Shown: in pieces, positions 1 to 60,190 of the stretch
How positions within the stretch are numbered: position 1 is the first letter of the stretch
Layout of the letters: each line of letters opens with the position of its first letter
Assembly (NCBI RefSeq): GCF_000375425.1
Contig: NZ_AQXG01000016.1
Coordinates: 1 to 60,190, forward strand
DNA from: Gracilimonas tropica DSM 19535
GTDB taxonomy: Bacteria; Bacteroidota; Rhodothermia; Balneolales; Balneolaceae
DNA length: 60,190 nucleotides
Reading direction: 5' to 3'
Program-made: the position numbers and the translations under genes
Notes under the pieces: generated by a model
What the model saw: only the letters and a program-made list of their open reading frames with translations
Told to the model about the DNA's origin: nothing
Database searches by the model: none

Positions 1-593
1 TCATCAACCGCTTTCATCAGCTCCACGATCTTCTCTTCCCACTCGGCTTCGCCGTTAAGGGCGCCCAGGGCAGATCCCTGAATCACCGGAATATCGTCTC
101 CGTCAAATTCGTAAGAAGAAAGCAGCTCACGCACTTCCAGCTCTACCAGCTCCAGCAGCTCTTCATCGTCCACCAGGTCTACCTTGTTCATGAATACCAC
201 AATCTGTGGCACCCCTACCTGGCGGGCAAGCAAAATGTGCTCGCGGGTCTGTGGCATCGGACCGTCGGTGGCTGCCACTACCAAAATAGCTCCGTCCATC
301 TGGGCAGCACCGGTTACCATGTTCTTCACATAGTCGGCGTGACCCGGGCAGTCTACGTGGGCATAGTGACGCTCATCGGTTTCATACTCCACGTGCGCGG
401 TAGCAATGGTAATCCCACGCTCGCGCTCTTCCGGAGCATTGTCAATATCTGCAAATTGCTTGGCTACCCCACCATAAGTCTTCGCCATTACTGTCGTAAT
501 CGCTGCCGTCAGGGTAGTCTTACCGTGATCTACGTGTCCGATCGTGCCCACGTTCACGTGTGGCTTATTCCGTTGAAAGGTCTCTTTTGCCAT
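1..593 (-). CDS. tuf: Elongation factor Tu (partial, N-terminal 197 residues)
   Basis: Reading leftward from an ATG at 593-591, the frame is open to the window edge and begins [20 protein letters not shown]. It shows the GTPase motifs GHVDHGKT (about residues 19-26), DCPGH (about 81-85) and NKVD (about 136-139), in the order and spacing of EF-Tu. EF-Tu delivers aminoacyl-tRNA to the ribosomal A site in the cytoplasm. The C-terminal half of domain I and domains II-III lie outside the window. The start is 35 bases after the fusA stop, so this is the last visible gene of the str operon. Identification is secure; only the gene end is unseen. Confidence 0.97.
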
Positions 594-628
594 GATTCTT
601 CGTTTTTCTTACTTAGTGTTTAATTTCT

Positions 629-2767
629 TTATGATTGTTCTTCAATGATCTCTTTAGCAAGAGTTTCAGGAACTTCGATATAGTCATGAAATTCCATGGA
701 GTACACTGCTCTACCCTGAGTCAGAGATCGCAAGTCTGTGGAATAACCAAACATTTCAGATAAAGGTACATGTGCATTCACAACAGAACCTTCTTTGTTT
801 GTATCCATTTTTTGCATGATACCACGACGACTGTTCAAGTCTCCGATCACATCACCCATGTATTCTTCAGGAGTAATGATCTCAACCTTCATTACCGGTT
901 CAAGAATTTTCGGTGCTGCTTTGCGGGCAGCATTTCTAAAACCAAGCTTAGCACAAAGTTCAAAACTCAACTGATCCGAATCAACATCGTGGTATGATCC
1001 GTCAAATAAACGGAAGCCAATGTTTTCAACGGAATAGTTGGCCTGGATACCACCGCTCAAAGCTTGCTGGAATCCCTTCATTACAGATGGAATAAATTCA
1101 CGGGGAATATTACCACCTACCACTTCATTGATGAAGATAAATCCTTCTTCACGAGTGATTCTGTCTTCGTTTCCATCGTAATTTTCAAAGTTTTCGATCG
1201 GACCCATTTCAAAAGAAATATCCGCAAACTTACCACGACCACCGGTTTGCTTCTTGTAGATCTCACGATGCTCAACATTCTTAGAAATGGTCTCACGGTA
1301 AGATACCTGAGGAGCGCCAACATTAGCTTCTACTTTGAATTCACGCTTCAGGCGGTCAACAATAATCTCAAGGTGAAGCTCACCCATACCTGCAATCGTA
1401 GTTTGACCGGTTTCATGGTCAGTCTTGACCTGGAAAGTTGGATCCTCTTCGGCCAGCTTTTGCAATCCGGTTGAAAGCTTCTCACCATCAGCCTTGGTTT
1501 TAGGCTCAACAGCCAATTTGATAACCGGCTCAGGGAAAGTGATCTGCTCAAGAATTACCGGATGATCTTCCGCGCAAAGTGTATCACCGGTATGCACTTC
1601 TTTGATACCAATAATAGCTGCAATATCTCCGGCCTGGATATAATCCAGATCCTTTTTGTCATTAGCGTGCATCTCAAGCAAACGACCTACACGTTCACGG
1701 TTGCCGGTGGATGCATTCAGAATGTAAGAACCCTTTTCCAGACGGCCGGAATAGACACGACAGAAAGTCAACTTACCTACATAAGGGTCGGTCATAATCT
1801 TGAATGCAAGTGCTGAAAATGGTGCATTTACATCCGGAGCTTTTTTCACTTCTTCCTCTGTTTCCGGGTCGATACCTTTAACAGGAGGAATGTCTAATGG
1901 GTTAGGCATGAAATCGAGTACACGATCAAGCAATACCTGCACCCCTTTGTTTTTCAGGGCTGTACCAAGCATTACCGGAGTAATATCTTTGGAAATCGTT
2001 GCCTCACGAAGAGCTGCAATAATTTCATCCTCTGTGATTTCCTCTTCCATCAAATATTTTTCCATGAGGGAATCATCGTAATCAGCCAAAGATTCCAGCA
2101 TGATCTGACGATATTCAGCAGCTTTTCCAGCTAATTCTTCAGGAATCTCAACAATATCATACTTAGCGCCCAAAGACTCATCATCCCAAATAATGGCCTG
2201 CATATTGATCAGGTCAACTACGCCCTGAAAATCAGCCTCTGCTCCGATCGGAATTTGAATAGGAATTGGATTGGCATTCAACTTTTCATCAAGCTCATCT
2301 ACTACGTTGTAGAAATCAGCACCAACCTTGTCCATCTTGTTGACAAACGCCATACAAGGAACATGATATTTATTTGCCTGACGCCAAACAGTTTCAGACT
2401 GCGGCTGAACAGCACCAACTGAGTCAAGCACAAAAACAGCACCATCAAGTACACGCAAAGAACGCTCTACCTCTACAGTGAAGTCAACGTGACCGGGAGT
2501 ATCAATAATGTTAATTCGGTGATCTTTCCAGATACAATGAGTAGCAGCAGACTGGATAGTAATCCCCCGCTCCTGCTCTTGCTCCATCCAGTCCATAGTG
2601 GCAGCGCCATCATGCACCTCACCCATACGGTGACTACGACCGGTATAAAACAGGATACGCTCCGTTACGGTTGTCTTACCGGCATCAATGTGCGCCATGA
2701 TACCGATATTCCGCGTGCGCCTTATCTTATCTAAAATTTTTGGATCTGTTTTTGTTGCTTCAGACAT
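629..2767 (-). CDS. fusA: Elongation factor G
   Basis: A 712-residue protein, normal for bacterial EF-G, which drives ribosomal translocation and, with RRF, ribosome recycling. G-domain motifs are visible: AHIDAGKTT (25-33), DTPGH (89-93) and NKMD (143-146), followed by the usual domains II-V. It lies 23 bases after rpsG and 35 bases before tuf on the same strand, the classical str order. The partner frr is at 9949 in the same window but in a different transcription unit. No anomaly seen. Confidence 0.98.
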
Positions 2768-2790
2768 AATACTTGTTCAAATAATATTCT

Positions 2791-3258
2791 TTAGAATCTA
2801 AAATGGGCAAAAGCCTTATTAGCATCTGCCATACGATGTGTCTCATCTTTCTTACGAACCGCTCCACCTTCATTATTGGAAGCATCAATGAGTTCTCTTG
2901 AAAGACGAATTGACATAGACTTATCATTACGTCCGCGAGCAGCCTTAATCAGCCATCGCATACCCAATGCAGTCCCTCTTTCCTGACGAACCTCAATCGG
3001 CACCTGGTAAGTAGCACCACCCACACGGCGAGATTTTACTTCCACTACCGGAGTTGAGTTTTGCAGCGCATTGCGGAATACATCGATTCCGGTCTCGCCT
3101 GTTTTCTCTTCAATAAGTTCAAAAGCCTGATATACAATTTTGCGAGCAACATTCTTTTTTCCATCTCGCATCAGGTTATTTACGAAACGAGTTACCAGCT
3201 TATCCTCAAAAATTGGATCCGCTTGCACATCTCGTTTTTCTGCTGTTTTTCTACGCAT
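2791..3258 (-). CDS. rpsG: 30S ribosomal protein S7
   Basis: A 155-residue protein beginning MRRKTAEKRDVQADPIFEDK, with the S7 landmarks FVNNLMRDGKKNVARKIVY and the GGATYQVPIEVR loop. S7 nucleates assembly of the 30S head by binding the 3' domain of 16S rRNA, and in many bacteria it represses its own operon. Length and position between rpsL (26 bases upstream) and fusA (23 bases downstream) are typical. No regulatory stem was looked for in detail in the short rpsL-rpsG gap. Confidence 0.98.
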   Translation of the reverse strand: MRRKTAEKRDVQADPIFEDKLVTRFVNNLMRDGKKNVARKIVYQAFELIEEKTGETGIDVFRNALQNSTPVVEVKSRRVGGATYQVPIEVRQERGTALGMRWLIKAARGRNDKSMSIRLSRELIDASNNEGGAVRKKDETHRMADANKAFAHFRF

Positions 3259-3284
3259 GCTCGATTAATCTTAATTTCTTAATG

Positions 3285-3659
3285 TTACCCTTTCGGCTTC
3301 TTGGTGCCATACAGACTACGGCTTTGAGTTCTTCCCTCAACACCCGCAGTATCTAATGTTCCACGTATAATATGGTATCGAACACCCGGCAAGTCCTTTA
3401 CACGACCTCCACGGATCAATACAATACTATGTTCCTGCAAGTTATGACCTTCACCGGGTATGTAGGCCGAAACCTCAATCCCGTTCGTCAAACGTACACG
3501 AGCTACTTTACGCAATGCCGAATTCGGCTTTTTAGGCGTAGTTGTATAAACGCGAGTACAAACACCACGCTTCTGCGGACAATTTTGTAGCGCAGGAGCA
3601 GTTGTTTTACTTACTTTGCTTTTTCTACCTTTTCGTATGAGTTGTTGTATAGTTGGCAC
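3285..3659 (-). CDS. rpsL: 30S ribosomal protein S12
   Basis: A 124-residue protein beginning [15 protein letters not shown], with the conserved [19 protein letters not shown] and [20 protein letters not shown] segments. S12 sits at the decoding centre and controls accuracy. The two lysines whose substitution usually gives streptomycin resistance (K43 in PKKPNSA, K88 in RVKDLPG) are both wild type. It is the first gene of the minus-strand str operon; a Bacteroidota-like promoter lies about 40 bases upstream at 3700-3732. Confidence 0.98.
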
Positions 3660-3699
3660 TGTTCAAATGTTTGGTTATTGCCATCAAATCGAGAGCTTG

Positions 3700-3732
3700 C
3701 AAATATAGGGAACGTTTCAACATGAATGCAAA
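3700..3732 (-). promoter_or_regulatory. Candidate promoter of the str operon
   Basis: On the minus strand TATATTTG (3707-3700) matches the Bacteroidota -7 consensus TAnnTTTG exactly. A TTTG lies further upstream (3732-3729), separated by 21 bases rather than the ideal 19. The predicted transcript would start near 3695 and give rpsL a leader of about 35 bases. Pattern match only. Confidence 0.45.
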
Positions 3733-3814
3733 AAATTTATGCTGATTATTTCTAAAATTTCACTGATACCCTCTTAAACTTCTCAATTCTGAAAAAAATT
3801 GCGGAAATAGCCCC

Positions 3815-3845
3815 TTTTTTTAGATTAACCGATATATAACTTTAT
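3815..3845 (+). promoter_or_regulatory. Candidate recG promoter, close to the start codon
   Basis: TTTT (3815-3818), 19 bases, then TAACTTTA (3838-3845) resembles TTTG-N19-TAnnTTTG with two mismatches. The implied transcription start falls on or next to the recG start codon at 3851, so the message could be leaderless. No Shine-Dalgarno sequence is visible there. Pattern inference only. Confidence 0.3.
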
Positions 3846-3850
3846 ATCAC

Positions 3851-5920
3851 TTGAAATTATCTGAACTTTCTTATTTAAGTACAAAACGACTGGATGCTCT
3901 TAGCTCAGAAGGCATTCACTCTGCCATGGATCTGCTTAATTTTTTCCCACGCAGATACCTTGACCGAAGCAATACCCAAAAGATGAAATTCTTGCCGGGA
4001 TCAGGTGAAGAGGTTACTGTTGCAGGCAAGGTAGTCGACATAAGTACCGCGGGATTTGGCCGAAAGAAGCGACTGGAAGTCACCCTTAACGATGGCACCG
4101 GAACTATAAAGGGGGTTTGGTTTCGGGGAGTAAAATATTTCAGTAAGTATTTCAAAAAGGGCGAGACTGTCGCTTTTTTTGGGCAGGCTAAGCGCTATGG
4201 TAAAAATGTTAGTATTGCCCATCCTGAAGTAGATAAAATCTCTTCTGAAGGAGACCTGGATGCTTTCTCAAGAATTGTACCCATCTATCCCGGCAGTAAA
4301 GGAATAAGCCAAGCGCGCATTACCAGCAGCATGATCCAAAACTGGAATAAAGAGATCCTGGCAAATATACAGATCGATGAATTTCTGCCTACCGACATCT
4401 TAAGTGAGATGAAGTTTCCTACTCGAAAAGAAGCTTACAGGATGATCCACTTTCCGGAATCACACAATCAGCATAAGAATGCCTTAAACCGTTTTAAGTT
4501 TGAGGAGCTGTTCTTGTTTGAAATGAGCATGGAAAAGATCCATTTCACCGTTAAAGATCGGGCACAAGGGCACCTTTTTAAAAACATAGGAAATTATACT
4601 GCCCGTTACTTCAATGAAGTTTTACCCTTTGAGCTGACCGAAGGACAAAAAATTGCTTTGTCTGAAATTAAACAAGATGTCCGTTCCGGGAAACAAATGA
4701 ATCGGCTCATACAGGGAGATGTAGGCGCCGGAAAAACAGTGGTTGCTATTGGTGCCATGCTAATGGCCTTGGATAATGGTTTTCAAGCAGCTTTTCTAGC
4801 TCCAACCGAGATATTAGCAGAACAACATTACCGTACTCTTTCCGATCATCTTAAAGAAATGGATATAAATATCCGTCTACTCATAGGTTCCCAAAAAAAA
4901 GCTCTGAGAACAGATATTCTTACGGATGTTGAAGGCGGAAATGCACAGATTGTTGTTGGAACCCATGCGATCATTCAGGATGAGGTACGGTTCCACAACC
5001 TGGGGCTAGCGGTGATTGATGAACAACACCGTTTTGGAGTAAAGCAGCGCGCAGACCTGCTCAGTAAAGGCAATCATCCTCACATGTTGGTAATGAGCGC
5101 CACTCCCATTCCGCGTTCACTGGCTATGACGGTTTATGCTGATCTCGATGTTTCTGTCATTAAAGATCTTCCGGCCGGACGAAAACCTATTAAAACGGCC
5201 ATTCGTTCTCACAAGAAAAGAGAAGATGTCATGCATTTTGTGCGACAAGAGGTTGAAGATGGCGGTCAGGTTTATGTCGTTTATCCTTTGGTAGAGGAAT
5301 CAGAAGCGCTGGATCTAAAGGATGCCACGGCCGGTTTCGAAAAGCTTAAAAAACGTTTTCCTGAATTTAAGATCGGACTGCTTCACGGGCGCATGAAAAC
5401 CGAAGAAAAAGAAGCCGTAATGAAAAAGTTCATTGATAACGAAATCAATATTTTGGTTTCAACAACTGTGATAGAAGTTGGGGTTGATGTACCCAATGCT
5501 TCGGTCATGATCATAGAACATGCCGAACGATTCGGCCTTTCACAGCTTCATCAATTAAGAGGAAGGATCGGCCGGGGTGAACGACAAAGTTATTGCATTT
5601 TGATGCCGGATGTGAAAGTGAGCAAAGCCGGGGCTTTTCGGCTCAAAACCATGGAAGAAACCAACGATGGATTTAGAATTGCCGAAGCAGACTTAAAATT
5701 ACGTGGCCCCGGTGACTTTCTTGGAACCAAACAAAGCGGTCTTCCTGATTTCAAATTTGCCGATATTGTTGAAGATCAATTCTTATTGGCACAAGCCAAA
5801 GAAAAGGCAAAATCCTTGTTAAAAGAAGATCCTGAGCTTAAGGAAAGTTCTCACAAAAATCTCTCCACTGTATTTGCACCGTATTTTGAGGAAAAAGTGA
5901 AATTTTATGGAATGGGCTAA
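3851..5920 (+). CDS. recG: ATP-dependent DNA helicase RecG
   Basis: A 689-residue protein of normal RecG length. The N-terminal HhH-like and wedge (OB) region (residues 1-150) has the family phrase LLNFFPRRYLDRS. Helicase motifs follow: GDVGAGKT (289-296), DEQH (390-393), MSATPIPRSLAMT, and the C-terminal QLRGRIGRGERQSYC. RecG remodels stalled forks and branched DNA (Holliday junctions, R-loops). The start is TTG; no in-frame ATG would keep the N-terminal HhH-like segment, and homologues begin at a similar place. The gene is divergent from rpsL and converges on the E2 gene. Confidence 0.96.
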   Translation: MKLSELSYLSTKRLDALSSEGIHSAMDLLNFFPRRYLDRSNTQKMKFLPGSGEEVTVAGKVVDISTAGFGRKKRLEVTLNDGTGTIKGVWFRGVKYFSKYFKKGETVAFFGQAKRYGKNVSIAHPEVDKISSEGDLDAFSRIVPIYPGSKGISQARITSSMIQNWNKEILANIQIDEFLPTDILSEMKFPTRKEAYRMIHFPESHNQHKNALNRFKFEELFLFEMSMEKIHFTVKDRAQGHLFKNIGNYTARYFNEVLPFELTEGQKIALSEIKQDVRSGKQMNRLIQGDVGAGKTVVAIGAMLMALDNGFQAAFLAPTEILAEQHYRTLSDHLKEMDINIRLLIGSQKKALRTDILTDVEGGNAQIVVGTHAIIQDEVRFHNLGLAVIDEQHRFGVKQRADLLSKGNHPHMLVMSATPIPRSLAMTVYADLDVSVIKDLPAGRKPIKTAIRSHKKREDVMHFVRQEVEDGGQVYVVYPLVEESEALDLKDATAGFEKLKKRFPEFKIGLLHGRMKTEEKEAVMKKFIDNEINILVSTTVIEVGVDVPNASVMIIEHAERFGLSQLHQLRGRIGRGERQSYCILMPDVKVSKAGAFRLKTMEETNDGFRIAEADLKLRGPGDFLGTKQSGLPDFKFADIVEDQFLLAQAKEKAKSLLKEDPELKESSHKNLSTVFAPYFEEKVKFYGMG

Positions 5921-6012
5921 ATAGAGCCGCCCTTGAGAGAAGAAAACCAAATAACAAGAACTAAGCTACAAGCCTCCTCTCGATGACGGGAATTTCTATA
6001 TTTCTCCCAAAC

Positions 6013-6060
6013 AAAAAAGGCGCTCGAAAATGAACGCCTTCTTTACTTTCTGTTTTTTTT
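6013..6060. terminator. Bidirectional Rho-independent terminator
   Basis: An AAGGCG...CGCCTT stem (6017-6022 with 6035-6040) extends inward by two more pairs after one mismatch. It is preceded by an A-run (6013-6018) and followed by a T-rich stretch ending in eight T (6053-6060). It lies between convergent recG and the E2 gene; the A-run makes it strongest for the minus-strand E2 transcript. Confidence 0.8.
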
Positions 6061-6067
6061 GGAAATC

Positions 6068-7828
6068 TTATACCGAACGATCGGTATCAAAGTTTTCCAG
6101 AATCTGCTTGATGCGATTCAGGAATGCCCCGCCATGCGCACCGTCAATGATACGGTGATCATAACTCATAGAGAGATACATCATATGACGGATGGCGATC
6201 ACATCCTCGCCGCCAACTTCCATTACTACCGGACGTTTTTCAATCACGCCGGTTCCGATAATAGCCACCTGTGGCTGATTGATGATTGGGGTCCCCATAA
6301 GGTTACCCACACTGCCATAATTGGTAAGTGTGATGGTTCCTCCCACCAAGTCATCAGGACTTAATTGCTTACTTCTTGCTTTGTGAGCCACTTCATTCAC
6401 GGCATTCGCAAGTCCAACCAAATTCTTTTCCTGTGCTTTTTTGATAACCGGAACGATCAGTCCTCCCTCGCCACCTTCACCAAGTGCAACTGCAAGGCCA
6501 AAATTGATATCCTTCTTAACATGGATCTCATCTTCCACCACCGAACTGTTGATCAGCGGATATTCCAGCATTGCATTTATGATAGCCTCCACAAAAAGAG
6601 GGGTGAAAGTAAGTTTTGTTCCAGTCTTCTCCTGGAACGCATGTTTGTTGGCATTTCGCCATTTCACCATACTGGTCACATCCACATCAGCGAAAGTAGT
6701 AACATGAGCGGAGGTCTGCTTCGACTTCACCATGTGTTCGGCGATCATCTTACGCATACGATCCATCTTGATCACTTCTACATCACCGGAAGGTGCATGT
6801 TTCACATCCAACTGCCCGGCTGAGATCGAGCCATCAGAAGACTTGCCGGATGAAGGTTTGCTGAGTCCGCCACCAGAAGGTGCAGTTTGCTTTTGTTGAA
6901 CCGGAGCAGAAACTTTTCCGGCTTTCTTATCCTCTACATAAGAGAGTATATCTTGCTTGGAAACACGACCGTTTTGTCCGGAACCCTCAATATTCTCCAG
7001 TTCTTCCTGTGAAATTCCTTCTTCTTTAGCAATGGAACGAACCAGCGGGGAGTAAAAACGTCCATCGGTCCCGACACGCTGAGGCTCCGACCCACCCGAA
7101 GTTCCATTGGATGAAACAGCTGCAGACTGAGTTTCTTTTTGAGCCGGGGCTGTATCTGCTTTCTTCTCTTTTTGGGGAGTCGCAGCCGAACTGCTGCTTG
7201 ATGCGGAAGCACCCTCTCCGGTTGCAATTATTGCTATGGTCTGCCCAACTTCGATGGTATCATTTTCTTCCGCGAGGATTTCTACCAGTGTACCGGATGC
7301 AGGAGATGGAACTTCACTATCTACTTTATCGGTAGAGATCTCGAGCAGGGTTTCGTCTTCTTCCACTTTATCACCTACCTGCTTATTCCAACCGATTACT
7401 GTAGCCTCTACTACCGACTCACCCATTTGAGGCATTTGTACTTCAATACGCTCACCTTCATCTCCACTGTTCGGTGCAGCCGGAGCTGATTCTTCTTGAG
7501 TCTCAGCCTCTTCTTCCCGGGCTTCCTCTTCTGCAGGCTCTTCGGCTTCTGCAGCACTGCCGGAAGAAACATCACCTGCAGCATCAGCGTCGGTTTCAAT
7601 AATGGCGATAGGTTTACCAACCTCGATCACATCCCCTTCATCAGCCAAAATTTCTACGAGTACACCGGCCTCAGGAGAAGGAACTTCTGTATCCACTTTG
7701 TCGGTGGCCACTTCCAACAGCGTTTCATCCACTTCAACAGTGTCTCCCACGCTTTTAGACCACTCTATCACAGTGCCTTCCATTACCGATTCACCCATTT
7801 GGGGCATTACTACTTCTACCTTCGCCAT
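6068..7828 (-). CDS. 2-oxo acid dehydrogenase E2 (dihydrolipoyl acyltransferase), two lipoyl domains
   Basis: A 586-residue E2 core subunit. It has two lipoyl domains (about 1-78 and 127-203) with modifiable lysines in ATDKVD (K44) and STDKVD (K168), an E3/E1-binding domain (about 258-298), low-complexity Ala/Glu/Ser linkers, and a catalytic domain (about 350-586) with SYDHRIIDG (H558, D562). It transfers the acyl group from lipoamide to CoA in a pyruvate, 2-oxoglutarate or branched-chain complex. The substrate cannot be assigned from the motifs, and no E1 or E3 gene is adjacent. Likely monocistronic, with a terminator just downstream. Confidence 0.93.
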   Translation of the reverse strand: MAKVEVVMPQMGESVMEGTVIEWSKSVGDTVEVDETLLEVATDKVDTEVPSPEAGVLVEILADEGDVIEVGKPIAIIETDADAAGDVSSGSAAEAEEPAEEEAREEEAETQEESAPAAPNSGDEGERIEVQMPQMGESVVEATVIGWNKQVGDKVEEDETLLEISTDKVDSEVPSPASGTLVEILAEENDTIEVGQTIAIIATGEGASASSSSSAATPQKEKKADTAPAQKETQSAAVSSNGTSGGSEPQRVGTDGRFYSPLVRSIAKEEGISQEELENIEGSGQNGRVSKQDILSYVEDKKAGKVSAPVQQKQTAPSGGGLSKPSSGKSSDGSISAGQLDVKHAPSGDVEVIKMDRMRKMIAEHMVKSKQTSAHVTTFADVDVTSMVKWRNANKHAFQEKTGTKLTFTPLFVEAIINAMLEYPLINSSVVEDEIHVKKDINFGLAVALGEGGEGGLIVPVIKKAQEKNLVGLANAVNEVAHKARSKQLSPDDLVGGTITLTNYGSVGNLMGTPIINQPQVAIIGTGVIEKRPVVMEVGGEDVIAIRHMMYLSMSYDHRIIDGAHGGAFLNRIKQILENFDTDRSV

Positions 7829-8126
7829 AAAATTGTTTTGTTTTAGTGCCTTAAAGGCGGATTTTGAGGTTTTGTAAACGGACCCTAAAGTTCAGGATAA
7901 TTCCAATTAGTTCAAAATAAGTATCGTTCCTTTAATTTCCGGAAAAGCGCTTTTTTGAATCTTTTAATAAATGGGTTCTAAAAACCTTCCATACATCGTC
8001 TTTAAATAAGATCTAACAAGTGTTATACCGAATTACTTAACTGCTGTTAATATTAAAAAAGATTACCTGTAGACCATCCACGTCAAAATTTTAATGAAGT
8101 TTGTTTGGCCTGTTCAAGAACCAAAT
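7829..8126. other. Intergenic region upstream of the E2 gene
   Basis: About 300 AT-rich bases between the E2 start and the terminator of the repeat lipoprotein. It should hold the E2 promoter, but no convincing TAnnTTTG match was found. No small gene or repeat was recognised. Confidence 0.5.
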
Positions 8127-8157
8127 AAAAAAAAAGCCGCCGGAAAAATCCGGCGGC
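8127..8157 (-). terminator. Rho-independent terminator of the four-repeat lipoprotein gene
   Basis: A perfect 8-bp stem GCCGCCGG/CCGGCGGC (8136-8143 with 8150-8157), a six-base loop and nine consecutive A on the plus strand (8127-8135) form a strong minus-strand terminator 31 bases after the stop at 8189. Confidence 0.92.
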
Positions 8158-8188
8158 CTCTATCTATCTCTCTCAACGCATCAAAAAA

Positions 8189-9694
8189 TTATTGAATGGT
8201 AAACTGCACCATTACAATGTTGCTCATTTCATCGAATACCGGAGGATCATCTGAGCCCTCAGATCCGTCAAAATCATAAGAGCCTATAGTGCCGTTATCG
8301 ATATGCAACATAGCCCATACTTTATCGCCGGCTTCAAGAGTTTCACCGTCATTAAGTTCGATCGTTAAATCCGTATTGCTACCGGTGTACACTTGACCAT
8401 GGCCAATGCTTGCCGGAACAACAGGAGCATCGCTACCATTGTCACGATGAAGCACTACAAAACCGATTTGTCCTGCCATTGCTTCGTCAATTGTCAGAGT
8501 TCCATCTGCAACTGTTTGGTCACTTACCATCACAGAAGGAGATGCTGAACCACTCACAGTGATATTTGTCATCAGGATTCCATCAGCTGTTATGACCGGT
8601 TGATCGTAAGGATTTACCCCATCGAACTCATAAGTTCCAATTTCGCCCGTATCATAATGAACCATAGGCCACAATTGCTCACCATCTTCTACCACAACAC
8701 CTTCATCAAACATGATCTGAACGTCTGTATTCATGCCAGCCTGAATAGGTGCTTTACCAATGATCTCGGGAACCTGGGGACCGTTGCCTTCTGCATTTGA
8801 ACGGTGTACAACTACCCACCCTTCCGTATTGGAATCTACATCTACCATAATGGAATTATTCATGATCATTTGATCTTCGGCCATGAGTGTAGATGTATTT
8901 TCGAGTACTTCAAAAGAACTCAATACTATATCGCCTTCAAAAGTAACCGGAAGATCGAGCCCGTTTTCACCATCAAATTCATAGGTTCCTATTTCTCCGG
9001 TATCGAAGTGAAGCATAGGATACAGGTTATCTCCGGCGGCAACCGATGCACCTTCATTCAGCTCAATTTGGACATCCGTGTTTGATCCGGCTGTAACCGG
9101 TGCTTTACCTATAATTTCGGGTATCTGAGGACCATCATTATTGGCATTGGGACCATGAATGACAATCCAGCCATCCTCGGCAGCATCCACAGAAACGGTA
9201 AAGATGTTTCCTTTATTTACTTGATCTTCAGCCATGATCGCGGGGTCTGTTTGTGTGATCATGAAGGAGGCCATTACGATATTATCATCGAAAGTAACCG
9301 GAAGATCGAGCCCGTTTTCACCATCAAACTCATACTCACCGATGGTTCCGGTATCCTCATGCAACATAGCCCAAAGAGTCTCATCATTTGCAACTCCTTC
9401 CTCCAGCTGAATGGTTACGTCAGTGTTTGTCCCGGACTCAACCATGGCTTTCCCGATGATCTCAGGAACCTGAGGGCCGTTGCCTTCTGCATTTGAACGG
9501 TGAATGACCACCCATCCGTCTTCAGGAGAATCTACAGAGGAAATTGTAACCTGATTCCCATTACTGGTACCTTGGGTATTTACTTCAACGGAAGGCATAA
9601 ATGGGTCACCATCATCCATTCCATTGTCGGAGTTGCAGGCCGCAAAAGTTAGCGCGACGGTCGTTATCATTAATAATTTACTTAGTGCTTTCAT
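8189..9694 (-). CDS. Lipoprotein with four tandem DUF7282-like repeats
   Basis: A 501-residue secreted lipoprotein; the lipobox FAAC gives Cys20. The rest is four copies of a module of about 115 residues. Each has a GWVVIHRSN-like strand, a PxVPxIIGKA segment, a TDVxIxLxxG strand, a WxMLHxDTGxIGxYxFDG segment and a short variable linker. The phrasing resembles the DUF7282 family known mainly from haloarchaeal surface proteins; that link is from memory and needs a profile search. No catalytic residues are obvious, and a surface-binding or structural role is inferred. The repeat DNA is itself similar between modules. Monocistronic, with its own terminator. Confidence 0.8.
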   Translation of the reverse strand: MKALSKLLMITTVALTFAACNSDNGMDDGDPFMPSVEVNTQGTSNGNQVTISSVDSPEDGWVVIHRSNAEGNGPQVPEIIGKAMVESGTNTDVTIQLEEGVANDETLWAMLHEDTGTIGEYEFDGENGLDLPVTFDDNIVMASFMITQTDPAIMAEDQVNKGNIFTVSVDAAEDGWIVIHGPNANNDGPQIPEIIGKAPVTAGSNTDVQIELNEGASVAAGDNLYPMLHFDTGEIGTYEFDGENGLDLPVTFEGDIVLSSFEVLENTSTLMAEDQMIMNNSIMVDVDSNTEGWVVVHRSNAEGNGPQVPEIIGKAPIQAGMNTDVQIMFDEGVVVEDGEQLWPMVHYDTGEIGTYEFDGVNPYDQPVITADGILMTNITVSGSASPSVMVSDQTVADGTLTIDEAMAGQIGFVVLHRDNGSDAPVVPASIGHGQVYTGSNTDLTIELNDGETLEAGDKVWAMLHIDNGTIGSYDFDGSEGSDDPPVFDEMSNIVMVQFTIQ

Positions 9695-9879
9695 TGTTAA
9701 CTGATTATTTGTTCTTGATTCATCAGTTAATACGAAAGCAAAGAGAGAGCAGATTGGTGTTCTCTTAAATTAATTTTACTCCCCTCTTCAATCTTAAATT
9801 TAAATCCAGTTATTTGCGCCATCATTGTTAGCAATTCAACATTCTATATTCCTTATTCAACATTCAATGTTCTGCGGGG

Positions 9880-9910
9880 TTTGTCCTCACTTCTGATTTT
9901 ATTAACTTCG
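9880..9910 (+). promoter_or_regulatory. frr promoter, Bacteroidota type
   Basis: TTTG (9880-9883), exactly 19 bases, then TAACTTCG (9903-9910) matches TTTG-N19-TAnnTTTG with one mismatch. It would give frr a leader of about 30 bases. It is the best promoter match seen in the window. Confidence 0.6.
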
Positions 9911-9948
9911 TGATTTAGTCAAACAGCACAATTAAAAGTCTTGGCACT

Positions 9949-10518
9949 ATGATATCGGAAGAATTACAAGAAATTATCGATGAAGCGGAAATGCACATGG
10001 AAGAAGCAACTGCATTTCTAAAGAAAGAGCTTTCACATGTACGAGCCGGAAAAGCGAATCCTGCTCTTTTAGAAGGCATTAAAGTAGAATATTACGGTTC
10101 CCAAACTCCTCTTCAGCAATTGGCTAATGTAAGTGCTCCTGAAGCCCGGCTATTGGTTGTTCAGCCCTATGACCGTTCCACGATGGAGGAAATTGAAAAG
10201 GCGATTATGTCGGCCGGGCTTGGCCTGAATCCTAACAATGATGGCGAGCGCATTCTGATCCCGCTTCCGGTTCTGACTGAGGAACGGCGCAAGGAATTGG
10301 TAAAACATTCCAAAGACATTGCTGAAAAAGCCAAGATCAGTATTCGAAACTCCCGTCGCGATGCTAATGACTCTATCAAAAAAACGGTGGAAAGCGAGTC
10401 CCTCTCCGAAGATTCCAAGTATGAAGCCGAAGAAAATGTTCAGCAGCTAACGGATTCATATACTGCCAAGGTAGACGAACTCCTCGAGAAGAAAGAAAAA
10501 GAAATAATGACCGTGTAA
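9949..10518 (+). CDS. frr: Ribosome recycling factor
   Basis: A 189-residue protein with the RRF phrases HVRAGKANPALL, VEYYGSQTPLQQLANVS, NPNNDGERILIPLPVLTEERRKELVK and the conserved C-terminal EEKEIMTV-like end. RRF, with EF-G, splits post-termination ribosomes. The start ATG at 9949 matches the usual N-terminus. It is followed 94 bases later by smc on the same strand, with a palindromic repeat between them. pyrH, tsf and rpsB, common neighbours elsewhere, are absent. Confidence 0.97.
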   Translation: MISEELQEIIDEAEMHMEEATAFLKKELSHVRAGKANPALLEGIKVEYYGSQTPLQQLANVSAPEARLLVVQPYDRSTMEEIEKAIMSAGLGLNPNNDGERILIPLPVLTEERRKELVKHSKDIAEKAKISIRNSRRDANDSIKKTVESESLSEDSKYEAEENVQQLTDSYTAKVDELLEKKEKEIMTV

Positions 10519-10609
10519 GTGTTACTGTGCCTCGGTGTTACGGTGTTAAGGCTTTCCTTGCATCAGCTTAACACCGTAACACTTTAGCACTTCAGACACC
10601 GTAACACCA
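10519..10609. repeat. GTGTTACGGTGTTA palindromic repeat, copy 1
   Basis: A 16-bp perfect inverted repeat (10535-10550 with 10567-10582) surrounds a 16-base loop. Partial outer copies of the same word flank it (10519-10525 and 10597-10608). It fills the frr-smc gap. Related copies lie at 15492-15574 and 16781-16852. There is no T-run, so it is not a standard terminator. Confidence 0.8.
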
Positions 10610-10612
10610 TCC

Positions 10613-13600
10613 ATGTATATAAGCGAACTTGAATTACAGGGGTTTAAAAGCTTTGCCCATAAAACCAAGGTAAAGTTTGATAGTGGAATTACATCTATTG
10701 TAGGGCCCAATGGGTGTGGTAAATCTAACATTGTGGATTCGCTACGCTGGGTTTTGGGTGAGCAACGGCCCTCATTGCTTCGGTCTTCAGCAATGGCTAA
10801 TGTCATTTTTAATGGCACGGCTCAAAAAAAAGCGCTTGGGATGGCTGAAGTATCCCTCACTTTTGTGAATGACAAAGGTATTCTTCCAATCGAATACAGC
10901 GAAGTTACGATCACGCGTCGCCTGTATCGTTCGGGGGATAGTGAGTATCTCATCAACGGAACCACTTGTCGACTCAAGGATATCATGGAGCTGTTCATGG
11001 ATACCGGAATGGGATCGGATGCCTATTCAGTGATTGAGCTGAAGATGGTGGAAGAAATTCTCAACGACAAAAACAATGACCGTCGTCGTTTATTTGAGGA
11101 AGCTGCAGGTGTGACCAAGTACAAGGATCAGCGAAAGAAGACGATCCGAAAGCTGGAAAGCACCCGAAAAGATCTGCAGCGGGTGGATGATTTGTTAGTT
11201 GAACTTCGTAAAAAAGCTCGTTCCCTCGAAATTCAGGCCGAGAAAGCGGAAAAAGCGAAGATCTATAAGGATGAACTTGAACTGTTGGATAAAGCACTCA
11301 CACTTCATGAGTTCAATAAGATCAAAGATGAGCTGGAGCCACTGAAGGAGCGCATCAAAAATGCGGATAAAGAAAAAAAGGAAATCACCAAAGGTTCTGA
11401 GGAATTAGAGGAAGCCGACGAAAAAGCACGCACCGAACTCATCGAAAAAGAACGGCAACAGGCGGAAGCACAGCGTCGGGTAAGTCAGCTCCATAATGCC
11501 ATTCGCGAGGCCGATACCAATCTGCGGATCACCCGCGAGAAGATTGAGAATGAGAAGAAGGTGATCACCGAGTACGCCAAGGATATTGAAAGCGGGCAGG
11601 AAGATCTCGAGGAGCTGACTGAGCTGCTGGAATCGAGCCGGGATAAGCTGGAAGGCTACGATGATGAGATGGATAAATCGCGGCAGGCACTGGAGGATTC
11701 CAAGAAAAAATATGGGCAAATTCAGCAGCAGTATAATCGCGAGCGCAGCGAGTTGTATGAAATTGAAGTGGAGCTGAGTGCGGCCAATAATGAATTGAAT
11801 CAGCTTCAAACCAAACGGATCAAGATTGAGAGCCGGTTGGAAAATACCGAAGGCGACCTCGAGCGTATTGATGATGAGATCACCGACCTGAATGACGAGA
11901 TTGAGAATATGAACGGTGAGCAGGGGCTCATCGAACAAAAGCTCGACAAGCTGGTAGTGACCCGGGATGAGTTGGAAGAGGAGCTGGAAACTGCACGTGA
12001 AAAACGCGAGCAATTTGCCGATAAGCAAAATGAGATCAAAGATGAACTCCGGACGCTTCAAAGTAAAAAGGAGTCGCTGGAATCAGAGATCCGCCTGATG
12101 AACGATCTTGCGGCTTCCAATGAGGCTTTCCCGGGAAGCGTGAAGTTCCTGATCGAAAATCACCGCTTCAATTTCAAGGATATGACCACGGTGTCTGAGA
12201 TCTTCGATACGGATCAAAAACATGCAGTAGCGCTGGAATCGGTGCTGGGTGATATGCTGAATTTCGTGGTCGTAAAAACGCTGGATGAAGCGCAGCGTGC
12301 AGCCAAAATTCTCAAAGAAAATGATAAAGGCCGGGCGACCTTCATTCCACTGGATCAGCTTGCCGCTACCTATCCGGTGAAAGAGGGAAGCTTGTTTGAT
12401 GAGGTAAAAACCAAGCGGGAATATTCTGCTCTCAAACAGCTGCTGCTTGGAAATGTACTGGTTTTTGATTCGGTGGAAGCGGCCTACAAAGGCACCAAAG
12501 GTCAGGATGATGCCGTTGGTGTGACGTTCGATGGTGAAGTGGTCACCGACAACAAATTCTTCCAAAGCGGAAGTAAGAGTAAAAATGCCGGTATCCGGGT
12601 TGGACTAAAGGACAAGATCGAAAAACTGGAGAAAGAAGAAGCAAAAGTCTCCAAAGAGATCGTGAAGCTGGAAGAATATCTGCAGCAGATCGTTGAAAAA
12701 TATGAAAAGCTCGACATCGGCAAGCTCTCTCAAATGCTGAAGGAAAAAGAGCAGGAAGTCCGCCGACTGGAGCAGCAACAGCAGAGTTTGAGTTCCAAAG
12801 TGTCGGTGTATCAAAAGAATATCGGCGAGCTGGTGAATCGAAAGGATCACCTAAAAAGCAGTGAGGGAACCGCCCAGGAAGAGCTCAATTCCATTCAGCC
12901 CAAACAAAAGGAATTACAGCAGAAAATGCTGGAGCTGGATGAAAAGCAGCAGGAGAAGAAAGACCTGCTGGAGACGCTGGAAGACGAGCGCTCCATTGCC
13001 CAAAGCCGGTACAATGATACGCAACTGAAGCATCAGGATCTGAAGAATAAAGTCGATAACCTGGAGCGGGATGTACAGCGTGCGGAAACAGGCATCCAGA
13101 ATGTGAAGAAGCGTATTGAGAATCGCACCCGGCTCACCGAAGAAAGTAAGGAGCAGATCGAGGAGCTGACCACCAAAACCAAGGAGCTTCAGGAGATCAT
13201 CACCGTAAAAAGTGAAGAGAAAAAAGCAGCCGATGAAGCGCTCGAAAAAGCCGAAGAATCAGCAGCCAGACAGCGCGGTAAGATCAATGAGATCGAGAAA
13301 GAGCTGAAGGAAGTCCGCCGTAAGAAAGAAGTGAATATGGAGCTCGTGCATCACCTCGATATGGCGCGGGAAAAAATGGAAATGCAGTCGCAGGCGCTTT
13401 CCGATCATATTTGGGAAACCTATGGCATTCTGATGAAACAGGTGACCGGAGAGCTTCCTGAAGACAAATCGCCGGAGGAAGCCAAGGAACGCATCAGCTG
13501 GCTGAAGCAGAAATTGAACAGCATCGGGGAAGTCAACCCGCTGGCTATTGAGGAGTATAAGGAAGAAAAAGAACGCCTCGATTTCTACGAAGAGCAGATC

Positions 13601-14140
13601 ATGGATCTGGAAGAAGCCGAAGAGCAGCTGCTCGAAACCATCGACGAGATCAACGAAACGGCTACCGAGCGATTTAACACCACATTCGAAAAGATTCGCA
13701 CCAACTTCCAGCAAGTATTTAAAACCCTCTTTTTTGAGGATGATTATTGTGATCTGCTGATAGAGCAGGATGTGGAAGATCCACTGGAAGCCCGCATTGA
13801 GATCAAAGCCCAGCCAAGAGGAAAACGACCTTCCGGTATTTCACAGCTTTCCGGTGGAGAAAAAACACTGACGGCCATCGCCCTTCTTTTTGCCATTTAT
13901 TTGGTGAAACCCTCTCCGTTTTGTGTGCTTGATGAGGTCGATGCTCCACTGGATGATGCCAACATTGAGCGCTTTGCCAAAATGATCAAGAATTTTTCGG
14001 AAAATACACAGTTCATCATCATTACTCACAACAAAAAGACCATGAGTAAAGCCGAGATGATGTACGGCGTAACCATGCCAGATACCGGGATTTCGAGATT
14101 GGTTGGGGTGAAACTGGATGAAGTGGAGGATGTGCTTTAG
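10613..14140 (+). CDS. smc: Chromosome segregation protein SMC
   Basis: An 1175-residue SMC ATPase of normal length. The N-terminal head has Walker A GPNGCGKSN (31-39). Coiled coil runs roughly 165-500 and 660-1010, around a hinge (about 515-650, containing FPGSVKFLIE). The C-terminal head has signature LSGGE (1079-1083) and Walker B VLDEVDAPLDD (D1107, E1108). It condenses and segregates chromosomes with ScpA and ScpB, neither of which is in this window. The start ATG is immediately after the palindromic repeat. Confidence 0.97.
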   Translation: MYISELELQGFKSFAHKTKVKFDSGITSIVGPNGCGKSNIVDSLRWVLGEQRPSLLRSSAMANVIFNGTAQKKALGMAEVSLTFVNDKGILPIEYSEVTITRRLYRSGDSEYLINGTTCRLKDIMELFMDTGMGSDAYSVIELKMVEEILNDKNNDRRRLFEEAAGVTKYKDQRKKTIRKLESTRKDLQRVDDLLVELRKKARSLEIQAEKAEKAKIYKDELELLDKALTLHEFNKIKDELEPLKERIKNADKEKKEITKGSEELEEADEKARTELIEKERQQAEAQRRVSQLHNAIREADTNLRITREKIENEKKVITEYAKDIESGQEDLEELTELLESSRDKLEGYDDEMDKSRQALEDSKKKYGQIQQQYNRERSELYEIEVELSAANNELNQLQTKRIKIESRLENTEGDLERIDDEITDLNDEIENMNGEQGLIEQKLDKLVVTRDELEEELETAREKREQFADKQNEIKDELRTLQSKKESLESEIRLMNDLAASNEAFPGSVKFLIENHRFNFKDMTTVSEIFDTDQKHAVALESVLGDMLNFVVVKTLDEAQRAAKILKENDKGRATFIPLDQLAATYPVKEGSLFDEVKTKREYSALKQLLLGNVLVFDSVEAAYKGTKGQDDAVGVTFDGEVVTDNKFFQSGSKSKNAGIRVGLKDKIEKLEKEEAKVSKEIVKLEEYLQQIVEKYEKLDIGKLSQMLKEKEQEVRRLEQQQQSLSSKVSVYQKNIGELVNRKDHLKSSEGTAQEELNSIQPKQKELQQKMLELDEKQQEKKDLLETLEDERSIAQSRYNDTQLKHQDLKNKVDNLERDVQRAETGIQNVKKRIENRTRLTEESKEQIEELTTKTKELQEIITVKSEEKKAADEALEKAEESAARQRGKINEIEKELKEVRRKKEVNMELVHHLDMAREKMEMQSQALSDHIWETYGILMKQVTGELPEDKSPEEAKERISWLKQKLNSIGEVNPLAIEEYKEEKERLDFYEEQIMDLEEAEEQLLETIDEINETATERFNTTFEKIRTNFQQVFKTLFFEDDYCDLLIEQDVEDPLEARIEIKAQPRGKRPSGISQLSGGEKTLTAIALLFAIYLVKPSPFCVLDEVDAPLDDANIERFAKMIKNFSENTQFIIITHNKKTMSKAEMMYGVTMPDTGISRLVGVKLDEVEDVL

Positions 14141-14560
14141 AACATTGAACATCCAACAAGGAACATACAAGTAAGAACGCTTTCAACTCGTTGCGAAGGT
14201 CCATCTTCGCAATGCAATCCAGGAAGCTCCGGCTTCCAGCTTTTGATGTAGGTCGGACTAATTCCCTTTCTTTTGTACCGACAAAAGAAACATCCCGAAT
14301 CCTCGGGACCGGCTGAGAAAAAAGAGCTAAAGCTGACTCCATTCCGCTAAAAGAAATCAATGCTCCTTCACGGTCATAAACATTTTCTTAACTCATCAGC
14401 GGTATGATTTCTTTCTTAACGTTTCATTCCATCATCTTCTTAACGCTCTTTTTTTCTAAGGCCGATTAACAATCTTCCAAGCCAAAACCATTGTCAAGAA
14501 AAGAATCCTAAAAACAATATATTCCTGATAATGAAGTCTATTCGAATTAACTGAATTGAT
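14141..14560. other. Intergenic region with REP copy and degenerate repeats
   Basis: 420 bases without a recognisable gene. It begins with an AACATTGAACATCCAAC-type motif, contains a double-hairpin REP copy (14186-14238), then a CCCGAATCCTCGGGA hairpin (about 14294-14308) and a pyrimidine-rich tract with repeated CTTAACG words before the next gene. It looks like accumulated dispersed repeats. Confidence 0.55.
14186..14238 (+). repeat. Double-hairpin REP, distant copy of the family around the 24818 transposase
   Basis: Hairpin 1 pairs 14189-14198 with 14205-14214 (TTGCGAAG/CTTCGCAA core). After a short GCAATCC-like linker, hairpin 2 pairs GGAAGC (14222-14227) with GCTTCC (14232-14237). The order CTCGTTG, stem, CAA-GCAA-CC, second stem matches the copies at 24747-24816 and 25411-25458, although the stem sequences differ. 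Confidence 0.7.
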
Positions 14561-15493
14561 ATGAAAACTCGCTTTCTCTCTATTATTTTACTTCCCATCC
14601 TTTTTCTTAGCTGTGAGCCACAAACTTCACAACCGAGATTTGAGTCTCTCCCATTGTCGGATCAAACCATTTCTTTGCTGGGAGATACGCTAAAAACGGC
14701 TCCGCAGACATTACCGGAGCGATTACAAATTCGTATCGATTCATTAAGTGTGGAAGCGTTAGATGATGATCGTGTGATTGATCATCTGATCTGGGAAGCC
14801 CGAAAAGTAGCCTATGAAGGCGAATATAGACAAGCCGTGCAGTTATTTACCGATGCCATTCACCAATTTCCCGAAGAGCCAAGATTGTATCGCCACCGGG
14901 GACACCGATACATCACCTTGAGAGCTTTTGACCTGGCAATTCAAGATTTTCAGAAAGCGGTCCGGTTATTTGAAGGTCAGCAGGATATCACCGAACAGGA
15001 TGGTCTTCCGAATAAACAGAATACTCCATTAAGCTCCCTTCAAACCAACACTTGGTATCACCTGGGATTGGCTAATTATCTGAAAGGTGAATATGAACAA
15101 GCCAATCTTGCCTATGAAAACGGACTTCAGGTTTCCACCAATAACGACATGACCGTTGCTTTCTCCTATTGGAAATACATGACCCTCCGAAAATTAGGCA
15201 GAGATGTAGAAGCCGGAAATCTGCTTGAAACCATTTCTCCGAATATGGAGCTGATCGAAAATACCAGTTACCATGAATTGCTGATGGTCTTCAAAGGCAT
15301 CTTTACGCAGGAAGAACTCCTTTCTCAGGAAAACTCCGAATTGGATAACGCCACCCTGGGCTATGGACTCGGTTTCTGGCACGATATTAACGGACGAAGC
15401 GAACGAGCACAAAAGATCTGGCAGCAAGTCTACGATTCAAAGAACTGGGCAGCTTTTGGATATATCGCCAGCGAAGCGGAATTGGCGAATTAG
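14561..15493 (+). CDS. TPR-repeat lipoprotein
   Basis: A 310-residue protein with a lipoprotein signal (lipobox FLSC, Cys18) and several TPR-like helical pairs. One covers residues about 85-130 (YEGEYRQAVQLFTDAIHQFP, then LRAFDLAIQDFQKAV), and another about 165-195 (WYHLGLANYLKGEYEQANLA). TPR proteins act as protein-binding scaffolds; this one is probably anchored at the inner face of the outer membrane. No enzyme motif is seen and the partner is unknown. A palindromic repeat follows and the gene converges on metZ. Confidence 0.8.
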   Translation: MKTRFLSIILLPILFLSCEPQTSQPRFESLPLSDQTISLLGDTLKTAPQTLPERLQIRIDSLSVEALDDDRVIDHLIWEARKVAYEGEYRQAVQLFTDAIHQFPEEPRLYRHRGHRYITLRAFDLAIQDFQKAVRLFEGQQDITEQDGLPNKQNTPLSSLQTNTWYHLGLANYLKGEYEQANLAYENGLQVSTNNDMTVAFSYWKYMTLRKLGRDVEAGNLLETISPNMELIENTSYHELLMVFKGIFTQEELLSQENSELDNATLGYGLGFWHDINGRSERAQKIWQQVYDSKNWAAFGYIASEAELAN

Positions 15494-15574
15494 TGCTAAA
15501 GTGTTACGGTGTTATGGATTTTAGAATCAAACCATTAACACCGTAACACTCTAACACCCTCGCACCGTAACACT
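15492..15574. repeat. GTGTTACGGTGTTA palindromic repeat, copy 2
   Basis: AGTGTTACGGTGTTATGG (15500-15517) pairs with 15532-15550 with a one-base bulge. A further CACCGTAACAC half-copy lies at 15563-15573. It sits between the convergent TPR lipoprotein gene and metZ. Confidence 0.8.
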
Positions 15575-16730
15575 ATAAAGCTTGATCTACATCTTCCCAG
15601 ATATCTTCTATGTGTTCGAGTCCTACCGAAAGCCTAATCAATCCTTGGGTGATGCCAACTTTGGCTCGTTCTTCTTCGGAGAGTTTAGAATGGGTTGTTG
15701 AAGCGGGATGTGTAGCAATCGTTCGGGAATCGCCGAGATTTGCGGTTAGCGAAAGCATCTTAATGGAATCCAGGAAATTACGTCCGGCTTCCAGTCCACC
15801 TTTGATGCCAAACGTTACAATTCCCCCGCCCATGGCCATTTGTTTTTTGGCGATTTCATAAGCGGGGTGACTTTCCAAAAAAGGATATTTCACCCACTCC
15901 ACCTGATCATGGTCTTGCAGTCGCTGAGCAATTTCAAGCGCCGTTTGTGAATGTCGCTCCATACGGATCTGCAAAGTCTCGAGACTCTTTGATAACATCC
16001 ACGCGTTGAAAGGCGAAAGGCAAGGTCCCGAATGACGTGCAAAAGCTTCCACTTCGTCAATCAATTCTTGTTTCCCAACAATAGCTCCGCCCAAACCACG
16101 TCCTTGTCCGTCGATGTATTTAGTGGCGGAATGAATCACCAAGTCTGCTCCAAATTCAATGGGGTTCTGGATGATCGGCGTCGTGAAGCAGTTGTCCACC
16201 ACATAGATCAAATCATGCTTTTTAGCGATTTCGCCGGCTTTCTCCAGATCAATAATATCCAGCGCCGGATTGGAGGGCGTTTCCAAATACAAGATTTTTG
16301 TTTCTGGGGTGATGGCATCTTCCCATTCATCTAAATCTGTTGCCGATACATAGTTTGTTTCAATATTCCATTTCGGAAAGATCTGCGTAAACAATTTATG
16401 GGTTGAGCCGAACACCGATCGGGAAGCCAGCACTTCATCTCCGGCGTCCAGTAAAGCAGCAAAAGTAGAGAACACGGCGGCCATTCCTGAGGCTGTCGCC
16501 CAGCCTGCTTCTGCTCCTTCCAGCATAGCCATTTTGTTGATGAATTCATCCACGGTGGGATTAGAATATCGGCTGTACACATTCCCGTCCTCTTCCCCGG
16601 CAAACATTGCTCGCATGTGCTCAGCATTATCAAACACATAGCTGGAGGTCATGTAGATGGGCGTGGCGTGTTCGCCAAAGTTTGTACGTTCGGTTTGAGT
16701 GCGAATAGACTGCGTTTCTTTACGCTTCAT
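15573..16730 (-). CDS. metZ: O-succinylhomoserine sulfhydrylase (Cys/Met metabolism PLP enzyme)
   Basis: A 385-residue fold-type I PLP enzyme. The PLP lysine is K204 in HSATKYIDGQGRGLGG, the DGQGR form typical of MetZ rather than the NGHSD form of cystathionine gamma-synthase. YSRYSNPT (52-59) and LETPSNPALDI (149-159) are also conserved. It makes homocysteine from O-succinyl- or O-acetylhomoserine and sulfide. The cysE-cysM pair in the same window supplies the neighbouring branch of sulfur assimilation but is not linked. No SAM riboswitch was recognised upstream. Confidence 0.9.
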   Translation of the reverse strand: MKRKETQSIRTQTERTNFGEHATPIYMTSSYVFDNAEHMRAMFAGEEDGNVYSRYSNPTVDEFINKMAMLEGAEAGWATASGMAAVFSTFAALLDAGDEVLASRSVFGSTHKLFTQIFPKWNIETNYVSATDLDEWEDAITPETKILYLETPSNPALDIIDLEKAGEIAKKHDLIYVVDNCFTTPIIQNPIEFGADLVIHSATKYIDGQGRGLGGAIVGKQELIDEVEAFARHSGPCLSPFNAWMLSKSLETLQIRMERHSQTALEIAQRLQDHDQVEWVKYPFLESHPAYEIAKKQMAMGGGIVTFGIKGGLEAGRNFLDSIKMLSLTANLGDSRTIATHPASTTHSKLSEEERAKVGITQGLIRLSVGLEHIEDIWEDVDQAL

Positions 16731-16780
16731 GATCTTCGATTTTTAATGAGTGAGTGAACCGAAGATAACAATATCTATAT

Positions 16781-16852
16781 AGTGTTAAAGTGAGAAGGTG
16801 TTACGGTGTTATAGTTTACGAAGCACTATAACACCGTAACACTGAAACACTA
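16781..16852. repeat. GTGTTACGGTGTTA palindromic repeat, copy 3
   Basis: A perfect 18-bp inverted repeat: 16798-16815 pairs with 16825-16842 around a 9-base loop. Outer AGTGTT/AACACT words (16781-16786 and 16845-16850) can also pair. It lies between the metZ start and the end of the M14 peptidase gene, overlapping the latter's stop. Confidence 0.85.
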
Positions 16853-19351
16853 CTGTACCATAAATACTGCATTCCCAATCATCAGTTTTCCATTATGCCA
16901 GAATCCACGGAAAAATGGATTGTCGACCATGTAAACCACACTGCCACGACCCATATTTTGAACGCCGAACACTAAGCTATGCTCGAGATCTTTTTTGGCT
17001 TCATGTCCGATAAAACCACTTCGATGTGCACCGGGTTTTGCGGCTCCTACATTCCAGCCGTTATCCAGGTATTCGTAAGCAGAAGCTCCTGTCTTAAGCG
17101 ACAGGTACGTATTTCCATAACCAAAAGCGAGGGGATGCGTGTTATCCAGCGACACCTCAAAAATACTGCCGGGATTGAAGCTTGAAGTTCTTTCGCGTGA
17201 GGCATTTCCGTACGTTTTCAATTTGTCTTCAGGTTCTTCTTCCCCAACTTCTTCATCGCTGGATTTCCGTTTCAACGCAAAGCCCTCTTTGTCCACCAAC
17301 AAGCCATTCGCACCACCGACGGCAATCAGTTTTCCGCCGTTTTGGACCCACTCTTTGATGTCATCTAACTCGCTATCACTCACAGCACTGCCATACATTT
17401 CAGGAAGAATGAGTACATCATAATCATCCCAATTTACCGAACGGACATCATCCACATTGATCATGTTCAGCGGGTAGTTGATCTGTTGGTCAAAGTAGTT
17501 CCAGATGTGTCCTACCATGTTGGAGTTGGTTCCATCGCCGGAAAGCAGCGCTACTTTTGGAGCCGTCAGATATCGCACCGATGAAGAGCCAAAGTCCTTA
17601 CCGGAATCTACAAAACCGGTAGCCACCGGAGTTACAATTCGGTTTAACAAACCGGCTTCATCTTTTACGATCTGGTCGAATTTCGCTCCCAGTTTTTCAT
17701 TTCCATTTCGGGTGATGATTAACGTACCGGGCGCGTAGTTTTTCCCATTTACAGAAAAGGATTCTTCAGCATACCGTACCGCTACGCCTTCATCCAGCAG
17801 ACGCGCTAAATAACGCAGATCTTCCAGTGAATTCCATTTCGCGAGATAGGCATACGGTTTCTGAACCGTCGGCGTTAATTCATCCTGCACTTCCATGGAG
17901 ATCGGCTCCGTATTCACCTGTCCGTTGATCGCATATCCATCCACGCCATAAGCATAATGCATTTCCCAAGCGGTGATGTCGTAGGTCAGCGAATCGGCCA
18001 GTTCCGGTTTCGGTTCAAACAAAACCCGCACCAATGTTCCCTTAGGCTGATAGGTGCTGATCACATAATCGCCTTCTTCCACATTCACACGACCGGTTTC
18101 GCCGGTGCTATAATCGTATCCATTGGCACGGGTTGAACCGGAAGCCTGACCAAATTCGATCTCCTGATTCACCAAATACCGCAACAGCCGAGACACCTTA
18201 TCGGGATTACTGCTCTTCTTCACAATAAACGTCTTGTACTCGCCCGATCCATTTTCGATCGCATTGTTGAAATAGTTTGAAAACTCATTGATCACGCGCT
18301 CTGAATTTTGAGCCGCTACTTCTACCGTCGATAATCCACTGGTGGTGTGATGGGTAAGTCGGTCGAGCAAGGTTAACGTATCGCCTTCTGCCGTGATTAC
18401 CCCTAATCCAGATGTACTGTGTCCTGCCTGCTCGTAAGTCATCCCGATCGCGCCATTGAAGGTTGGCCAGGTATCACCATAACTTGGGTAAAAGAGGTCA
18501 AAAACTTCTTTGGTGAAATAGAGCCAGTTCTCCTGATCAAAATATTCCGCGTGGTTTTTCCCGATCATGGTCTGAAGCTCTCGCTGCCAGTCGGTGATCG
18601 CCAAATGAAAGGGTTCGGCGGCTGGAGCAAAATAGTACGGAGAATTGATGCCCTGCTCGTGGAAATCGACGTGTACGTGCGGCATCCATTCGTTATACAC
18701 CCGAATGCGCTGCTGACTTTCCACCTGCGTTTGCCACGCCCAATCCCGGTTCAGATCAAAGTAATAGTGATTGGTACGTCCACCCGGCCACGGCTCGTTG
18801 TGCTCGCGTGTATCCAGGTTCACATTTCGCTCTTCGCCCACCACACTTCGGTACCAGTTCACATAGCGATCTCGTCCATCGGGATTGACCATCGGGTCCA
18901 TCACCACAACGGTATTTTCCAGCCATTCGGATTTCTCGGTTAGTAATTTGTACACCGTACTCATCGCTGCTTCACTGGAAGAAGTTTCATTACCGTGTAC
19001 ATTATAACTCAGCCACACAATGGCTTTTTGGTTTTCGGTGGGAGAACCGGATTCGAGTCCTGCCAAACGCAGGTTATTAAGTCGAATCTCCTCGATGTTT
19101 TGCTGATTTCCTTCGGATGAGATCACCGCATACACCAACTCACGACCTTCATTGGTTTTTCCATATTCAGAAAGCGTCACCAATGGAGATTCTTCTGCCA
19201 CATGCTGGAAATAGTTCAACACTTTATAGTGAGGAGTCCACTGATCGCCCAGTTCGTAGCCCAAGAATTCGGCCGGGGATTGAAGTTGAGCCCAGCTTGA
19301 GGCCGTCCATAAAAAGGCTGCTAAAAACGTAAGTACAAATGATCTCTTCAT
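16850..19351 (-). CDS. Secreted M14-family zinc carboxypeptidase with C-terminal GATase-like domain
   Basis: An 833-residue protein with a Sec signal peptide (cleavage near WAQ, residue 22). The peptidase M14 domain has zinc ligands H119 and E122 (HGNE) and H231 (DFHEQG), and the likely catalytic glutamate E307 (MTYEQAG). NPDGRDRY and NRDWAWQ are family landmarks. The C-terminal part (about 590-830) has alternating strands and DVLILPEMYG-type phrases like a ThuA/GATase1-like fold. It is probably a periplasmic or secreted peptidase. Its ATG overlaps the stop of the NTF2-like lipoprotein gene by one base (TAATG), suggesting translational coupling. Confidence 0.88.
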   Translation of the reverse strand: MKRSFVLTFLAAFLWTASSWAQLQSPAEFLGYELGDQWTPHYKVLNYFQHVAEESPLVTLSEYGKTNEGRELVYAVISSEGNQQNIEEIRLNNLRLAGLESGSPTENQKAIVWLSYNVHGNETSSSEAAMSTVYKLLTEKSEWLENTVVVMDPMVNPDGRDRYVNWYRSVVGEERNVNLDTREHNEPWPGGRTNHYYFDLNRDWAWQTQVESQQRIRVYNEWMPHVHVDFHEQGINSPYYFAPAAEPFHLAITDWQRELQTMIGKNHAEYFDQENWLYFTKEVFDLFYPSYGDTWPTFNGAIGMTYEQAGHSTSGLGVITAEGDTLTLLDRLTHHTTSGLSTVEVAAQNSERVINEFSNYFNNAIENGSGEYKTFIVKKSSNPDKVSRLLRYLVNQEIEFGQASGSTRANGYDYSTGETGRVNVEEGDYVISTYQPKGTLVRVLFEPKPELADSLTYDITAWEMHYAYGVDGYAINGQVNTEPISMEVQDELTPTVQKPYAYLAKWNSLEDLRYLARLLDEGVAVRYAEESFSVNGKNYAPGTLIITRNGNEKLGAKFDQIVKDEAGLLNRIVTPVATGFVDSGKDFGSSSVRYLTAPKVALLSGDGTNSNMVGHIWNYFDQQINYPLNMINVDDVRSVNWDDYDVLILPEMYGSAVSDSELDDIKEWVQNGGKLIAVGGANGLLVDKEGFALKRKSSDEEVGEEEPEDKLKTYGNASRERTSSFNPGSIFEVSLDNTHPLAFGYGNTYLSLKTGASAYEYLDNGWNVGAAKPGAHRSGFIGHEAKKDLEHSLVFGVQNMGRGSVVYMVDNPFFRGFWHNGKLMIGNAVFMVQ

Positions 19352-19857
19352 TATTCGGATGGATTATTCAGTTCGGTTTCAATTTGTTTGACCACATCAT
19401 CGACTATGGAATTCGGAATGGGAATGGCAAGATTATAGTGAGCGATCTTCCACTCTTCCCCTTGCTTCACCAACACGCCGCTACCACGACTGGGCCCTAA
19501 GTTAGGGGTATCCAGCTCTTCATCAAACCATGCGATTTGACCATTGTCAGAAAAATAGACTTTTCGAAAGGTTGGAGAGAACGTCCATGCTACGCCGTCA
19601 TCTTTAAAATACGGCTCAGACCAAGGCTTAAATTCTGCGATCGTCCAGCGCTCGGTAGCATCCGTTCCCATAAAAATAGAAGAATCGTTTTCGAAATGAT
19701 TGAAGTAGCGTTCGAAATCACCTTCTGCTGCCGCAGCATGCCAGTCATCGAGTACGGCATTGACGGCGTCTGGTTTGGCTGGGGATTTTGTTTCTTGAGG
19801 TTGGCAGGCGCCGAGGAGCAAGCCTGAAAGTAGAAGTAGTTGCAGTAAATATCTCAT
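19351..19857 (-). CDS. NTF2/SnoaL-like lipoprotein
   Basis: A 168-residue lipoprotein (lipobox LLGAC, Cys18) with one NTF2-like domain. VLDDWHAAAAEGDFERYFNH, the DATERWTIAEFKPW segment and the strands ending in GEEWKIAHYNLAIPIP follow the DUF4440/SnoaL pattern. Such folds bind small ligands or act as enzymes, and nothing here fixes the substrate. It is translationally coupled to the downstream M14 peptidase, so a shared envelope role is likely. Confidence 0.78.
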   Translation of the reverse strand: MRYLLQLLLLSGLLLGACQPQETKSPAKPDAVNAVLDDWHAAAAEGDFERYFNHFENDSSIFMGTDATERWTIAEFKPWSEPYFKDDGVAWTFSPTFRKVYFSDNGQIAWFDEELDTPNLGPSRGSGVLVKQGEEWKIAHYNLAIPIPNSIVDDVVKQIETELNNPSE

Positions 19858-19945
19858 TGCAAGTCATTGGTTTCAAAGTTAGCCAATGGTAGCTATTACA
19901 TGAGGTTTGGGCAAGGGGAAATTTTGCACGAGGTTCACCTAAACT

Positions 19946-21193
19946 CTATAATATATCTGAAATATATCTGACTAAACGATCAGCTCCGTTTTTGGGATCT
20001 ATTTCATTGGTATAAAGGCTTCCATTTTTGATTGCAATTTTGGGCTTCTCCATTAACCACTCCAAAGATAATTCTTCAGGCAAATTAGCCTTACCAATTA
20101 TTTTACCATTCTCATTTAGTACCAACCACTGTAACATTCTATCTCCATCGTTAATGGTCAACACCCAAATACATCCGTTTTCATCAATATTGACAGAATA
20201 AATGATTGGCCACTTCTCTGGTAACTCTGCATGTTCTACTACAGGACGGTTCCAATCCTCTTCCTCAAGATATGTTAGTAAATCCTCTCTTTTGAGTGCC
20301 CTCCTTTTATATACTGGATAGTAAATAGCTCGTTCATAGTTTCCCTCTTTGTTATAAATTTTGAGTAAAAAGTCTTCAGTCCAATTAGTAATAAACTTAT
20401 TTCTAGAGGGGTCTGTGACAAGTGACTTACCTAAGTATGGTTGTGATCGCATGCTAGTATAATGTTTACCTTTTACCGTAACAGCAAGATCCTCATGATC
20501 CCTCAATTCGAATAGTTTATCAGAAATGATATTTCTCTTATAATCCATGAAGTAGTATTTCACCTTTCTTACTTCTCCGATGTTGTAGGTGTCTCTGTTA
20601 ATGCGGGAGTCTCTCGGATGTTTTAGAAACCCTACCAATGATGTGCCATCATATCTTGGAGTTACATACATGGGAATCCAACCCATGACTTCCTTATGCT
20701 CCTCACTATTCTTTGGATATTGCCGTATAGTAGTTGTATTCGCAAATGTAATTTCATTCAACTCAAAAGTGTTGATCTTGAATTGCATTCTGTCGAACAC
20801 ATGCAATGAATCCCCTGAAATATTCATCTCACTAAAGGTTTGAAACTCCCCGGGTCCAACTCCCTCATTGCCCAAACTTTTTAGATAATCTCCCTCTCCA
20901 TTGAAAACATGTATCTGCTTTTGCTCCCAGTCTGCTAAATACACATTACCATTATTATCCACTTCAAAATTTAATAATGAACCTATTATCAGTTTATCGC
21001 CACCTTTGTAGATTGATTGTCGGGTAAGTTCAATGTTTGGTTTCAAACCTTGGTTTGGAGTAAAAATCTGTAAATTCTCCAGCTCTTGAACATGAAGAGG
21101 CAATTTTTTTTCACTGGTTTGTGAATCACACCCTGTTGATATTAAAATCAGTATTAGGATTAGTGAACGTAAATTATGCAGACGGTCTTTCAT
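19946..21193 (-). CDS. Six-bladed beta-propeller lipoprotein (first of three by coordinate)
   Basis: A 415-residue lipoprotein (lipobox STGC, Cys22). NHL-like blades are seen as repeated NGNVYLADWEQKQIHVFNGEG and LKSLGNEGVGPGEFQ phrases, the signature of the Bacteroidota 6-bladed propeller family (PF17170-like). Ligand or function is unknown. It is most like the proteins at 21271 and 23129 in plan and belongs to the same minus-strand run, 77 bases after the 21271 gene. Its DNA is somewhat more AT-rich than its neighbours. A sensor or binding role is inferred only. Confidence 0.82.
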   Translation of the reverse strand: MKDRLHNLRSLILILILISTGCDSQTSEKKLPLHVQELENLQIFTPNQGLKPNIELTRQSIYKGGDKLIIGSLLNFEVDNNGNVYLADWEQKQIHVFNGEGDYLKSLGNEGVGPGEFQTFSEMNISGDSLHVFDRMQFKINTFELNEITFANTTTIRQYPKNSEEHKEVMGWIPMYVTPRYDGTSLVGFLKHPRDSRINRDTYNIGEVRKVKYYFMDYKRNIISDKLFELRDHEDLAVTVKGKHYTSMRSQPYLGKSLVTDPSRNKFITNWTEDFLLKIYNKEGNYERAIYYPVYKRRALKREDLLTYLEEEDWNRPVVEHAELPEKWPIIYSVNIDENGCIWVLTINDGDRMLQWLVLNENGKIIGKANLPEELSLEWLMEKPKIAIKNGSLYTNEIDPKNGADRLVRYISDIL

Positions 21194-21270
21194 TCTAGAG
21201 AATTTTGTAATGGAAGTATTGTTAATTAATCGAGAAAAAACAAAATACTACATTAATAGTACTAAAATAG

Positions 21271-22470
21271 TCATTCATACTCAATCTCATACCCCTCAAT
21301 CAACTTCGCTTCCGTCTCAGGGTCTTTCTCCTCAGCATACATTTTTCCATTTCGTACAATGGTGATCTCACTTTCGCTGGGCCATTCAAACGTGGCTTTT
21401 ACCGTACCCGATTCATCCAAAATATACCATTGTCGTACGCTTTGATCGTCTACAATAGTAGAAACCCATATGTTATTTTCATCATCAATGAGAAGGGACT
21501 CTAAGGCCGGCCAAGTTTCGGGAAAGTCAACATTATCATATACTGACTGCATATTTGGGTGTTGCTCCTCTACAAAAGCGTCCTCATCTAAAGATGTTTT
21601 TTCAAAGGGATAATAAATAGCTTGAAGGAGTTTGCCCTGCGTATCATACTGGCTGACCAAAAACTCACCGGTATTGATATGATAAACTTGTCCCGATTCT
21701 GAAAGTTCTATTTGACCATTAGTTGAAAAGGTCAGTTTTATGCCTGCCCGGTGTCCTTGACTGGTACTTCCTATATGACTTTCCAAATTCTCTGTTTCTA
21801 CGATCTCTCCCGACACAATTTCTCCTTTATCATTCATCTGGTAATAAGACTGAACATAGTTTTCATCCTTTTTTTCTTTAATTGTTGATATCAGATACAT
21901 CTCAGGATCAATCACTTTGACCGTTTGAGGTCTTTTAAAACTCGCTTTTACTTTATTATCCCATTGCTTAAAATCAATTGTCAATATTTCTTCCAGCTCA
22001 TGGTTTGTGGTGCTGAAGGTAGAAATGCGACCTAAATTGGAATCATACGCAACAAGATGATCTTCAAATACATCCAGTGCTACGATGGATTGAAATTCTC
22101 CCGGTCCACGACCATCCCGCCCTAATTTTTTTACCAATTTCCCATCCTCATCAAATACCAGGATCGTTCGTTCTGCTTTGTCTGCCCGATACACCAACCC
22201 ATTAGCATCCACGGCTACCTCACGACCAAATCCAAATTGAGGAGCTAAAAGCTTTGGATAGATCTCGCCGTAGTTTTGAAATTTAGTGAAGGTTATTTCT
22301 TGCTCCGGGTTCAGATCAGCAAGTACTTTTAGGTTTTCTATGTCTTGCAGGTGAGCCGGAACGTCTTGTTGTGCTGTTTCTTCATTATTCAGTGATGCCC
22401 GATCCTCCGAACCTGAGCAACTCGCAATGACTATCACTAATCCCCAAATAATCCATAAATTTAAACGCAT
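21271..22470 (-). CDS. Six-bladed beta-propeller lipoprotein (second)
   Basis: A 399-residue lipoprotein (lipobox IASC, Cys18). Blades begin with NGLVYRADKAERTILVFDED and KLGRDGRGPGEFQSIVALDV, followed by DNNIWVSTIVDDQSVRQWYI near the C-terminus. The same PGEFQ landmark occurs in the paralogue at 19946, while the 23129 protein has PGEIQ. It has no catalytic motif. It sits 78 bases downstream of the ExbD-like lipoprotein gene, on the same strand, probably co-transcribed. Confidence 0.82.
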   Translation of the reverse strand: MRLNLWIIWGLVIVIASCSGSEDRASLNNEETAQQDVPAHLQDIENLKVLADLNPEQEITFTKFQNYGEIYPKLLAPQFGFGREVAVDANGLVYRADKAERTILVFDEDGKLVKKLGRDGRGPGEFQSIVALDVFEDHLVAYDSNLGRISTFSTTNHELEEILTIDFKQWDNKVKASFKRPQTVKVIDPEMYLISTIKEKKDENYVQSYYQMNDKGEIVSGEIVETENLESHIGSTSQGHRAGIKLTFSTNGQIELSESGQVYHINTGEFLVSQYDTQGKLLQAIYYPFEKTSLDEDAFVEEQHPNMQSVYDNVDFPETWPALESLLIDDENNIWVSTIVDDQSVRQWYILDESGTVKATFEWPSESEITIVRNGKMYAEEKDPETEAKLIEGYEIEYE

Positions 22471-22548
22471 GATATGTATGATTTTAGATGACTATCTATT
22501 TTATACTACTACATTAGTTCTGCTATTCCAATTTAGTCTATCATTCCC

Positions 22549-23127
22549 CTACTCATAGTCTGAAAGCCCCTTAGTGATCACGGCACCAAAACCCAAAGAA
22601 TCGAGATTAGCAATCGCTTTTTGATACGTTTCTGCTTCAAAATCATTCATCTTGGTGATGACAAACCGCATCTCTTTGTTTGAGTATCGATCCAAAGCCA
22701 ATGGCAGGTCTTGTACGAATAATTCTTTTCCCTGAAACAGAATCTTTCCCGAACGTAATACATCGATGTGAATCGTGCTGTTGATATACTCCCAAAACTC
22801 CTCTTCTTCCAGAATGATCTTCTTAATTCGCGTTGCTCCTTTTTGATGAATAAGTCGAGTGGTTTTATACACCAGCGGCGTTTGCTCTCCCGTCACAAAT
22901 ACAAACCGAGCCCGGGTTTCATCGCCGATATTCATGGACTCTACCCGTCCGTCTAATGCTGAAAAATTCGTTTGCTCTCCATTGAGGATGATCTTTCCAT
23001 CTGGGTAGATTCGGACATCTACCATTTCTGCTTTCTGGATATTACCCTCCTTTTGAGAGGGCTGTTGCTCGGCTTTTGTACAGCTGTAGATCAGCAAGAA
23101 AATCAATATAGATTGTAAAGGTCTCAT
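22549..23127 (-). CDS. Lipoprotein with two ExbD-like periplasmic domains
   Basis: The start at 23127 (MRPLQSIL) is preferred over an upstream one at 23163. It leaves a one-base gap to the preceding stop and gives a proper lipobox (IYSC, Cys16). The 192-residue product has two similar halves. Each opens with a VDVRIYPDGKIILNGEQTNF-like or IHIDVLRSGKILFQGKELFV strand pair, then a helix, a strand, and a final helix-strand. That is the layout of the ExbD/TolR C-terminal domain. ExbD normally has one transmembrane helix with a critical Asp; here that is replaced by a lipid anchor. Function unknown. Confidence 0.6.
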   Translation of the reverse strand: MRPLQSILIFLLIYSCTKAEQQPSQKEGNIQKAEMVDVRIYPDGKIILNGEQTNFSALDGRVESMNIGDETRARFVFVTGEQTPLVYKTTRLIHQKGATRIKKIILEEEEFWEYINSTIHIDVLRSGKILFQGKELFVQDLPLALDRYSNKEMRFVITKMNDFEAETYQKAIANLDSLGFGAVITKGLSDYE

Positions 23128-23128
23128 G

Positions 23129-24292
23129 CTAACGATTTTTGAAACTATACTCCCGCACCCCAACTTCCATAAACAGATTCACCATCATCCGCTCCCCCTC
23201 AAAATCCATTCCCACATACGGATTCAGATCTTCTTCAGAGGCCACCTTTATTCGTTCTGTCAGCTCTCCTTCTGTATCAAATTTATGGATCCATAGCGGT
23301 CGGCGTGGAGCGAATCTTGTTACCAGGTTGGTGTAGGTCATTAGAAAAAGCTCTCCGTCTTTATTACTCCTTCCAGTTACATATTTTCGAACCTTCATCG
23401 CACTTAATCGTCGGTCTGGATGCTCTTCAGCGACATTGCTGAGATCAATCGCCAAAGAGTCCACTTCAGGAGTTTCCGGGATCTGCTTCTCCCAAAGTTT
23501 CTCTCCGGTTAGTGTATATTTCTCAATTTTTGGGATGGCACTGTAGATGATGAAAATCTCATCCGGGTTGGCAGGGTCATTCACCGGAAAAGTCTGGCAC
23601 TGATCTTTTGCCGGGACTTCTTTGTTTTTGAGGGCTTCTCTTGATACTTCCTCATCTTCATTGATGGAGCACTGTTCAGGCATTTTGGCAATATCCGCGA
23701 TCTTGTCGCCCTCCCAGTTTACGGCTTTGTACAAATATTCTTCACCAAAATGAGACGGGATCAGTACGGTCTCGTCCAAAGTCACAAACAGCTGATTGTT
23801 ATTGTCATTGAGCGGCATAGGTGGCGGTGGCGGGTTGTCAGGAATGGTTTTCCGCTTTGTTCTTAGCTCTGCATAATCTAAAGAAGAAATATGCTCGCCA
23901 TCCTCACGACTGTATTTATGAACAAAATACTGACCGCCATCTACAATAAAGAGGTGTTCGTCGTTGAAAAAGAAATCGTTCAACATCTGTATCTCCCCCG
24001 GTCCACGCCCTCGTCGACCATACTGATGAATCACGTTACTGCTGTCATCAATTTCCGTAATTCCCCATTTAGGCAGATCCTGAATAAACAAATGTTGGGC
24101 CTGATCGTCATACTTTAGCCGGACCGGCATCCCCAACAAGATTTTTTCACTGTCCACATAATTCTCATATATACTGAGCTCTGTTGTCTTGATGGTTGTT
24201 TGATCGACTTTGTCGTTTTTTTCTGAGGTGCATCCCATAGAAAAGGCCAAAAACATCATCCCGAAAAACACACTCTTATAGAATCTCACCAT
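23129..24292 (-). CDS. Six-bladed beta-propeller lipoprotein (third)
   Basis: A 387-residue lipoprotein (lipobox SMGC, Cys21). Blades include HLFIQDLPKWGITEIDDSSN and QYGRRGRGPGEIQMLNDFFF, then FIVDGGQYFVHKYSRED. It is first in the minus-strand run and divergent from the small lipoprotein at 24403. A minus-strand TAGTTTTG (24345-24338), a perfect TAnnTTTG match, could be its promoter. A one-base gap separates it from the ExbD-like gene, implying translational coupling of propeller and ExbD-like proteins. Confidence 0.82.
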   Translation of the reverse strand: MVRFYKSVFFGMMFLAFSMGCTSEKNDKVDQTTIKTTELSIYENYVDSEKILLGMPVRLKYDDQAQHLFIQDLPKWGITEIDDSSNVIHQYGRRGRGPGEIQMLNDFFFNDEHLFIVDGGQYFVHKYSREDGEHISSLDYAELRTKRKTIPDNPPPPPMPLNDNNNQLFVTLDETVLIPSHFGEEYLYKAVNWEGDKIADIAKMPEQCSINEDEEVSREALKNKEVPAKDQCQTFPVNDPANPDEIFIIYSAIPKIEKYTLTGEKLWEKQIPETPEVDSLAIDLSNVAEEHPDRRLSAMKVRKYVTGRSNKDGELFLMTYTNLVTRFAPRRPLWIHKFDTEGELTERIKVASEEDLNPYVGMDFEGERMMVNLFMEVGVREYSFKNR

Positions 24293-24337
24293 AGAAAGCT
24301 ATATCACATTGATTTTCTGAAAGATAAAAACATTTAC

Positions 24338-24345
24338 CAAAACTA
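24338..24345 (-). promoter_or_regulatory. Candidate -7 element for the propeller/ExbD-like gene run
   Basis: On the minus strand TAGTTTTG matches TAnnTTTG. No good TTTG is found 19 bases upstream. It would give a leader of about 40 bases before the ATG at 24292. Confidence 0.3.
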
Positions 24346-24402
24346 CAATTTTAGTAGTAGATTTCAGGAACTCATTAATTATAGTGGCTGCACTTTTTAG
24401 CT

Positions 24403-24744
24403 ATGAATTGGAAAACATTACTTCTGTTGCTCCTGCTCCCTCTTTTCACAACTTGTTCCCCAAAGGAGGACAATTTCTTCGTCTTTAATCAGGATGAGGA
24501 AATGATCGACAGTTTATTCATTCATATAAAAGACGAAACTTACCTGATCGAAAACCTGAAGCCGAAACAAACACAAAGTATTCATCTCGATAAAATGAGG
24601 GGCAATACCGGAATCATCCTGGAGACCAATGAAGAGACTTTTATGCCATTAAATGCAGGGTTCTCTCACCATCAAAAGAAAGGGACGGTAAAAATTATGA
24701 TTACCAAAGACCGAATTATTTCTACATTTACTCATTCCAACTAA
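24403..24744 (+). CDS. Small lipoprotein of unknown function
   Basis: A 113-residue protein with a strong lipoprotein signal (seven consecutive Leu, lipobox LFTTC, Cys18) and a short mature part rich in beta strands (SLFIHIKDETYLIENLKPKQ). I do not recognise the family. It is divergent from the propeller lipoprotein gene and ends right before a REP element. Coding is supported by the lipobox and the plausible start after a clear divergent intergenic region. Confidence 0.65.
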   Translation: MNWKTLLLLLLLPLFTTCSPKEDNFFVFNQDEEMIDSLFIHIKDETYLIENLKPKQTQSIHLDKMRGNTGIILETNEETFMPLNAGFSHHQKKGTVKIMITKDRIISTFTHSN

Positions 24745-24746
24745 AC

Positions 24747-24816
24747 CTCATTGAGTAGCTCTGGTATCTCGTTGAGTAGCTCCGCTGCTCAACGCAACCC
24801 GGAGGCTCCGCCTCCA
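24747..24816 (+). repeat. Double-hairpin REP, left flank of the 24818 transposase
   Basis: Hairpin 1 is 11 bp with loop TCC (24770-24780 with 24784-24794, one G-T pair). Hairpin 2 is GGAGGC/GCCTCC, loop TCC (24801-24806 with 24810-24815). A partial extra copy of the CATTGAGTAGCTC arm lies at 24749-24761. The element ends one base before the transposase stop codon. Confidence 0.85.
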
Positions 24817-24817
24817 A

Positions 24818-25357
24818 TCATCCCGAAAATAACGTAACAGGAAGTACCCAATTTCCCTCACCTGCATAATTCCGTGCAGACGAATACTTCCAATGTTCAG
24901 CACACTCCACAAAGCCCGCTTTCACTGGATTATAATGCACGTACTGAATCTTCTGATTCATCATTTTCGCATTCGAAATTAGTTTCGGGTGTACCCCTGC
25001 TTGCCAAACCTGATACTCGCTATCTTTATGATTCGAATGTTTATAAGCTTTTAATTGAGACAGAAAATAATTTCGTTGATGTAGCTTCAGGTAATCAATA
25101 ATACACCTTGCTGTAAATGACTTGAACTTTCCCATTTTATGAGGCAACCCTTTCCCTTCTACAATCATGTGAAGGTGATTATGCATGATCACATATGCGT
25201 AAACTTTTACAGTTTCTTTGTTTTGAAGATACTTAACAGATTCAATTATAATCTCGCTAATATCTTGATAAGCAAATAACGATATCCCTTTTACAATACT
25301 ACTGGTTATTAAATAAGGATAATACTCTTCTTTGAATTTGTACCTTGTTTTGCCCAT
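24818..25357 (-). CDS. REP-associated tyrosine transposase (RAYT, Y1/IS200-like)
   Basis: A 179-residue Y1 transposase-fold protein. The HUH motif is in AYVIMHNHLHMIVEG (HNHLH) and the likely catalytic tyrosine in IQYVHYNPVKAGFV, both typical of the RAYT (TnpA-REP) group. RAYTs are single-copy domesticated relatives of IS200/IS605 transposases that bind and cleave REP hairpins as single strands. The two flanking inverted REPs fit this. Its stop codon abuts the left REP. It may be active or merely maintained; nothing in the sequence decides this. Confidence 0.88.
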   Translation of the reverse strand: MGKTRYKFKEEYYPYLITSSIVKGISLFAYQDISEIIIESVKYLQNKETVKVYAYVIMHNHLHMIVEGKGLPHKMGKFKSFTARCIIDYLKLHQRNYFLSQLKAYKHSNHKDSEYQVWQAGVHPKLISNAKMMNQKIQYVHYNPVKAGFVECAEHWKYSSARNYAGEGNWVLPVTLFSG

Positions 25358-25410
25358 GACTTTTTTTAGTTAGTTAGAGTGATCTCAAAACCATTCCTTA
25401 CAATCTTTTT

Positions 25411-25458
25411 TGAGGCGGAGCCTCTTGCGCGCATTGAGCAGCTGAGCTGCTCAACGAG
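25411..25458 (-). repeat. Double-hairpin REP, right flank of the 24818 transposase (inverted)
   Basis: Read on the minus strand it repeats the left copy: hairpin 1 is 11 bp (25432-25442 with 25446-25456, one mismatch), then a GCGCGCAA linker, then hairpin 2 GAGGC/GCCTC (25412-25416 with 25420-25424). Confidence 0.85.
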
Positions 25459-25551
25459 AAATGGATAAATGGGGGAATTACATCTGTTACTGAAAAACTC
25501 CGTACTTTTGGTTATGCTATTAACAGATTTCAACAAAACCCGGTCCTCACT

Positions 25552-27144
25552 TTGATCATCAGCAGCAACAGCACCAACCAAGTAGCCCCTATCAAACGTA
25601 TTGCTGCTATCGACATTGGCACCAACTCTTTTCACGCCATTATCGTCGATATCTATTCCGACGGCAGCTTCCGCACGCTCGATAAACTGAAGGAGATGGT
25701 AGAACTTGCCAAAGGCGGAATGGGCAAACGTCTTACGGATGGCGCTTTCAAACGCGGACTTTCAGCTCTTAAAAACATCAAACGACTGGCAGATAGTTAT
25801 GAGTGTGAAGAAATTCTCGCCTACGCTACCAGTGCTATTCGTGAGGCAGAGAACGGCGGGGAATTCATTCAACGAAGCATTGATGAAGTTGGCATCAAGA
25901 TGTTAGCGATTCCCGGGAAAGTGGAAGCGGAGTTGATCGGATTAGCGGTTCGGCATGGCGTCAAGCTTACCGAAAAACCCGTATTGGTAGCAGATATTGG
26001 TGGTGGAAGTGTAGAATTCATATTGGGAAACGATCAGAAGTTTTTTTTCCTGGCCAGTAAGAAAATTGGAGTTTCGCGCATGACGGAGGTGTTCAAACCC
26101 TCCGATCCCATCACCAAAAAAGATATTGAAACACTGGAAAAGCATTATGAAGAACAGCTTCGGGATGTGGCCCAGGCTTTTGCACAACATCGCACCGATA
26201 CCATCATCGGTTCGTCCGGAACCATGGAAAATATCGCGCAGATGATCGCTGCCCGAAAGAATAAGCCTACGGATGTAACACTGAATGAGCTTGAATTTTC
26301 GGCGGATGAATTCCGGGATTTTTATGATAATTTCATAAAGCTGAACCGAAACGAGCGTAAAAAGGTATCGGGACTCGAAACCAAACGGGTGGGTTTCATT
26401 AACACCGGAGTGGTCTTAGTGGACTACCTGATCCGAAAATTTGGTATTAAAAAGATCCGGATTTCATCTCAGGCTCTACGGGAAGGAATTGTGATCCGGC
26501 ATCTAAAAAAAGAGATGATCGGCTTGCCGTGGACCGGTGCTTTTGCCGACCCCCGCCTGCGAAGTGTGTTTGAGCTGCTTCGCAAAACGGACTGGCACGA
26601 AAATCATTCCCGGCACGTAGCCAATATGGCACTCACCATTTTTGATGCGCTGGAAGATGAACTCGAACTCTCTTTCAACGACCGGGAGTTATTGGAATAT
26701 GCCGCTTATTTACATGATATCGGGTATTACATTTCCCATTCCAAGCATCATAAACATGCGCTCTACATCATCCGTCATTCCGACCTAAAAGGATTCAAAG
26801 AAGATGAAATTGAGATCATTGCCAATGTTGCTCGTTATCATCGGCGATCAACCCCGAAAAAGCGACACGGGGAATATTGGAAACTAAGTCCGGCAACCCG
26901 AAAGCGCATTAAGAAGTTATCCGGCATTTTGCGTGTGGCTGATGGTTTGGATCGCAGTCACTATCAAAATGTGAAGGAGCTTGAGGTATATCCTGAACAA
27001 GAATCCATCAGGATCAACATTTGGACGGAAGGAGAACCTTATCTGGAAATTTGGGGTGCAGAGCGGAAATCGGAGTTACTGAAGGAAGTTACCGGCAAGA
27101 AACTGAAGATCGAGCGGATACTGGATGCGGCTTATACTTCTTGA
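25552..27144 (+). CDS. Ppx/GppA-family phosphatase with C-terminal HD domain
   Basis: A 530-residue protein. The N-terminal actin-like ASKHA phosphatase domain (about 15-310) has AAIDIGTNSFHAIIVDI, VADIGGGSVEFILG and GSSGTMENIAQM. The C-terminal HD domain (about 325-530) has NHSRHVANMAL, LHDIGYYI and RYHRRSTPKK. The family hydrolyses inorganic polyphosphate and/or pppGpp in the cytoplasm. The start is TTG at 25552; no better ATG lies nearby in frame, so it could be slightly misplaced. It stands alone, with REP DNA upstream and a repeat element downstream. Confidence 0.9.
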   Translation: MIISSNSTNQVAPIKRIAAIDIGTNSFHAIIVDIYSDGSFRTLDKLKEMVELAKGGMGKRLTDGAFKRGLSALKNIKRLADSYECEEILAYATSAIREAENGGEFIQRSIDEVGIKMLAIPGKVEAELIGLAVRHGVKLTEKPVLVADIGGGSVEFILGNDQKFFFLASKKIGVSRMTEVFKPSDPITKKDIETLEKHYEEQLRDVAQAFAQHRTDTIIGSSGTMENIAQMIAARKNKPTDVTLNELEFSADEFRDFYDNFIKLNRNERKKVSGLETKRVGFINTGVVLVDYLIRKFGIKKIRISSQALREGIVIRHLKKEMIGLPWTGAFADPRLRSVFELLRKTDWHENHSRHVANMALTIFDALEDELELSFNDRELLEYAAYLHDIGYYISHSKHHKHALYIIRHSDLKGFKEDEIEIIANVARYHRRSTPKKRHGEYWKLSPATRKRIKKLSGILRVADGLDRSHYQNVKELEVYPEQESIRINIWTEGEPYLEIWGAERKSELLKEVTGKKLKIERILDAAYTS

Positions 27145-27183
27145 TAAAGATTGAGATTTAGGTTAACTGAATATTCTTTGGAT

Positions 27184-27332
27184 ACATTTACCCTCCCAAG
27201 AAGGGAAATTACTTTGGTCAGTTTGAAGCTGGATTTGAAGAAACATCCACTGGGAAGAAGTCTGCATTAACCAATAACTAACCACCACGTCTTCCTCTCC
27301 CGGGAGAGGAAACAAAGGAGAGGGTAGAATGT
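27184..27332. repeat. DUF559-associated inverted-repeat element 1L
   Basis: About 149 bp with related ends: ACATTTACCCTCCC (27184-27197) and, inverted, GGAGAGGGTAGAATGT (27317-27332). It contains a perfect CCTCTCCC/GGGAGAGG palindrome (27294-27309). Its last 40 bases before the end (27286-27325) are repeated identically at 27922-27961. Confidence 0.7.
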
Positions 27333-27399
27333 TGCCTCTACTCAACAATTTGACCTTCTCCCGGATTTTATCATCTTAGAAAGAAAACAACGGGTACAA

Positions 27400-27780
27400 A
27401 TGAGCAAGAGATTACCAATCCTACCGTATCGGCAAGATCTAATTCAGAAAGCCCGCTGGCTACGAAAGCATTCCACTCCTAGAGAGATCGAAATCTGGAA
27501 AGCGCTGAAAGGCCGGCAAGTTTTAGGTTATAAATTCAGGAGACAACAACCTATTCACCGTTTCATTGTTGATTTCTACTGCAGAGAACTCAAACTGGCA
27601 ATCGAAATTGACGGACGATCTCATGATTTTAAGATTAAGGCTGATCTGGAGCGTCAGCATATGATTGAACAGTTTGGCGTCAGTTTTTTGCGATTCAGTG
27701 AGGGCGATGCCCGGAATTATACAGATTCGGTGGTGGGCGAGATTGAGCGGTGGATTCAAGTACATTTCGAAAGTAAGTAG
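27400..27780 (+). CDS. DUF559 protein, Vsr-like PD-(D/E)XK fold (module 1)
   Basis: A 126-residue protein of the DUF559 family, related to the very short patch repair endonuclease Vsr and other PD-(D/E)XK nucleases. Visible landmarks are LGYKFRRQQPIHRFIVDFYC with D58, ELKLAIEIDG with E69 and D71, H75, and the C-terminal VSFLRFSEGDARN strand-helix. D58, E69, D71 and H75 occur at identical positions in the second copy at 39057. The cellular role of DUF559 is not established. The gene lies alone between two structured repeat elements. A nuclease acting on those elements is a hypothesis only. Confidence 0.85.
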   Translation: MSKRLPILPYRQDLIQKARWLRKHSTPREIEIWKALKGRQVLGYKFRRQQPIHRFIVDFYCRELKLAIEIDGRSHDFKIKADLERQHMIEQFGVSFLRFSEGDARNYTDSVVGEIERWIQVHFESK

Positions 27781-27794
27781 TGAAGGCTTTAGCG

Positions 27795-27968
27795 ACATTC
27801 ACCCACCCCTAAATCCCCGCCCGAGCGGGGAGGCTCTTTGGTTATATTCGATGCTGAAATTGGTTGAAATTGATAGCTTTTCATAGGCTAAATTATTTGA
27901 ATTGGATTTAGATTTAACCAACACGTCTTCCTCTCCCGGGAGAGGAAACAAAGGAGAGGGTGGGATGT
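27795..27968. repeat. DUF559-associated inverted-repeat element 1R
   Basis: About 174 bp, ends ACATTCACCCACCC (27795-27808) and inverted GGGTGGGATGT (27958-27968). It has an internal TCCCCGC/GCGGGGA hairpin near 27814-27831, and the 40-base block at 27922-27961 identical to 27286-27325, including CCTCTCCCGGGAGAGG. Confidence 0.7.
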
Positions 27969-27985
27969 AGCCACCACTCATAAAC

Positions 27986-28016
27986 AAAAAACGCTCCGAC
28001 GGAGAGCATCGGAGCG
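27986..28016 (-). terminator. Probable terminator of the M28 peptidase operon
   Basis: CGCTCCGA/TCGGAGCG (27992-27999 with 28009-28016) followed on the minus strand by six T (plus-strand A 27986-27991). It is 209 bases beyond the M28 stop, with two more hairpins in between (28029-28044 and 28195-28215). Confidence 0.6.
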
Positions 28017-28194
28017 AGTAAAGCGGTACTCCCCTCAAGGGGAGATTATTCGAGATAGAGATTCTTTATACATCTGAAGACTTATTCGTTTCAATCTGAG
28101 TTCTAATTAATGAAACTCACACTCTTTTTTAGATGAAAAATTTCATACGCAGGACAGTTTGCCCGACATAAATGCAGCAATAAAGATCCTATCG

Positions 28195-28215
28195 GGGCGG
28201 ACAAGCTGTCCGCCC
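28195..28215. repeat. Perfect 9-bp hairpin near the M28 stop
   Basis: GGGCGGACA/TGTCCGCCC with loop AGC, 10 bases from the M28 stop. A related GGACAGTTTGCCC word lies at 28152-28164. No T-run is present, so it is more likely a REP-type hairpin or transcript stabiliser than an intrinsic terminator. Confidence 0.6.
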
Positions 28216-28224
28216 TATGCAAAC

Positions 28225-29598
28225 TTAATCACCAAAGCTACCGGCGGGGCCGGGAAATACAACGGGACTCTCAAGGCCATCTTTGGATACGCTGGCTACA
28301 CCGAAGTAGTAGTTATCGATCACTACGTTTTCGAGAGTGTGTTCAGTAGCATCAGCTGGGACGAACACGCTTTTTTGCCATTGGTTGGCATCGGTGAGTC
28401 GCCAGTAGATTTTGTAGCCGGCCAGTTGTGGGTTTTCATCCGGGTTGAGGGCTTTCCAACTTAGCGTAGTACTTGGGCGAACCGCTCCTTGTATCTGCAC
28501 TTCAGCGGGTGGACTTGGAGCCCAGCTCATAGCGGCCATTGTCACTGCATTTAATCCGGTCAGTTTGGCTGCAAAATCAAATTCTACTTCGCTGAGCACA
28601 TCTCCATACTCAACGCCATCTTCCGTTCTGAGATCCTGATGCTGGCGCACGTAATCTTCATTCGTTTCCATGATACGCACTGCCGGATATCCCACTGCAT
28701 TAAACGGACGATGGTGTCCGCCGCGGCCAAAACGGTCGAGCCGGTAGATCATCATCACATCTAAATTTCGGATATAGAGATCTGCCATTTTATCTATATA
28801 GCGAGCCAGATTTCTGGACGGAGAATCAACTTCACCCCCGGTAAATCGGCGAATGCGTGCTTCCCGCTCAGTTTCAACGGCACGGGTTCCTTCTGAAAAT
28901 ACACGGGCCGTGGTATTATCGATCACTCCATTGATACCCTGAATATTTCCGATCATGTCGTTATTCAACACTCCTTTGATATCCCAACCCTGTTCTTTGG
29001 CGTAATCAGCAAGAATTTGACCACCAAACAACCCCTGTTCCTCACCGGAAAGCTGGGCATACATGATAGAACCTTCAAATTCATACTGACTTAAGACCCG
29101 TGCTGCTTCCAACACGCCGGCCACACCAGAGGCATTATCGTTGGCACCGGGCGAGCGGGATTCAGCATCCATCACATCGCTCACTCGGGAATCAATATCG
29201 CCGCTCATTACCACAAAGCGGTTCGGATCAGCCGTTCCACGCTGAATGGCAACTACATTTACGATCTCCACCGGTTCAGGTATTCGATTTTCTCCTTCGA
29301 TGGTATCCCGTACGTAAAATACTTCAAGACAGCCGCCACAATCAGCTGAGATACGTTCAAATTCGGCTTTCAGCCAGCGCCGGGCAGCTCCAATGCCTTC
29401 AGAGTCTGAGGTGGTATCAGATAACGTATGACGGGTTCCGAAGCTCACTAATTTTGTGATGTCTGCTTCAATACGGTCAGCGGACGGAGCGGCTCCAATA
29501 TCACGAAGGAATTCGGTTTGTGGTGTTTGAGACAGGGCAATTCCTGTAAACATCATCATAAATAACAAAGAGCAAATAGTAGCTTTGAATGCTTTCAT
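28225..29598 (-). CDS. Secreted M28-like peptidase with fibronectin-III-like C-terminus
   Basis: A 457-residue protein with a signal peptide (cleavage near ALSQ, about residue 23), an M28 aminopeptidase-like domain (about 30-360) and a C-terminal beta-sandwich (about 365-445) with PTTLSWKALNPDENPQLAGYK. M28 landmarks are SPGANDNASGVAGVLEAARV, LSGEEQGLFG and GGHHRPFNAVGYPAVRIME. The usual first zinc histidine in GHxDS is replaced: the sequence reads SGDIDSR. Either another residue ligates zinc or activity is altered. Last gene of the hutH-led minus-strand run, 4 bases after the membrane protein gene. Confidence 0.85.
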   Translation of the reverse strand: MKAFKATICSLLFMMMFTGIALSQTPQTEFLRDIGAAPSADRIEADITKLVSFGTRHTLSDTTSDSEGIGAARRWLKAEFERISADCGGCLEVFYVRDTIEGENRIPEPVEIVNVVAIQRGTADPNRFVVMSGDIDSRVSDVMDAESRSPGANDNASGVAGVLEAARVLSQYEFEGSIMYAQLSGEEQGLFGGQILADYAKEQGWDIKGVLNNDMIGNIQGINGVIDNTTARVFSEGTRAVETEREARIRRFTGGEVDSPSRNLARYIDKMADLYIRNLDVMMIYRLDRFGRGGHHRPFNAVGYPAVRIMETNEDYVRQHQDLRTEDGVEYGDVLSEVEFDFAAKLTGLNAVTMAAMSWAPSPPAEVQIQGAVRPSTTLSWKALNPDENPQLAGYKIYWRLTDANQWQKSVFVPADATEHTLENVVIDNYYFGVASVSKDGLESPVVFPGPAGSFGD

Positions 29599-29602
29599 AA
29601 AT

Positions 29603-30070
29603 TCAATTTTTATTAAGATTATCGTGAGATCGTTTTAGTTCATCAGGGGTTTTGTCTTCTTGGTTCAGATATTCTTTCAGGCTTTCCTGAAAGGCGACCT
29701 GTGCTTTTAAGCCGGCCCGATGCCCGAAAAAAGCACCAAGTGCACAAGCAATTACTATCGTGAACATAAATATCAGCTTTGACTCTCCCAATCCGGCATT
29801 ATAGATCTGAACCCAAACCAATGGCGGTGCAGCTACCAAAAGTCCAAATATATAAGGAACGGGATTAGGGCCTTGCAAACGTCGCATAAAACGGCGCCCG
29901 GTCACAAAAATGATGTTCATATAAACCAATCCAAATCCAAGCAAAAATAGCATTCCCACAAAACCGGGATCGCTGACCTTGACCATGAATTCAGATGAGA
30001 AAAGAGTGAATGCAGCCGAGATCATAAAAACACCCGATGCATAAAAAATAAAACGAGGAAGGTTATCCAA
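29603..30070 (-). CDS. Four-helix membrane protein of unknown function
   Basis: A 155-residue protein with four predicted membrane helices (about 8-27, 36-57, 71-90, 98-116) and a charged cytoplasmic tail (KEYLNQEDKTPDELKRSHDN). I do not recognise the family. It ends 4 bases before the M28 peptidase start, so the two are likely translated from one message and may be functionally linked. Confidence 0.7.
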   Translation of the reverse strand: MDNLPRFIFYASGVFMISAAFTLFSSEFMVKVSDPGFVGMLFLLGFGLVYMNIIFVTGRRFMRRLQGPNPVPYIFGLLVAAPPLVWVQIYNAGLGESKLIFMFTIVIACALGAFFGHRAGLKAQVAFQESLKEYLNQEDKTPDELKRSHDNLNKN

Positions 30071-30160
30071 AATAATGATGAAATTTGGTTAGTAGCTTAG
30101 GTGGGCAGAAATTCCTAAAAACAATTCCCAAATTCCAATACCGATAAATCTTTTAACGGT

Positions 30161-30631
30161 TTAAATGTTGGTGAAGAAATAGAAGGCCATCATTCCGGCA
30201 GCGATTACTTTGAGTCCGGTTGCAGCCATAAATCCGGCAAAAGCTCCCAATGCTGATTTTAAGGCACGATCTGATTTTTTACCGGCCAAAATTTCACCCA
30301 AAAAAGCTCCGGCCAAAGGGCCAATAATAAATCCCATGGGTGGAAAAAATATTCCTGCCACCAGTCCCACAACGCTCCCGGTTACAGCATAGGGAGAGCC
30401 ACCTGATTTTTTTGTTGCCCATGCCGGGATCACATTATCCAACACGAAACCTAATACTACGGTAAGTAGCGCCCATATCAACATAAAGGTGAGCGTAAAA
30501 GGAGCAGATACCAATTGGAGTAAGAGAAGGCCTGCATAGCTAAAAGGCAGTCCCGGAATAACCGGTAAAAAAGAGCCGATCAGGCCGGTAATGATCAGTA
30601 AAGCACCAAAAATGAGAATAATTGTTTCCAT
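30161..30631 (-). CDS. DUF456 membrane protein
   Basis: A 156-residue, glycine-rich, highly hydrophobic protein with FLPVIPGLPFSYAGLLLLQL near the N-terminus and the repeated GLVAGIFFPPMGFIIGPLAG/FLGEILAG phrases typical of DUF456. Several membrane helices include glycine-zipper segments. The family function is unknown. It is 42 bases downstream of the 102-residue gene, in the hutH-led run. Confidence 0.85.
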   Translation of the reverse strand: METIILIFGALLIITGLIGSFLPVIPGLPFSYAGLLLLQLVSAPFTLTFMLIWALLTVVLGFVLDNVIPAWATKKSGGSPYAVTGSVVGLVAGIFFPPMGFIIGPLAGAFLGEILAGKKSDRALKSALGAFAGFMAATGLKVIAAGMMAFYFFTNI

Positions 30632-30673
30632 GCTCGGTACACGCAGGTTGATTCACTTAGTTTCAATACCGGA

Positions 30674-30982
30674 TTAAATTTGCCGGTCTACGATCTCGTT
30701 GTTCTCGTTGATAAAGCCTTCGATCCGCGCAAGCTGAATAAGCGTAGTTGACAGCAACTGATCGAGGTTGATCGCAGATGATTTCAGCCATTTATGTGTG
30801 TCACGATCATCCGGGTATTTCTCAATACAATGTTCGGTGTAACGGGTGAAGTCTCTAACTACCTCAAGAATGTCCAACAACTTATTTGGACACTGACATT
30901 CGATCATATCTGCGTGTTTACGTAGTTCATTTGCAGCTTCTTCGGATACCTGAACGCCATCTTCTACAGTAATTTGCATCAT
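30674..30982 (-). CDS. Small helical protein of unknown function with CxC motif
   Basis: A 102-residue, mostly helical protein. MIECQCPNKLLDILEVVRDF contains a CxC pair (C29, C31) and a further Cys lies in YTEHCIEKYP, so metal binding is possible. I do not recognise the family. It starts 18 bases after the cyclase-domain gene and is probably co-translated with it; a regulatory partner of the cyclase is only a guess. Confidence 0.65.
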   Translation of the reverse strand: MMQITVEDGVQVSEEAANELRKHADMIECQCPNKLLDILEVVRDFTRYTEHCIEKYPDDRDTHKWLKSSAINLDQLLSTTLIQLARIEGFINENNEIVDRQI

Positions 30983-31000
30983 TGTATATTTAGTTTGGTA

Positions 31001-31588
31001 TTAAGTATTAGTTGGCAGAAACCAATAGGTTTGAACCGGTTCTTTTTTACCCCGTATCGATTTCAGAGGCAATTTTTGAAATAAATAATTGTCATTGATC
31101 TGCTGAAAGGTACTTTCTGAAAAGAGGATATCCACCATAAAATATTTGGTCATTTCCTCTATACGGGCAGCAGTATTTACCATGTCGCCAAGCACGGTGG
31201 TTTGCTTCAGCTGATTGGTTTCAAGTTTACAATAAGCAGCCACTCCTGAATTGATTCCAATTCCCACCGAAACCACAGATTCAACCTTGAAGTAGCGATT
31301 CGCATTGATCTCATTGAGTTTTTTTCGGATCAATATGCATGCATCTGCCGCTAACGCAGCATGATGGTCTGCCGTTTCCGAAAATCCAAAATGAGCTAAA
31401 AAACCATCCCCGGTAAAACGATCTACGGTACCCCCGCTTTCTTCTACCACTTCACCCAATACGGCAAGAACCGTATTAGCAAATTCAACAGCCTCAAAAG
31501 GATCCTTCTCGTCAAATAAAGAAGTGAAATTACGGATATCGCAAAACAGTACGGTGCCTTCTTTCTTTTCCGGATTATTTGCGTTCAT
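31001..31588 (-). CDS. Stand-alone class III adenylate/guanylate cyclase domain protein
   Basis: A 195-residue single cyclase homology domain with no visible membrane or sensor segment. Metal-binding aspartates are in FCDIRNFTSLFD (D17) and FTGDGFLAHFG (D61). The transition-state Asn and Arg are in LGDMVNTAARIEE. The lysine that usually precedes the GD motif is replaced by Arg (DRFTGDG), so the nucleotide specificity is uncertain. It starts one base after the hutH stop, indicating tight coupling to histidine degradation. Confidence 0.87.
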   Translation of the reverse strand: MNANNPEKKEGTVLFCDIRNFTSLFDEKDPFEAVEFANTVLAVLGEVVEESGGTVDRFTGDGFLAHFGFSETADHHAALAADACILIRKKLNEINANRYFKVESVVSVGIGINSGVAAYCKLETNQLKQTTVLGDMVNTAARIEEMTKYFMVDILFSESTFQQINDNYLFQKLPLKSIRGKKEPVQTYWFLPTNT

Positions 31589-31589
31589 A

Positions 31590-33086
31590 TCAGTTTAAAT
31601 CTAACCCCGTAATTAATTTTTCATCTCCCAAAAGCTCCACTGCCCTGTTGATCTCATCCCTGAAAAAGTGATCTTCTTCGGCATGGGCTATATGCTCTCG
31701 TATGTAGGCATGTGCTTCATCTACACCGCGTCCCGGTTTCAGGGGTTTTCTAAAATCCAAAGCTTGCGCTGCGGTAAACATCTCAATAGCTAAAACCTGC
31801 TCTACATTCTTCATCACGTTCAGCAATTTCAGTGCTCCGATACTTCCCATGCTTACATGATCTTCCTGACCAAGGCTGGTAGGGATAGAATCGACCGAAG
31901 CAGGATGACAAAGTACCTTATTTTCCGATACCAAAGCCGCAGCGGTGTACTGAGGGATCATGAACCCGGAATTGATACCGGTCTCTTCCATAAGTAGAGT
32001 TGGTAAACCGTCATGCCCTTCCAACAATAGATAAGTTCTCCGTTCTGAGATACTAGCCAACTCAGCCAGGGCAATGGCTGCATAATCAAGAACCAATGCC
32101 AACGGTTGGCCGTGAAAGTTTCCGCCTGAAATTATATCCCCATTTGGAAAAACCAATGGATTATCGGTCACAGAATTGATCTCGGTTTCAACGGTTTGGA
32201 TACTGTGCGCGATTGCATCGCGGCTCGCTCCATGAACCTGTGGAATACATCGTAATGAATATGGATCCTGAACTTTTCCGCAATTTCGGTGTGATTCCAG
32301 GATCTCGCTTTCAGCCAGCAGATTACGAACATTCCGGGCTACCGTTTGTTGGCCGGTATGCGGGCGAATCTTATGTATTCTCTCATCAAAAGGCTTGATG
32401 CTTCCCTGTAATGCCTCCAGGCTCATAGCCCCCAAAAGGTCTGCCACCTTAAGCAGGTCGAGACTTCTTTCAAGTACATAAGCACCGTACGAACTCATCA
32501 ATTGAGTCCCATTGATGAGCGACAAACCATCTTTAGGCTGGAGATCGATCGGTTCCAGATGGTGTTTCTTCAGCACGACATCTGCAGGAATAGTTTCTGA
32601 ACCGGCTTCATCCCAGAATGAACCAAAGCCCAACAGCGGCAGCGACATATGCGATAAAGGGGCCAGATCACCCGAAGCTCCTACACTTCCCTTTTCGGGT
32701 ATGACCGGGATAAGGTCATGTTCTTCAAAATAGAGAAGCCGGGCAAAAGTTTCGTTGGAAATGCCGGAATACCCCAAACCCAGGGCATGGATCTTGAGCT
32801 GAAGCATGAGCCTTGATATATCTTTGGAGATCAAATCTCCGGTTCCCACTGCATGCGATAAGATCAGATTTCGCTGCAATTGTTTTAGCTGATCGGCCCC
32901 AACCCGTTTGTTAGCAAGAATTCCAAACCCGGTATTGATACCGTAAAACGCCTCATTTTTAGTTAAGGCACCCTCCACCACTTCCCGTGATTGTTGGACA
33001 CGCGCAGGATTTTTTCTCAATTCAGATATCGATTGCTCAATATTTGAATACAGATTTTCTATTGTAATATGAACCATTCCATCCAA
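31590..33086 (-). CDS. hutH: Histidine ammonia-lyase
   Basis: A 498-residue enzyme with the MIO prosthetic-group triad Ala-Ser-Gly (137-139) in GSVGASGDLAPLSH, FYGINTGFG (48-55) and the C-terminal FRKPLKPGRGVDEAHAYIRE. It deaminates histidine to urocanate in the cytoplasm. A start at 33077 (MVHITIENLY) is an equally good choice. The other hut genes are not here; instead hutH heads a run with a class III cyclase domain gene one base downstream. The alternative tyrosine/phenylalanine lyase identity is less likely but not excluded. Confidence 0.9.
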   Translation of the reverse strand: MDGMVHITIENLYSNIEQSISELRKNPARVQQSREVVEGALTKNEAFYGINTGFGILANKRVGADQLKQLQRNLILSHAVGTGDLISKDISRLMLQLKIHALGLGYSGISNETFARLLYFEEHDLIPVIPEKGSVGASGDLAPLSHMSLPLLGFGSFWDEAGSETIPADVVLKKHHLEPIDLQPKDGLSLINGTQLMSSYGAYVLERSLDLLKVADLLGAMSLEALQGSIKPFDERIHKIRPHTGQQTVARNVRNLLAESEILESHRNCGKVQDPYSLRCIPQVHGASRDAIAHSIQTVETEINSVTDNPLVFPNGDIISGGNFHGQPLALVLDYAAIALAELASISERRTYLLLEGHDGLPTLLMEETGINSGFMIPQYTAAALVSENKVLCHPASVDSIPTSLGQEDHVSMGSIGALKLLNVMKNVEQVLAIEMFTAAQALDFRKPLKPGRGVDEAHAYIREHIAHAEEDHFFRDEINRAVELLGDEKLITGLDLN

Positions 33087-33215
33087 TTTATTTATGTTTG
33101 GAAGGTCGGTAAGTCAGCCTTGGAATTCAATCCCTTCTTGCAACCGTTGCTCTGTTTGGCTATCATCGGACACTTTATGTTTTCGAAAACACCTTAACCA
33201 ACCTTAAACATCATT

Positions 33216-34895
33216 ATGGCAAACGGGAATACAGCTACCGCCAATGACTTTTTCGGTCATCCACGCGGTCTTTCTACTCTATTTTTTACCGAACTTTGGG
33301 AGCGTTTCAGTTACTATGGAATGCGCGCGCTTCTGGTCCTTTTTATGACGGCTGAGGCTGTCGGAGACAATCCGGGAATGGGATTTGGCGTGGCCGAAGC
33401 TACCGCTATCTATGGTATTTACACGTTTTTTGTGTATGTATTATCTCTCCCGGGCGGATGGGTAGCTGACAATATTTGGGGGCAGAAAAAAGCAGTATTT
33501 GTTGGAGGTTGCATCATCGCCGCAGGACATTTTAGTATGGCCGTGCCTACAACCACTTTCTTTTTCATTGGATTAGCCCTTATTGTGTTAGGAACAGGGC
33601 TCTTGAAGCCAAATGTAAGCTCCATGGTAGGTGATATCTACCCAGAAGGAGGAGCCCGCCGGGATGCCGGATTTTCTATCTTCTACATGGGTATAAACCT
33701 TGGGGCTATTTTAGGGCCTCTATTATGTGGCTTGTTAGGTGAAGGATACAACTGGCATTATGGTTTCTCTTTGGCCGGATTTGGTATGGTCTTAGGACTA
33801 ATTTCATACAAAGTAGGTGATAAATACCTTGAGGGTGCAGGTGAGCTTGATGAGAGTTTCACAGAAGAAGAAGTAAGTAAGAAAAGTAAGATCTTCTACA
33901 CGGTTTCGTCCATTCTGATTGCTCTGGTTGTTATTTTTGGATTTTTACAAAGCTCCGGTGCTATAAATGTGGCTCTTGATGCCCTCGCTCAAAATCTTGG
34001 TATCGTAGCAGTGATCATCACGTTCCTTTTCTTTGCATATATCATTTTCTTTGGAGGACATACCACCGAAGAGAAAAAGAAGCTGGGGGTAATATTCTGG
34101 TTATTTATTTTGGCAGCCTTGTTTTGGAGTGGCTTTGAACAAGCCGGTTCGTCTCTGAACTTATTTGCCTCTGACCTAACCAATCGCGCGGCCGGGCCCA
34201 ATGCATTTTTAGGAGGATATGGAGCACTTCTGATCACATTTATTATTGCATTGCCAGTGGGCTATTATGTAATGAAAGCCGTTCGGCGCGAAGATCTTTG
34301 GTCGATGGCAAAGTTTGCACTGATCGCCTCTGCCATTGGGCTTTTAGCATTTTTATACTGGGTTTTTAGTCAAATTGGAAAAGGATGGGAAATTCCTGCC
34401 AGTACCCTGCAGCTCATCAACCCAACCTTTATTGTGATCTTTGCCCCAATTTTTGGATTTATGTGGACCTGGCTGGCTTCCAGAAATGCGAATCCTTCTA
34501 TTCCGGTTAAATTTGGGTTAGGCCTTCTGGGACTTGCAGCCGGTTTCTTTGTTCTTGCATGGGGATCTGCAAATGCTTCCTCTACAAATTTGGTTTCCCC
34601 GGCATGGCTGATCGTAACTTATTTCTTACATACGGCCGGTGAACTTTGCTTATCACCGGTAGGTCTTTCTTCCATGACCAAACTGGCTCCCAAGAATCGT
34701 GTAAGTCAAATGATGGGAATTTGGTTCGTAGCTGCTGCGCTGGGTAACCTAATGGCCGGCCTGGTAGCCGGACAATTAGAAAGCCTGGCTCCTGCCGGAC
34801 TTTTCCAAATGGTAGCGATTATTGTTGGAGGCGGTGGCGTTATAGCTTTACTTGCTGCTCCAGGAGTTAAAAAGTTAATGGGTGATGTAGAGTAA
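33216..34895 (+). CDS. POT/PTR-family proton-dependent peptide transporter
   Basis: A 559-residue MFS transporter of the POT family. The N-terminal ELWERFSYYGMRALLVLFM contains the ExxERF proton-coupling motif (E26, E29, R30). NVSSMVGDIYPEGGARRDAGF and FYMGINLGAILGPLLCGLLG are PTR2 signatures. About 14 membrane helices are expected. It imports di- and tripeptides across the inner membrane, which suits the many secreted peptidases in this window. Monocistronic, with a strong terminator. Confidence 0.93.
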   Translation: MANGNTATANDFFGHPRGLSTLFFTELWERFSYYGMRALLVLFMTAEAVGDNPGMGFGVAEATAIYGIYTFFVYVLSLPGGWVADNIWGQKKAVFVGGCIIAAGHFSMAVPTTTFFFIGLALIVLGTGLLKPNVSSMVGDIYPEGGARRDAGFSIFYMGINLGAILGPLLCGLLGEGYNWHYGFSLAGFGMVLGLISYKVGDKYLEGAGELDESFTEEEVSKKSKIFYTVSSILIALVVIFGFLQSSGAINVALDALAQNLGIVAVIITFLFFAYIIFFGGHTTEEKKKLGVIFWLFILAALFWSGFEQAGSSLNLFASDLTNRAAGPNAFLGGYGALLITFIIALPVGYYVMKAVRREDLWSMAKFALIASAIGLLAFLYWVFSQIGKGWEIPASTLQLINPTFIVIFAPIFGFMWTWLASRNANPSIPVKFGLGLLGLAAGFFVLAWGSANASSTNLVSPAWLIVTYFLHTAGELCLSPVGLSSMTKLAPKNRVSQMMGIWFVAAALGNLMAGLVAGQLESLAPAGLFQMVAIIVGGGGVIALLAAPGVKKLMGDVE

Positions 34896-34922
34896 CTTTA
34901 ACACTCATTTAGCCAATTATTT

Positions 34923-34953
34923 AAAGCCGGGTCTTTTTGATCCGGCTTTTTTT
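34923..34953 (+). terminator. Rho-independent terminator of the POT transporter gene
   Basis: AAAGCCGG/CCGGCTTT (34923-34930 with 34942-34949) extended by three inner pairs around a TTTTT loop, followed by a T-run to 34953. It lies 27 bases after the stop. Confidence 0.93.
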
Positions 34954-34960
34954 ATGGATC

Positions 34961-36460
34961 TCATGATCGGTCATCAGCCCAGCTAATAGCTGCTCTCACC
35001 GCTCGCTGCCAACCATTCGTTAACTCTTCAACTTTATCTTCATTCATTTCAGATTCAAAGTTTTTATCTACTTTCCACAAATTGCGGATCTCCTCGATAT
35101 CATCCCAAAAACCAACCGCAAGTCCGGACAGATATGCGGCTCCCAAAGCCGTCGTTTCCGTGATCTTGGGACGAATAACCGGAACTCTGAGCAAATCACT
35201 TTGAAACTGCATCAAGGTGTTGTTTACAGTTGCACCGCCATCCACCCGTAGTTCTTTGATCTCAATGCCTGAATCGGCTTTCATGGCGTTTAATAAATCC
35301 AATACCTGGTAAGCAATGGCATCCTGGGCTGCCCGGGCTAAATGTGCTCGGTTGGTTCCACGGGTCATTCCCACCATCATTCCCCGGGCATGTTGATTCC
35401 AGTGCGGAGCCCCCAAACCTGCAAAAGCGGGCACCAGATACACTCCGTCCGAACTCTCCACTTTGTTCGCAAAGTATTCCACATCTTTTGCATCCTGAAT
35501 GATACCTAACTCATCCCGAAGCCATTGAACCACCGCACCTCCAATAAATACAGATCCCTCTAATGCATAAGTCACATTTCCGTTGATTTGCCAGGCTATC
35601 GTGGTCAATAAATTTTGTTCTGACTTAACAGGCTCATCCCCCACATTCAGCAACATGAAACAGCCGGTTCCATAAGTGTTTTTAACCATCCCCGGCTCCG
35701 TACACATTTGTCCAAATAAGGCAGCCTGCTGATCTCCTGCGATCCCGGCTATCGGTACTTTGATCGCAAATAATGAAGTGCGGGTTTCCCCATATACCTC
35801 ACTCGACTGTTTTACTTCCGGCAGCATGTTTTTGGGGATGTCTATCAGTCCCAGCAGTTCATCATCCCACTCCATCGTATTGATGTTGAAAAGCATGGTT
35901 CGCGAAGCATTGGTTACATCGGTGATATGCAGTTCTCCTTGCGTTAAATTCCACACCAGCCAGCTGTCGATGGTACCAAAGGCGAGTTCTCCCTTTTGGG
36001 CTTTTTCCTTTGCCCCTTCCACATGATCGAGGATCCATTTTAATTTGGTTCCGGAGAAGTAGGAATCGATCACCAAGCCGGTTTTTTCCTGAATCATCTC
36101 GGCATAACCTTCTTCCCGAAGCTGATCGCAATATTCTGAGGTTCTGCGATCTTGCCACACAATGGCGTTGTAGATGGGCTTTCCCGTTTTCCGATCCCAA
36201 ACTACCGTCGTTTCTCTTTGGTTGGTGATTCCAATTCCCGCAATTGCTTTCCCACTCACACCCGCAGAAGCAACAGCTTCTGCAGCAACACCTGCCTGGG
36301 TGGACCATATCTCTTGTGCATCGTGTTCTACCCACCCCGGCTCAGGATAGATCTGCCTGAATTCTTTCTGAGCCACCGAAATAATGGCACCTTTCTTATT
36401 GAAAAGCATTGCTCTTGAACTGGTCGTTCCCTGATCTAATGCTAAAATGAACTGTTCCAT
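34961..36460 (-). CDS. glpK: Glycerol kinase
   Basis: A 499-residue FGGY-family kinase beginning [52 protein letters not shown]-like [13 protein letters not shown] and the C-terminal [18 protein letters not shown] are glycerol-kinase landmarks. It phosphorylates glycerol to glycerol-3-phosphate. glpF and glpD are not adjacent. It converges on the POT transporter gene and is preceded by a terminator belonging to the upstream outer-membrane protein gene. Confidence 0.95.
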
Positions 36461-36494
36461 AAAGGTATCTTTCTTAACTTTCTACTCATCATAC

Positions 36495-36520
36495 AAAAAA
36501 AGGACGAAGTGTATTCGCCC
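36495..36520 (-). terminator. Rho-independent terminator of the outer-membrane protein gene
   Basis: On the minus strand GGGCGAA/TTCGTCC (36520-36514 with 36508-36502, one G-T pair) is followed by seven T (plus-strand A 36495-36501). It separates the 36558 gene from glpK. Confidence 0.85.
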
Positions 36521-36557
36521 TTTTATGAATTCAACATATTGTAATGATGGTTCTGAA

Positions 36558-37298
36558 CTAAAATCCTTTGGCAAAGCCGATTCCGATAAAAAAGGTTTCA
36601 CCTTCAGTTTCATAACCAAGGTTGGCATCTAATTGGGCTTCCGTTTCCAGGCGGTATGTGAAGCCGGCTTCCAGCCAATTCTGATTGATCCCATCCCCAT
36701 AATACCTTCCGGCATAGCCGCCATAAACTCCCATGTTATCATCAAGAGAAAAGCCGGGAGTCAGAGTAAACAACCAGCTGTCACGTAAATCTCCTACCCC
36801 AAAAGAATATCCTAAATTAGATGAAATGGAAACGTCTTCGTTTAAGGAATGATCCGCTAAAACAGTTAAGCTCGGCACCACTTCATCAGAAGTAAAAGCA
36901 TCATCTCCTACCGGTAAACTGATATTCACCATACCTGACACGTTGGGTTGTCCTTCTTTGGATAGAAAATTGTATTTAGCCCCTATCGACATATCCTGCA
37001 ACCCGGAATTAGTGACCCTTGAACCAATCAGTTCTACTTTCCTTGAAGAAAAAGAACCTAAGCCTGCCCGAAGTTCCAGGTTTTCCATAACACCAATTCG
37101 CAGCAAAACCTGCCCGATATTGAATTGATTGACAAAGTCGTTGGTTCGAAAATCCAGTCCGGCTTCCACTCCAAATATTCCTTCTGGTGTGATGAATGAG
37201 CCATTCCCGATACCCGGCCGATCCGGACTGTAAGTTTGCGCATGTACAAAATTGAGGCTACAAAACAATAGAACGATAACAGATAATAACTTTTTCAT
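36558..37298 (-). CDS. Outer-membrane beta-barrel protein, Phenol_MetA_deg-like
   Basis: A 246-residue protein with a signal peptide (cleavage near VHAQ, residue 21) and alternating amphipathic strands. The TYSPDRPGIGNGSFITPEGI start and the terminal TFFIGIGFAKGF, ending in Phe, are typical of outer-membrane barrels in the PF13557 transporter-like group. The family name refers to phenol degradation, but there is no such pathway here and substrate specificity is unknown. Monocistronic with its own terminator. Confidence 0.75.
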   Translation of the reverse strand: MKKLLSVIVLLFCSLNFVHAQTYSPDRPGIGNGSFITPEGIFGVEAGLDFRTNDFVNQFNIGQVLLRIGVMENLELRAGLGSFSSRKVELIGSRVTNSGLQDMSIGAKYNFLSKEGQPNVSGMVNISLPVGDDAFTSDEVVPSLTVLADHSLNEDVSISSNLGYSFGVGDLRDSWLFTLTPGFSLDDNMGVYGGYAGRYYGDGINQNWLEAGFTYRLETEAQLDANLGYETEGETFFIGIGFAKGF

Positions 37299-37350
37299 AG
37301 GCTTGAATTTATTGAGGTTGGTTTCATCTTAAACTACATAATCCGTGTCA

Positions 37351-37390
37351 AAATCCGTAGGGGCAATTCATGAATTCCCCCTACGGATTT
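37351..37390. repeat. GTAGGGGCAATTCATGAATT-type REP palindrome before mnmE
   Basis: A 40-bp palindrome with one mismatch (left half AAATCCGTAGGGGCAATTCA), centred at 37370/37371 and ending 26 bases before the mnmE ATG. It belongs to the family clustered around the transposase gene at 55160. Confidence 0.9.
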
Positions 37391-37416
37391 CGTCCCAATC
37401 TGCCTATCTTTTAAAC

Positions 37417-38790
37417 ATGACAGACATCACTCAAAAACCACCTATTGCGGCCATTGCAACGCCTGTGGGCGAAGGCGGAATAGCCGTTATCCGCGTTTCC
37501 GGGAGAGATGCCATTGCCAAAGTAAATCAGGCGTTCAAAGGCAAAGATCTCACGCAGCAAAAATCCCATACGGTTCACTTCGGAAAGATCATGAACAAAG
37601 CCGGCTTTCCTGTAGATGAAGTATTGGTTACGCTTTTTCATTCTCCAACATCTTATACCGGCGAAGAGACCGTGGAGATCTCTTGTCATGGCGGCGTGTT
37701 GGTTACACAATCGGTGTTAGAAACCATTTTGGCTCTGGGAGTGAAATCGGCCGAGCCGGGAGAATTTACACAGCGTGCTTTTCTGAATGGGAAACTGGAT
37801 CTGGATCAAGCCGAAGCCGTCGCAGATCTGATTCACGCCAAAAGTTCGAAGGCGGTGGATGCAGCACATCAGCAGTTAGAAGGCCGATTGGGGGGACACA
37901 TCAAAAAATTCCGTCAACAAATTATTGATGCTACGGCGATGGTAGAACTGGAGCTGGATTTCATTGAGGAGGATGTGGAATTCGCCAACAAGGAACAGCT
38001 TCAGAAACTTCTTGAAGATCTCGATTCGGAGATCACGGAACTTTTGGAAACCTATGAAACCGGCCGTTTGGTGAAAGACGGAGTAAAAACGGTGTTGATT
38101 GGCCGGCCGAATGCAGGGAAATCTACGCTGCTGAATACGCTGGTGGGAAGTGATCGCGCTATTGTGACCGAGATCGCCGGAACCACTCGTGATACCATTG
38201 ATGCCGACTGGAGTTACGACGGCTTACTCTTCAAACTCATCGACACTGCCGGCTTACGGGAAACAGAAGACATTGTTGAAGCCGAGGGCGTGAAACGATC
38301 CCAAAAAGCATTTGAGCAGGCAGACCTGGTGATCTACCTGAAGGATCTCTCCCAAAACTTCACCGATGAGGAACGTAAAGAAATTGCCGATTTCCAGTCA
38401 CGCGCCAAAGACACGCCTTTCATCCTGATCGGCACCAAAGCGGATATTGAAATGGACGGAAAATGGCGAACCGAATTTGATCTGAAGATATCGGCACTGG
38501 AAGGCGAGCGTATCAAGGAATTGAAGCAATTACTGAAAGACCGGGCATTGGAAAACAAACATTACGATGCCTCCAGCCTTTTGGTCACTTCTACCCGCCA
38601 CCGTGATGCCCTTCAAAAAACCAAAGAACACGTTCAATCTGCCCTTCGCGCTTTATCCCAAAACATGACCGGGGATTTCCTTTCTATTGATCTGCGCGCG
38701 GCTTTGAAGGAATTGGGAACCATTACCGGAGAGATCACGAATGAAGATGTTTTAGATTCTATTTTTTCGCGGTTTTGTATTGGAAAGTGA
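37417..38790 (+). CDS. mnmE: tRNA modification GTPase MnmE
   Basis: The start at 37417 (MTDITQKPPIAAIATPVGEG) matches the MnmE N-terminus and gives 457 residues, the normal length. An upstream in-frame start at 37345 would translate the REP palindrome and is rejected. Features are the N-terminal tetrahydrofolate-binding domain, a G domain with GRPNAGKST (229-237), TTRDTID and DTAGLRETED, and the C-terminal FCIGK with the conserved Cys. With MnmG (not here) it makes xm5U34 in tRNA. TATCTTTT (37405-37412) just before the ATG may be a -7 element. Confidence 0.95.
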   Translation: MTDITQKPPIAAIATPVGEGGIAVIRVSGRDAIAKVNQAFKGKDLTQQKSHTVHFGKIMNKAGFPVDEVLVTLFHSPTSYTGEETVEISCHGGVLVTQSVLETILALGVKSAEPGEFTQRAFLNGKLDLDQAEAVADLIHAKSSKAVDAAHQQLEGRLGGHIKKFRQQIIDATAMVELELDFIEEDVEFANKEQLQKLLEDLDSEITELLETYETGRLVKDGVKTVLIGRPNAGKSTLLNTLVGSDRAIVTEIAGTTRDTIDADWSYDGLLFKLIDTAGLRETEDIVEAEGVKRSQKAFEQADLVIYLKDLSQNFTDEERKEIADFQSRAKDTPFILIGTKADIEMDGKWRTEFDLKISALEGERIKELKQLLKDRALENKHYDASSLLVTSTRHRDALQKTKEHVQSALRALSQNMTGDFLSIDLRAALKELGTITGEITNEDVLDSIFSRFCIGK

Positions 38791-38818
38791 AGGTTCAACA
38801 ACCAAGCTAAGTTTTCTG

Positions 38819-38992
38819 ACTGCCCTCCCTGCAAAATTAACGAGTTAATTTTCCTGTCCCTCCCGGAGGGACATAGGGTTCTTGCCCTAAGTAACTCTAT
38901 TTAGTAAAGAGAATTAATTTACCATAGCAAGAACCTATCTCTCTTTGGAGAGAGACCGATTTCAGCTCGCTGGAAATCAGAGAGAGGGCAGT
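38819..38992. repeat. DUF559-associated inverted-repeat element 2L
   Basis: 174 bp with perfect 9-bp terminal inverted repeats ACTGCCCTC/GAGGGCAGT. Internal hairpins in order: AAAATTAA/TTAATTTT, TCCCTCC/GGAGGGA, then after a spacer TCTCTC/GAGAGA and GATTTC-AGC/GCTGGAAATC (one bulge). AGGGTTCTTGC and GCAAGAACCTA form an inner inverted pair. Confidence 0.85.
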
Positions 38993-39056
38993 GTCACCAA
39001 TAGCAATTCTGATTTTCTAACCACAATTAATTATACTGAATGAAAAGAGGGGGATT

Positions 39057-39434
39057 ATGGGGAATGACCAATCACACCATCATTACAATAAAAATTTAAA
39101 ACCCGTTGGACGAACTTTACGAAAGAATATGACCAAAGCAGAAGTTTGCCTTTGGAAATATGTATTAAAAGAAAACCAAAGAGGGTATACTTTTAACCGG
39201 CAACGACCTGTACTTAATTACGTTGCTGATTTTATGTGTAAAGAGCTCAAGCTGATCATTGAGGTGGATGGTAGCACACATGACCATCCAAAAGCATTTA
39301 AAAAGGACTTGGAGAGGCAACGACAATTAGAAAAAGCTGGGTTCACCGTTTTGCGTTTTACCAACAAAGATGTGCTGAAAAACATGGACTCGGTAATTCA
39401 GAAGATCGATAAAGCAGTTAAAGCATTGGAGTAG
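39057..39434 (+). CDS. DUF559 protein, Vsr-like PD-(D/E)XK fold (module 2)
   Basis: A 125-residue DUF559 protein. GYTFNRQRPVLNYVADFMC (D58), ELKLIIEVDGSTHD (E69, D71, H75) and FTVLRFTNKDVL follow the same register as the copy at 27400, while the rest has diverged, so they are paralogues rather than a recent duplication. A good ribosome binding site (GAGG, 39047-39050) sits 6 bases before the ATG. It lies between elements 2L and 2R. Biological role unknown. Confidence 0.85.
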   Translation: MGNDQSHHHYNKNLKPVGRTLRKNMTKAEVCLWKYVLKENQRGYTFNRQRPVLNYVADFMCKELKLIIEVDGSTHDHPKAFKKDLERQRQLEKAGFTVLRFTNKDVLKNMDSVIQKIDKAVKALE

Positions 39435-39450
39435 TAAACCCTGTCTTTTG

Positions 39451-39627
39451 ACTACCCTCCCTGCAAGCAACAGCAAGCTGTTTTTGCAGTCCCTCCCGGA
39501 GGGACATAGGGTTCTTATCACTAGAAACATAATTCGAGGAGGGTAACAGACTATTTCATAGCAAGAACCTATCTCTCTTTGGAGAGAGACCGGATTTAGC
39601 TTTGCTATAATCCAGAGAGAGGGCTGT
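39451..39627. repeat. DUF559-associated inverted-repeat element 2R
   Basis: 177 bp, ends ACTACCCTC and inverted GAGGGCTGT. Same order of hairpins as 2L with changed stem bases: a TGCA-rich stem at 39471-39489, TCCCTCC/GGAGGGA, TCTCTC/GAGAGA, and GGATT-TAGC/GCTATAATCC. The blocks GTCCCTCCCGGAGGGACATA and AGCAAGAACCTATCTCTCTT are identical to 2L. Confidence 0.85.
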
Positions 39628-39718
39628 GTTTGAGCAAGCAAAAAAATCACCCGCAAAAGAAAGTCCCAAACAACTTACGCTGCTTAGGACTTCTCAACCT
39701 TAATCTAAAGTCTGAATG

Positions 39719-40363
39719 TTATACCAATTCAGGAACTTCCGGTTTTACAAACAATTCTTCTTTGGGTCGGCGGACTTTCTTCATCGGGGCCAGCCAGTCG
39801 TTGTCTTCATCGCGGTAGCCAAGTGCTAAAATAGCGATGCTTTTCAGGCCTTGTTCGGGAAGTCCGAACAGCTCATCCAGTTCCTCATTTTTGAACCCTT
39901 CCATAGGTGTTGCATCCACTTTTTCAATGGCCGCTGCAGAAAGACCAAAACCAAGGGCGATATATGCTTGCCGGGCCGACCAATTGAATTGATCTTCTTT
40001 TGAACGGGAAGCTACCCCTTCCGCCATATTACGAACAGGCTGCAATTCCTCCTCGCCAAGATCTCTGATCTCTCCGGTCAACTTCACATAATCATTAATA
40101 CGCTCGGACGTAATTTCATCCCAGGCAGTAAAGATCAGAATATCGGAACCGTCCACGATCTGTGATTGTCCATAGGCAATGGGTTGAATTTGCTCTTTCA
40201 GCTCAGGATCAGTGACGTGAATCACACTAAATGGCTGCAAACCGATCGAAGTCGGAGCCATTTGAATCGCGTTAAAAATATTATCCAATTTCTCTTTTGG
40301 AACGGCGTCTCCGTTCATTTTTTTGGTGGCATATCGCCAGTTAATAGCATCGTAAAAATTCAT
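39719..40363 (-). CDS. Nitroreductase-family NAD(P)H-dependent flavoprotein
   Basis: The start at 40363 (MNFYDAINWRYATKKMNGDA) is preferred; an upstream ATG at 40405 adds 14 non-conserved residues. The 214-residue product has the NfsB-like RYATKKM, PTSIGLQPFSVIHV, QAYIALGFGLSAAAIEKVDATPMEGF and C-terminal ALGYRDEDNDW segments. It is expected to bind FMN and reduce nitroaromatics, quinones or related substrates in the cytoplasm; the natural substrate is unknown. Confidence 0.88.
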   Translation of the reverse strand: MNFYDAINWRYATKKMNGDAVPKEKLDNIFNAIQMAPTSIGLQPFSVIHVTDPELKEQIQPIAYGQSQIVDGSDILIFTAWDEITSERINDYVKLTGEIRDLGEEELQPVRNMAEGVASRSKEDQFNWSARQAYIALGFGLSAAAIEKVDATPMEGFKNEELDELFGLPEQGLKSIAILALGYRDEDNDWLAPMKKVRRPKEELFVKPEVPELV

Positions 40364-40557
40364 ACAAATCTGATTTATGGAATGAGTTAATAAATAGTTT
40401 GACATTAAATCATCTCAACAAACATGCCACATGCCCAAATCCTTCCAAATTGACCCCAATCTTGTGTATATCAAGCCCATAAACATTCTCGATCGCCTTA
40501 TTGCAGATATGGACGCACATTTATATACTATTGCGTTAGTAAATAAATTCCTGAAGC

Positions 40558-41313
40558 ATGAAAAGTTTGATTCCTCTTTTACTTCTAATTATTCCTCAAT
40601 CGCTCCAGGCTCAAGTCGTTTTAGATTCCCATCAACAAGAATGGGTTGAGGCCTTGAAGTCAGGGGATTCCACCGCCTCTTTTTATTGGGATGACAGGAG
40701 CCTGATATTTTCAAAGATCACCACACTTGATGCAGAAAGTGTTACACAGTTATTCTCATCAGAAGGAAGTTTGGGGATCAAGCATTACCAGCATTGGAAA
40801 ACTTATGAGCATGACCCCTCTCGCTACGTCACTTTAGGTCTTTTGAGCACTACTGCTGATTCAATCCTATTACTAACAGGCTGGCGGGATGTTGAGGGGA
40901 GCTGGAAAAAGGAAATAGATGTTATACTTACCCCAGAGTCTACCGATTACCCGGTGAGTGAATCACTTGACAGAACACTCGATCAAAGACGTAAAACATG
41001 GGTCAGGTTGGCTAATGAGCATGATCCTAAAACTCATATTGAAGCTTTGTACAGTGCGGGGGCTACGTATTTTGGGAATGGCTATAAATCTGAAGGAAGA
41101 GAAGAAATCGCTGAGAGGTATTTTTATATGGAGAACCCTAATTACCAAGTCGATCTCAAAAAGGAACAGCTTTGGCAAATCTCTGAAAGCCGTGTTCTGG
41201 AATTAGGGCGTTATTTCACCGGAGCTGAAAGAGTTGGCAATGGAGGTCTTTATGTCATTCTTTGGGAATACAAAGATGATGAATGGATGATAGAGTTGGA
41301 TTTCAATTTTTGA
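40558..41313 (+). CDS. Exported protein with two NTF2-like regions
   Basis: A 251-residue protein with a signal peptide (cleavage near LQAQ, residue 19). Two similar alpha+beta halves each begin with a long helix (EWVEALKSGDSTASFYWDD, and WVRLANEHDPKTHIEALYSA) and continue with strands, as in DUF4440/SnoaL domains. Function unknown. It stands alone between the divergent nitroreductase gene and the convergent M16 peptidase gene. Confidence 0.68.
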   Translation: MKSLIPLLLLIIPQSLQAQVVLDSHQQEWVEALKSGDSTASFYWDDRSLIFSKITTLDAESVTQLFSSEGSLGIKHYQHWKTYEHDPSRYVTLGLLSTTADSILLLTGWRDVEGSWKKEIDVILTPESTDYPVSESLDRTLDQRRKTWVRLANEHDPKTHIEALYSAGATYFGNGYKSEGREEIAERYFYMENPNYQVDLKKEQLWQISESRVLELGRYFTGAERVGNGGLYVILWEYKDDEWMIELDFNF

Positions 41314-41322
41314 TATAGAAAA

Positions 41323-41348
41323 GCCCGCTCATCCATCGACAAGCGGGC
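41323..41348. terminator. Possible terminator between convergent genes
   Basis: GCCCGCT/AGCGGGC stem (41323-41329 with 41342-41348) with a 12-base loop. Only a short T-run (four) follows on the minus strand, so it is a weak intrinsic terminator for the M16 gene. Confidence 0.45.
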
Positions 41349-41377
41349 TCGAAACTTAGTTAAATAAGATTTACCTC

Positions 41378-44257
41378 TTATTCTTCATCTCCGGTTTCGG
41401 AAGTGCCTTCCTGGTACTCCGTGATAATATCACCTTTTTCAGTAACGGCAACCACTTCGTAACCTAACGCTTCAAGGTTTTCGCGATGAGCTTCAGCATC
41501 ACCTACTACCAGAATATAGAACTCATCCGGGTTCAGGTGCTCTTTAGCCAGGTCATCGATCTCTGCTTTTGTGATCGTCTTGATGATATCAGATTGTTTA
41601 TCAACAAAGGTTTTATCAAGATCATAGCGCACGATCTCACGCAAGAAACCGGCCTTTTGATAAGGAGCCTCATATTCACGAGCATCTCTTTGACCGATCG
41701 AATTACGCATAAATGCCAGTTCTTCCTCTGTAATACCGCCTTCACGATATTCAGTGATCTCCTTCATGAACTCGTATACGGCACTGTCGGTAGCAATTGC
41801 TTTAATTCCCGCAGATGCCGTGAATGGCCCCGGTTCATCCGAAGCACTGAAATAGGTACGGGCGCCATAGGTCCATCCTTTGTCTTCACGAAGATTCAGG
41901 TTAATACGGCTGTTAAAGGCTCCGCCTAAAACGTAATTCATTAAACCGGTTTTAAAGTATTCTCCCGTTGCATCATAGGTCAGGTCGGTCATGTTACCTA
42001 TTCTGATCTGTGATTGAGGAGCACCGGGTTTATCAACCAAATAGATCTTGGTTTTTTCAGCTTGCTTGGTTTCCGGCAGATCCGGTACTTCCGCACCTTT
42101 TGGTTCCCAGTCTTTCAAGAAACCAAGTTTGGATGTAATCTCATCCTGCTCTACATCTCCCACGATCACCAATTCACTTATTGACGGATCGTAATATTTG
42201 TTGTAGAAATCCCTTATATCATCTAAAGTTATTCGCTCGATGGTTTCTTCCAGACCGCTTGAAGAAACGGAATAGATATGTTCATCACCATACAGCAGTC
42301 GGTCGTACACCATGCTAGCGATCGATGCCGGATTTTGATAACTGGATTTCAGTCCTTCAAGCTGCTGCATCTTAACACGCTGAAAATCCTCTTCTACAAA
42401 TGCAGGCCGCATCATGATCTCTTCAGCAAGTTCCAGCGTCTTGTCCAAATGTTTTTTCAGCGTACTGATGTAAACCGTTGTTGTAGAATTACCGGAAGAT
42501 ACCCGCACGGTACTGGCCGTTTTCCGGAGTTCTTCCTGGATCTCCTCAGCGGTATAGTTCTCGGTCGACTCGTTCATCATGGAAGCCGTCATGGAAGCCA
42601 GCCCTGCTTTATCAGGTGCATATGCATCCATCCTGTGACCGCCTTTAATGGTGAGCTGAAGGGTAACGATCGGGATTTCTGTATAATTGGTTCCGATCAC
42701 TTTAATTCCATTGTCAAACTCTGATCTCCAATAATCCGGGACTTGAACCAGTGGAGCCGCTTTGGGATCCGGCTTTTCGCTTCGGTCAAAATCATCTCCC
42801 GTGGGGCGCTCGTATGCTAAGCCGGTATAATCTGCCTGAGGGTATGGATTATCCCCATCCGTTGGCGGAGTGAAATTATCCGGTTTGGCCGGTGCAGTAT
42901 CTTCATTTGGAAGTACACTTTGGATCACCGCAGGTTTGTTGTATATATATTTTTTAAAGACCCGCATAATGTCTTCTGCAGTCACATCCAGATAACGCTG
43001 CAAATCCTGATTGATATAATTTGAACTTGGAGCAAACGTCTCATAGCTGGCAAGCTGAGACACCTTTCCGCTTACATTGGCCAATCTATTTACAAAGCTG
43101 GATTCATAAGACGCTTTGATCTTTTGGAGATCTTCTTCAGAAACGCCGTCCTCAGCAAATTGCTCCAGGATACCTCTCATTTCGGTTTCAAAATCAGAAA
43201 GGGTTTGTCCCGGGTAGGGAAGTACAAACATGCCAAACTCGCCGGCTAATTCACTGGCACTGTTGCTGGCAAATGCCTGGATTGCTTTTCTGGGTTCCAC
43301 AAACTTCTTGAAGAAATAAGAACTGCGCCCGGTTCCCAGGATCTGCGCAAGGAAATCAAGAGGAGCCTCATCTTCATGAAAGCGCGGCACGGTTGGGTAG
43401 GTTAAGATCAGCGCCGGAAAGCGGATGTTGTTATCTACGTAGGAAACATACCGGTCTTCGTCTAAGGAAACCGGTTCAAGGTTCATGTCCTTTACTCCCG
43501 GACCGGATTCGATCACGCCAAAGTATTTTTCTACCAGGGCTACCACCTCTTCAGGATTAACATCACCACCCACTGTTAAAACAGCATTATTTGGCCCATA
43601 CCAGCGCAGGAAGAAGTTTTTCAGATCCTGAAGGTCGGCTCGGTCAAGATCCTCAAGCTTACCGATCGTCAGCCAGGAATAAGGGTGTCCGTATGGATAC
43701 AAGGTTGCGGCATTCAGCTCGCTATACAAACCATAAGCACGGTTATCATAATTCTGCTGTTTCTCGTTCTTCACAGTAGATCGCTGAACCTCAAATTTCT
43801 TCTGAGTTACAGCAGGCAACAAAAAGCCCATACGGTCGGCTTCCAGCCAAAGAGCCACTTCAAGCTGGTTACTTGGCAGTGTTTCAAAATAATTGGTGCG
43901 ATCGCGGTTTGTAGTCCCGTTCAAGGTACCCCCCGATTCGGATACGATCTTAAAGTGTTCTTCATCAGCTACGTTTTCCGAACCCTGGAACATCATATGT
44001 TCAAAAAAGTGAGCAAAGCCTGATTTTCCTAGTTCTTCGCGTGCCGAACCTACATGATAAGTCACATCTACATGAACCAAAGGATCGGAATGATCTTCAT
44101 GAATGATGAGGGTAAGCCCATTTTCGAGCTCATATTTTTCATATGGGATGACCAGTTCGTCATCCGACTGTTCTACCTTCTCTATCAGCTTTGTTTGCCC
44201 ATAACCCAGGTTCACAAACAACAGAGAAACAATTAGTGCTGTGAATAAATGTTTCAT
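41378..44257 (-). CDS. M16-family zinc metallopeptidase (insulinase-like, two-domain)
   Basis: A 959-residue protein with a signal peptide (cleavage near GYGQ, residue 20). The inverted zinc motif HFFEH (83-87) in the first M16 domain and a second, inactive-type M16 half (about 520-940) make a complete clamshell. FARFFEHMMFQG-like FAHFFEHMMFQG and LREDKGWTYGARTYFSA are landmarks. It probably degrades peptides in the periplasm. It contains an acidic C-terminus (TSETGDEE). Monocistronic. Confidence 0.92.
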   Translation of the reverse strand: MKHLFTALIVSLLFVNLGYGQTKLIEKVEQSDDELVIPYEKYELENGLTLIIHEDHSDPLVHVDVTYHVGSAREELGKSGFAHFFEHMMFQGSENVADEEHFKIVSESGGTLNGTTNRDRTNYFETLPSNQLEVALWLEADRMGFLLPAVTQKKFEVQRSTVKNEKQQNYDNRAYGLYSELNAATLYPYGHPYSWLTIGKLEDLDRADLQDLKNFFLRWYGPNNAVLTVGGDVNPEEVVALVEKYFGVIESGPGVKDMNLEPVSLDEDRYVSYVDNNIRFPALILTYPTVPRFHEDEAPLDFLAQILGTGRSSYFFKKFVEPRKAIQAFASNSASELAGEFGMFVLPYPGQTLSDFETEMRGILEQFAEDGVSEEDLQKIKASYESSFVNRLANVSGKVSQLASYETFAPSSNYINQDLQRYLDVTAEDIMRVFKKYIYNKPAVIQSVLPNEDTAPAKPDNFTPPTDGDNPYPQADYTGLAYERPTGDDFDRSEKPDPKAAPLVQVPDYWRSEFDNGIKVIGTNYTEIPIVTLQLTIKGGHRMDAYAPDKAGLASMTASMMNESTENYTAEEIQEELRKTASTVRVSSGNSTTTVYISTLKKHLDKTLELAEEIMMRPAFVEEDFQRVKMQQLEGLKSSYQNPASIASMVYDRLLYGDEHIYSVSSSGLEETIERITLDDIRDFYNKYYDPSISELVIVGDVEQDEITSKLGFLKDWEPKGAEVPDLPETKQAEKTKIYLVDKPGAPQSQIRIGNMTDLTYDATGEYFKTGLMNYVLGGAFNSRINLNLREDKGWTYGARTYFSASDEPGPFTASAGIKAIATDSAVYEFMKEITEYREGGITEEELAFMRNSIGQRDAREYEAPYQKAGFLREIVRYDLDKTFVDKQSDIIKTITKAEIDDLAKEHLNPDEFYILVVGDAEAHRENLEALGYEVVAVTEKGDIITEYQEGTSETGDEE

Positions 44258-44507
44258 AATGAATTAGCTTTTTGGTTTTGTAATACAAATGTTAAATAAT
44301 CGAATAATTCTGGAAGCAGAAGTTTTCTTGACCTTCCTTAGCGTTCCCGAAAATTAATACTAACATTATAATAAATAATACGACAAATGTTGGTTCTTAA
44401 TTTATTTAACACCTAAGTGACCACATTGGTCTTGTAATTATCTTTAAACGATGAACCTATTCGCATAATTTGTTTGTTCAATGTTAAAAAATTAAATATT
44501 CGAAAAA

Positions 44508-45338
44508 GTGAGTACTACAGAAGATTTTATAACAGAACTTGCCAAAGCCCACAGAGATGTATCCACATGTCCTCCTCCCGAAATGGTGATTACCTTTTTT
44601 GATCACCTCCTGAGTGTTTTATTTCCTGAATTTGCCCATAAGCGCCAAGTTGATGAGTCAGGAATTAAGCGTATCCTTGATAAATGCCGATCAGAGTTAC
44701 GGGATATTTTGGATCAAAATGAAGATTGTGTACAAAGTGGAAGAGCAGGACTCGAAGATGCTTTTTTTGAAAAACTTCCTTTAGTGAGAAAAGCTCTACT
44801 TGAAGATGTGGACGCTATTTTTGCCGGCGACCCGGCGGCCGGAAGTAAAGGTGAGATCATCCGGACTTATCCCGGCTTTTATGCCATGGCCGCTCACCGA
44901 ATTGCGCACGAGCTGTTGAAATTAGGGGTAAACCTGATCCCGCGCATCATCTCCGAGCATGCCCACCGACAAACAGGAATTGATATCCATCCGGGAGCCG
45001 AAATTGGCGACCATTTTTGTATCGACCATGGAACAGGAATCGTGATTGGCGAAACCACTAAGATCGGCTCGCATGTAAAAATTTACCAAGGCGTGACGCT
45101 TGGAGGGTTGAGCGTGAAAAAAGAAGATGCCAAAAAAAAGCGACATCCCACCATTGAGGATAATGTGGTCATTTACTCAGGGGCTACCATTTTAGGAGGA
45201 AATACAGTGATCGGTACAGGCAGTATAATTGGTGGAAATGTTTGGCTGACCAAAAGCGTACCTCCCAACTCTAAGATCTACTATCAAGCCAAAATGTCGA
45301 ACACCGAAGGCGAAACAGACACCATTACCTACAAATAG
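44508..45338 (+). CDS. cysE: Serine O-acetyltransferase
   Basis: A 276-residue enzyme with an N-terminal helical domain and a C-terminal left-handed beta-helix. IRTYPGFYAMAAHRIAHEL, GIDIHPGAEIGDHFCIDHGTGIVIGE and IYQGVTLGGLS are serine acetyltransferase signatures. It makes O-acetylserine. The start is GTG at 44508. cysM follows 80 bases later on the same strand, so the two steps of cysteine synthesis are paired. Confidence 0.93.
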   Translation: MSTTEDFITELAKAHRDVSTCPPPEMVITFFDHLLSVLFPEFAHKRQVDESGIKRILDKCRSELRDILDQNEDCVQSGRAGLEDAFFEKLPLVRKALLEDVDAIFAGDPAAGSKGEIIRTYPGFYAMAAHRIAHELLKLGVNLIPRIISEHAHRQTGIDIHPGAEIGDHFCIDHGTGIVIGETTKIGSHVKIYQGVTLGGLSVKKEDAKKKRHPTIEDNVVIYSGATILGGNTVIGTGSIIGGNVWLTKSVPPNSKIYYQAKMSNTEGETDTITYK

Positions 45339-45418
45339 AACCTGAATTTAATGGCTACGAAGTTTTAAAAACTACCCGTTTTACGTAATACAAGTTTTGA
45401 GGCAAAAGAAGATAAGCT

Positions 45419-46300
45419 ATGAAAATAGAAGAACTCATCGGTAACACACCACTCATTGAACTACAAAACATTCCCACTAATAAAAATGTAACCATATACT
45501 GTAAGATGGAAGGGCAAAATCCCGGTGGTAGTGTAAAGGACCGCGCTGCCTTAGGGATGATCAATGGAGCGTTGGAACGTGGAGATATCAAACCCGGAGA
45601 TACCCTGGTGGAAGCCACCAGTGGAAATACCGGAATTGCCCTGGCTATGATCGCTTCTCTGAAAGGCCTCAATATCAAATTGCTTATGCCGGAAAGTGCT
45701 ACTGAGGAACGAATCAAATCCATGAAAGCCTACGGGGCAGAAGTGATCCTGACTCCCGCAGAAAAAACCATTGAATATTCCCGCGATCTTGCCCAACAAA
45801 TGGCAGACGAAAACGGTTACTTCCAACTCAACCAATTTGCAAATCCCGATAACTACAAAATGCATGAGCGCACCACCGGACCGGAAATATGGCGAGATAC
45901 CGAAGGCAAGATCACTCATTTCGTATCCGCTATGGGAACCACCGGCACCATCATGGGCGTTTCACGCTATTTAAAAAGCCAAAACCCACGGGTACAAATT
46001 ATCGGCACACAACCCACTGAAGGATCTTCCATCCCTGGAATTCGTCGATGGTCACCGGAATTTCTTCCAAAAATATTTGAAGCAAACCGGGTAGACAGAA
46101 CCATAGATGTGAGCGAAGCTGAAGCCACCGAAATGTCTCGGCGCATGGCCAAAGAAGAAGGCATTTTTGCCGGCATGAGCAGTGGTGGTGCACTTACGGC
46201 CGCACTCAAATTAGCTCAAGGCTTGGACGAAGGGATCATTGTATGTATTACCTGCGACCGCGGAGACCGGTATCTGAGTTCTCCACTTTTTATGGATTGA
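45419..46300 (+). CDS. cysM: Cysteine synthase (O-acetylserine sulfhydrylase B type)
   Basis: A 293-residue fold-type II PLP enzyme. The PLP lysine is K40 in GQNPGGSVKDRAALG, the substrate loop is TSGNTGIALAM, and the phosphate-binding glycines are in GTTGTIMG. The short length and GMSSGGALTAALKLA favour the CysM type, which may also use thiosulfate. It joins O-acetylserine with sulfide to give cysteine. It follows cysE and converges on secG. Confidence 0.9.
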   Translation: MKIEELIGNTPLIELQNIPTNKNVTIYCKMEGQNPGGSVKDRAALGMINGALERGDIKPGDTLVEATSGNTGIALAMIASLKGLNIKLLMPESATEERIKSMKAYGAEVILTPAEKTIEYSRDLAQQMADENGYFQLNQFANPDNYKMHERTTGPEIWRDTEGKITHFVSAMGTTGTIMGVSRYLKSQNPRVQIIGTQPTEGSSIPGIRRWSPEFLPKIFEANRVDRTIDVSEAEATEMSRRMAKEEGIFAGMSSGGALTAALKLAQGLDEGIIVCITCDRGDRYLSSPLFMD

Positions 46301-46311
46301 AATAAGGAGAT

Positions 46312-46347
46312 AAAAAAAAGCCTCATCAAAAATAATTGATAAGGCTT
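46312..46347 (-). terminator. Rho-independent terminator of secG (may also serve cysM)
   Basis: AAGCCTCATCAA/TTGATAAGGCTT (46318-46329 with 46336-46347, one mismatch) with eight A on the plus strand (46312-46319), that is a T-run for the minus-strand secG transcript. Confidence 0.85.
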
Positions 46348-46370
46348 AGATTCTTTCGGTTTTGCAGTAT

Positions 46371-46769
46371 TTAGTTTTCGCTGCTTCCGCTTTCTGAATT
46401 TGCTTCAGTTCCACCTTGCTCTTGCTGTCCCTGATTTTGAGGAATAGCAGGTGCAGTTTGTGAAGGTGCTTCAATAGGAGCATTTACTCCGGGGCCCCCT
46501 TCCTGCAAAATACTTCGGTTAACTTCTCCACGGTCGATTGCAAAATTAGCTAATATGCAAAGCACCAGGAACGCTCCGGCCAGAACCGAAGTCGATTTAG
46601 AAAGCAAGTCAGCCGTTCTGCGGGCACCCAGTCCGCCACCTCCACCGATGGCTCCGGCTCCACCCATTCCGGAAATTCCTTGCCCCTGTCCCGGTTGCAA
46701 TAACACAACCACGATCAACAGGAAGCAGATAACAGCAATAACTCCTACAATAATATTATATAACAGCAT
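46371..46769 (-). CDS. secG: Protein translocase subunit SecG
   Basis: A 132-residue protein with two membrane helices (about 3-24 and 60-78) separated by the glycine-rich GISGMGGAGAIGGGGGLG loop and ARRTADLLSKSTSVLAGAFL, as in SecG. A Gln/Pro/Glu-rich tail (about 85-132) follows. SecG assists SecYE in export. Short, single gene between cysM (convergent) and the MscS gene (divergent). Confidence 0.93.
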   Translation of the reverse strand: MLLYNIIVGVIAVICFLLIVVVLLQPGQGQGISGMGGAGAIGGGGGLGARRTADLLSKSTSVLAGAFLVLCILANFAIDRGEVNRSILQEGGPGVNAPIEAPSQTAPAIPQNQGQQEQGGTEANSESGSSEN

Positions 46770-46863
46770 GTAATTCGTTTCTTATCTTTTAGAAGGGTGA
46801 AAAGATACCCAATTTTGCCTACTATCCCAAGCATGGAGACCTCAAAAAATTCAAAATACTTGA

Positions 46864-47787
46864 ATGGAACAATTCATTGAAACAATAAGAGAATTTTTAG
46901 CTAATTCTCCCTCCTTAACTATACAGATCGCCGAAACCATTGGTATCATTGTCATACTGTGGCTGATCCGTTTCTTTTCTGTGCGAATTCTTCAGAAAAA
47001 TGTTGAGAACAGGAAAACGCTTTACAAATGGAAGAAGAATATTACCTATATCATCTTTTTGATCGGGCTTCTTATTTTAGCGCAGGTTTGGTTCTCTGCC
47101 ATAGGACAGCTAGCCACATTCCTCGGTTTACTTTCCGCCGGTATCGCCATTGCCTTAAAAGATCCGGTAACAGATATGGCCGGTTGGTTGTTTCTTATTT
47201 GGCGAAAGCCCTTCGATGTAGGTGATCGCATTCAGGTAGGCGGCTCCAAAGGAGATGTTATAGATATTCGCGTTTTCAAATTTACGGTACTTGAAATTGG
47301 GAATTGGGTGGATGCCGACCAAAGCACCGGGAGAGTCATCCACATTCCAAATCATAAGATATTCTCGGAAGATATAGCCAATTACACCAGCGATTTTGAA
47401 TGGGTTTGGAATGAAATGGGAGTTTTATTGACCTTTGAAAGTGACTGGAAAAAAGCCAAACTGATACTTCAGGAAATTGCGGATCAGGTCTGCGAGGAAT
47501 TTGTAGAACAAGCCCGCCAAGAAGTCAAAAGAGCTGAAAAGTCGTACCTCATTCAGTATCGTTATTTAACGCCCATTGTATACACGAATGTAAAGGACAG
47601 TGGAATCAATCTCACCATTCGTTATTTATCGGATCCAAGGAGAAGGCGCAGTATTTCTCAGATGCTGTGGGAAACTATTCTGGAACGTTTTGCAGACCAT
47701 GACAACATTGACTTTGCATACCCCACTATCAGATATTACAATAATCCAACCGAAGGCAAACCTGGAACTATTCCCTCCGCGGATTAA
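46864..47787 (+). CDS. Small-conductance mechanosensitive channel, MscS family
   Basis: A 307-residue protein with three membrane helices in the first 110 residues, the pore-helix segment FLGLLSAGIAIALKDPVTDMAG, then the beta domain KPFDVGDRIQVGGSKGDVIDI and a C-terminal alpha/beta domain. It gates in response to membrane tension, protecting against hypo-osmotic shock. The ATG follows ACTTGA with no clear ribosome binding site. Convergent with the SRAP-like gene. Confidence 0.92.
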   Translation: MEQFIETIREFLANSPSLTIQIAETIGIIVILWLIRFFSVRILQKNVENRKTLYKWKKNITYIIFLIGLLILAQVWFSAIGQLATFLGLLSAGIAIALKDPVTDMAGWLFLIWRKPFDVGDRIQVGGSKGDVIDIRVFKFTVLEIGNWVDADQSTGRVIHIPNHKIFSEDIANYTSDFEWVWNEMGVLLTFESDWKKAKLILQEIADQVCEEFVEQARQEVKRAEKSYLIQYRYLTPIVYTNVKDSGINLTIRYLSDPRRRRSISQMLWETILERFADHDNIDFAYPTIRYYNNPTEGKPGTIPSAD

Positions 47788-47794
47788 AGATGTA

Positions 47795-47850
47795 GAATTT
47801 AAGATTAAGGATTATCTGCTAACTTTTTTTCAATCCTTAATTTTGAATTT
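47795..47850. terminator. Probable bidirectional terminator between the MscS and SRAP-like genes
   Basis: A 19-bp imperfect AT-rich inverted repeat (47795-47813 with 47832-47850), with seven T in the loop (47824-47830) and further T after the stem. It fills the gap between two convergent genes. Confidence 0.4.
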
Positions 47851-47855
47851 TTAAT

Positions 47856-48542
47856 TCATTCATCCTCATCAGCACCATCATAATTCCTGAGTTTAGGTAT
47901 GGGCTGAATCAGTTCTTTGGAATTATTGGAAGGATCATTCACCAATTCAGGAACACGGAATACCGACATATCGGGCAGTAAATAATTACCGGAAAAACCT
48001 TTTTTTACCATATCAGCTGCATCCCCTGACAACCAGCTTTCAAAATCTTTCTCTTCAATAATAACCGGCATTCGGTTATCCAGTGGTTCCACTAAAGGGT
48101 TTGCAGGCATTGTTACAACCGCAAAGGTATGAACAATACGACCGTCCTGATCCTTAAAAGAATTATATAAACCTGCAACCGCCGTTACATCCCGAGTCAA
48201 TATTCTCAAATAAAATGGAAGAGGATCACTTACCGTTTCTTTCCATTTATAAAATCCGGAAATGGGGATCAAACAGGGCAATGATCTCAATTGCTTAAGA
48301 TATTTTTCACTTTCAGCTATTTCCTCTTGTTTAATTTCAGAAGCTCCTTCCCCCTCACCCTCAAATTTTAAACCCCATACCGACTGTATAATTTCTCTCT
48401 TTTCTTCTGTTTTTATGATGATCGGCATAGTGGCACCGGGAATGACATTATAATTTGGCTCATACATGATCTGAGAATTTGAGATCACCCCAAAGGTCTC
48501 TTCTATAACAAATTTATCAGCTTCTAATACATAACGTTTCAT
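47856..48542 (-). CDS. SRAP (HMCES/YedK)-like protein lacking the catalytic residues
   Basis: A 228-residue protein with the SRAP fold landmarks YEPNYNVIPGATMPIII, VWGLKF, LPCLIPISGFYKWKE, PFYLRI, AVAGLYNSF, FAVVTMPANPL and RMPVII. SRAP proteins shield abasic sites by a covalent bond from the invariant Cys2. Here the protein begins MKRYVLE, so there is no Cys2. The GFYEW glutamate is K99, the histidine before DRMPV is D155, and the NARAE segment is replaced by acidic sequence. Fold assignment is fairly sure; catalysis by the known mechanism looks impossible. Confidence 0.78.
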   Translation of the reverse strand: MKRYVLEADKFVIEETFGVISNSQIMYEPNYNVIPGATMPIIIKTEEKREIIQSVWGLKFEGEGEGASEIKQEEIAESEKYLKQLRSLPCLIPISGFYKWKETVSDPLPFYLRILTRDVTAVAGLYNSFKDQDGRIVHTFAVVTMPANPLVEPLDNRMPVIIEEKDFESWLSGDAADMVKKGFSGNYLLPDMSVFRVPELVNDPSNNSKELIQPIPKLRNYDGADEDE

Positions 48543-48734
48543 GATGTCTCCATTATTTGCTCTGATTTATTTGTGTTAACGAGAAAAGCCAATTCTATTG
48601 CCCAATAAATCTACACGTTCTTTAAAATTTCTCAGCCTCATTTGATAAAGTATAAAATCCTTTCCTCTGATCCGGACCTTATTTATAACTGCTCAAACTT
48701 TACTACCTTTAGGCCAAAATAATCCAATTCCGGC

Positions 48735-49664
48735 ATGACCAATCCTTTTTTTAATTCTGATGAAGCCCGCATGAGAGCTTTCTTCCGGATTATTTCCTAC
48801 ATATTCCTTTTTGCCTTGTTGACCGGCGTTCCTACTCTTATCCCATTCACCGCTTTGGAATACATTGCTCGCGGAGTATTGATTTTCGGACTTTTTTATA
48901 CATTTTTTCGTTTTGTGGATCGTCGCCCGTGGGATTATGCCGGACTCCAAATCAGATCCACATGGATCAAGGAGTGCTTTTCTGGAATTTTGATTGCAGC
49001 AACCGTAATGGGACTCATCTTCCTGGCCCAATGGCAAACCGGAACGCTGGAAATCACCGGCTTTGCCTGGGAGCGTTCTTTTGAGCGGCACTGGCTGATT
49101 CCTTTTAGCATATTCCTCATTCAGATGATATCGGTGGGATTTTACGAAGAACTCATGGCGCGCGGCTACCTCATCCCCAACATCGCGGAAGGATTTTCAT
49201 TTGGCAACATCAGCCCACAAAAAGCGACTTTAATAGCCATTTTCATTAGTTCTTCCATATTTGGGATTTTACATGCAGGAAATCCCAATGCGTCAACTAC
49301 TGCCGTAGTCAACATTATTTTGGCCGGGGTGATGTTAGCCGTTCCGTACGTCCTCACCGGTCGGCTGGCTCTTCCCATAGGATTACATTTCTCCTGGAAT
49401 TTTTTCCAGGGCGGCATTTTTGGGTTTCGGGTAAGTGGGCTTGAAATCCGAAGTTCGATTATTCAGATCCAGCAAAGCGGTCCCGATTGGTGGACCGGTG
49501 GTGCTTTTGGTCCCGAAGCCGGCGTCATTGGCATCATCGGCATTCTGCTCATTCTGGGAATTTCGCTCCTCTATCTAAAATGGAAAGGAGTAAAACTCGA
49601 ACTGGCTGAGCCGTTTAGAAAATCATTTCGGGAATTAGAAAGTACCCCCGTTCAGAAAAGCTAA
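48735..49664 (+). CDS. CPBP-family intramembrane metalloprotease
   Basis: A 309-residue multi-helix membrane protein with all three ABI/CAAX motifs: EELMAR (E138, E139, R143), FGILH (H180) and HFSWN (H218, N222). The family includes CAAX prenyl endopeptidase Rce1 relatives; bacterial substrates are mostly unknown. It stands alone, and the region downstream is non-coding. Confidence 0.9.
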   Translation: MTNPFFNSDEARMRAFFRIISYIFLFALLTGVPTLIPFTALEYIARGVLIFGLFYTFFRFVDRRPWDYAGLQIRSTWIKECFSGILIAATVMGLIFLAQWQTGTLEITGFAWERSFERHWLIPFSIFLIQMISVGFYEELMARGYLIPNIAEGFSFGNISPQKATLIAIFISSSIFGILHAGNPNASTTAVVNIILAGVMLAVPYVLTGRLALPIGLHFSWNFFQGGIFGFRVSGLEIRSSIIQIQQSGPDWWTGGAFGPEAGVIGIIGILLILGISLLYLKWKGVKLELAEPFRKSFRELESTPVQKS

Positions 49665-50159
49665 ATTTTCGGATTTTCCATTTTTTCCAATTATGCAGTC
49701 ATTCATCGGAAGGGTTCATCGTTGTTCTAAAAGCCCAGGACATCCTTCGACGAATGAAACCATACAAAAATCTATCAGTCCAAATAAGTCTAACCAAATT
49801 TGAATCTCTCCAAAACCTTCAAATTCGTCCGACGATTGTACCTCTGCTAAGCAGGTTCTATCGCCTCAAAAGATACCGAGCTAGTTCCACTCGTCGGATC
49901 ACTCCTTGCTAGATTAAATTTCCAGCTTTATAAAAGGTTTGAATTTTGTGTTGGCCAAATTACCTCTTTCAGTGGTCGGACGAGAACTCATTTTTACTTC
50001 AATATTGAATGCTGCCTGCCCCCAAAGACAGGTTTGTTGTTCAATGTTCGATATTCTCTGAGCTTGGTTCTCATTTTTTGTATATTGAAGAGTTCTCATT
50101 GAGAGAACAAGATCTTTGAAAATTGAACTATAACGCCAAAAATGAAAGAGGTGTAACCA
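49665..50159. other. Long intergenic region with degenerate inverted repeats
   Basis: 495 bases with no supported gene. It contains imperfect inverted pairs (TCATTCATCGGAAGG near 49693 against CCTTCGACGAATGA near 49747; TCCGACGA 49828-49835 against TCGTCGGA 49891-49898) and the 17-base motif TTCAATGTTCGATATTC at 50040-50056. The ribosome binding site of the next gene closes it. Confidence 0.5.
50144..50153 (+). promoter_or_regulatory. Ribosome binding site fixing a TTG start
   Basis: GAAAGAGGTG lies 6 bases before the TTG at 50160. The nearby ATG (50142) runs into a stop after four codons, so the TTG is the start. Confidence 0.7.
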
Positions 50160-51728
50160 TTGTCTTTTGAAGAATTTGGCCTAAGCCCCGAACTTATGAG
50201 CGGGCTGGCCGACGTACGAATTGAAGAACCCACACCTCTCCAAAATGAAGTTATTCCACCGGCATTACAAGGGAAGCATTTGCTTGTAAAACATGAAGCC
50301 GGCGATGACGGTGTATTTTTGATACCTGCTTTGCAGAAGTTGACAACCAACGGAGAGGTTTCTGGCACACGAGTTTTAATATTAACACCATCTATTGAGC
50401 GAGTTAAGGAAATAGACGAAACGGTTTGGGCTATGGGCTACCATGCTCAAATCAGCAGTGCGGCGCTTTCCATGAAAGGAATTCGCACTGAGCAAGAACA
50501 AGCGATAAAAGATGGCGCACCGGTTGTGGTAGCAAATCCCGGCCGGCTAATTGAAATACTGGAAAATCACGAGCTAAAGCTCCCTCACGTGGATTTGATC
50601 ATCATTGATGAAGCCCACGGCATGGAAAACTATAACCTGGTAAGCCGGGTGAAGGATATCATGCAAAAAGTGGAGAGCGATCCACAGGTGCTTATATTTT
50701 CCAAATCTAACAACAAAGCCACTCAACAGCTTTCCTCTGCCCTGTTAAAAGATGCTCAGGTTATTGGATTTGATGACAACGCTGTCTCTGATTCCAAAGA
50801 AGAAACAACATCAGAGTCCGAATCTCAGGATGAAAAATCTCAGCCTGAAAATCAGCAGGAAGAGCAAGAGGATTTTGAGCTCGATCAGCAGGAAGTGAAC
50901 CGGAAGCTGGCCGAGGCAAGTGTAAGCGTCGTGCTCAACCCGGAGGAGAAAAAGGAAGAAGAAAAAGCTGAGCAGCAGGATTCCGGAAATCAGGATGAAG
51001 AGCCAGAACCGGTTCCCGAAGACTTGACACAGGCTTATATTTATGTGCCACCGAGAGCCAAGATCTCCACGTTACTGGCTCATCTTGAGGATACATTGAC
51101 AGATAAAATAGTGGTGTTTGCTGCTTCCAAACGTACTACGGATCGACTCTTCCGCATTATCCGTAAGAAAGGTTGGGGCGTGGTGAGCATCAACAAAGGC
51201 TTGAAGCAGGAGTATTATGATGAGCGCTTCGGGAAGTTTACCTCAGGCGACATGAAGATCTTGCTGGTGGGCGGACTTTCGGCCACGGAAGTGGAGCTGG
51301 ATGAAGTGAAGCAGGTCATCAACTACGATGTGCCTAACGAAGTAGAGGAATACAAATATCGTGCTGAGTTGGTTGGCCGTGGTAAAGCAGCCCGGATGGT
51401 ATCTTTAGTTTCCAAAATGGATAAGGATGACATCGACGAGATAGTGAAAAAAGTGGGATATGCTCCTACTGAAATACCGTTGCCTGAAGAAGTGAAAGAG
51501 AAGAAAAGCCGTGGCAAAGGCAAGAAGTCTTCCGACAAGAAGAAATCGAGCAATAAAAAGCGGGATAAAAAACGCCGCCAGCCTAAGAAAGAGAAGAAAT
51601 CCAACGGACTGCCACGCCCATCCTATGACGGATTATCCGGTGGAAAAGAAGGTGACAGTAACGGTAAACGTCCATCCCCAAGCAGCTCCGACGGAGCTTT
51701 TGGCTGGATCAAAAAGCTGTTTAACTGA
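50160..51728 (+). CDS. DEAD-box-like RNA helicase with degenerate ATPase motifs
   Basis: A 522-residue protein with two RecA-like domains. The Q motif is intact (FEEFGLSPEL, PTPLQ, Q28), as are VANPGRL and an LIIIDEAHG motif II (150-153). However, motif I reads KHEAGDDG (44-51) with no GKT lysine, motif III is FSKS instead of SAT, motif V is LVGGLSATEVEL, and motif VI is YRAELVGRGKAA rather than HRxGRxGR. An acidic insert (about 205-285) splits the domains, and a Lys/Arg-rich tail (about 445-500) may bind RNA. ATP hydrolysis is unlikely; an RNA-binding role is inferred. Confidence 0.8.
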   Translation: MSFEEFGLSPELMSGLADVRIEEPTPLQNEVIPPALQGKHLLVKHEAGDDGVFLIPALQKLTTNGEVSGTRVLILTPSIERVKEIDETVWAMGYHAQISSAALSMKGIRTEQEQAIKDGAPVVVANPGRLIEILENHELKLPHVDLIIIDEAHGMENYNLVSRVKDIMQKVESDPQVLIFSKSNNKATQQLSSALLKDAQVIGFDDNAVSDSKEETTSESESQDEKSQPENQQEEQEDFELDQQEVNRKLAEASVSVVLNPEEKKEEEKAEQQDSGNQDEEPEPVPEDLTQAYIYVPPRAKISTLLAHLEDTLTDKIVVFAASKRTTDRLFRIIRKKGWGVVSINKGLKQEYYDERFGKFTSGDMKILLVGGLSATEVELDEVKQVINYDVPNEVEEYKYRAELVGRGKAARMVSLVSKMDKDDIDEIVKKVGYAPTEIPLPEEVKEKKSRGKGKKSSDKKKSSNKKRDKKRRQPKKEKKSNGLPRPSYDGLSGGKEGDSNGKRPSPSSSDGAFGWIKKLFN

Positions 51729-51754
51729 TTTCAGTTTTTATTATTGAATAGTCG

Positions 51755-51785
51755 AAAGGCGCATCAAATGATGCGCCTTTTTTTG
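51755..51785 (+). terminator. Rho-independent terminator of the DEAD-box-like gene
   Basis: An 11-bp stem AAAGGCGCATC/GATGCGCCTTT (51755-51765 with 51770-51780), loop AAAT, then a T-run to 51785. Confidence 0.95.
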
Positions 51786-51819
51786 TACACTTTTCTCTTT
51801 GAGAATCAGAATTGATGTC

Positions 51820-51954
51820 TTATTCCCCTTTATCCTTTTTAGCTTCATTCAGCTTAATCCATCCCTTTTTGGCAAACCATTTCACCGCTAAATCTCCGCC
51901 AATGCCTCCGAGGATGGCACTTACAATTACGATGATCCAAAATTCAATATCCAT
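51820..51954 (-). CDS. Small single-helix membrane protein (44 residues)
   Basis: An ORF from ATG 51954 encodes MDIEFWIIVIVSAILGGIGG followed by DLAVKWFAKKGWIKLNEAKK and a charged end. One membrane helix contains GGIGG packing glycines and is followed by a basic, positive-inside tail. The clean membrane-protein composition argues for coding. It is isolated, with a facing terminator from the plus-strand gene. Family not recognised. Confidence 0.5.
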   Translation of the reverse strand: MDIEFWIIVIVSAILGGIGGDLAVKWFAKKGWIKLNEAKKDKGE

Positions 51955-52547
51955 TTCCGTCAAACTTTAATTGATACTTAGTTTAACTTCCAGAATACAA
52001 AAAACAGGTACTTTTCATTTTCAGGATACCCGGGGAGGGATAAATTTCTTTGTCAACTCCAACAAAATCCCGGTAATCTCCAAATCCTGGGAATCACGGT
52101 TCAAAACGGGAAGTAAAACTCTTCGAAATTGAATATCCCATTTTTCAATATTCGATGCTCTCCGCTATCCATCACCCGGCTCTTTTCGAATCTGACTCCC
52201 CTGCTTTTAAAACTGAACCGAATGATGGATTACAGAACAAATCAAAAAAACAGGGAAACATTTATCACCGGGAACCAACTCGAGTAAGCAAGAAATGATT
52301 AAAAGATTGGGGTGTTTGCGGTCTTGTGTTTTCTTGATTTTGGTTCGTTTTTTATCAAGAAAAAATGAAACAAGAGGTCGACAAAAGGCAACCCATTTCG
52401 AATTCAACACAACACAAGCGATACGCTTACGCCTGAACTGGGAAGTAAAAACTGTAACCTCATTTTACGATTAAAACCTATGTTCTTTATTGAATGTTCG
52501 ATACTCAATGGCTACCATCCGACGCACCGATTAACAAATGAGATTCT
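51955..52547. other. Long intergenic region before nhaC with repeat debris
   Basis: 593 bases with no supported gene. It holds a 14-mer repeated with period 17 (AAATCCCGGTAATC at 52065 and AAATCCTGGGAATC at 52082), two GGGAAGTAAAA words (52108 and 52440), and two 17-base TTSAATRTTCGATRYTC motifs (52144-52160 and 52490-52506). These bracket an unassigned segment of about 330 bases, suggesting the remnant of another repeat-flanked unit. Confidence 0.45.
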
Positions 52548-54113
52548 ATGAGCAACGATTTCGAAGGTACCAAGCAGAAGTGGAAAGACCCTAAAACACG
52601 TCGAAGAATTGGAGTTGGAGCTTTCATTGCACTCATTATTGCGGGCGTTTATGCCGGGGTGAATGAAGTTTTTCCTGAGCAGAACGGACATTACGGTTTC
52701 TGGTCGGTAATGCCGCCCGTGGTCGCCATTGTTCTTGCGTTCTATACCCGGGAGGTGGTCAGTTCTCTTTTCATCGGAATTTGTTTGGGTGGAGTGATCT
52801 CAGGAAAGCTCAATATTGTACAGGATTTCTTGATTCCCTCCGTTGGAACCGAAAGTTTTGCGTTGATTATCATCGTGTATCTTTGGGCACTTGGAGGATT
52901 GATCGGCATCTGGACAAGAACCGGCGGTGCAGAAAGATTCGCAATTTGGGCCAGCAAGAAAATGGTGCGTGGTCCTCAAACCGCTAAATTCTTCACCTGG
53001 ATGATGGGACTCATTTTCCATCAGGGCGGGACTATTAGTACCGTTTTGACCGGAGCCACGGTTCGCCCCATTGCCGACAAACATAAGGTCTCTCACGAAG
53101 AACTGGCTTACATGGTAGATTCCACCGCTTCTCCCGCCGCCACGCTCATCCCCTTCAACGTGTGGCCGTTTTATGTAGGTGGACTGGTAATCGGAACACT
53201 TCCCTTCCTGGAAACCACACAGCAAAGTGTCTCCTTTTTCTTCTCTGCCCTCCCTTACAATTTTTACGCCATTTTTGCGATCCTTTTGACGCTCCTATTT
53301 GCCTGGGATAAATTCCCATTCGTTCCCGGGAAAAAAATGAGAGCTGCCATCAAACGTGCTCGTTCATGTAAAGGATTAGACCGACCCGGTTCCTCTCCCA
53401 TGGCCGCTGATGAACTCACCAAAAGTGCGATCCCAGAAAATTATAATTCCGGGCTGATCGACTTTTTTGGTCCGATCGGGACTTTACTCGGAGTAGCCAT
53501 CATCCCCTACATCGTATCTCGTTTTATTTTAGATATGGGCGAAAATGCGGTTTTGTTGATTGCTGAAGCATTCATTTTAGCCGTTTTAGTTGGCTTTGGA
53601 ATTGCACTCGCCAAGGGAATGAAACTGCAGGAAGTGATCGATGGATTTATTGACGGCTGTAAAGGCGTGACCATTGGAGCCATCATTCTTGCCCTTGCAG
53701 TTACACTGAAAGAAGTGGCCGATGCGGTCGGAACTGCTCCATATGTAGTCGATCTGGTTGGAGATGTGATCCCCGCTTACCTTCTTCCCGGCTTGTTGAT
53801 GGTTCTTTGCATGTTGATCGCGTTCTCAACTGGAACTTCCTGGGGAACGTATGCTGTGGTATTTCCGGTCGCCATCCCGTTGGCCTGGGCGGTGGTTCCC
53901 GATCCATTTTTTATCACTCTTTGTTTTTCTGCCGTGATCGGCGGATCTGTTTTTGGAGACCAATGTTCACCCATTTCGGATACTACAATTTTATCTTCCC
54001 TGGCTACCGGTTGTGATTTAATGGATCATGTTCAAACACAGTTTCCATTGGCGATTCTGGCTGGAAGTTTAGCTGTGATTGCTTATGCGGGTATGGTTAT
54101 TTTCTTTGTTTGA
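52548..54113 (+). CDS. NhaC-family Na+/H+ antiporter
   Basis: A 521-residue polytopic membrane protein. MPPVVAIVLAFYTREVVSSL, the GTSWGTYAVVFPVAIPLAW segment and GGSVFGDQCSPISDTTILSS are characteristic of the NhaC/ArcD-like antiporter family (PF03553). It probably exchanges Na+ for H+ at the inner membrane, apt for a marine organism; amino-acid antiport by relatives cannot be excluded. Followed by an orphan DUF559-type repeat element. Confidence 0.88.
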   Translation: MSNDFEGTKQKWKDPKTRRRIGVGAFIALIIAGVYAGVNEVFPEQNGHYGFWSVMPPVVAIVLAFYTREVVSSLFIGICLGGVISGKLNIVQDFLIPSVGTESFALIIIVYLWALGGLIGIWTRTGGAERFAIWASKKMVRGPQTAKFFTWMMGLIFHQGGTISTVLTGATVRPIADKHKVSHEELAYMVDSTASPAATLIPFNVWPFYVGGLVIGTLPFLETTQQSVSFFFSALPYNFYAIFAILLTLLFAWDKFPFVPGKKMRAAIKRARSCKGLDRPGSSPMAADELTKSAIPENYNSGLIDFFGPIGTLLGVAIIPYIVSRFILDMGENAVLLIAEAFILAVLVGFGIALAKGMKLQEVIDGFIDGCKGVTIGAIILALAVTLKEVADAVGTAPYVVDLVGDVIPAYLLPGLLMVLCMLIAFSTGTSWGTYAVVFPVAIPLAWAVVPDPFFITLCFSAVIGGSVFGDQCSPISDTTILSSLATGCDLMDHVQTQFPLAILAGSLAVIAYAGMVIFFV

Positions 54114-54128
54114 TATGGACTAAACTGA

Positions 54129-54325
54129 CGATCCTCCCTGAAAAATCAGTGAACTGATTTTTCTGTCCCTCCAGAGGGACACAGGTTCTTTGCTTTGGCA
54201 AGATGTTGGTTATCAAACTAAACTTTAGAACTAAGCAAGAACTTATCTCTCTTTGGCGCCTGCTTGCCGAATAAGGTAAGAGAGACCGGATTTAGCTTCG
54301 TCCCGTGCATACGGGAAGAGAGGAA
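54129..54325. repeat. Orphan DUF559-type inverted-repeat element
   Basis: Homologous to elements 2L and 2R but without a DUF559 gene beside it. It retains AAAAATCAGT/ACTGATTTTT (perfect stem), GTCCCTCC/GGAGGGAC, GGTTCTT...AAGAACTTATCTCTCTTTGG and GGATTTAGC. The TCTCTCTTT hairpin loop carries an insertion of about 24 bases (54256-54279) and the right end is altered. It occupies most of the nhaC-nth gap (321 bases). Confidence 0.75.
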
Positions 54326-54434
54326 CGATGTTGACTTCATATCAGCTCTACAATTCAACCTGCGCATCTAACTTCAAACCCCTACCTTCAAAGCGCACTG
54401 ATAACTGTTTACTGCTAACTGATCACTAATATAC

Positions 54435-55139
54435 ATGCCGAAAGAGAAGAACAAACTTCCCAAGCTTCCTAAAAAAACCAAAGCACAGAAAGAACGAGCG
54501 CTGGAAATTCTGAATGAGCTCTACAAATATTATCCCAACCCTCATTGTGAGTTGGATCATCGGAATCCGTTTGAATTGCTGATCGCAACAATTTTGAGTG
54601 CTCAGTGTACGGATGTCCGCGTAAATAAAACCACGCCGGCACTTTTCGAAACCTATCCCACGCCGGAATTGATGAAAGATGCTCCGTTGGAGGAGTTGGA
54701 AGAATTGGTAAAATCAACAGGATTCTATCGTAATAAAGCCAAATCACTGAAAGAAACTTCACGGATTTTAGTAGAGGAATTTGACGGAATTGTCCCTCAA
54801 AACATGAAGGATTTGCTAAAGCTGCGTGGAGCTGCCCGAAAAACAGCGAATGTGGTTTTAGGAAATGCCTTTGGAATCAATGTCGGAGTAGTAGTAGATA
54901 CGCATGTTAAGCGATTTTCGAACCGATTTGGACTCACCAAAGAGAAGAAGAACACGAACAAAATAGAAAAGGACCTAATGGCGTTATTTCCCCGCGAAAG
55001 CTGGACGGATCTTTCACACCTGATGATCCATCATGGTCGCGGCCCGTGTAAAGCCCGAATTTCGGAAGCGCCGGATCATCCACTGTGCAAGAATTACGGC
55101 ATAAATTGTGAATGCCAGAAAATGCGGAAAGATAGTTGA
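54435..55139 (+). CDS. nth: Endonuclease III-like DNA glycosylase
   Basis: A 234-residue HhH-GPD glycosylase. The catalytic pair is visible: K136 in RKTANVVLGNAFG and D155 in VVVDTHVKR. FELLIATILSAQCTD is the family N-terminal landmark. It removes oxidised pyrimidines and nicks the abasic site. Two features are unusual. The hairpin turn before the lysine reads LRGAARK instead of LPGVGRK. The C-terminal cysteines (205, 218, 225, 227) are spaced 12-6-1 instead of the usual 6-2-5 of the Fe-S loop. Still most likely Nth. Confidence 0.85.
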   Translation: MPKEKNKLPKLPKKTKAQKERALEILNELYKYYPNPHCELDHRNPFELLIATILSAQCTDVRVNKTTPALFETYPTPELMKDAPLEELEELVKSTGFYRNKAKSLKETSRILVEEFDGIVPQNMKDLLKLRGAARKTANVVLGNAFGINVGVVVDTHVKRFSNRFGLTKEKKNTNKIEKDLMALFPRESWTDLSHLMIHHGRGPCKARISEAPDHPLCKNYGINCECQKMRKDS

Positions 55140-55142
55140 TCC

Positions 55143-55182
55143 AATCGCGTAGGGGCAATTCATGAATTGCCCCTACGCGATT
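55143..55182. repeat. Perfect 40-bp REP palindrome at the 3' end of the 55160 transposase gene
   Basis: Left half AATCGCGTAGGGGCAATTCA is exactly complementary to the right half. The transposase stop codon (55162-55160) is the TGA at the palindrome centre, so the REP encodes its last six residues. Confidence 0.95.
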
Positions 55183-55741
55183 TATTAAAATATTTATCCT
55201 TTTCCCACAATTGAGGATTCTTTTCAATGTATTCCGTGATTTTATTCAATGATTTTTGATTACGAATGATGTGCTCATAGTAATTTCTTTGCCAACAACT
55301 ACTCCCATTCAATCCAAATCTATTATTTATTTCTTTAGATACATTCATTTTATACCAGCCCACAATTTTAGACAAATACATTTGCCGCCTTTCTTTTCTA
55401 TAAGTCTCATGATCAATAATTCCCAACCGTAGGGGTAATTCATGGATTGCCCCTACGGTTGGGGTGTGTTTTTGGGTAACTTCAATGATTCCGTGAACGT
55501 GATTCGGCATTATCACGAAGGCAGGAATTCGAACATAATCATATTGTATCGGCATTCTCAGCCAATATTTATAAGCTACATTCCCCAGTTCATTTTTCGC
55601 CATCATTCCATTTTCAATGTTACCAAAGATAGCTTCCCGGTCTTTCGTGCAAATTGTCACGAAATAATATCCCGGATTTGAATAATCGTAGGATTGCAGT
55701 CGAATCGATTTTCGGTTATTCTTTGGCTTGTAATCTTTCAT
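55160..55741 (-). CDS. REP-associated tyrosine transposase (RAYT), second family
   Basis: A 193-residue Y1 transposase-fold protein. N-terminal YSNPGYYFVTICTKDREAIF, the HUH motif in AFVIMPNHVHGIIEV (HVH), and the likely catalytic tyrosine region QRNYYEHIIRNQ match the RAYT group. Residues about 95-105 (VGAIHELPLRL) are the in-frame translation of a REP palindrome inserted after the HUH motif, and the last residues are encoded by another. It is not closely related to the protein at 24818. Whether the insertion leaves it active is unknown. Confidence 0.87.
   Translation of the reverse strand: MKDYKPKNNRKSIRLQSYDYSNPGYYFVTICTKDREAIFGNIENGMMAKNELGNVAYKYWLRMPIQYDYVRIPAFVIMPNHVHGIIEVTQKHTPTVGAIHELPLRLGIIDHETYRKERRQMYLSKIVGWYKMNVSKEINNRFGLNGSSCWQRNYYEHIIRNQKSLNKITEYIEKNPQLWEKDKYFNKSRRGNS
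55422..55463. repeat. REP palindrome inside the 55160 transposase gene
   Basis: A 42-bp palindrome with two mismatches (left half CCCAACCGTAGGGGTAATTC...). It keeps the reading frame on the minus strand. Confidence 0.9.
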
Positions 55742-55763
55742 GGTTATTGAATTAAATTCTCTT

Positions 55764-55805
55764 TGTATTTGTAGGGGTAATTCATGAATTACCCCTACAA
55801 ATACA
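55764..55805. repeat. Perfect 42-bp REP palindrome upstream of the 55160 transposase gene
   Basis: Left half TGTATTTGTAGGGGTAATTC... exactly complementary to the right half. It lies 22 bases upstream of the transposase start. Confidence 0.95.
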
Positions 55806-55866
55806 GGTTGCTTTCTCTTAGTAAGAGCTATTTAAAACCAATCCCTTACAAAATATTTTAAAAGAC

Positions 55867-57126
55867 GTGTCTGATATTAAACCTGATTCCATTTTCAATT
55901 CCTACACAGACCCCATCCCGCCCTTACGGTTTGATGTGCAGATCATCCCGATCAAACAGGACGGGAAAACCTATCTTTATTTTCAGGATCAATACGGATA
56001 TGCCACCAGCGATTTTGCCGTTCCACAATCTGCTCGGTCTATGCTTTCCTTGTTTGACGGGCAGCGAAGTGTGGAAGATATCATGGAGTTTTCCGACAAT
56101 GGCGTGACCAAAGAACAGATCCTGGAATATGTTCAATTTCTGGATGAAAATGCCCTGCTGCATTCGGCTCATTTCAAAGAACATGCTGCTAAAATGGAAT
56201 CAGAATATGAACGCTCGGACGTACATTTTTCTATCACAGCAGGACTCGCCTACCCCGATGATCCCGAAGAAATGACCCACTTTTTGAATGAGGCTTTTGA
56301 GAAACTCCCAACATCGGAACCGGTTCAAACCGCAAAAGCACTCTACGCACCTCACATCGATATACGGGTAGGAATGAACAGCTACGTGAAAGCTTTTTCG
56401 GCTATCAAAGAACTAAAACCAAAACGAGTGGTGATGTTGGCCACTTCCCACTACTCCGGCATGTATCCCGATATTTATGAAGAGCGGCCGTTTGTGATCG
56501 CCTCTAAAGATTTCAAAATGGTGAACGGAATTGTGAAAGCGGATTGGGAAGGCATTAAAAAAATCCGTGAACAAATTGAGGGTGAGGAAGAACATTACGG
56601 CGTCACGTTTCAGGATAGGGCGCACCGTATCGAGCACAGTATTGAGCAACACCTCATCTTCATCAATCACCTTTGGGAGCATGAATTTTCGTTGATCCCA
56701 ATTGTCGTTGGCGGCCTAGATGAATTGTTTTACAAAGCCGATGGGTTCCAGGGACAGCAAGTGGAAAACTTTTCAGGATTACTGGCAGAATTATTCGTAG
56801 ATGATGACAATACGTTTTTTCTGATCAGCGGAGATCTCGCCCACATTGGCAAGAAATTCGGAGATAACAAACCGGCCAAAGAACTATTTGATGACATCCG
56901 GAATTTTGATGATGCTTTCCTGGATTTCGGAGCCTCCGGTTCACCCCAAAAATTGCTCAACCTGATGAGCGAAAAATATGACCCTTTCCGCATTTGTGGA
57001 TATCCACCGCTGTATTCTTTCCTAAAAACTCTGCCCGGTTTGAATGGAGAAATTCTTACTTATGATATCTGGGATGAGAGTGAGCGGGAAAGCGGCGTGA
57101 GTTTTGGGTCGATTTTATATCGGTGA
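55867..57126 (+). CDS. Memo-family protein (AmmeMemoRadiSam protein B) with N-terminal PqqD-like domain
   Basis: A 419-residue protein. Residues about 120-419 are a Memo domain: APHIDIRVG (H163), ATSHYSG (H195), IEHSIEQHL (H257), SGDLAH (H326) and FRICGYPPL (C377). These fit the iron/zinc ligands known for MEMO1. The first 105 residues resemble a PqqD/winged-helix module (SARSMLSLFDGQRSVEDIME). AMMECR1 and radical-SAM partner genes are not adjacent. The start is GTG. Catalytic role uncertain: an oxidoreductase or extradiol-dioxygenase-like fold. Confidence 0.85.
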   Translation: MSDIKPDSIFNSYTDPIPPLRFDVQIIPIKQDGKTYLYFQDQYGYATSDFAVPQSARSMLSLFDGQRSVEDIMEFSDNGVTKEQILEYVQFLDENALLHSAHFKEHAAKMESEYERSDVHFSITAGLAYPDDPEEMTHFLNEAFEKLPTSEPVQTAKALYAPHIDIRVGMNSYVKAFSAIKELKPKRVVMLATSHYSGMYPDIYEERPFVIASKDFKMVNGIVKADWEGIKKIREQIEGEEEHYGVTFQDRAHRIEHSIEQHLIFINHLWEHEFSLIPIVVGGLDELFYKADGFQGQQVENFSGLLAELFVDDDNTFFLISGDLAHIGKKFGDNKPAKELFDDIRNFDDAFLDFGASGSPQKLLNLMSEKYDPFRICGYPPLYSFLKTLPGLNGEILTYDIWDESERESGVSFGSILYR

Positions 57127-57386
57127 ATTTTAATCACAGCGTTTTGCTACGAGTTCTCCAATGCACGAAGTAAACGTAATATTCCTTTTCAACATCTTCG
57201 CCCCGGTGATCCGGGCTGGCATTCCGAACCATGCGGAGAGCTTCCCGGACGGCATCCTCAAGCCAAAGCTTGGGAACGAGAGTCAACGAAAATTGTGAGT
57301 ATCAATGATAAAAATATAATTCTCGGCTTCTCGGGAATGATATCAGGCGGCTAATCCAACGGGTCTATCCTCGCTGTTGGATGTTC

Positions 57387-57740
57387 TTACTCTTTGATCT
57401 CCATTCGTTCGGCAAAGTAATCACAAAAATCGCGCATGTCGCCGGCAATGCGTTCGTCATCAATGGAATTTTGGAGAGTATTGGCCATCGTAACCAGGGT
57501 TTGATGGAAGAATATCTTCATTTCGTCAACCGTCATATCGCGGGTCCACAGATCGAGTTTAAGTGTATCTTTGTTGTGAGCATCCCAAAAAGATAGCAGC
57601 ATAGCCCGGCAATCTACGGCATCCACATTCGGCATATCATCTGCGCTGAATTTGATGTTAGTGGCTACATTTTCATCGTCTAATTCTACCGTGATGTTGA
57701 TGTCTTTTTTCTGCATGGAATTGGTTGATTTGAATTTCAT
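57387..57740 (-). CDS. gldC: GldC-family protein (gliding motility-associated)
   Basis: A 117-residue protein with INITVELDDENVATNIKFSA, CRAMLLSFWDAHNKDTLKLD and LWTRDMTVDEMKIFFHQTL, then DDERIAGDMRDFCDYFAERM. This agrees closely in order with GldC of gliding Bacteroidota. GldC accompanies the GldB/type IX-linked motility machinery, but its molecular role is unknown and homologues occur in non-gliders. A start at 57716 (MQKKDINI) is equally plausible. No other gld gene is in the window. Confidence 0.88.
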   Translation of the reverse strand: MKFKSTNSMQKKDINITVELDDENVATNIKFSADDMPNVDAVDCRAMLLSFWDAHNKDTLKLDLWTRDMTVDEMKIFFHQTLVTMANTLQNSIDDERIAGDMRDFCDYFAERMEIKE

Positions 57741-57836
57741 CTAAAACTAAGGGTTTCTGAGTTTATTCACTTATTCATTTAGTAAAAATGATGCAGAAGC
57801 TCATCACATGCTTTTGGTTTGGTCATACACCTAGAT

Positions 57837-57852
57837 TCCCGCCTTCGCGGGA
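57837..57852. repeat. TCCCGCCTTCGCGGGA hairpin
   Basis: A 6-bp stem TCCCGC/GCGGGA with loop CTTC, in the gldC-ABC-F gap. This hairpin word is common as a dispersed REP in many bacteria. Single copy here, no T-run. Confidence 0.6.
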
Positions 57853-57988
57853 CTGACCTATGGGGAGGCAAAGACATACCTTACGCTCAGCCACCTAACC
57901 GTTTCTAAAGCTGTAGGATTTATTTCATTCCCCATGCAATTAATGCATATTTTTAGCGCTTCATCTTTCAATCAGATATTCATCAAAT

Positions 57989-59956
57989 TTGTTAGCACTC
58001 GAAAACATAACGCTGCACCTTGGCGAGCGCACGCTACTGGATGGCGTCAGCACGTTCATCAATCCCGGTGAGCGCATTGGTCTTGTGGGACCGAATGGCG
58101 CCGGTAAATCAACCCTTCTCAAAATTATCATGGGCATTATGGAGCCTGATGGAGGGAGCATTGCATTGGCAGGGGAAGAAACACTTGGGTACCTCCCACA
58201 GGATGGCGTAGATCCGGACTTCACCCTAACGGTTTTAGAGGAAGTGGAAACGGCCTTTTCAGAATTATTTGAGCTTGAAATGAAGGTGAAGGGTATTCAG
58301 GAAAGGCTTTCTCAAGCGGATCATCAAAGTGATGAATACAAAAAACTGATGCAACAATATGGGGAACTTCAAACCAAGCTGGAGTCTTCCGGATTATATG
58401 AACTGCGCTCTGAAGTGGAAAAAGTATTAATGGGACTTGGATTCACCGAGGAAGATTTTCATCGTAAGACCTCGGAATTCAGCGGAGGATGGCTGATGCG
58501 AATTGCCCTGGCTAAATTGCTACTTCGCCGGCCAACCTATCTTCTTTTGGATGAACCGACCAACCACCTCGACATCGAATCGCTGCAGTGGATGGAGAAT
58601 TTTCTGAATAACTATGAAGGGGCGGTAGTCGTAGTTTCTCACGATAGAGCATTTCTTGATACGATTACTAACCGGACGCTGGCTTTACGCCGCGGTAACA
58701 TTTCTGATTATGCCGGGAATTATACCTTTTATGAAAAGAAATGGGCCGAAGAGCGTGAGCTGCTCCTGAATGCCAAGAAAAATCAGGAAAAAGAGATCAA
58801 GCAGACGCAAGAATTCATCGATCGCTTTCGATATAAAGCCTCCAAAGCCAGTCAGGTGCAAAGCCGTATCAAGCAGCTCGAAAAGATGGAAGAAATTGAG
58901 ATCGAAGAAGAATTGGACGATGTCTCCTTTCAGTTTCCCGAGCCCGAGCGCAGTGGACAGGTAGTGATGAAGCTCGAAGATCTCCACAAAAGCTACGACG
59001 ATAATGTAGTGTTTGACGGCATTGATTACGAGATCGAACGGGGTGATAAAATTGCGGTGGTTGGTCCTAATGGAGCCGGTAAATCAACCTTAATACGGGT
59101 TTTGGCTGGGATGGAACCTTTCCAAAGCGGCAAACGCATTGAAGGACACAACGTAACAGTGAACTATTTTGCACAGCATCAGGCAGAGGAACTGAACCCC
59201 ACAAGAGATGCACTCGAAACATTGCAGGATGCCGGTTCCAACCAAAAAGAAAGTCGGCTCCGGACGATCTTAGGCTGTTTTCTTTTCCGGGGAGATGATG
59301 TTTTTAAGAAAGTGAAGGTACTTTCAGGGGGAGAAAAAAGCCGGCTGGCGCTGGCAAAAATGCTTCTGTCTCCCGCCAATCTGCTTATTTTTGATGAGCC
59401 GACAAACCACCTGGATATGAGCAGTAAGAACATTCTGCAACAGGCTATTCAGCAGTACGAAGGTACCTGCCTGATCGTATCGCACGACCGGGATTTCCTG
59501 GATCCCATTGTAAATAAAGTACTGGATGTACAGCCTGGATACATCAAAACGTATTTGGGGAATGTCTCCTATTACCTTGATAAAAAGCGGGAAGAAGCAG
59601 AAGCTAAGGATGCAGAAACTTCACCCCAAAAAGAAGAGCAGGAGAACAATCAGCTTTCCCGAAAGGAACAGCGGCGTATTGAAGCTGAGCAGAGAAATGA
59701 ACGCAATCGCCGAACCAAACCTATCCGTCATAAGATCGAAGCGGTGGAAAAGGAAATCGAAAAAATGGAATCTCGTAAAATGGAGATCGAGGAAGCTATG
59801 GCTCAACCTGATTTCTATGACGATGAGGAAAAAGTGAAAAAATTCTCATTAGAATATGACCAACTCAAGGCCGTCCTTACAGACCGATATTCGAAGTGGG
59901 AAGAATATCAGCAGCGACTGGAAATGATTGAAGAAGAGTTAAGCAGTGAGCAGTGA
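57989..59956 (+). CDS. ABC-F family ATPase
   Basis: A 655-residue soluble protein with two ABC domains and no membrane segment. Walker A GPNGAGKST is at 34-42 and again in the second domain (VVGPNGAGKSTLIR). Signature motifs are SGGW and LSGGEKSRLALAKM, and both Walker B motifs are followed by DEPTNHLD. A charged interdomain linker and a coiled-coil C-terminal domain rich in Lys/Glu resemble Uup/YheS types. ABC-F proteins act on ribosomes. The start is TTG. The last codons and the stop lie in a heptamer tandem repeat. Confidence 0.93.
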   Translation: MLALENITLHLGERTLLDGVSTFINPGERIGLVGPNGAGKSTLLKIIMGIMEPDGGSIALAGEETLGYLPQDGVDPDFTLTVLEEVETAFSELFELEMKVKGIQERLSQADHQSDEYKKLMQQYGELQTKLESSGLYELRSEVEKVLMGLGFTEEDFHRKTSEFSGGWLMRIALAKLLLRRPTYLLLDEPTNHLDIESLQWMENFLNNYEGAVVVVSHDRAFLDTITNRTLALRRGNISDYAGNYTFYEKKWAEERELLLNAKKNQEKEIKQTQEFIDRFRYKASKASQVQSRIKQLEKMEEIEIEEELDDVSFQFPEPERSGQVVMKLEDLHKSYDDNVVFDGIDYEIERGDKIAVVGPNGAGKSTLIRVLAGMEPFQSGKRIEGHNVTVNYFAQHQAEELNPTRDALETLQDAGSNQKESRLRTILGCFLFRGDDVFKKVKVLSGGEKSRLALAKMLLSPANLLIFDEPTNHLDMSSKNILQQAIQQYEGTCLIVSHDRDFLDPIVNKVLDVQPGYIKTYLGNVSYYLDKKREEAEAKDAETSPQKEEQENNQLSRKEQRRIEAEQRNERNRRTKPIRHKIEAVEKEIEKMESRKMEIEEAMAQPDFYDDEEKVKKFSLEYDQLKAVLTDRYSKWEEYQQRLEMIEEELSSEQ

Positions 59957-60037
59957 GCAGTGAGCAGTGAGCAGTGAGCAGTGAGCAGTGAGCAGTGAGC
60001 AGTGAGCAGTGAGCAGTGAGCAGTGAGCAGTGAGCAG
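59942..60037. repeat. Heptamer tandem repeat (AGCAGTG), about 13.7 copies
   Basis: 96 bases of perfectly repeated AGCAGTG. It begins in the last codons of the ABC-F gene (encoding the final Ser-Ser-Glu-Gln and the stop) and ends 4 bases before the next lipoprotein start. A copy-number-variable tract by its perfection and length. Confidence 0.97.
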
Positions 60038-60047
60038 AAAAATGATT

Positions 60048-60190
60048 ATGAGAAATATTACTTACAAACTTTTTATTGGGATTTTTTTAATTCTTGTGGG
60101 CTGTTCTTCATCTGAGTCAATGGTCTCAGAATCGAATTCATTAAAAGAGAAATCTGGCGAAGAAGCTTCTGATCTTTCCAAACGTATTTT
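60048..60190 (+). CDS. Lipoprotein (partial, N-terminal)
   Basis: From ATG 60048 (or in frame from 60042) the frame encodes MRNITYKLFIGIFLILVGCS, a lipoprotein signal with lipobox LVGC, then a Ser/Glu-rich segment to the window edge. The rest is outside the window, so no function can be assigned. The heptamer repeat occupies the place of its promoter and leader. Confidence 0.7.
   Translation, partial: MRNITYKLFIGIFLILVGCSSSESMVSESNSLKEKSGEEASDLSKRI

Follow-up and report, generated by a model that had tools for sequence, protein, structure and literature searches.

In this work, we describe two units, each a DUF559 gene between structured repeats, in a 60,190-nt stretch of DNA (the window, by which we mean the whole stretch that was analysed). 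We propose that they are mobile units in which the gene for a putative nuclease is bounded by intrastrand-triplex hairpins (triplex motifs, TMs), with a logic like that of RAYT/REPIN systems. We give this reading a probability of roughly 60%; the nuclease activity, the recognition of TMs and the route of copying are what we infer. At the level of sequence comparison, we have been able to demonstrate the architecture of the units, the pairing of repeat family with nuclease clade, dispersed TM-only copies, presence and absence of units among genomes, and in-frame insertion with TM tails at the outer edges. DUF559, BoxC/TM repeats and whalefall-1 were each known already; the link between enzyme and repeat is the new part, and we found it in no paper. 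The open literature searched, with subscription literature outside its scope, contained no link between DUF559 or YcjD and BoxC/TM in its accessible text (including PMC12907096, PMC9403480, PMC2864571, PMC3733652, PMC2267715, PMC1189080, PMC12817139, PMC3943268 and PMC4666352), and a word search of the main text of PMC4666352 returned neither DUF559 nor ycjD.

Two units in the window and the motif at their ends

The first unit is laid out as an earlier note on this DNA had claimed, with a 149-nt element at 27184..27332, 67 nt, a DUF559 open reading frame at 27400..27780, 14 nt and a second element at 27795..27968, all on the + strand. The 5' element closes with inverted ends, ACATTTACCCTC...GAGGGTAGAATGT (from the sequence and a repeat search), and its right half is a TM with a hairpin at 27292-27311 and a tail to about 27325; the TM detector found no reverse TM in this element. 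In the 3' element, the detector placed a reverse TM at 27805-27831, and a forward TM runs from 27928 to about 27961. The repeat search also bore out a 40-nt block that is identical at 27286-27325 and 27922-27961. This block is part of a 66-nt repeat (91%), to which the likeness of the two elements is confined. In a search of the 3.83-Mb genome that allowed up to 3 mismatches, the 31-nt core of the 40-nt block was matched at these two places alone (a reversed control pattern gave 0 matches), so the family of unit 1 looks small in this genome.

The second unit, likewise as claimed, has elements at about 38819..38992 and 39450..39627, the latter a direct copy, around a DUF559 frame at 39057..39434 (all +). 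Its 5' element comprises a reverse TM (38827-38873), a central stem and a forward TM from 38938, and its 3' element has a reverse TM at 39458-39505 and a forward TM from 39572. Rfam RF01762 (whalefall-1) matches the forward half of both elements above its gathering score, at 38935-38989 (54.3 bits) and 39569-39624 (44.9 bits). The two genes encode 126 and 125 amino acids and match Pfam DUF559 with E values of 5.6e-28 and 1.5e-34; the second belongs to a nuclease clade with whalefall-type flanks. When upstream and downstream flanks were compared, the direct-repeat score was 54 for unit 1 and 90 for unit 2; relative to a null of 1500 mismatched flank pairs, unit 1 lies above the 99th percentile (31.5) but below the maximum (58.5).

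The window is one complete contig of the 3.83-Mb genome, in which four DUF559 matches were found. Among the DUF559 records listed, the closest with a name come from Gracilimonas and Balneola, which makes the genome probably one of Balneolaceae. Every one of its four DUF559 genes is flanked on both sides by direct copies of a structured element (about 150-230 nt). The sequence family of the element differs from pair to pair, and several different nuclease-repeat pairs coexist in this genome. The earlier note had proposed a search for copies of the element alone, and such copies exist, both here and dispersed in relatives: the unit 2 element occupies 14 places in the genome, 12 of which, beyond the unit itself, adjoin none of the four DUF559 matches, and RF01762 also matches 5 orphan copies. 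One element-only copy lies in the window at 54125..54331 (+), with a reverse TM at 54125-54187, a forward half at 54240-54331 and no adjoining DUF559 match. If a TM is defined simply as a hairpin with a mirrored tail, 8 are present in the window, 7 of them in the two units and 1, at 54136, in this orphan.

Predicted DNA folds give the elements two arms around a central stem. Each arm has a purine-arm hairpin, a linker (short or with a second hairpin) and a tail mirroring the purine arm, and the order within a TM is pyrimidine arm, loop, purine arm, linker and tail. Repeats of the BoxC type have been known from E. coli since the 1990s. Judged by its sequence, the motif of the elements is the intrastrand triplex motif (TM; BoxC/PIT) of that organism: it has the hairpin with a third strand mirroring the purine arm, and it is dispersed and multicopy, with some copies in frame within genes. 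This identity, and the fact that part of the element is Rfam whalefall-1, had been overlooked by the earlier note. Its description of the elements as palindromes was right in that they are real and structured, but each is an inverted TM pair and not one palindrome. A covariance model built from 16 whalefall halves matches the reverse halves of the unit 2 elements on the opposite strand (25.6 and 18.7 bits), which identifies the element as an inverted pair. Unlike the isolated sRNA of the Rfam family, whalefall-1 is here half of a DNA repeat.

The mirrored tail was also evaluated statistically. Among 600 hairpins near 173 DUF559 loci, a mirror match of the tail beat a direct repeat in 227 cases versus 107 (p = 5e-11), as against 140 versus 122 with shuffled tails; at 700-1400 nt from the loci, there were only 55 hairpins (mirror 18, direct 11). 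In 49 whalefall-family units, the tail matches the mirrored arm with 6.24/7 versus 5.57 for the direct arm, a value that was reached in 0 of 2000 tail permutations and that partly reflects the shared descent of the units (53 of 119 model matches entered this test, and 49 had a clean hairpin). According to the main text of Holder (2015; PMC4666352), the E. coli motif forms triplexes in vitro, and the carrier of BoxC/PIT/TM repeats was still unknown in 2015. In other genomes of the family (L069, L072, L050 and G034), whalefall units also stand in convergent orientation (+ then -), with a gap of about 30 nt or with the gene between them, an arrangement that differs from that of the window.

Other repeats were also seen in the window. 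A RAYT-like frame at 24818-25357 (-), with a Pfam Y1_Tnp match just below the cut-off, lies between 51-nt inverted repeats that are 82% complementary (24767-25459); a similar repeat was recognised by eye in G032 and G188, at the position described below as site 1. Four near-identical, GTAG-tagged, REP-like palindromes (GTAGGGG..AATTCATGAATT..CCCCTAC) occur at 37356-37385, 55148-55177, 55428-55457 and 55770-55799. Inverted and direct repeats of the TAACACCGTAACAC type form three clusters (10518-10603, 15492-15578 and 16781-16863), and a tandem AGCAGTG repeat is found at 59942-60044, near the contig end.

The AlphaFold2 model of the gene 1 product (mean pLDDT 87.6, pTM 0.80) agrees with the earlier view of DUF559 as a Vsr-like nuclease fold. 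Its best match is a Neisseria DUF559 structure (3hrl, E 1.1e-4), followed by the EDxHD homing endonuclease I-Bth0305I (3r3p, 8.7e-4) and, more weakly, by Vsr (1vsr, 7.5e-3; 1cw0, 3.5e-2). A profile search gave the same first and second place to the Neisseria protein (4.2e-31) and I-Bth0305I (6.1e-7). Residues E29, D58, E69, D71, H75 and R98, among others, are invariant in 14 aligned sequences, and we regard the product as a putative nuclease of the Vsr/EDxHD fold. In the accessible text of a Thermosynechococcus paper, a DUF559 gene is already classed with the EDxHD homing endonucleases, and that of the open literature searched yielded no report of cleavage, binding or transposition by DUF559.

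DUF559 genes and triplex motifs in other genomes

Using TM detectors and locus labels that were set after data had been seen, we found a TM no farther than 300 nt from 139 of 173 DUF559 genes, compared with 3 of 322 control segments. On at least one side, this holds for 73/93 loci of family f1, where 43 of 58 genomes carry DUF559, and for 66/80 loci of other taxa, a sample kept from at least 578 confirmed DUF559 relatives. TMs flank the gene on both sides in 35/93 and 29/80 loci respectively, and control segments of 300 nt, 900-1200 nt away, contained a TM in 2/178 (family) and 1/144 (other taxa). At 34 of the 173 loci, the detector found no TM. Direct flank repeats exceeded the null 99th percentile at 51 of 90 loci of family f1 (38 of them above the null maximum) and inverted ones at 16 of 90 (none above the maximum), and among 74 testable loci of other taxa the 99th percentile was exceeded by 24 direct and 13 inverted repeats; clipped loci were left out of these tests (3/93 and 6/80). 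The earlier note had held that the association would be chance if most close homologues lacked flanking repeats, and in these two samples it withstood that check. A chance association was rejected on the core confined to its two copies in unit 1, the null percentiles and the near-zero occurrence of TMs in control segments. Plain terminators were also rejected, as a mirrored tail is not expected of them and the control segments are near zero.

By record titles, TM-flanked DUF559 genes are found in Bacteroidetes, Chloroflexi, cyanobacteria, Nitrospirae, Neomarinimicrobiota, Thermotogae and Pelosinus. The simplest form, with one TM per side in inverted orientation, occurs in Flavobacterium and Pontibacter. 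TMs also adjoin the DUF559 loci of Azospirillum, where the five loci compared in A. brasilense/TSH58 (L242-L246) all carry the unit and include no empty site. Ten further standalone loci of the phylum gave 2 positives within 600 nt with an earlier detector and 7 anywhere in the locus with a later one. Direct repeats around DUF559 genes are longest in L098, L029 and L023, at 300-409 nt, and each of these contains several hairpins, as if elements had multiplied in tandem.

Furthermore, the repeat follows the enzyme and not the genome, since flank similarity tracks nuclease identity. When 89 loci were compared in 3916 pairs, a flank score >40, taken as similar, was found between genomes in 43/87 pairs whose nucleases are at least 65% identical, in 21/171 at 55-65% and in 3/3570 below, these pairs including orthologous positions; of the same-genome pairs below 55% identity, 0/84 shared an element. 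On a tree of 93 nucleases, 13 loci labelled for whalefall-type flanks (the criterion being a match to the model, close to the gene, with at least about 27 bits) need 4 changes versus 12.4 when shuffled, with 0/500 shuffles as low, and one nuclease clade has such flanks in 10/10 members; L093 was left unlabelled, its 27.5-bit match being partial and farther off. The clade and permutation tests carry the relatedness of the sequences in them. In RAYT/REP systems, the repeat likewise follows the enzyme.

Repeat and nuclease also co-occur across genomes. RF01762 is present in 27 of 58 genomes of family f1 (25/43 with DUF559, 2/15 without), with up to 60 copies per genome and 10 copies in one of the two that lack DUF559. 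A TM pattern of another subtype occurs in 24 of 148 phylum genomes, and DUF559 is found in 22 of these 24 versus 56 of the 124 negatives (p = 1.3e-5); outside family f1, the figures are 9/10 and 51/119 (p = 0.0045). Two phylum genomes without DUF559 have one hit each. Of the 133 hits, 22 are no more than 500 nt from a DUF559 match among those listed, where 0.13 would be expected. The reversed pattern had 0 hits in phylum genomes, and one reversed-sequence control is uninformative because reversal breaks the order of the arms.

In E. coli, a TM lies between ycjD (DUF559) and fabI; it is clear on one side of ycjD only, downstream. Of 5426 E. coli genomes, 3361 match the ycjD region over at least 80% of the query, and the median number of TM-like places per genome is 17. 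Of a spread of 60 records, 59 were counted (one plasmid row was left out): genomes with a ycjD-linked TM had 13-28 TM places (median 21, n = 37) and those without had 1-16 (median 8.5, n = 22). The difference coincides with E. coli lineages and can do no more than suggest a link. After sapF, either ycjD and its TM or an efflux operon was seen, the one replacing the other (L251, L252 and L253), and as genomes without ycjD carry the efflux operon there, these are not clean empty sites. By Holder's count, E. coli K-12 has 23 TM copies (PMC4666352, main text).

Empty sites and in-frame insertions

Empty sites, which the earlier note had hoped to find with exact boundaries in sister strains, were seen in related genomes, but base-exact boundaries between close strains were not obtained. 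At site 1, between a ppx/gppA-like gene and an M28 peptidase-like gene (both named by eye), about 1090-1107 nt are found here versus 137-175 nt in G187, G046, G040 and G022. A unit is present at this site in G188 and absent from G032 despite very similar flanks, and homologous units lie elsewhere in G187, G040 and G046. In L227 (G188), the two flanking elements hardly differ, by eye, along about 200 nt, of which some 40 nt lie outside the TMs; this suggests recent duplication or conversion. Site 2, directly after an mnmE-like gene, holds a solo element in G055 and element-gene-element in the window; in eight genus members, no element was seen by eye in the stretch of roughly 200 nt or more. 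A unit of G034 is absent in G005 (1016 vs 134 nt), and the genus search around G147 gave no second genome.

A set of apparently fused DUF559 genes, intended as a negative control, proved to consist of in-frame insertions: DUF559 domains inside long open reading frames are TM-bounded units through which the reading frame stays open. All 12 units examined had TM-like sequence at one end or both, recognised by the detector in 9 and by eye in 3. The earlier note had overlooked this in-frame insertion of units into housekeeping genes, which the predicted frames indicate. Pfam identifies the hosts as LeuRS (at two different sites), MetH (between two B12 domains) and N-formylglutamate amidohydrolase and, among restriction-modification proteins, HsdR, HsdM, a type ISP enzyme and a DNA methylase. 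Stop-to-stop frames place DUF559 before a PLP enzyme resembling IlvA in Winogradskyella (L149 by Pfam, others by eye) and before QueG and AroK (by eye), all of these as predicted fusions only. In the inserts of 10 proteins, Pfam (E 1e-8) finds only DUF559 and no intein HINT splicing domain, and Rfam found no intron family in the window; no intron or intein was seen around the units.

At the outer edges of the in-frame inserts, the TM tails point outward, the left one C-rich and the right one G-rich. Related genera have empty alleles of metH and leuS. The two halves of metH are 28-73 nt apart in 18 of 20 other genera with a match and about 490-530 nt apart in G091, and those of leuS are 19-133 nt apart in 21 of 24 others, with larger or partial gaps in G209, G230 and G211. 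The same metH site is occupied in two genera, as is the same leuS site, a pattern that agrees with homing but also with old inheritance followed by loss. Inspection by eye of metH, leuS, G188/G032 and G005/G034 revealed neither a target-site duplication nor a base-exact junction; at metH and leuS, a target duplication is unreadable because the host linkers differ.

The proposed unit, its rivals and its meaning

The comparison with RAYT/REP drawn in the earlier note holds for architecture, clade pairing and dispersed orphans: in both, a gene is bounded by its own palindromic repeats (REPs or REPINs in the one case), inverted pairs occur as orphans and enzyme and repeat are paired by clade. The enzyme fold is unrelated. 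RAYTs are Y1 (HUH) transposases, whereas DUF559 is Vsr-like, of the PD-(D/E)XK type, and Pfam finds DUF559 and no Y1_Tnp in the unit genes. With EDxHD homing endonucleases, the units share the I-Bth0305I match in fold and sequence and the occupation of one site of conserved genes in two genera each, but they end in TM hairpins and many are intergenic. Rickettsia palindromic elements are palindromic repeats translated in frame inside genes, as DUF559-TM units are; to our knowledge, they contain no nuclease gene. The E. coli TMs resemble those described here in having a hairpin with a G-rich third strand and in being dispersed, intergenic and in some cases inverted pairs, but they were described without any enzyme, and their authors, in the main text, found no mobility activity near TMs (Holder, 2015; PMC4666352). 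The unit lacks what defines a RAYT, an intein or an intron-borne homing element; its mode of action is one that we propose.

The earlier note had suggested that nuclease and flanking repeats form one spreading unit. Architecture, clade pairing, orphans and empty sites are in its favour, while cutting or binding of the elements, and the force behind their spread, belong to the proposed mechanism. In that mechanism, the nuclease would recognise its own TM in folded, single-stranded form, at a replication fork or in a cruciform, and make a nick or break at the TM or at the target. Repair of the break may then copy the whole unit, in a homing-like way that would include the same site in related genera, or copy the TM pair alone to new places, as with REPINs. 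In Balneolaceae, where each end is an inverted TM pair, recombination between the direct copies could leave a solo element.

The main rival explanation is that TMs spread or arise in some other way (replication slippage or other transposases) and that DUF559 is a host nuclease that repairs or trims the TMs beside it. The Caulobacter DUF559 protein VsrA is SOS-linked and, in the accessible text of its report, interpreted as a mismatch repair enzyme, TMs in E. coli are tied to unstable, deletion-prone loci (Holder, 2015; PMC4666352, main text), and an E. coli genome has a median of 17 TM-like places, yet ycjD is one gene and is absent from many genomes. A host repair enzyme accounts poorly for a repeat family that follows the nuclease clade, for TMs that are the outer ends of in-frame units in metH and leuS, and for the several nuclease-repeat pairs that coexist in one genome, and we consider this explanation unlikely. 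Even less can be said for placing the units in restriction or defence islands, with DUF559 as a restriction-type nuclease and the repeats as recombination scars. Such islands would suit the in-frame insertions in restriction-modification genes (L200, L201, L205 and L209 by Pfam; L207 by eye), but leuS, metH and N-formylglutamate amidohydrolase (and, by eye, ilvA, queG and aroK) are hosts too, and no methylase partner was apparent by eye among the frames beside the window units; this reading is very improbable.

The elements might instead be RNAs (the whalefall-1 sRNA) or terminators that serve the DUF559 gene. Whalefall-type halves do show base-pair covariation, with a change on both sides in 8 of 13 pairs, and the accessible text of the describing paper rates whalefall-1 a certain RNA. 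On the other hand, many copies lie away from DUF559, as inverted pairs on both strands, and an RNA hairpin does not account for the mirrored tail; moreover, according to the main text of Holder (2015; PMC4666352), purine-motif triplexes cannot form in RNA and the E. coli motif has neither promoter nor terminator activity. A purely RNA reading was rejected on the orphan inverted pairs and the mirrored tail, and a role as RNAs or terminators of the gene is the most remote of the readings weighed here.

In summary, a mobile unit built on a DUF559 nuclease and its TMs would give one explanation for three orphans: the DUF559 family, with its at least 578 relatives, the BoxC/PIT/triplex repeats and Rfam whalefall-1. 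The odds seem to us about even on the wider proposal that DUF559 nucleases drive the bacterial triplex-repeat (BoxC/TM) family across phyla, as a new mobile class with folded triplex ends that is translatable, whose units home into essential genes as inserted domains and whose orphan TMs scatter like REPINs. The question can be tested in E. coli K-12, in which ycjD and TM copies coexist. If the proposal is true, the origin of the puzzling E. coli-type triplex repeats would be explained, by a mobile unit whose enzyme fold and end structure are unlike those of familiar transposons and that is able to sit in frame inside leucyl-tRNA synthetase.
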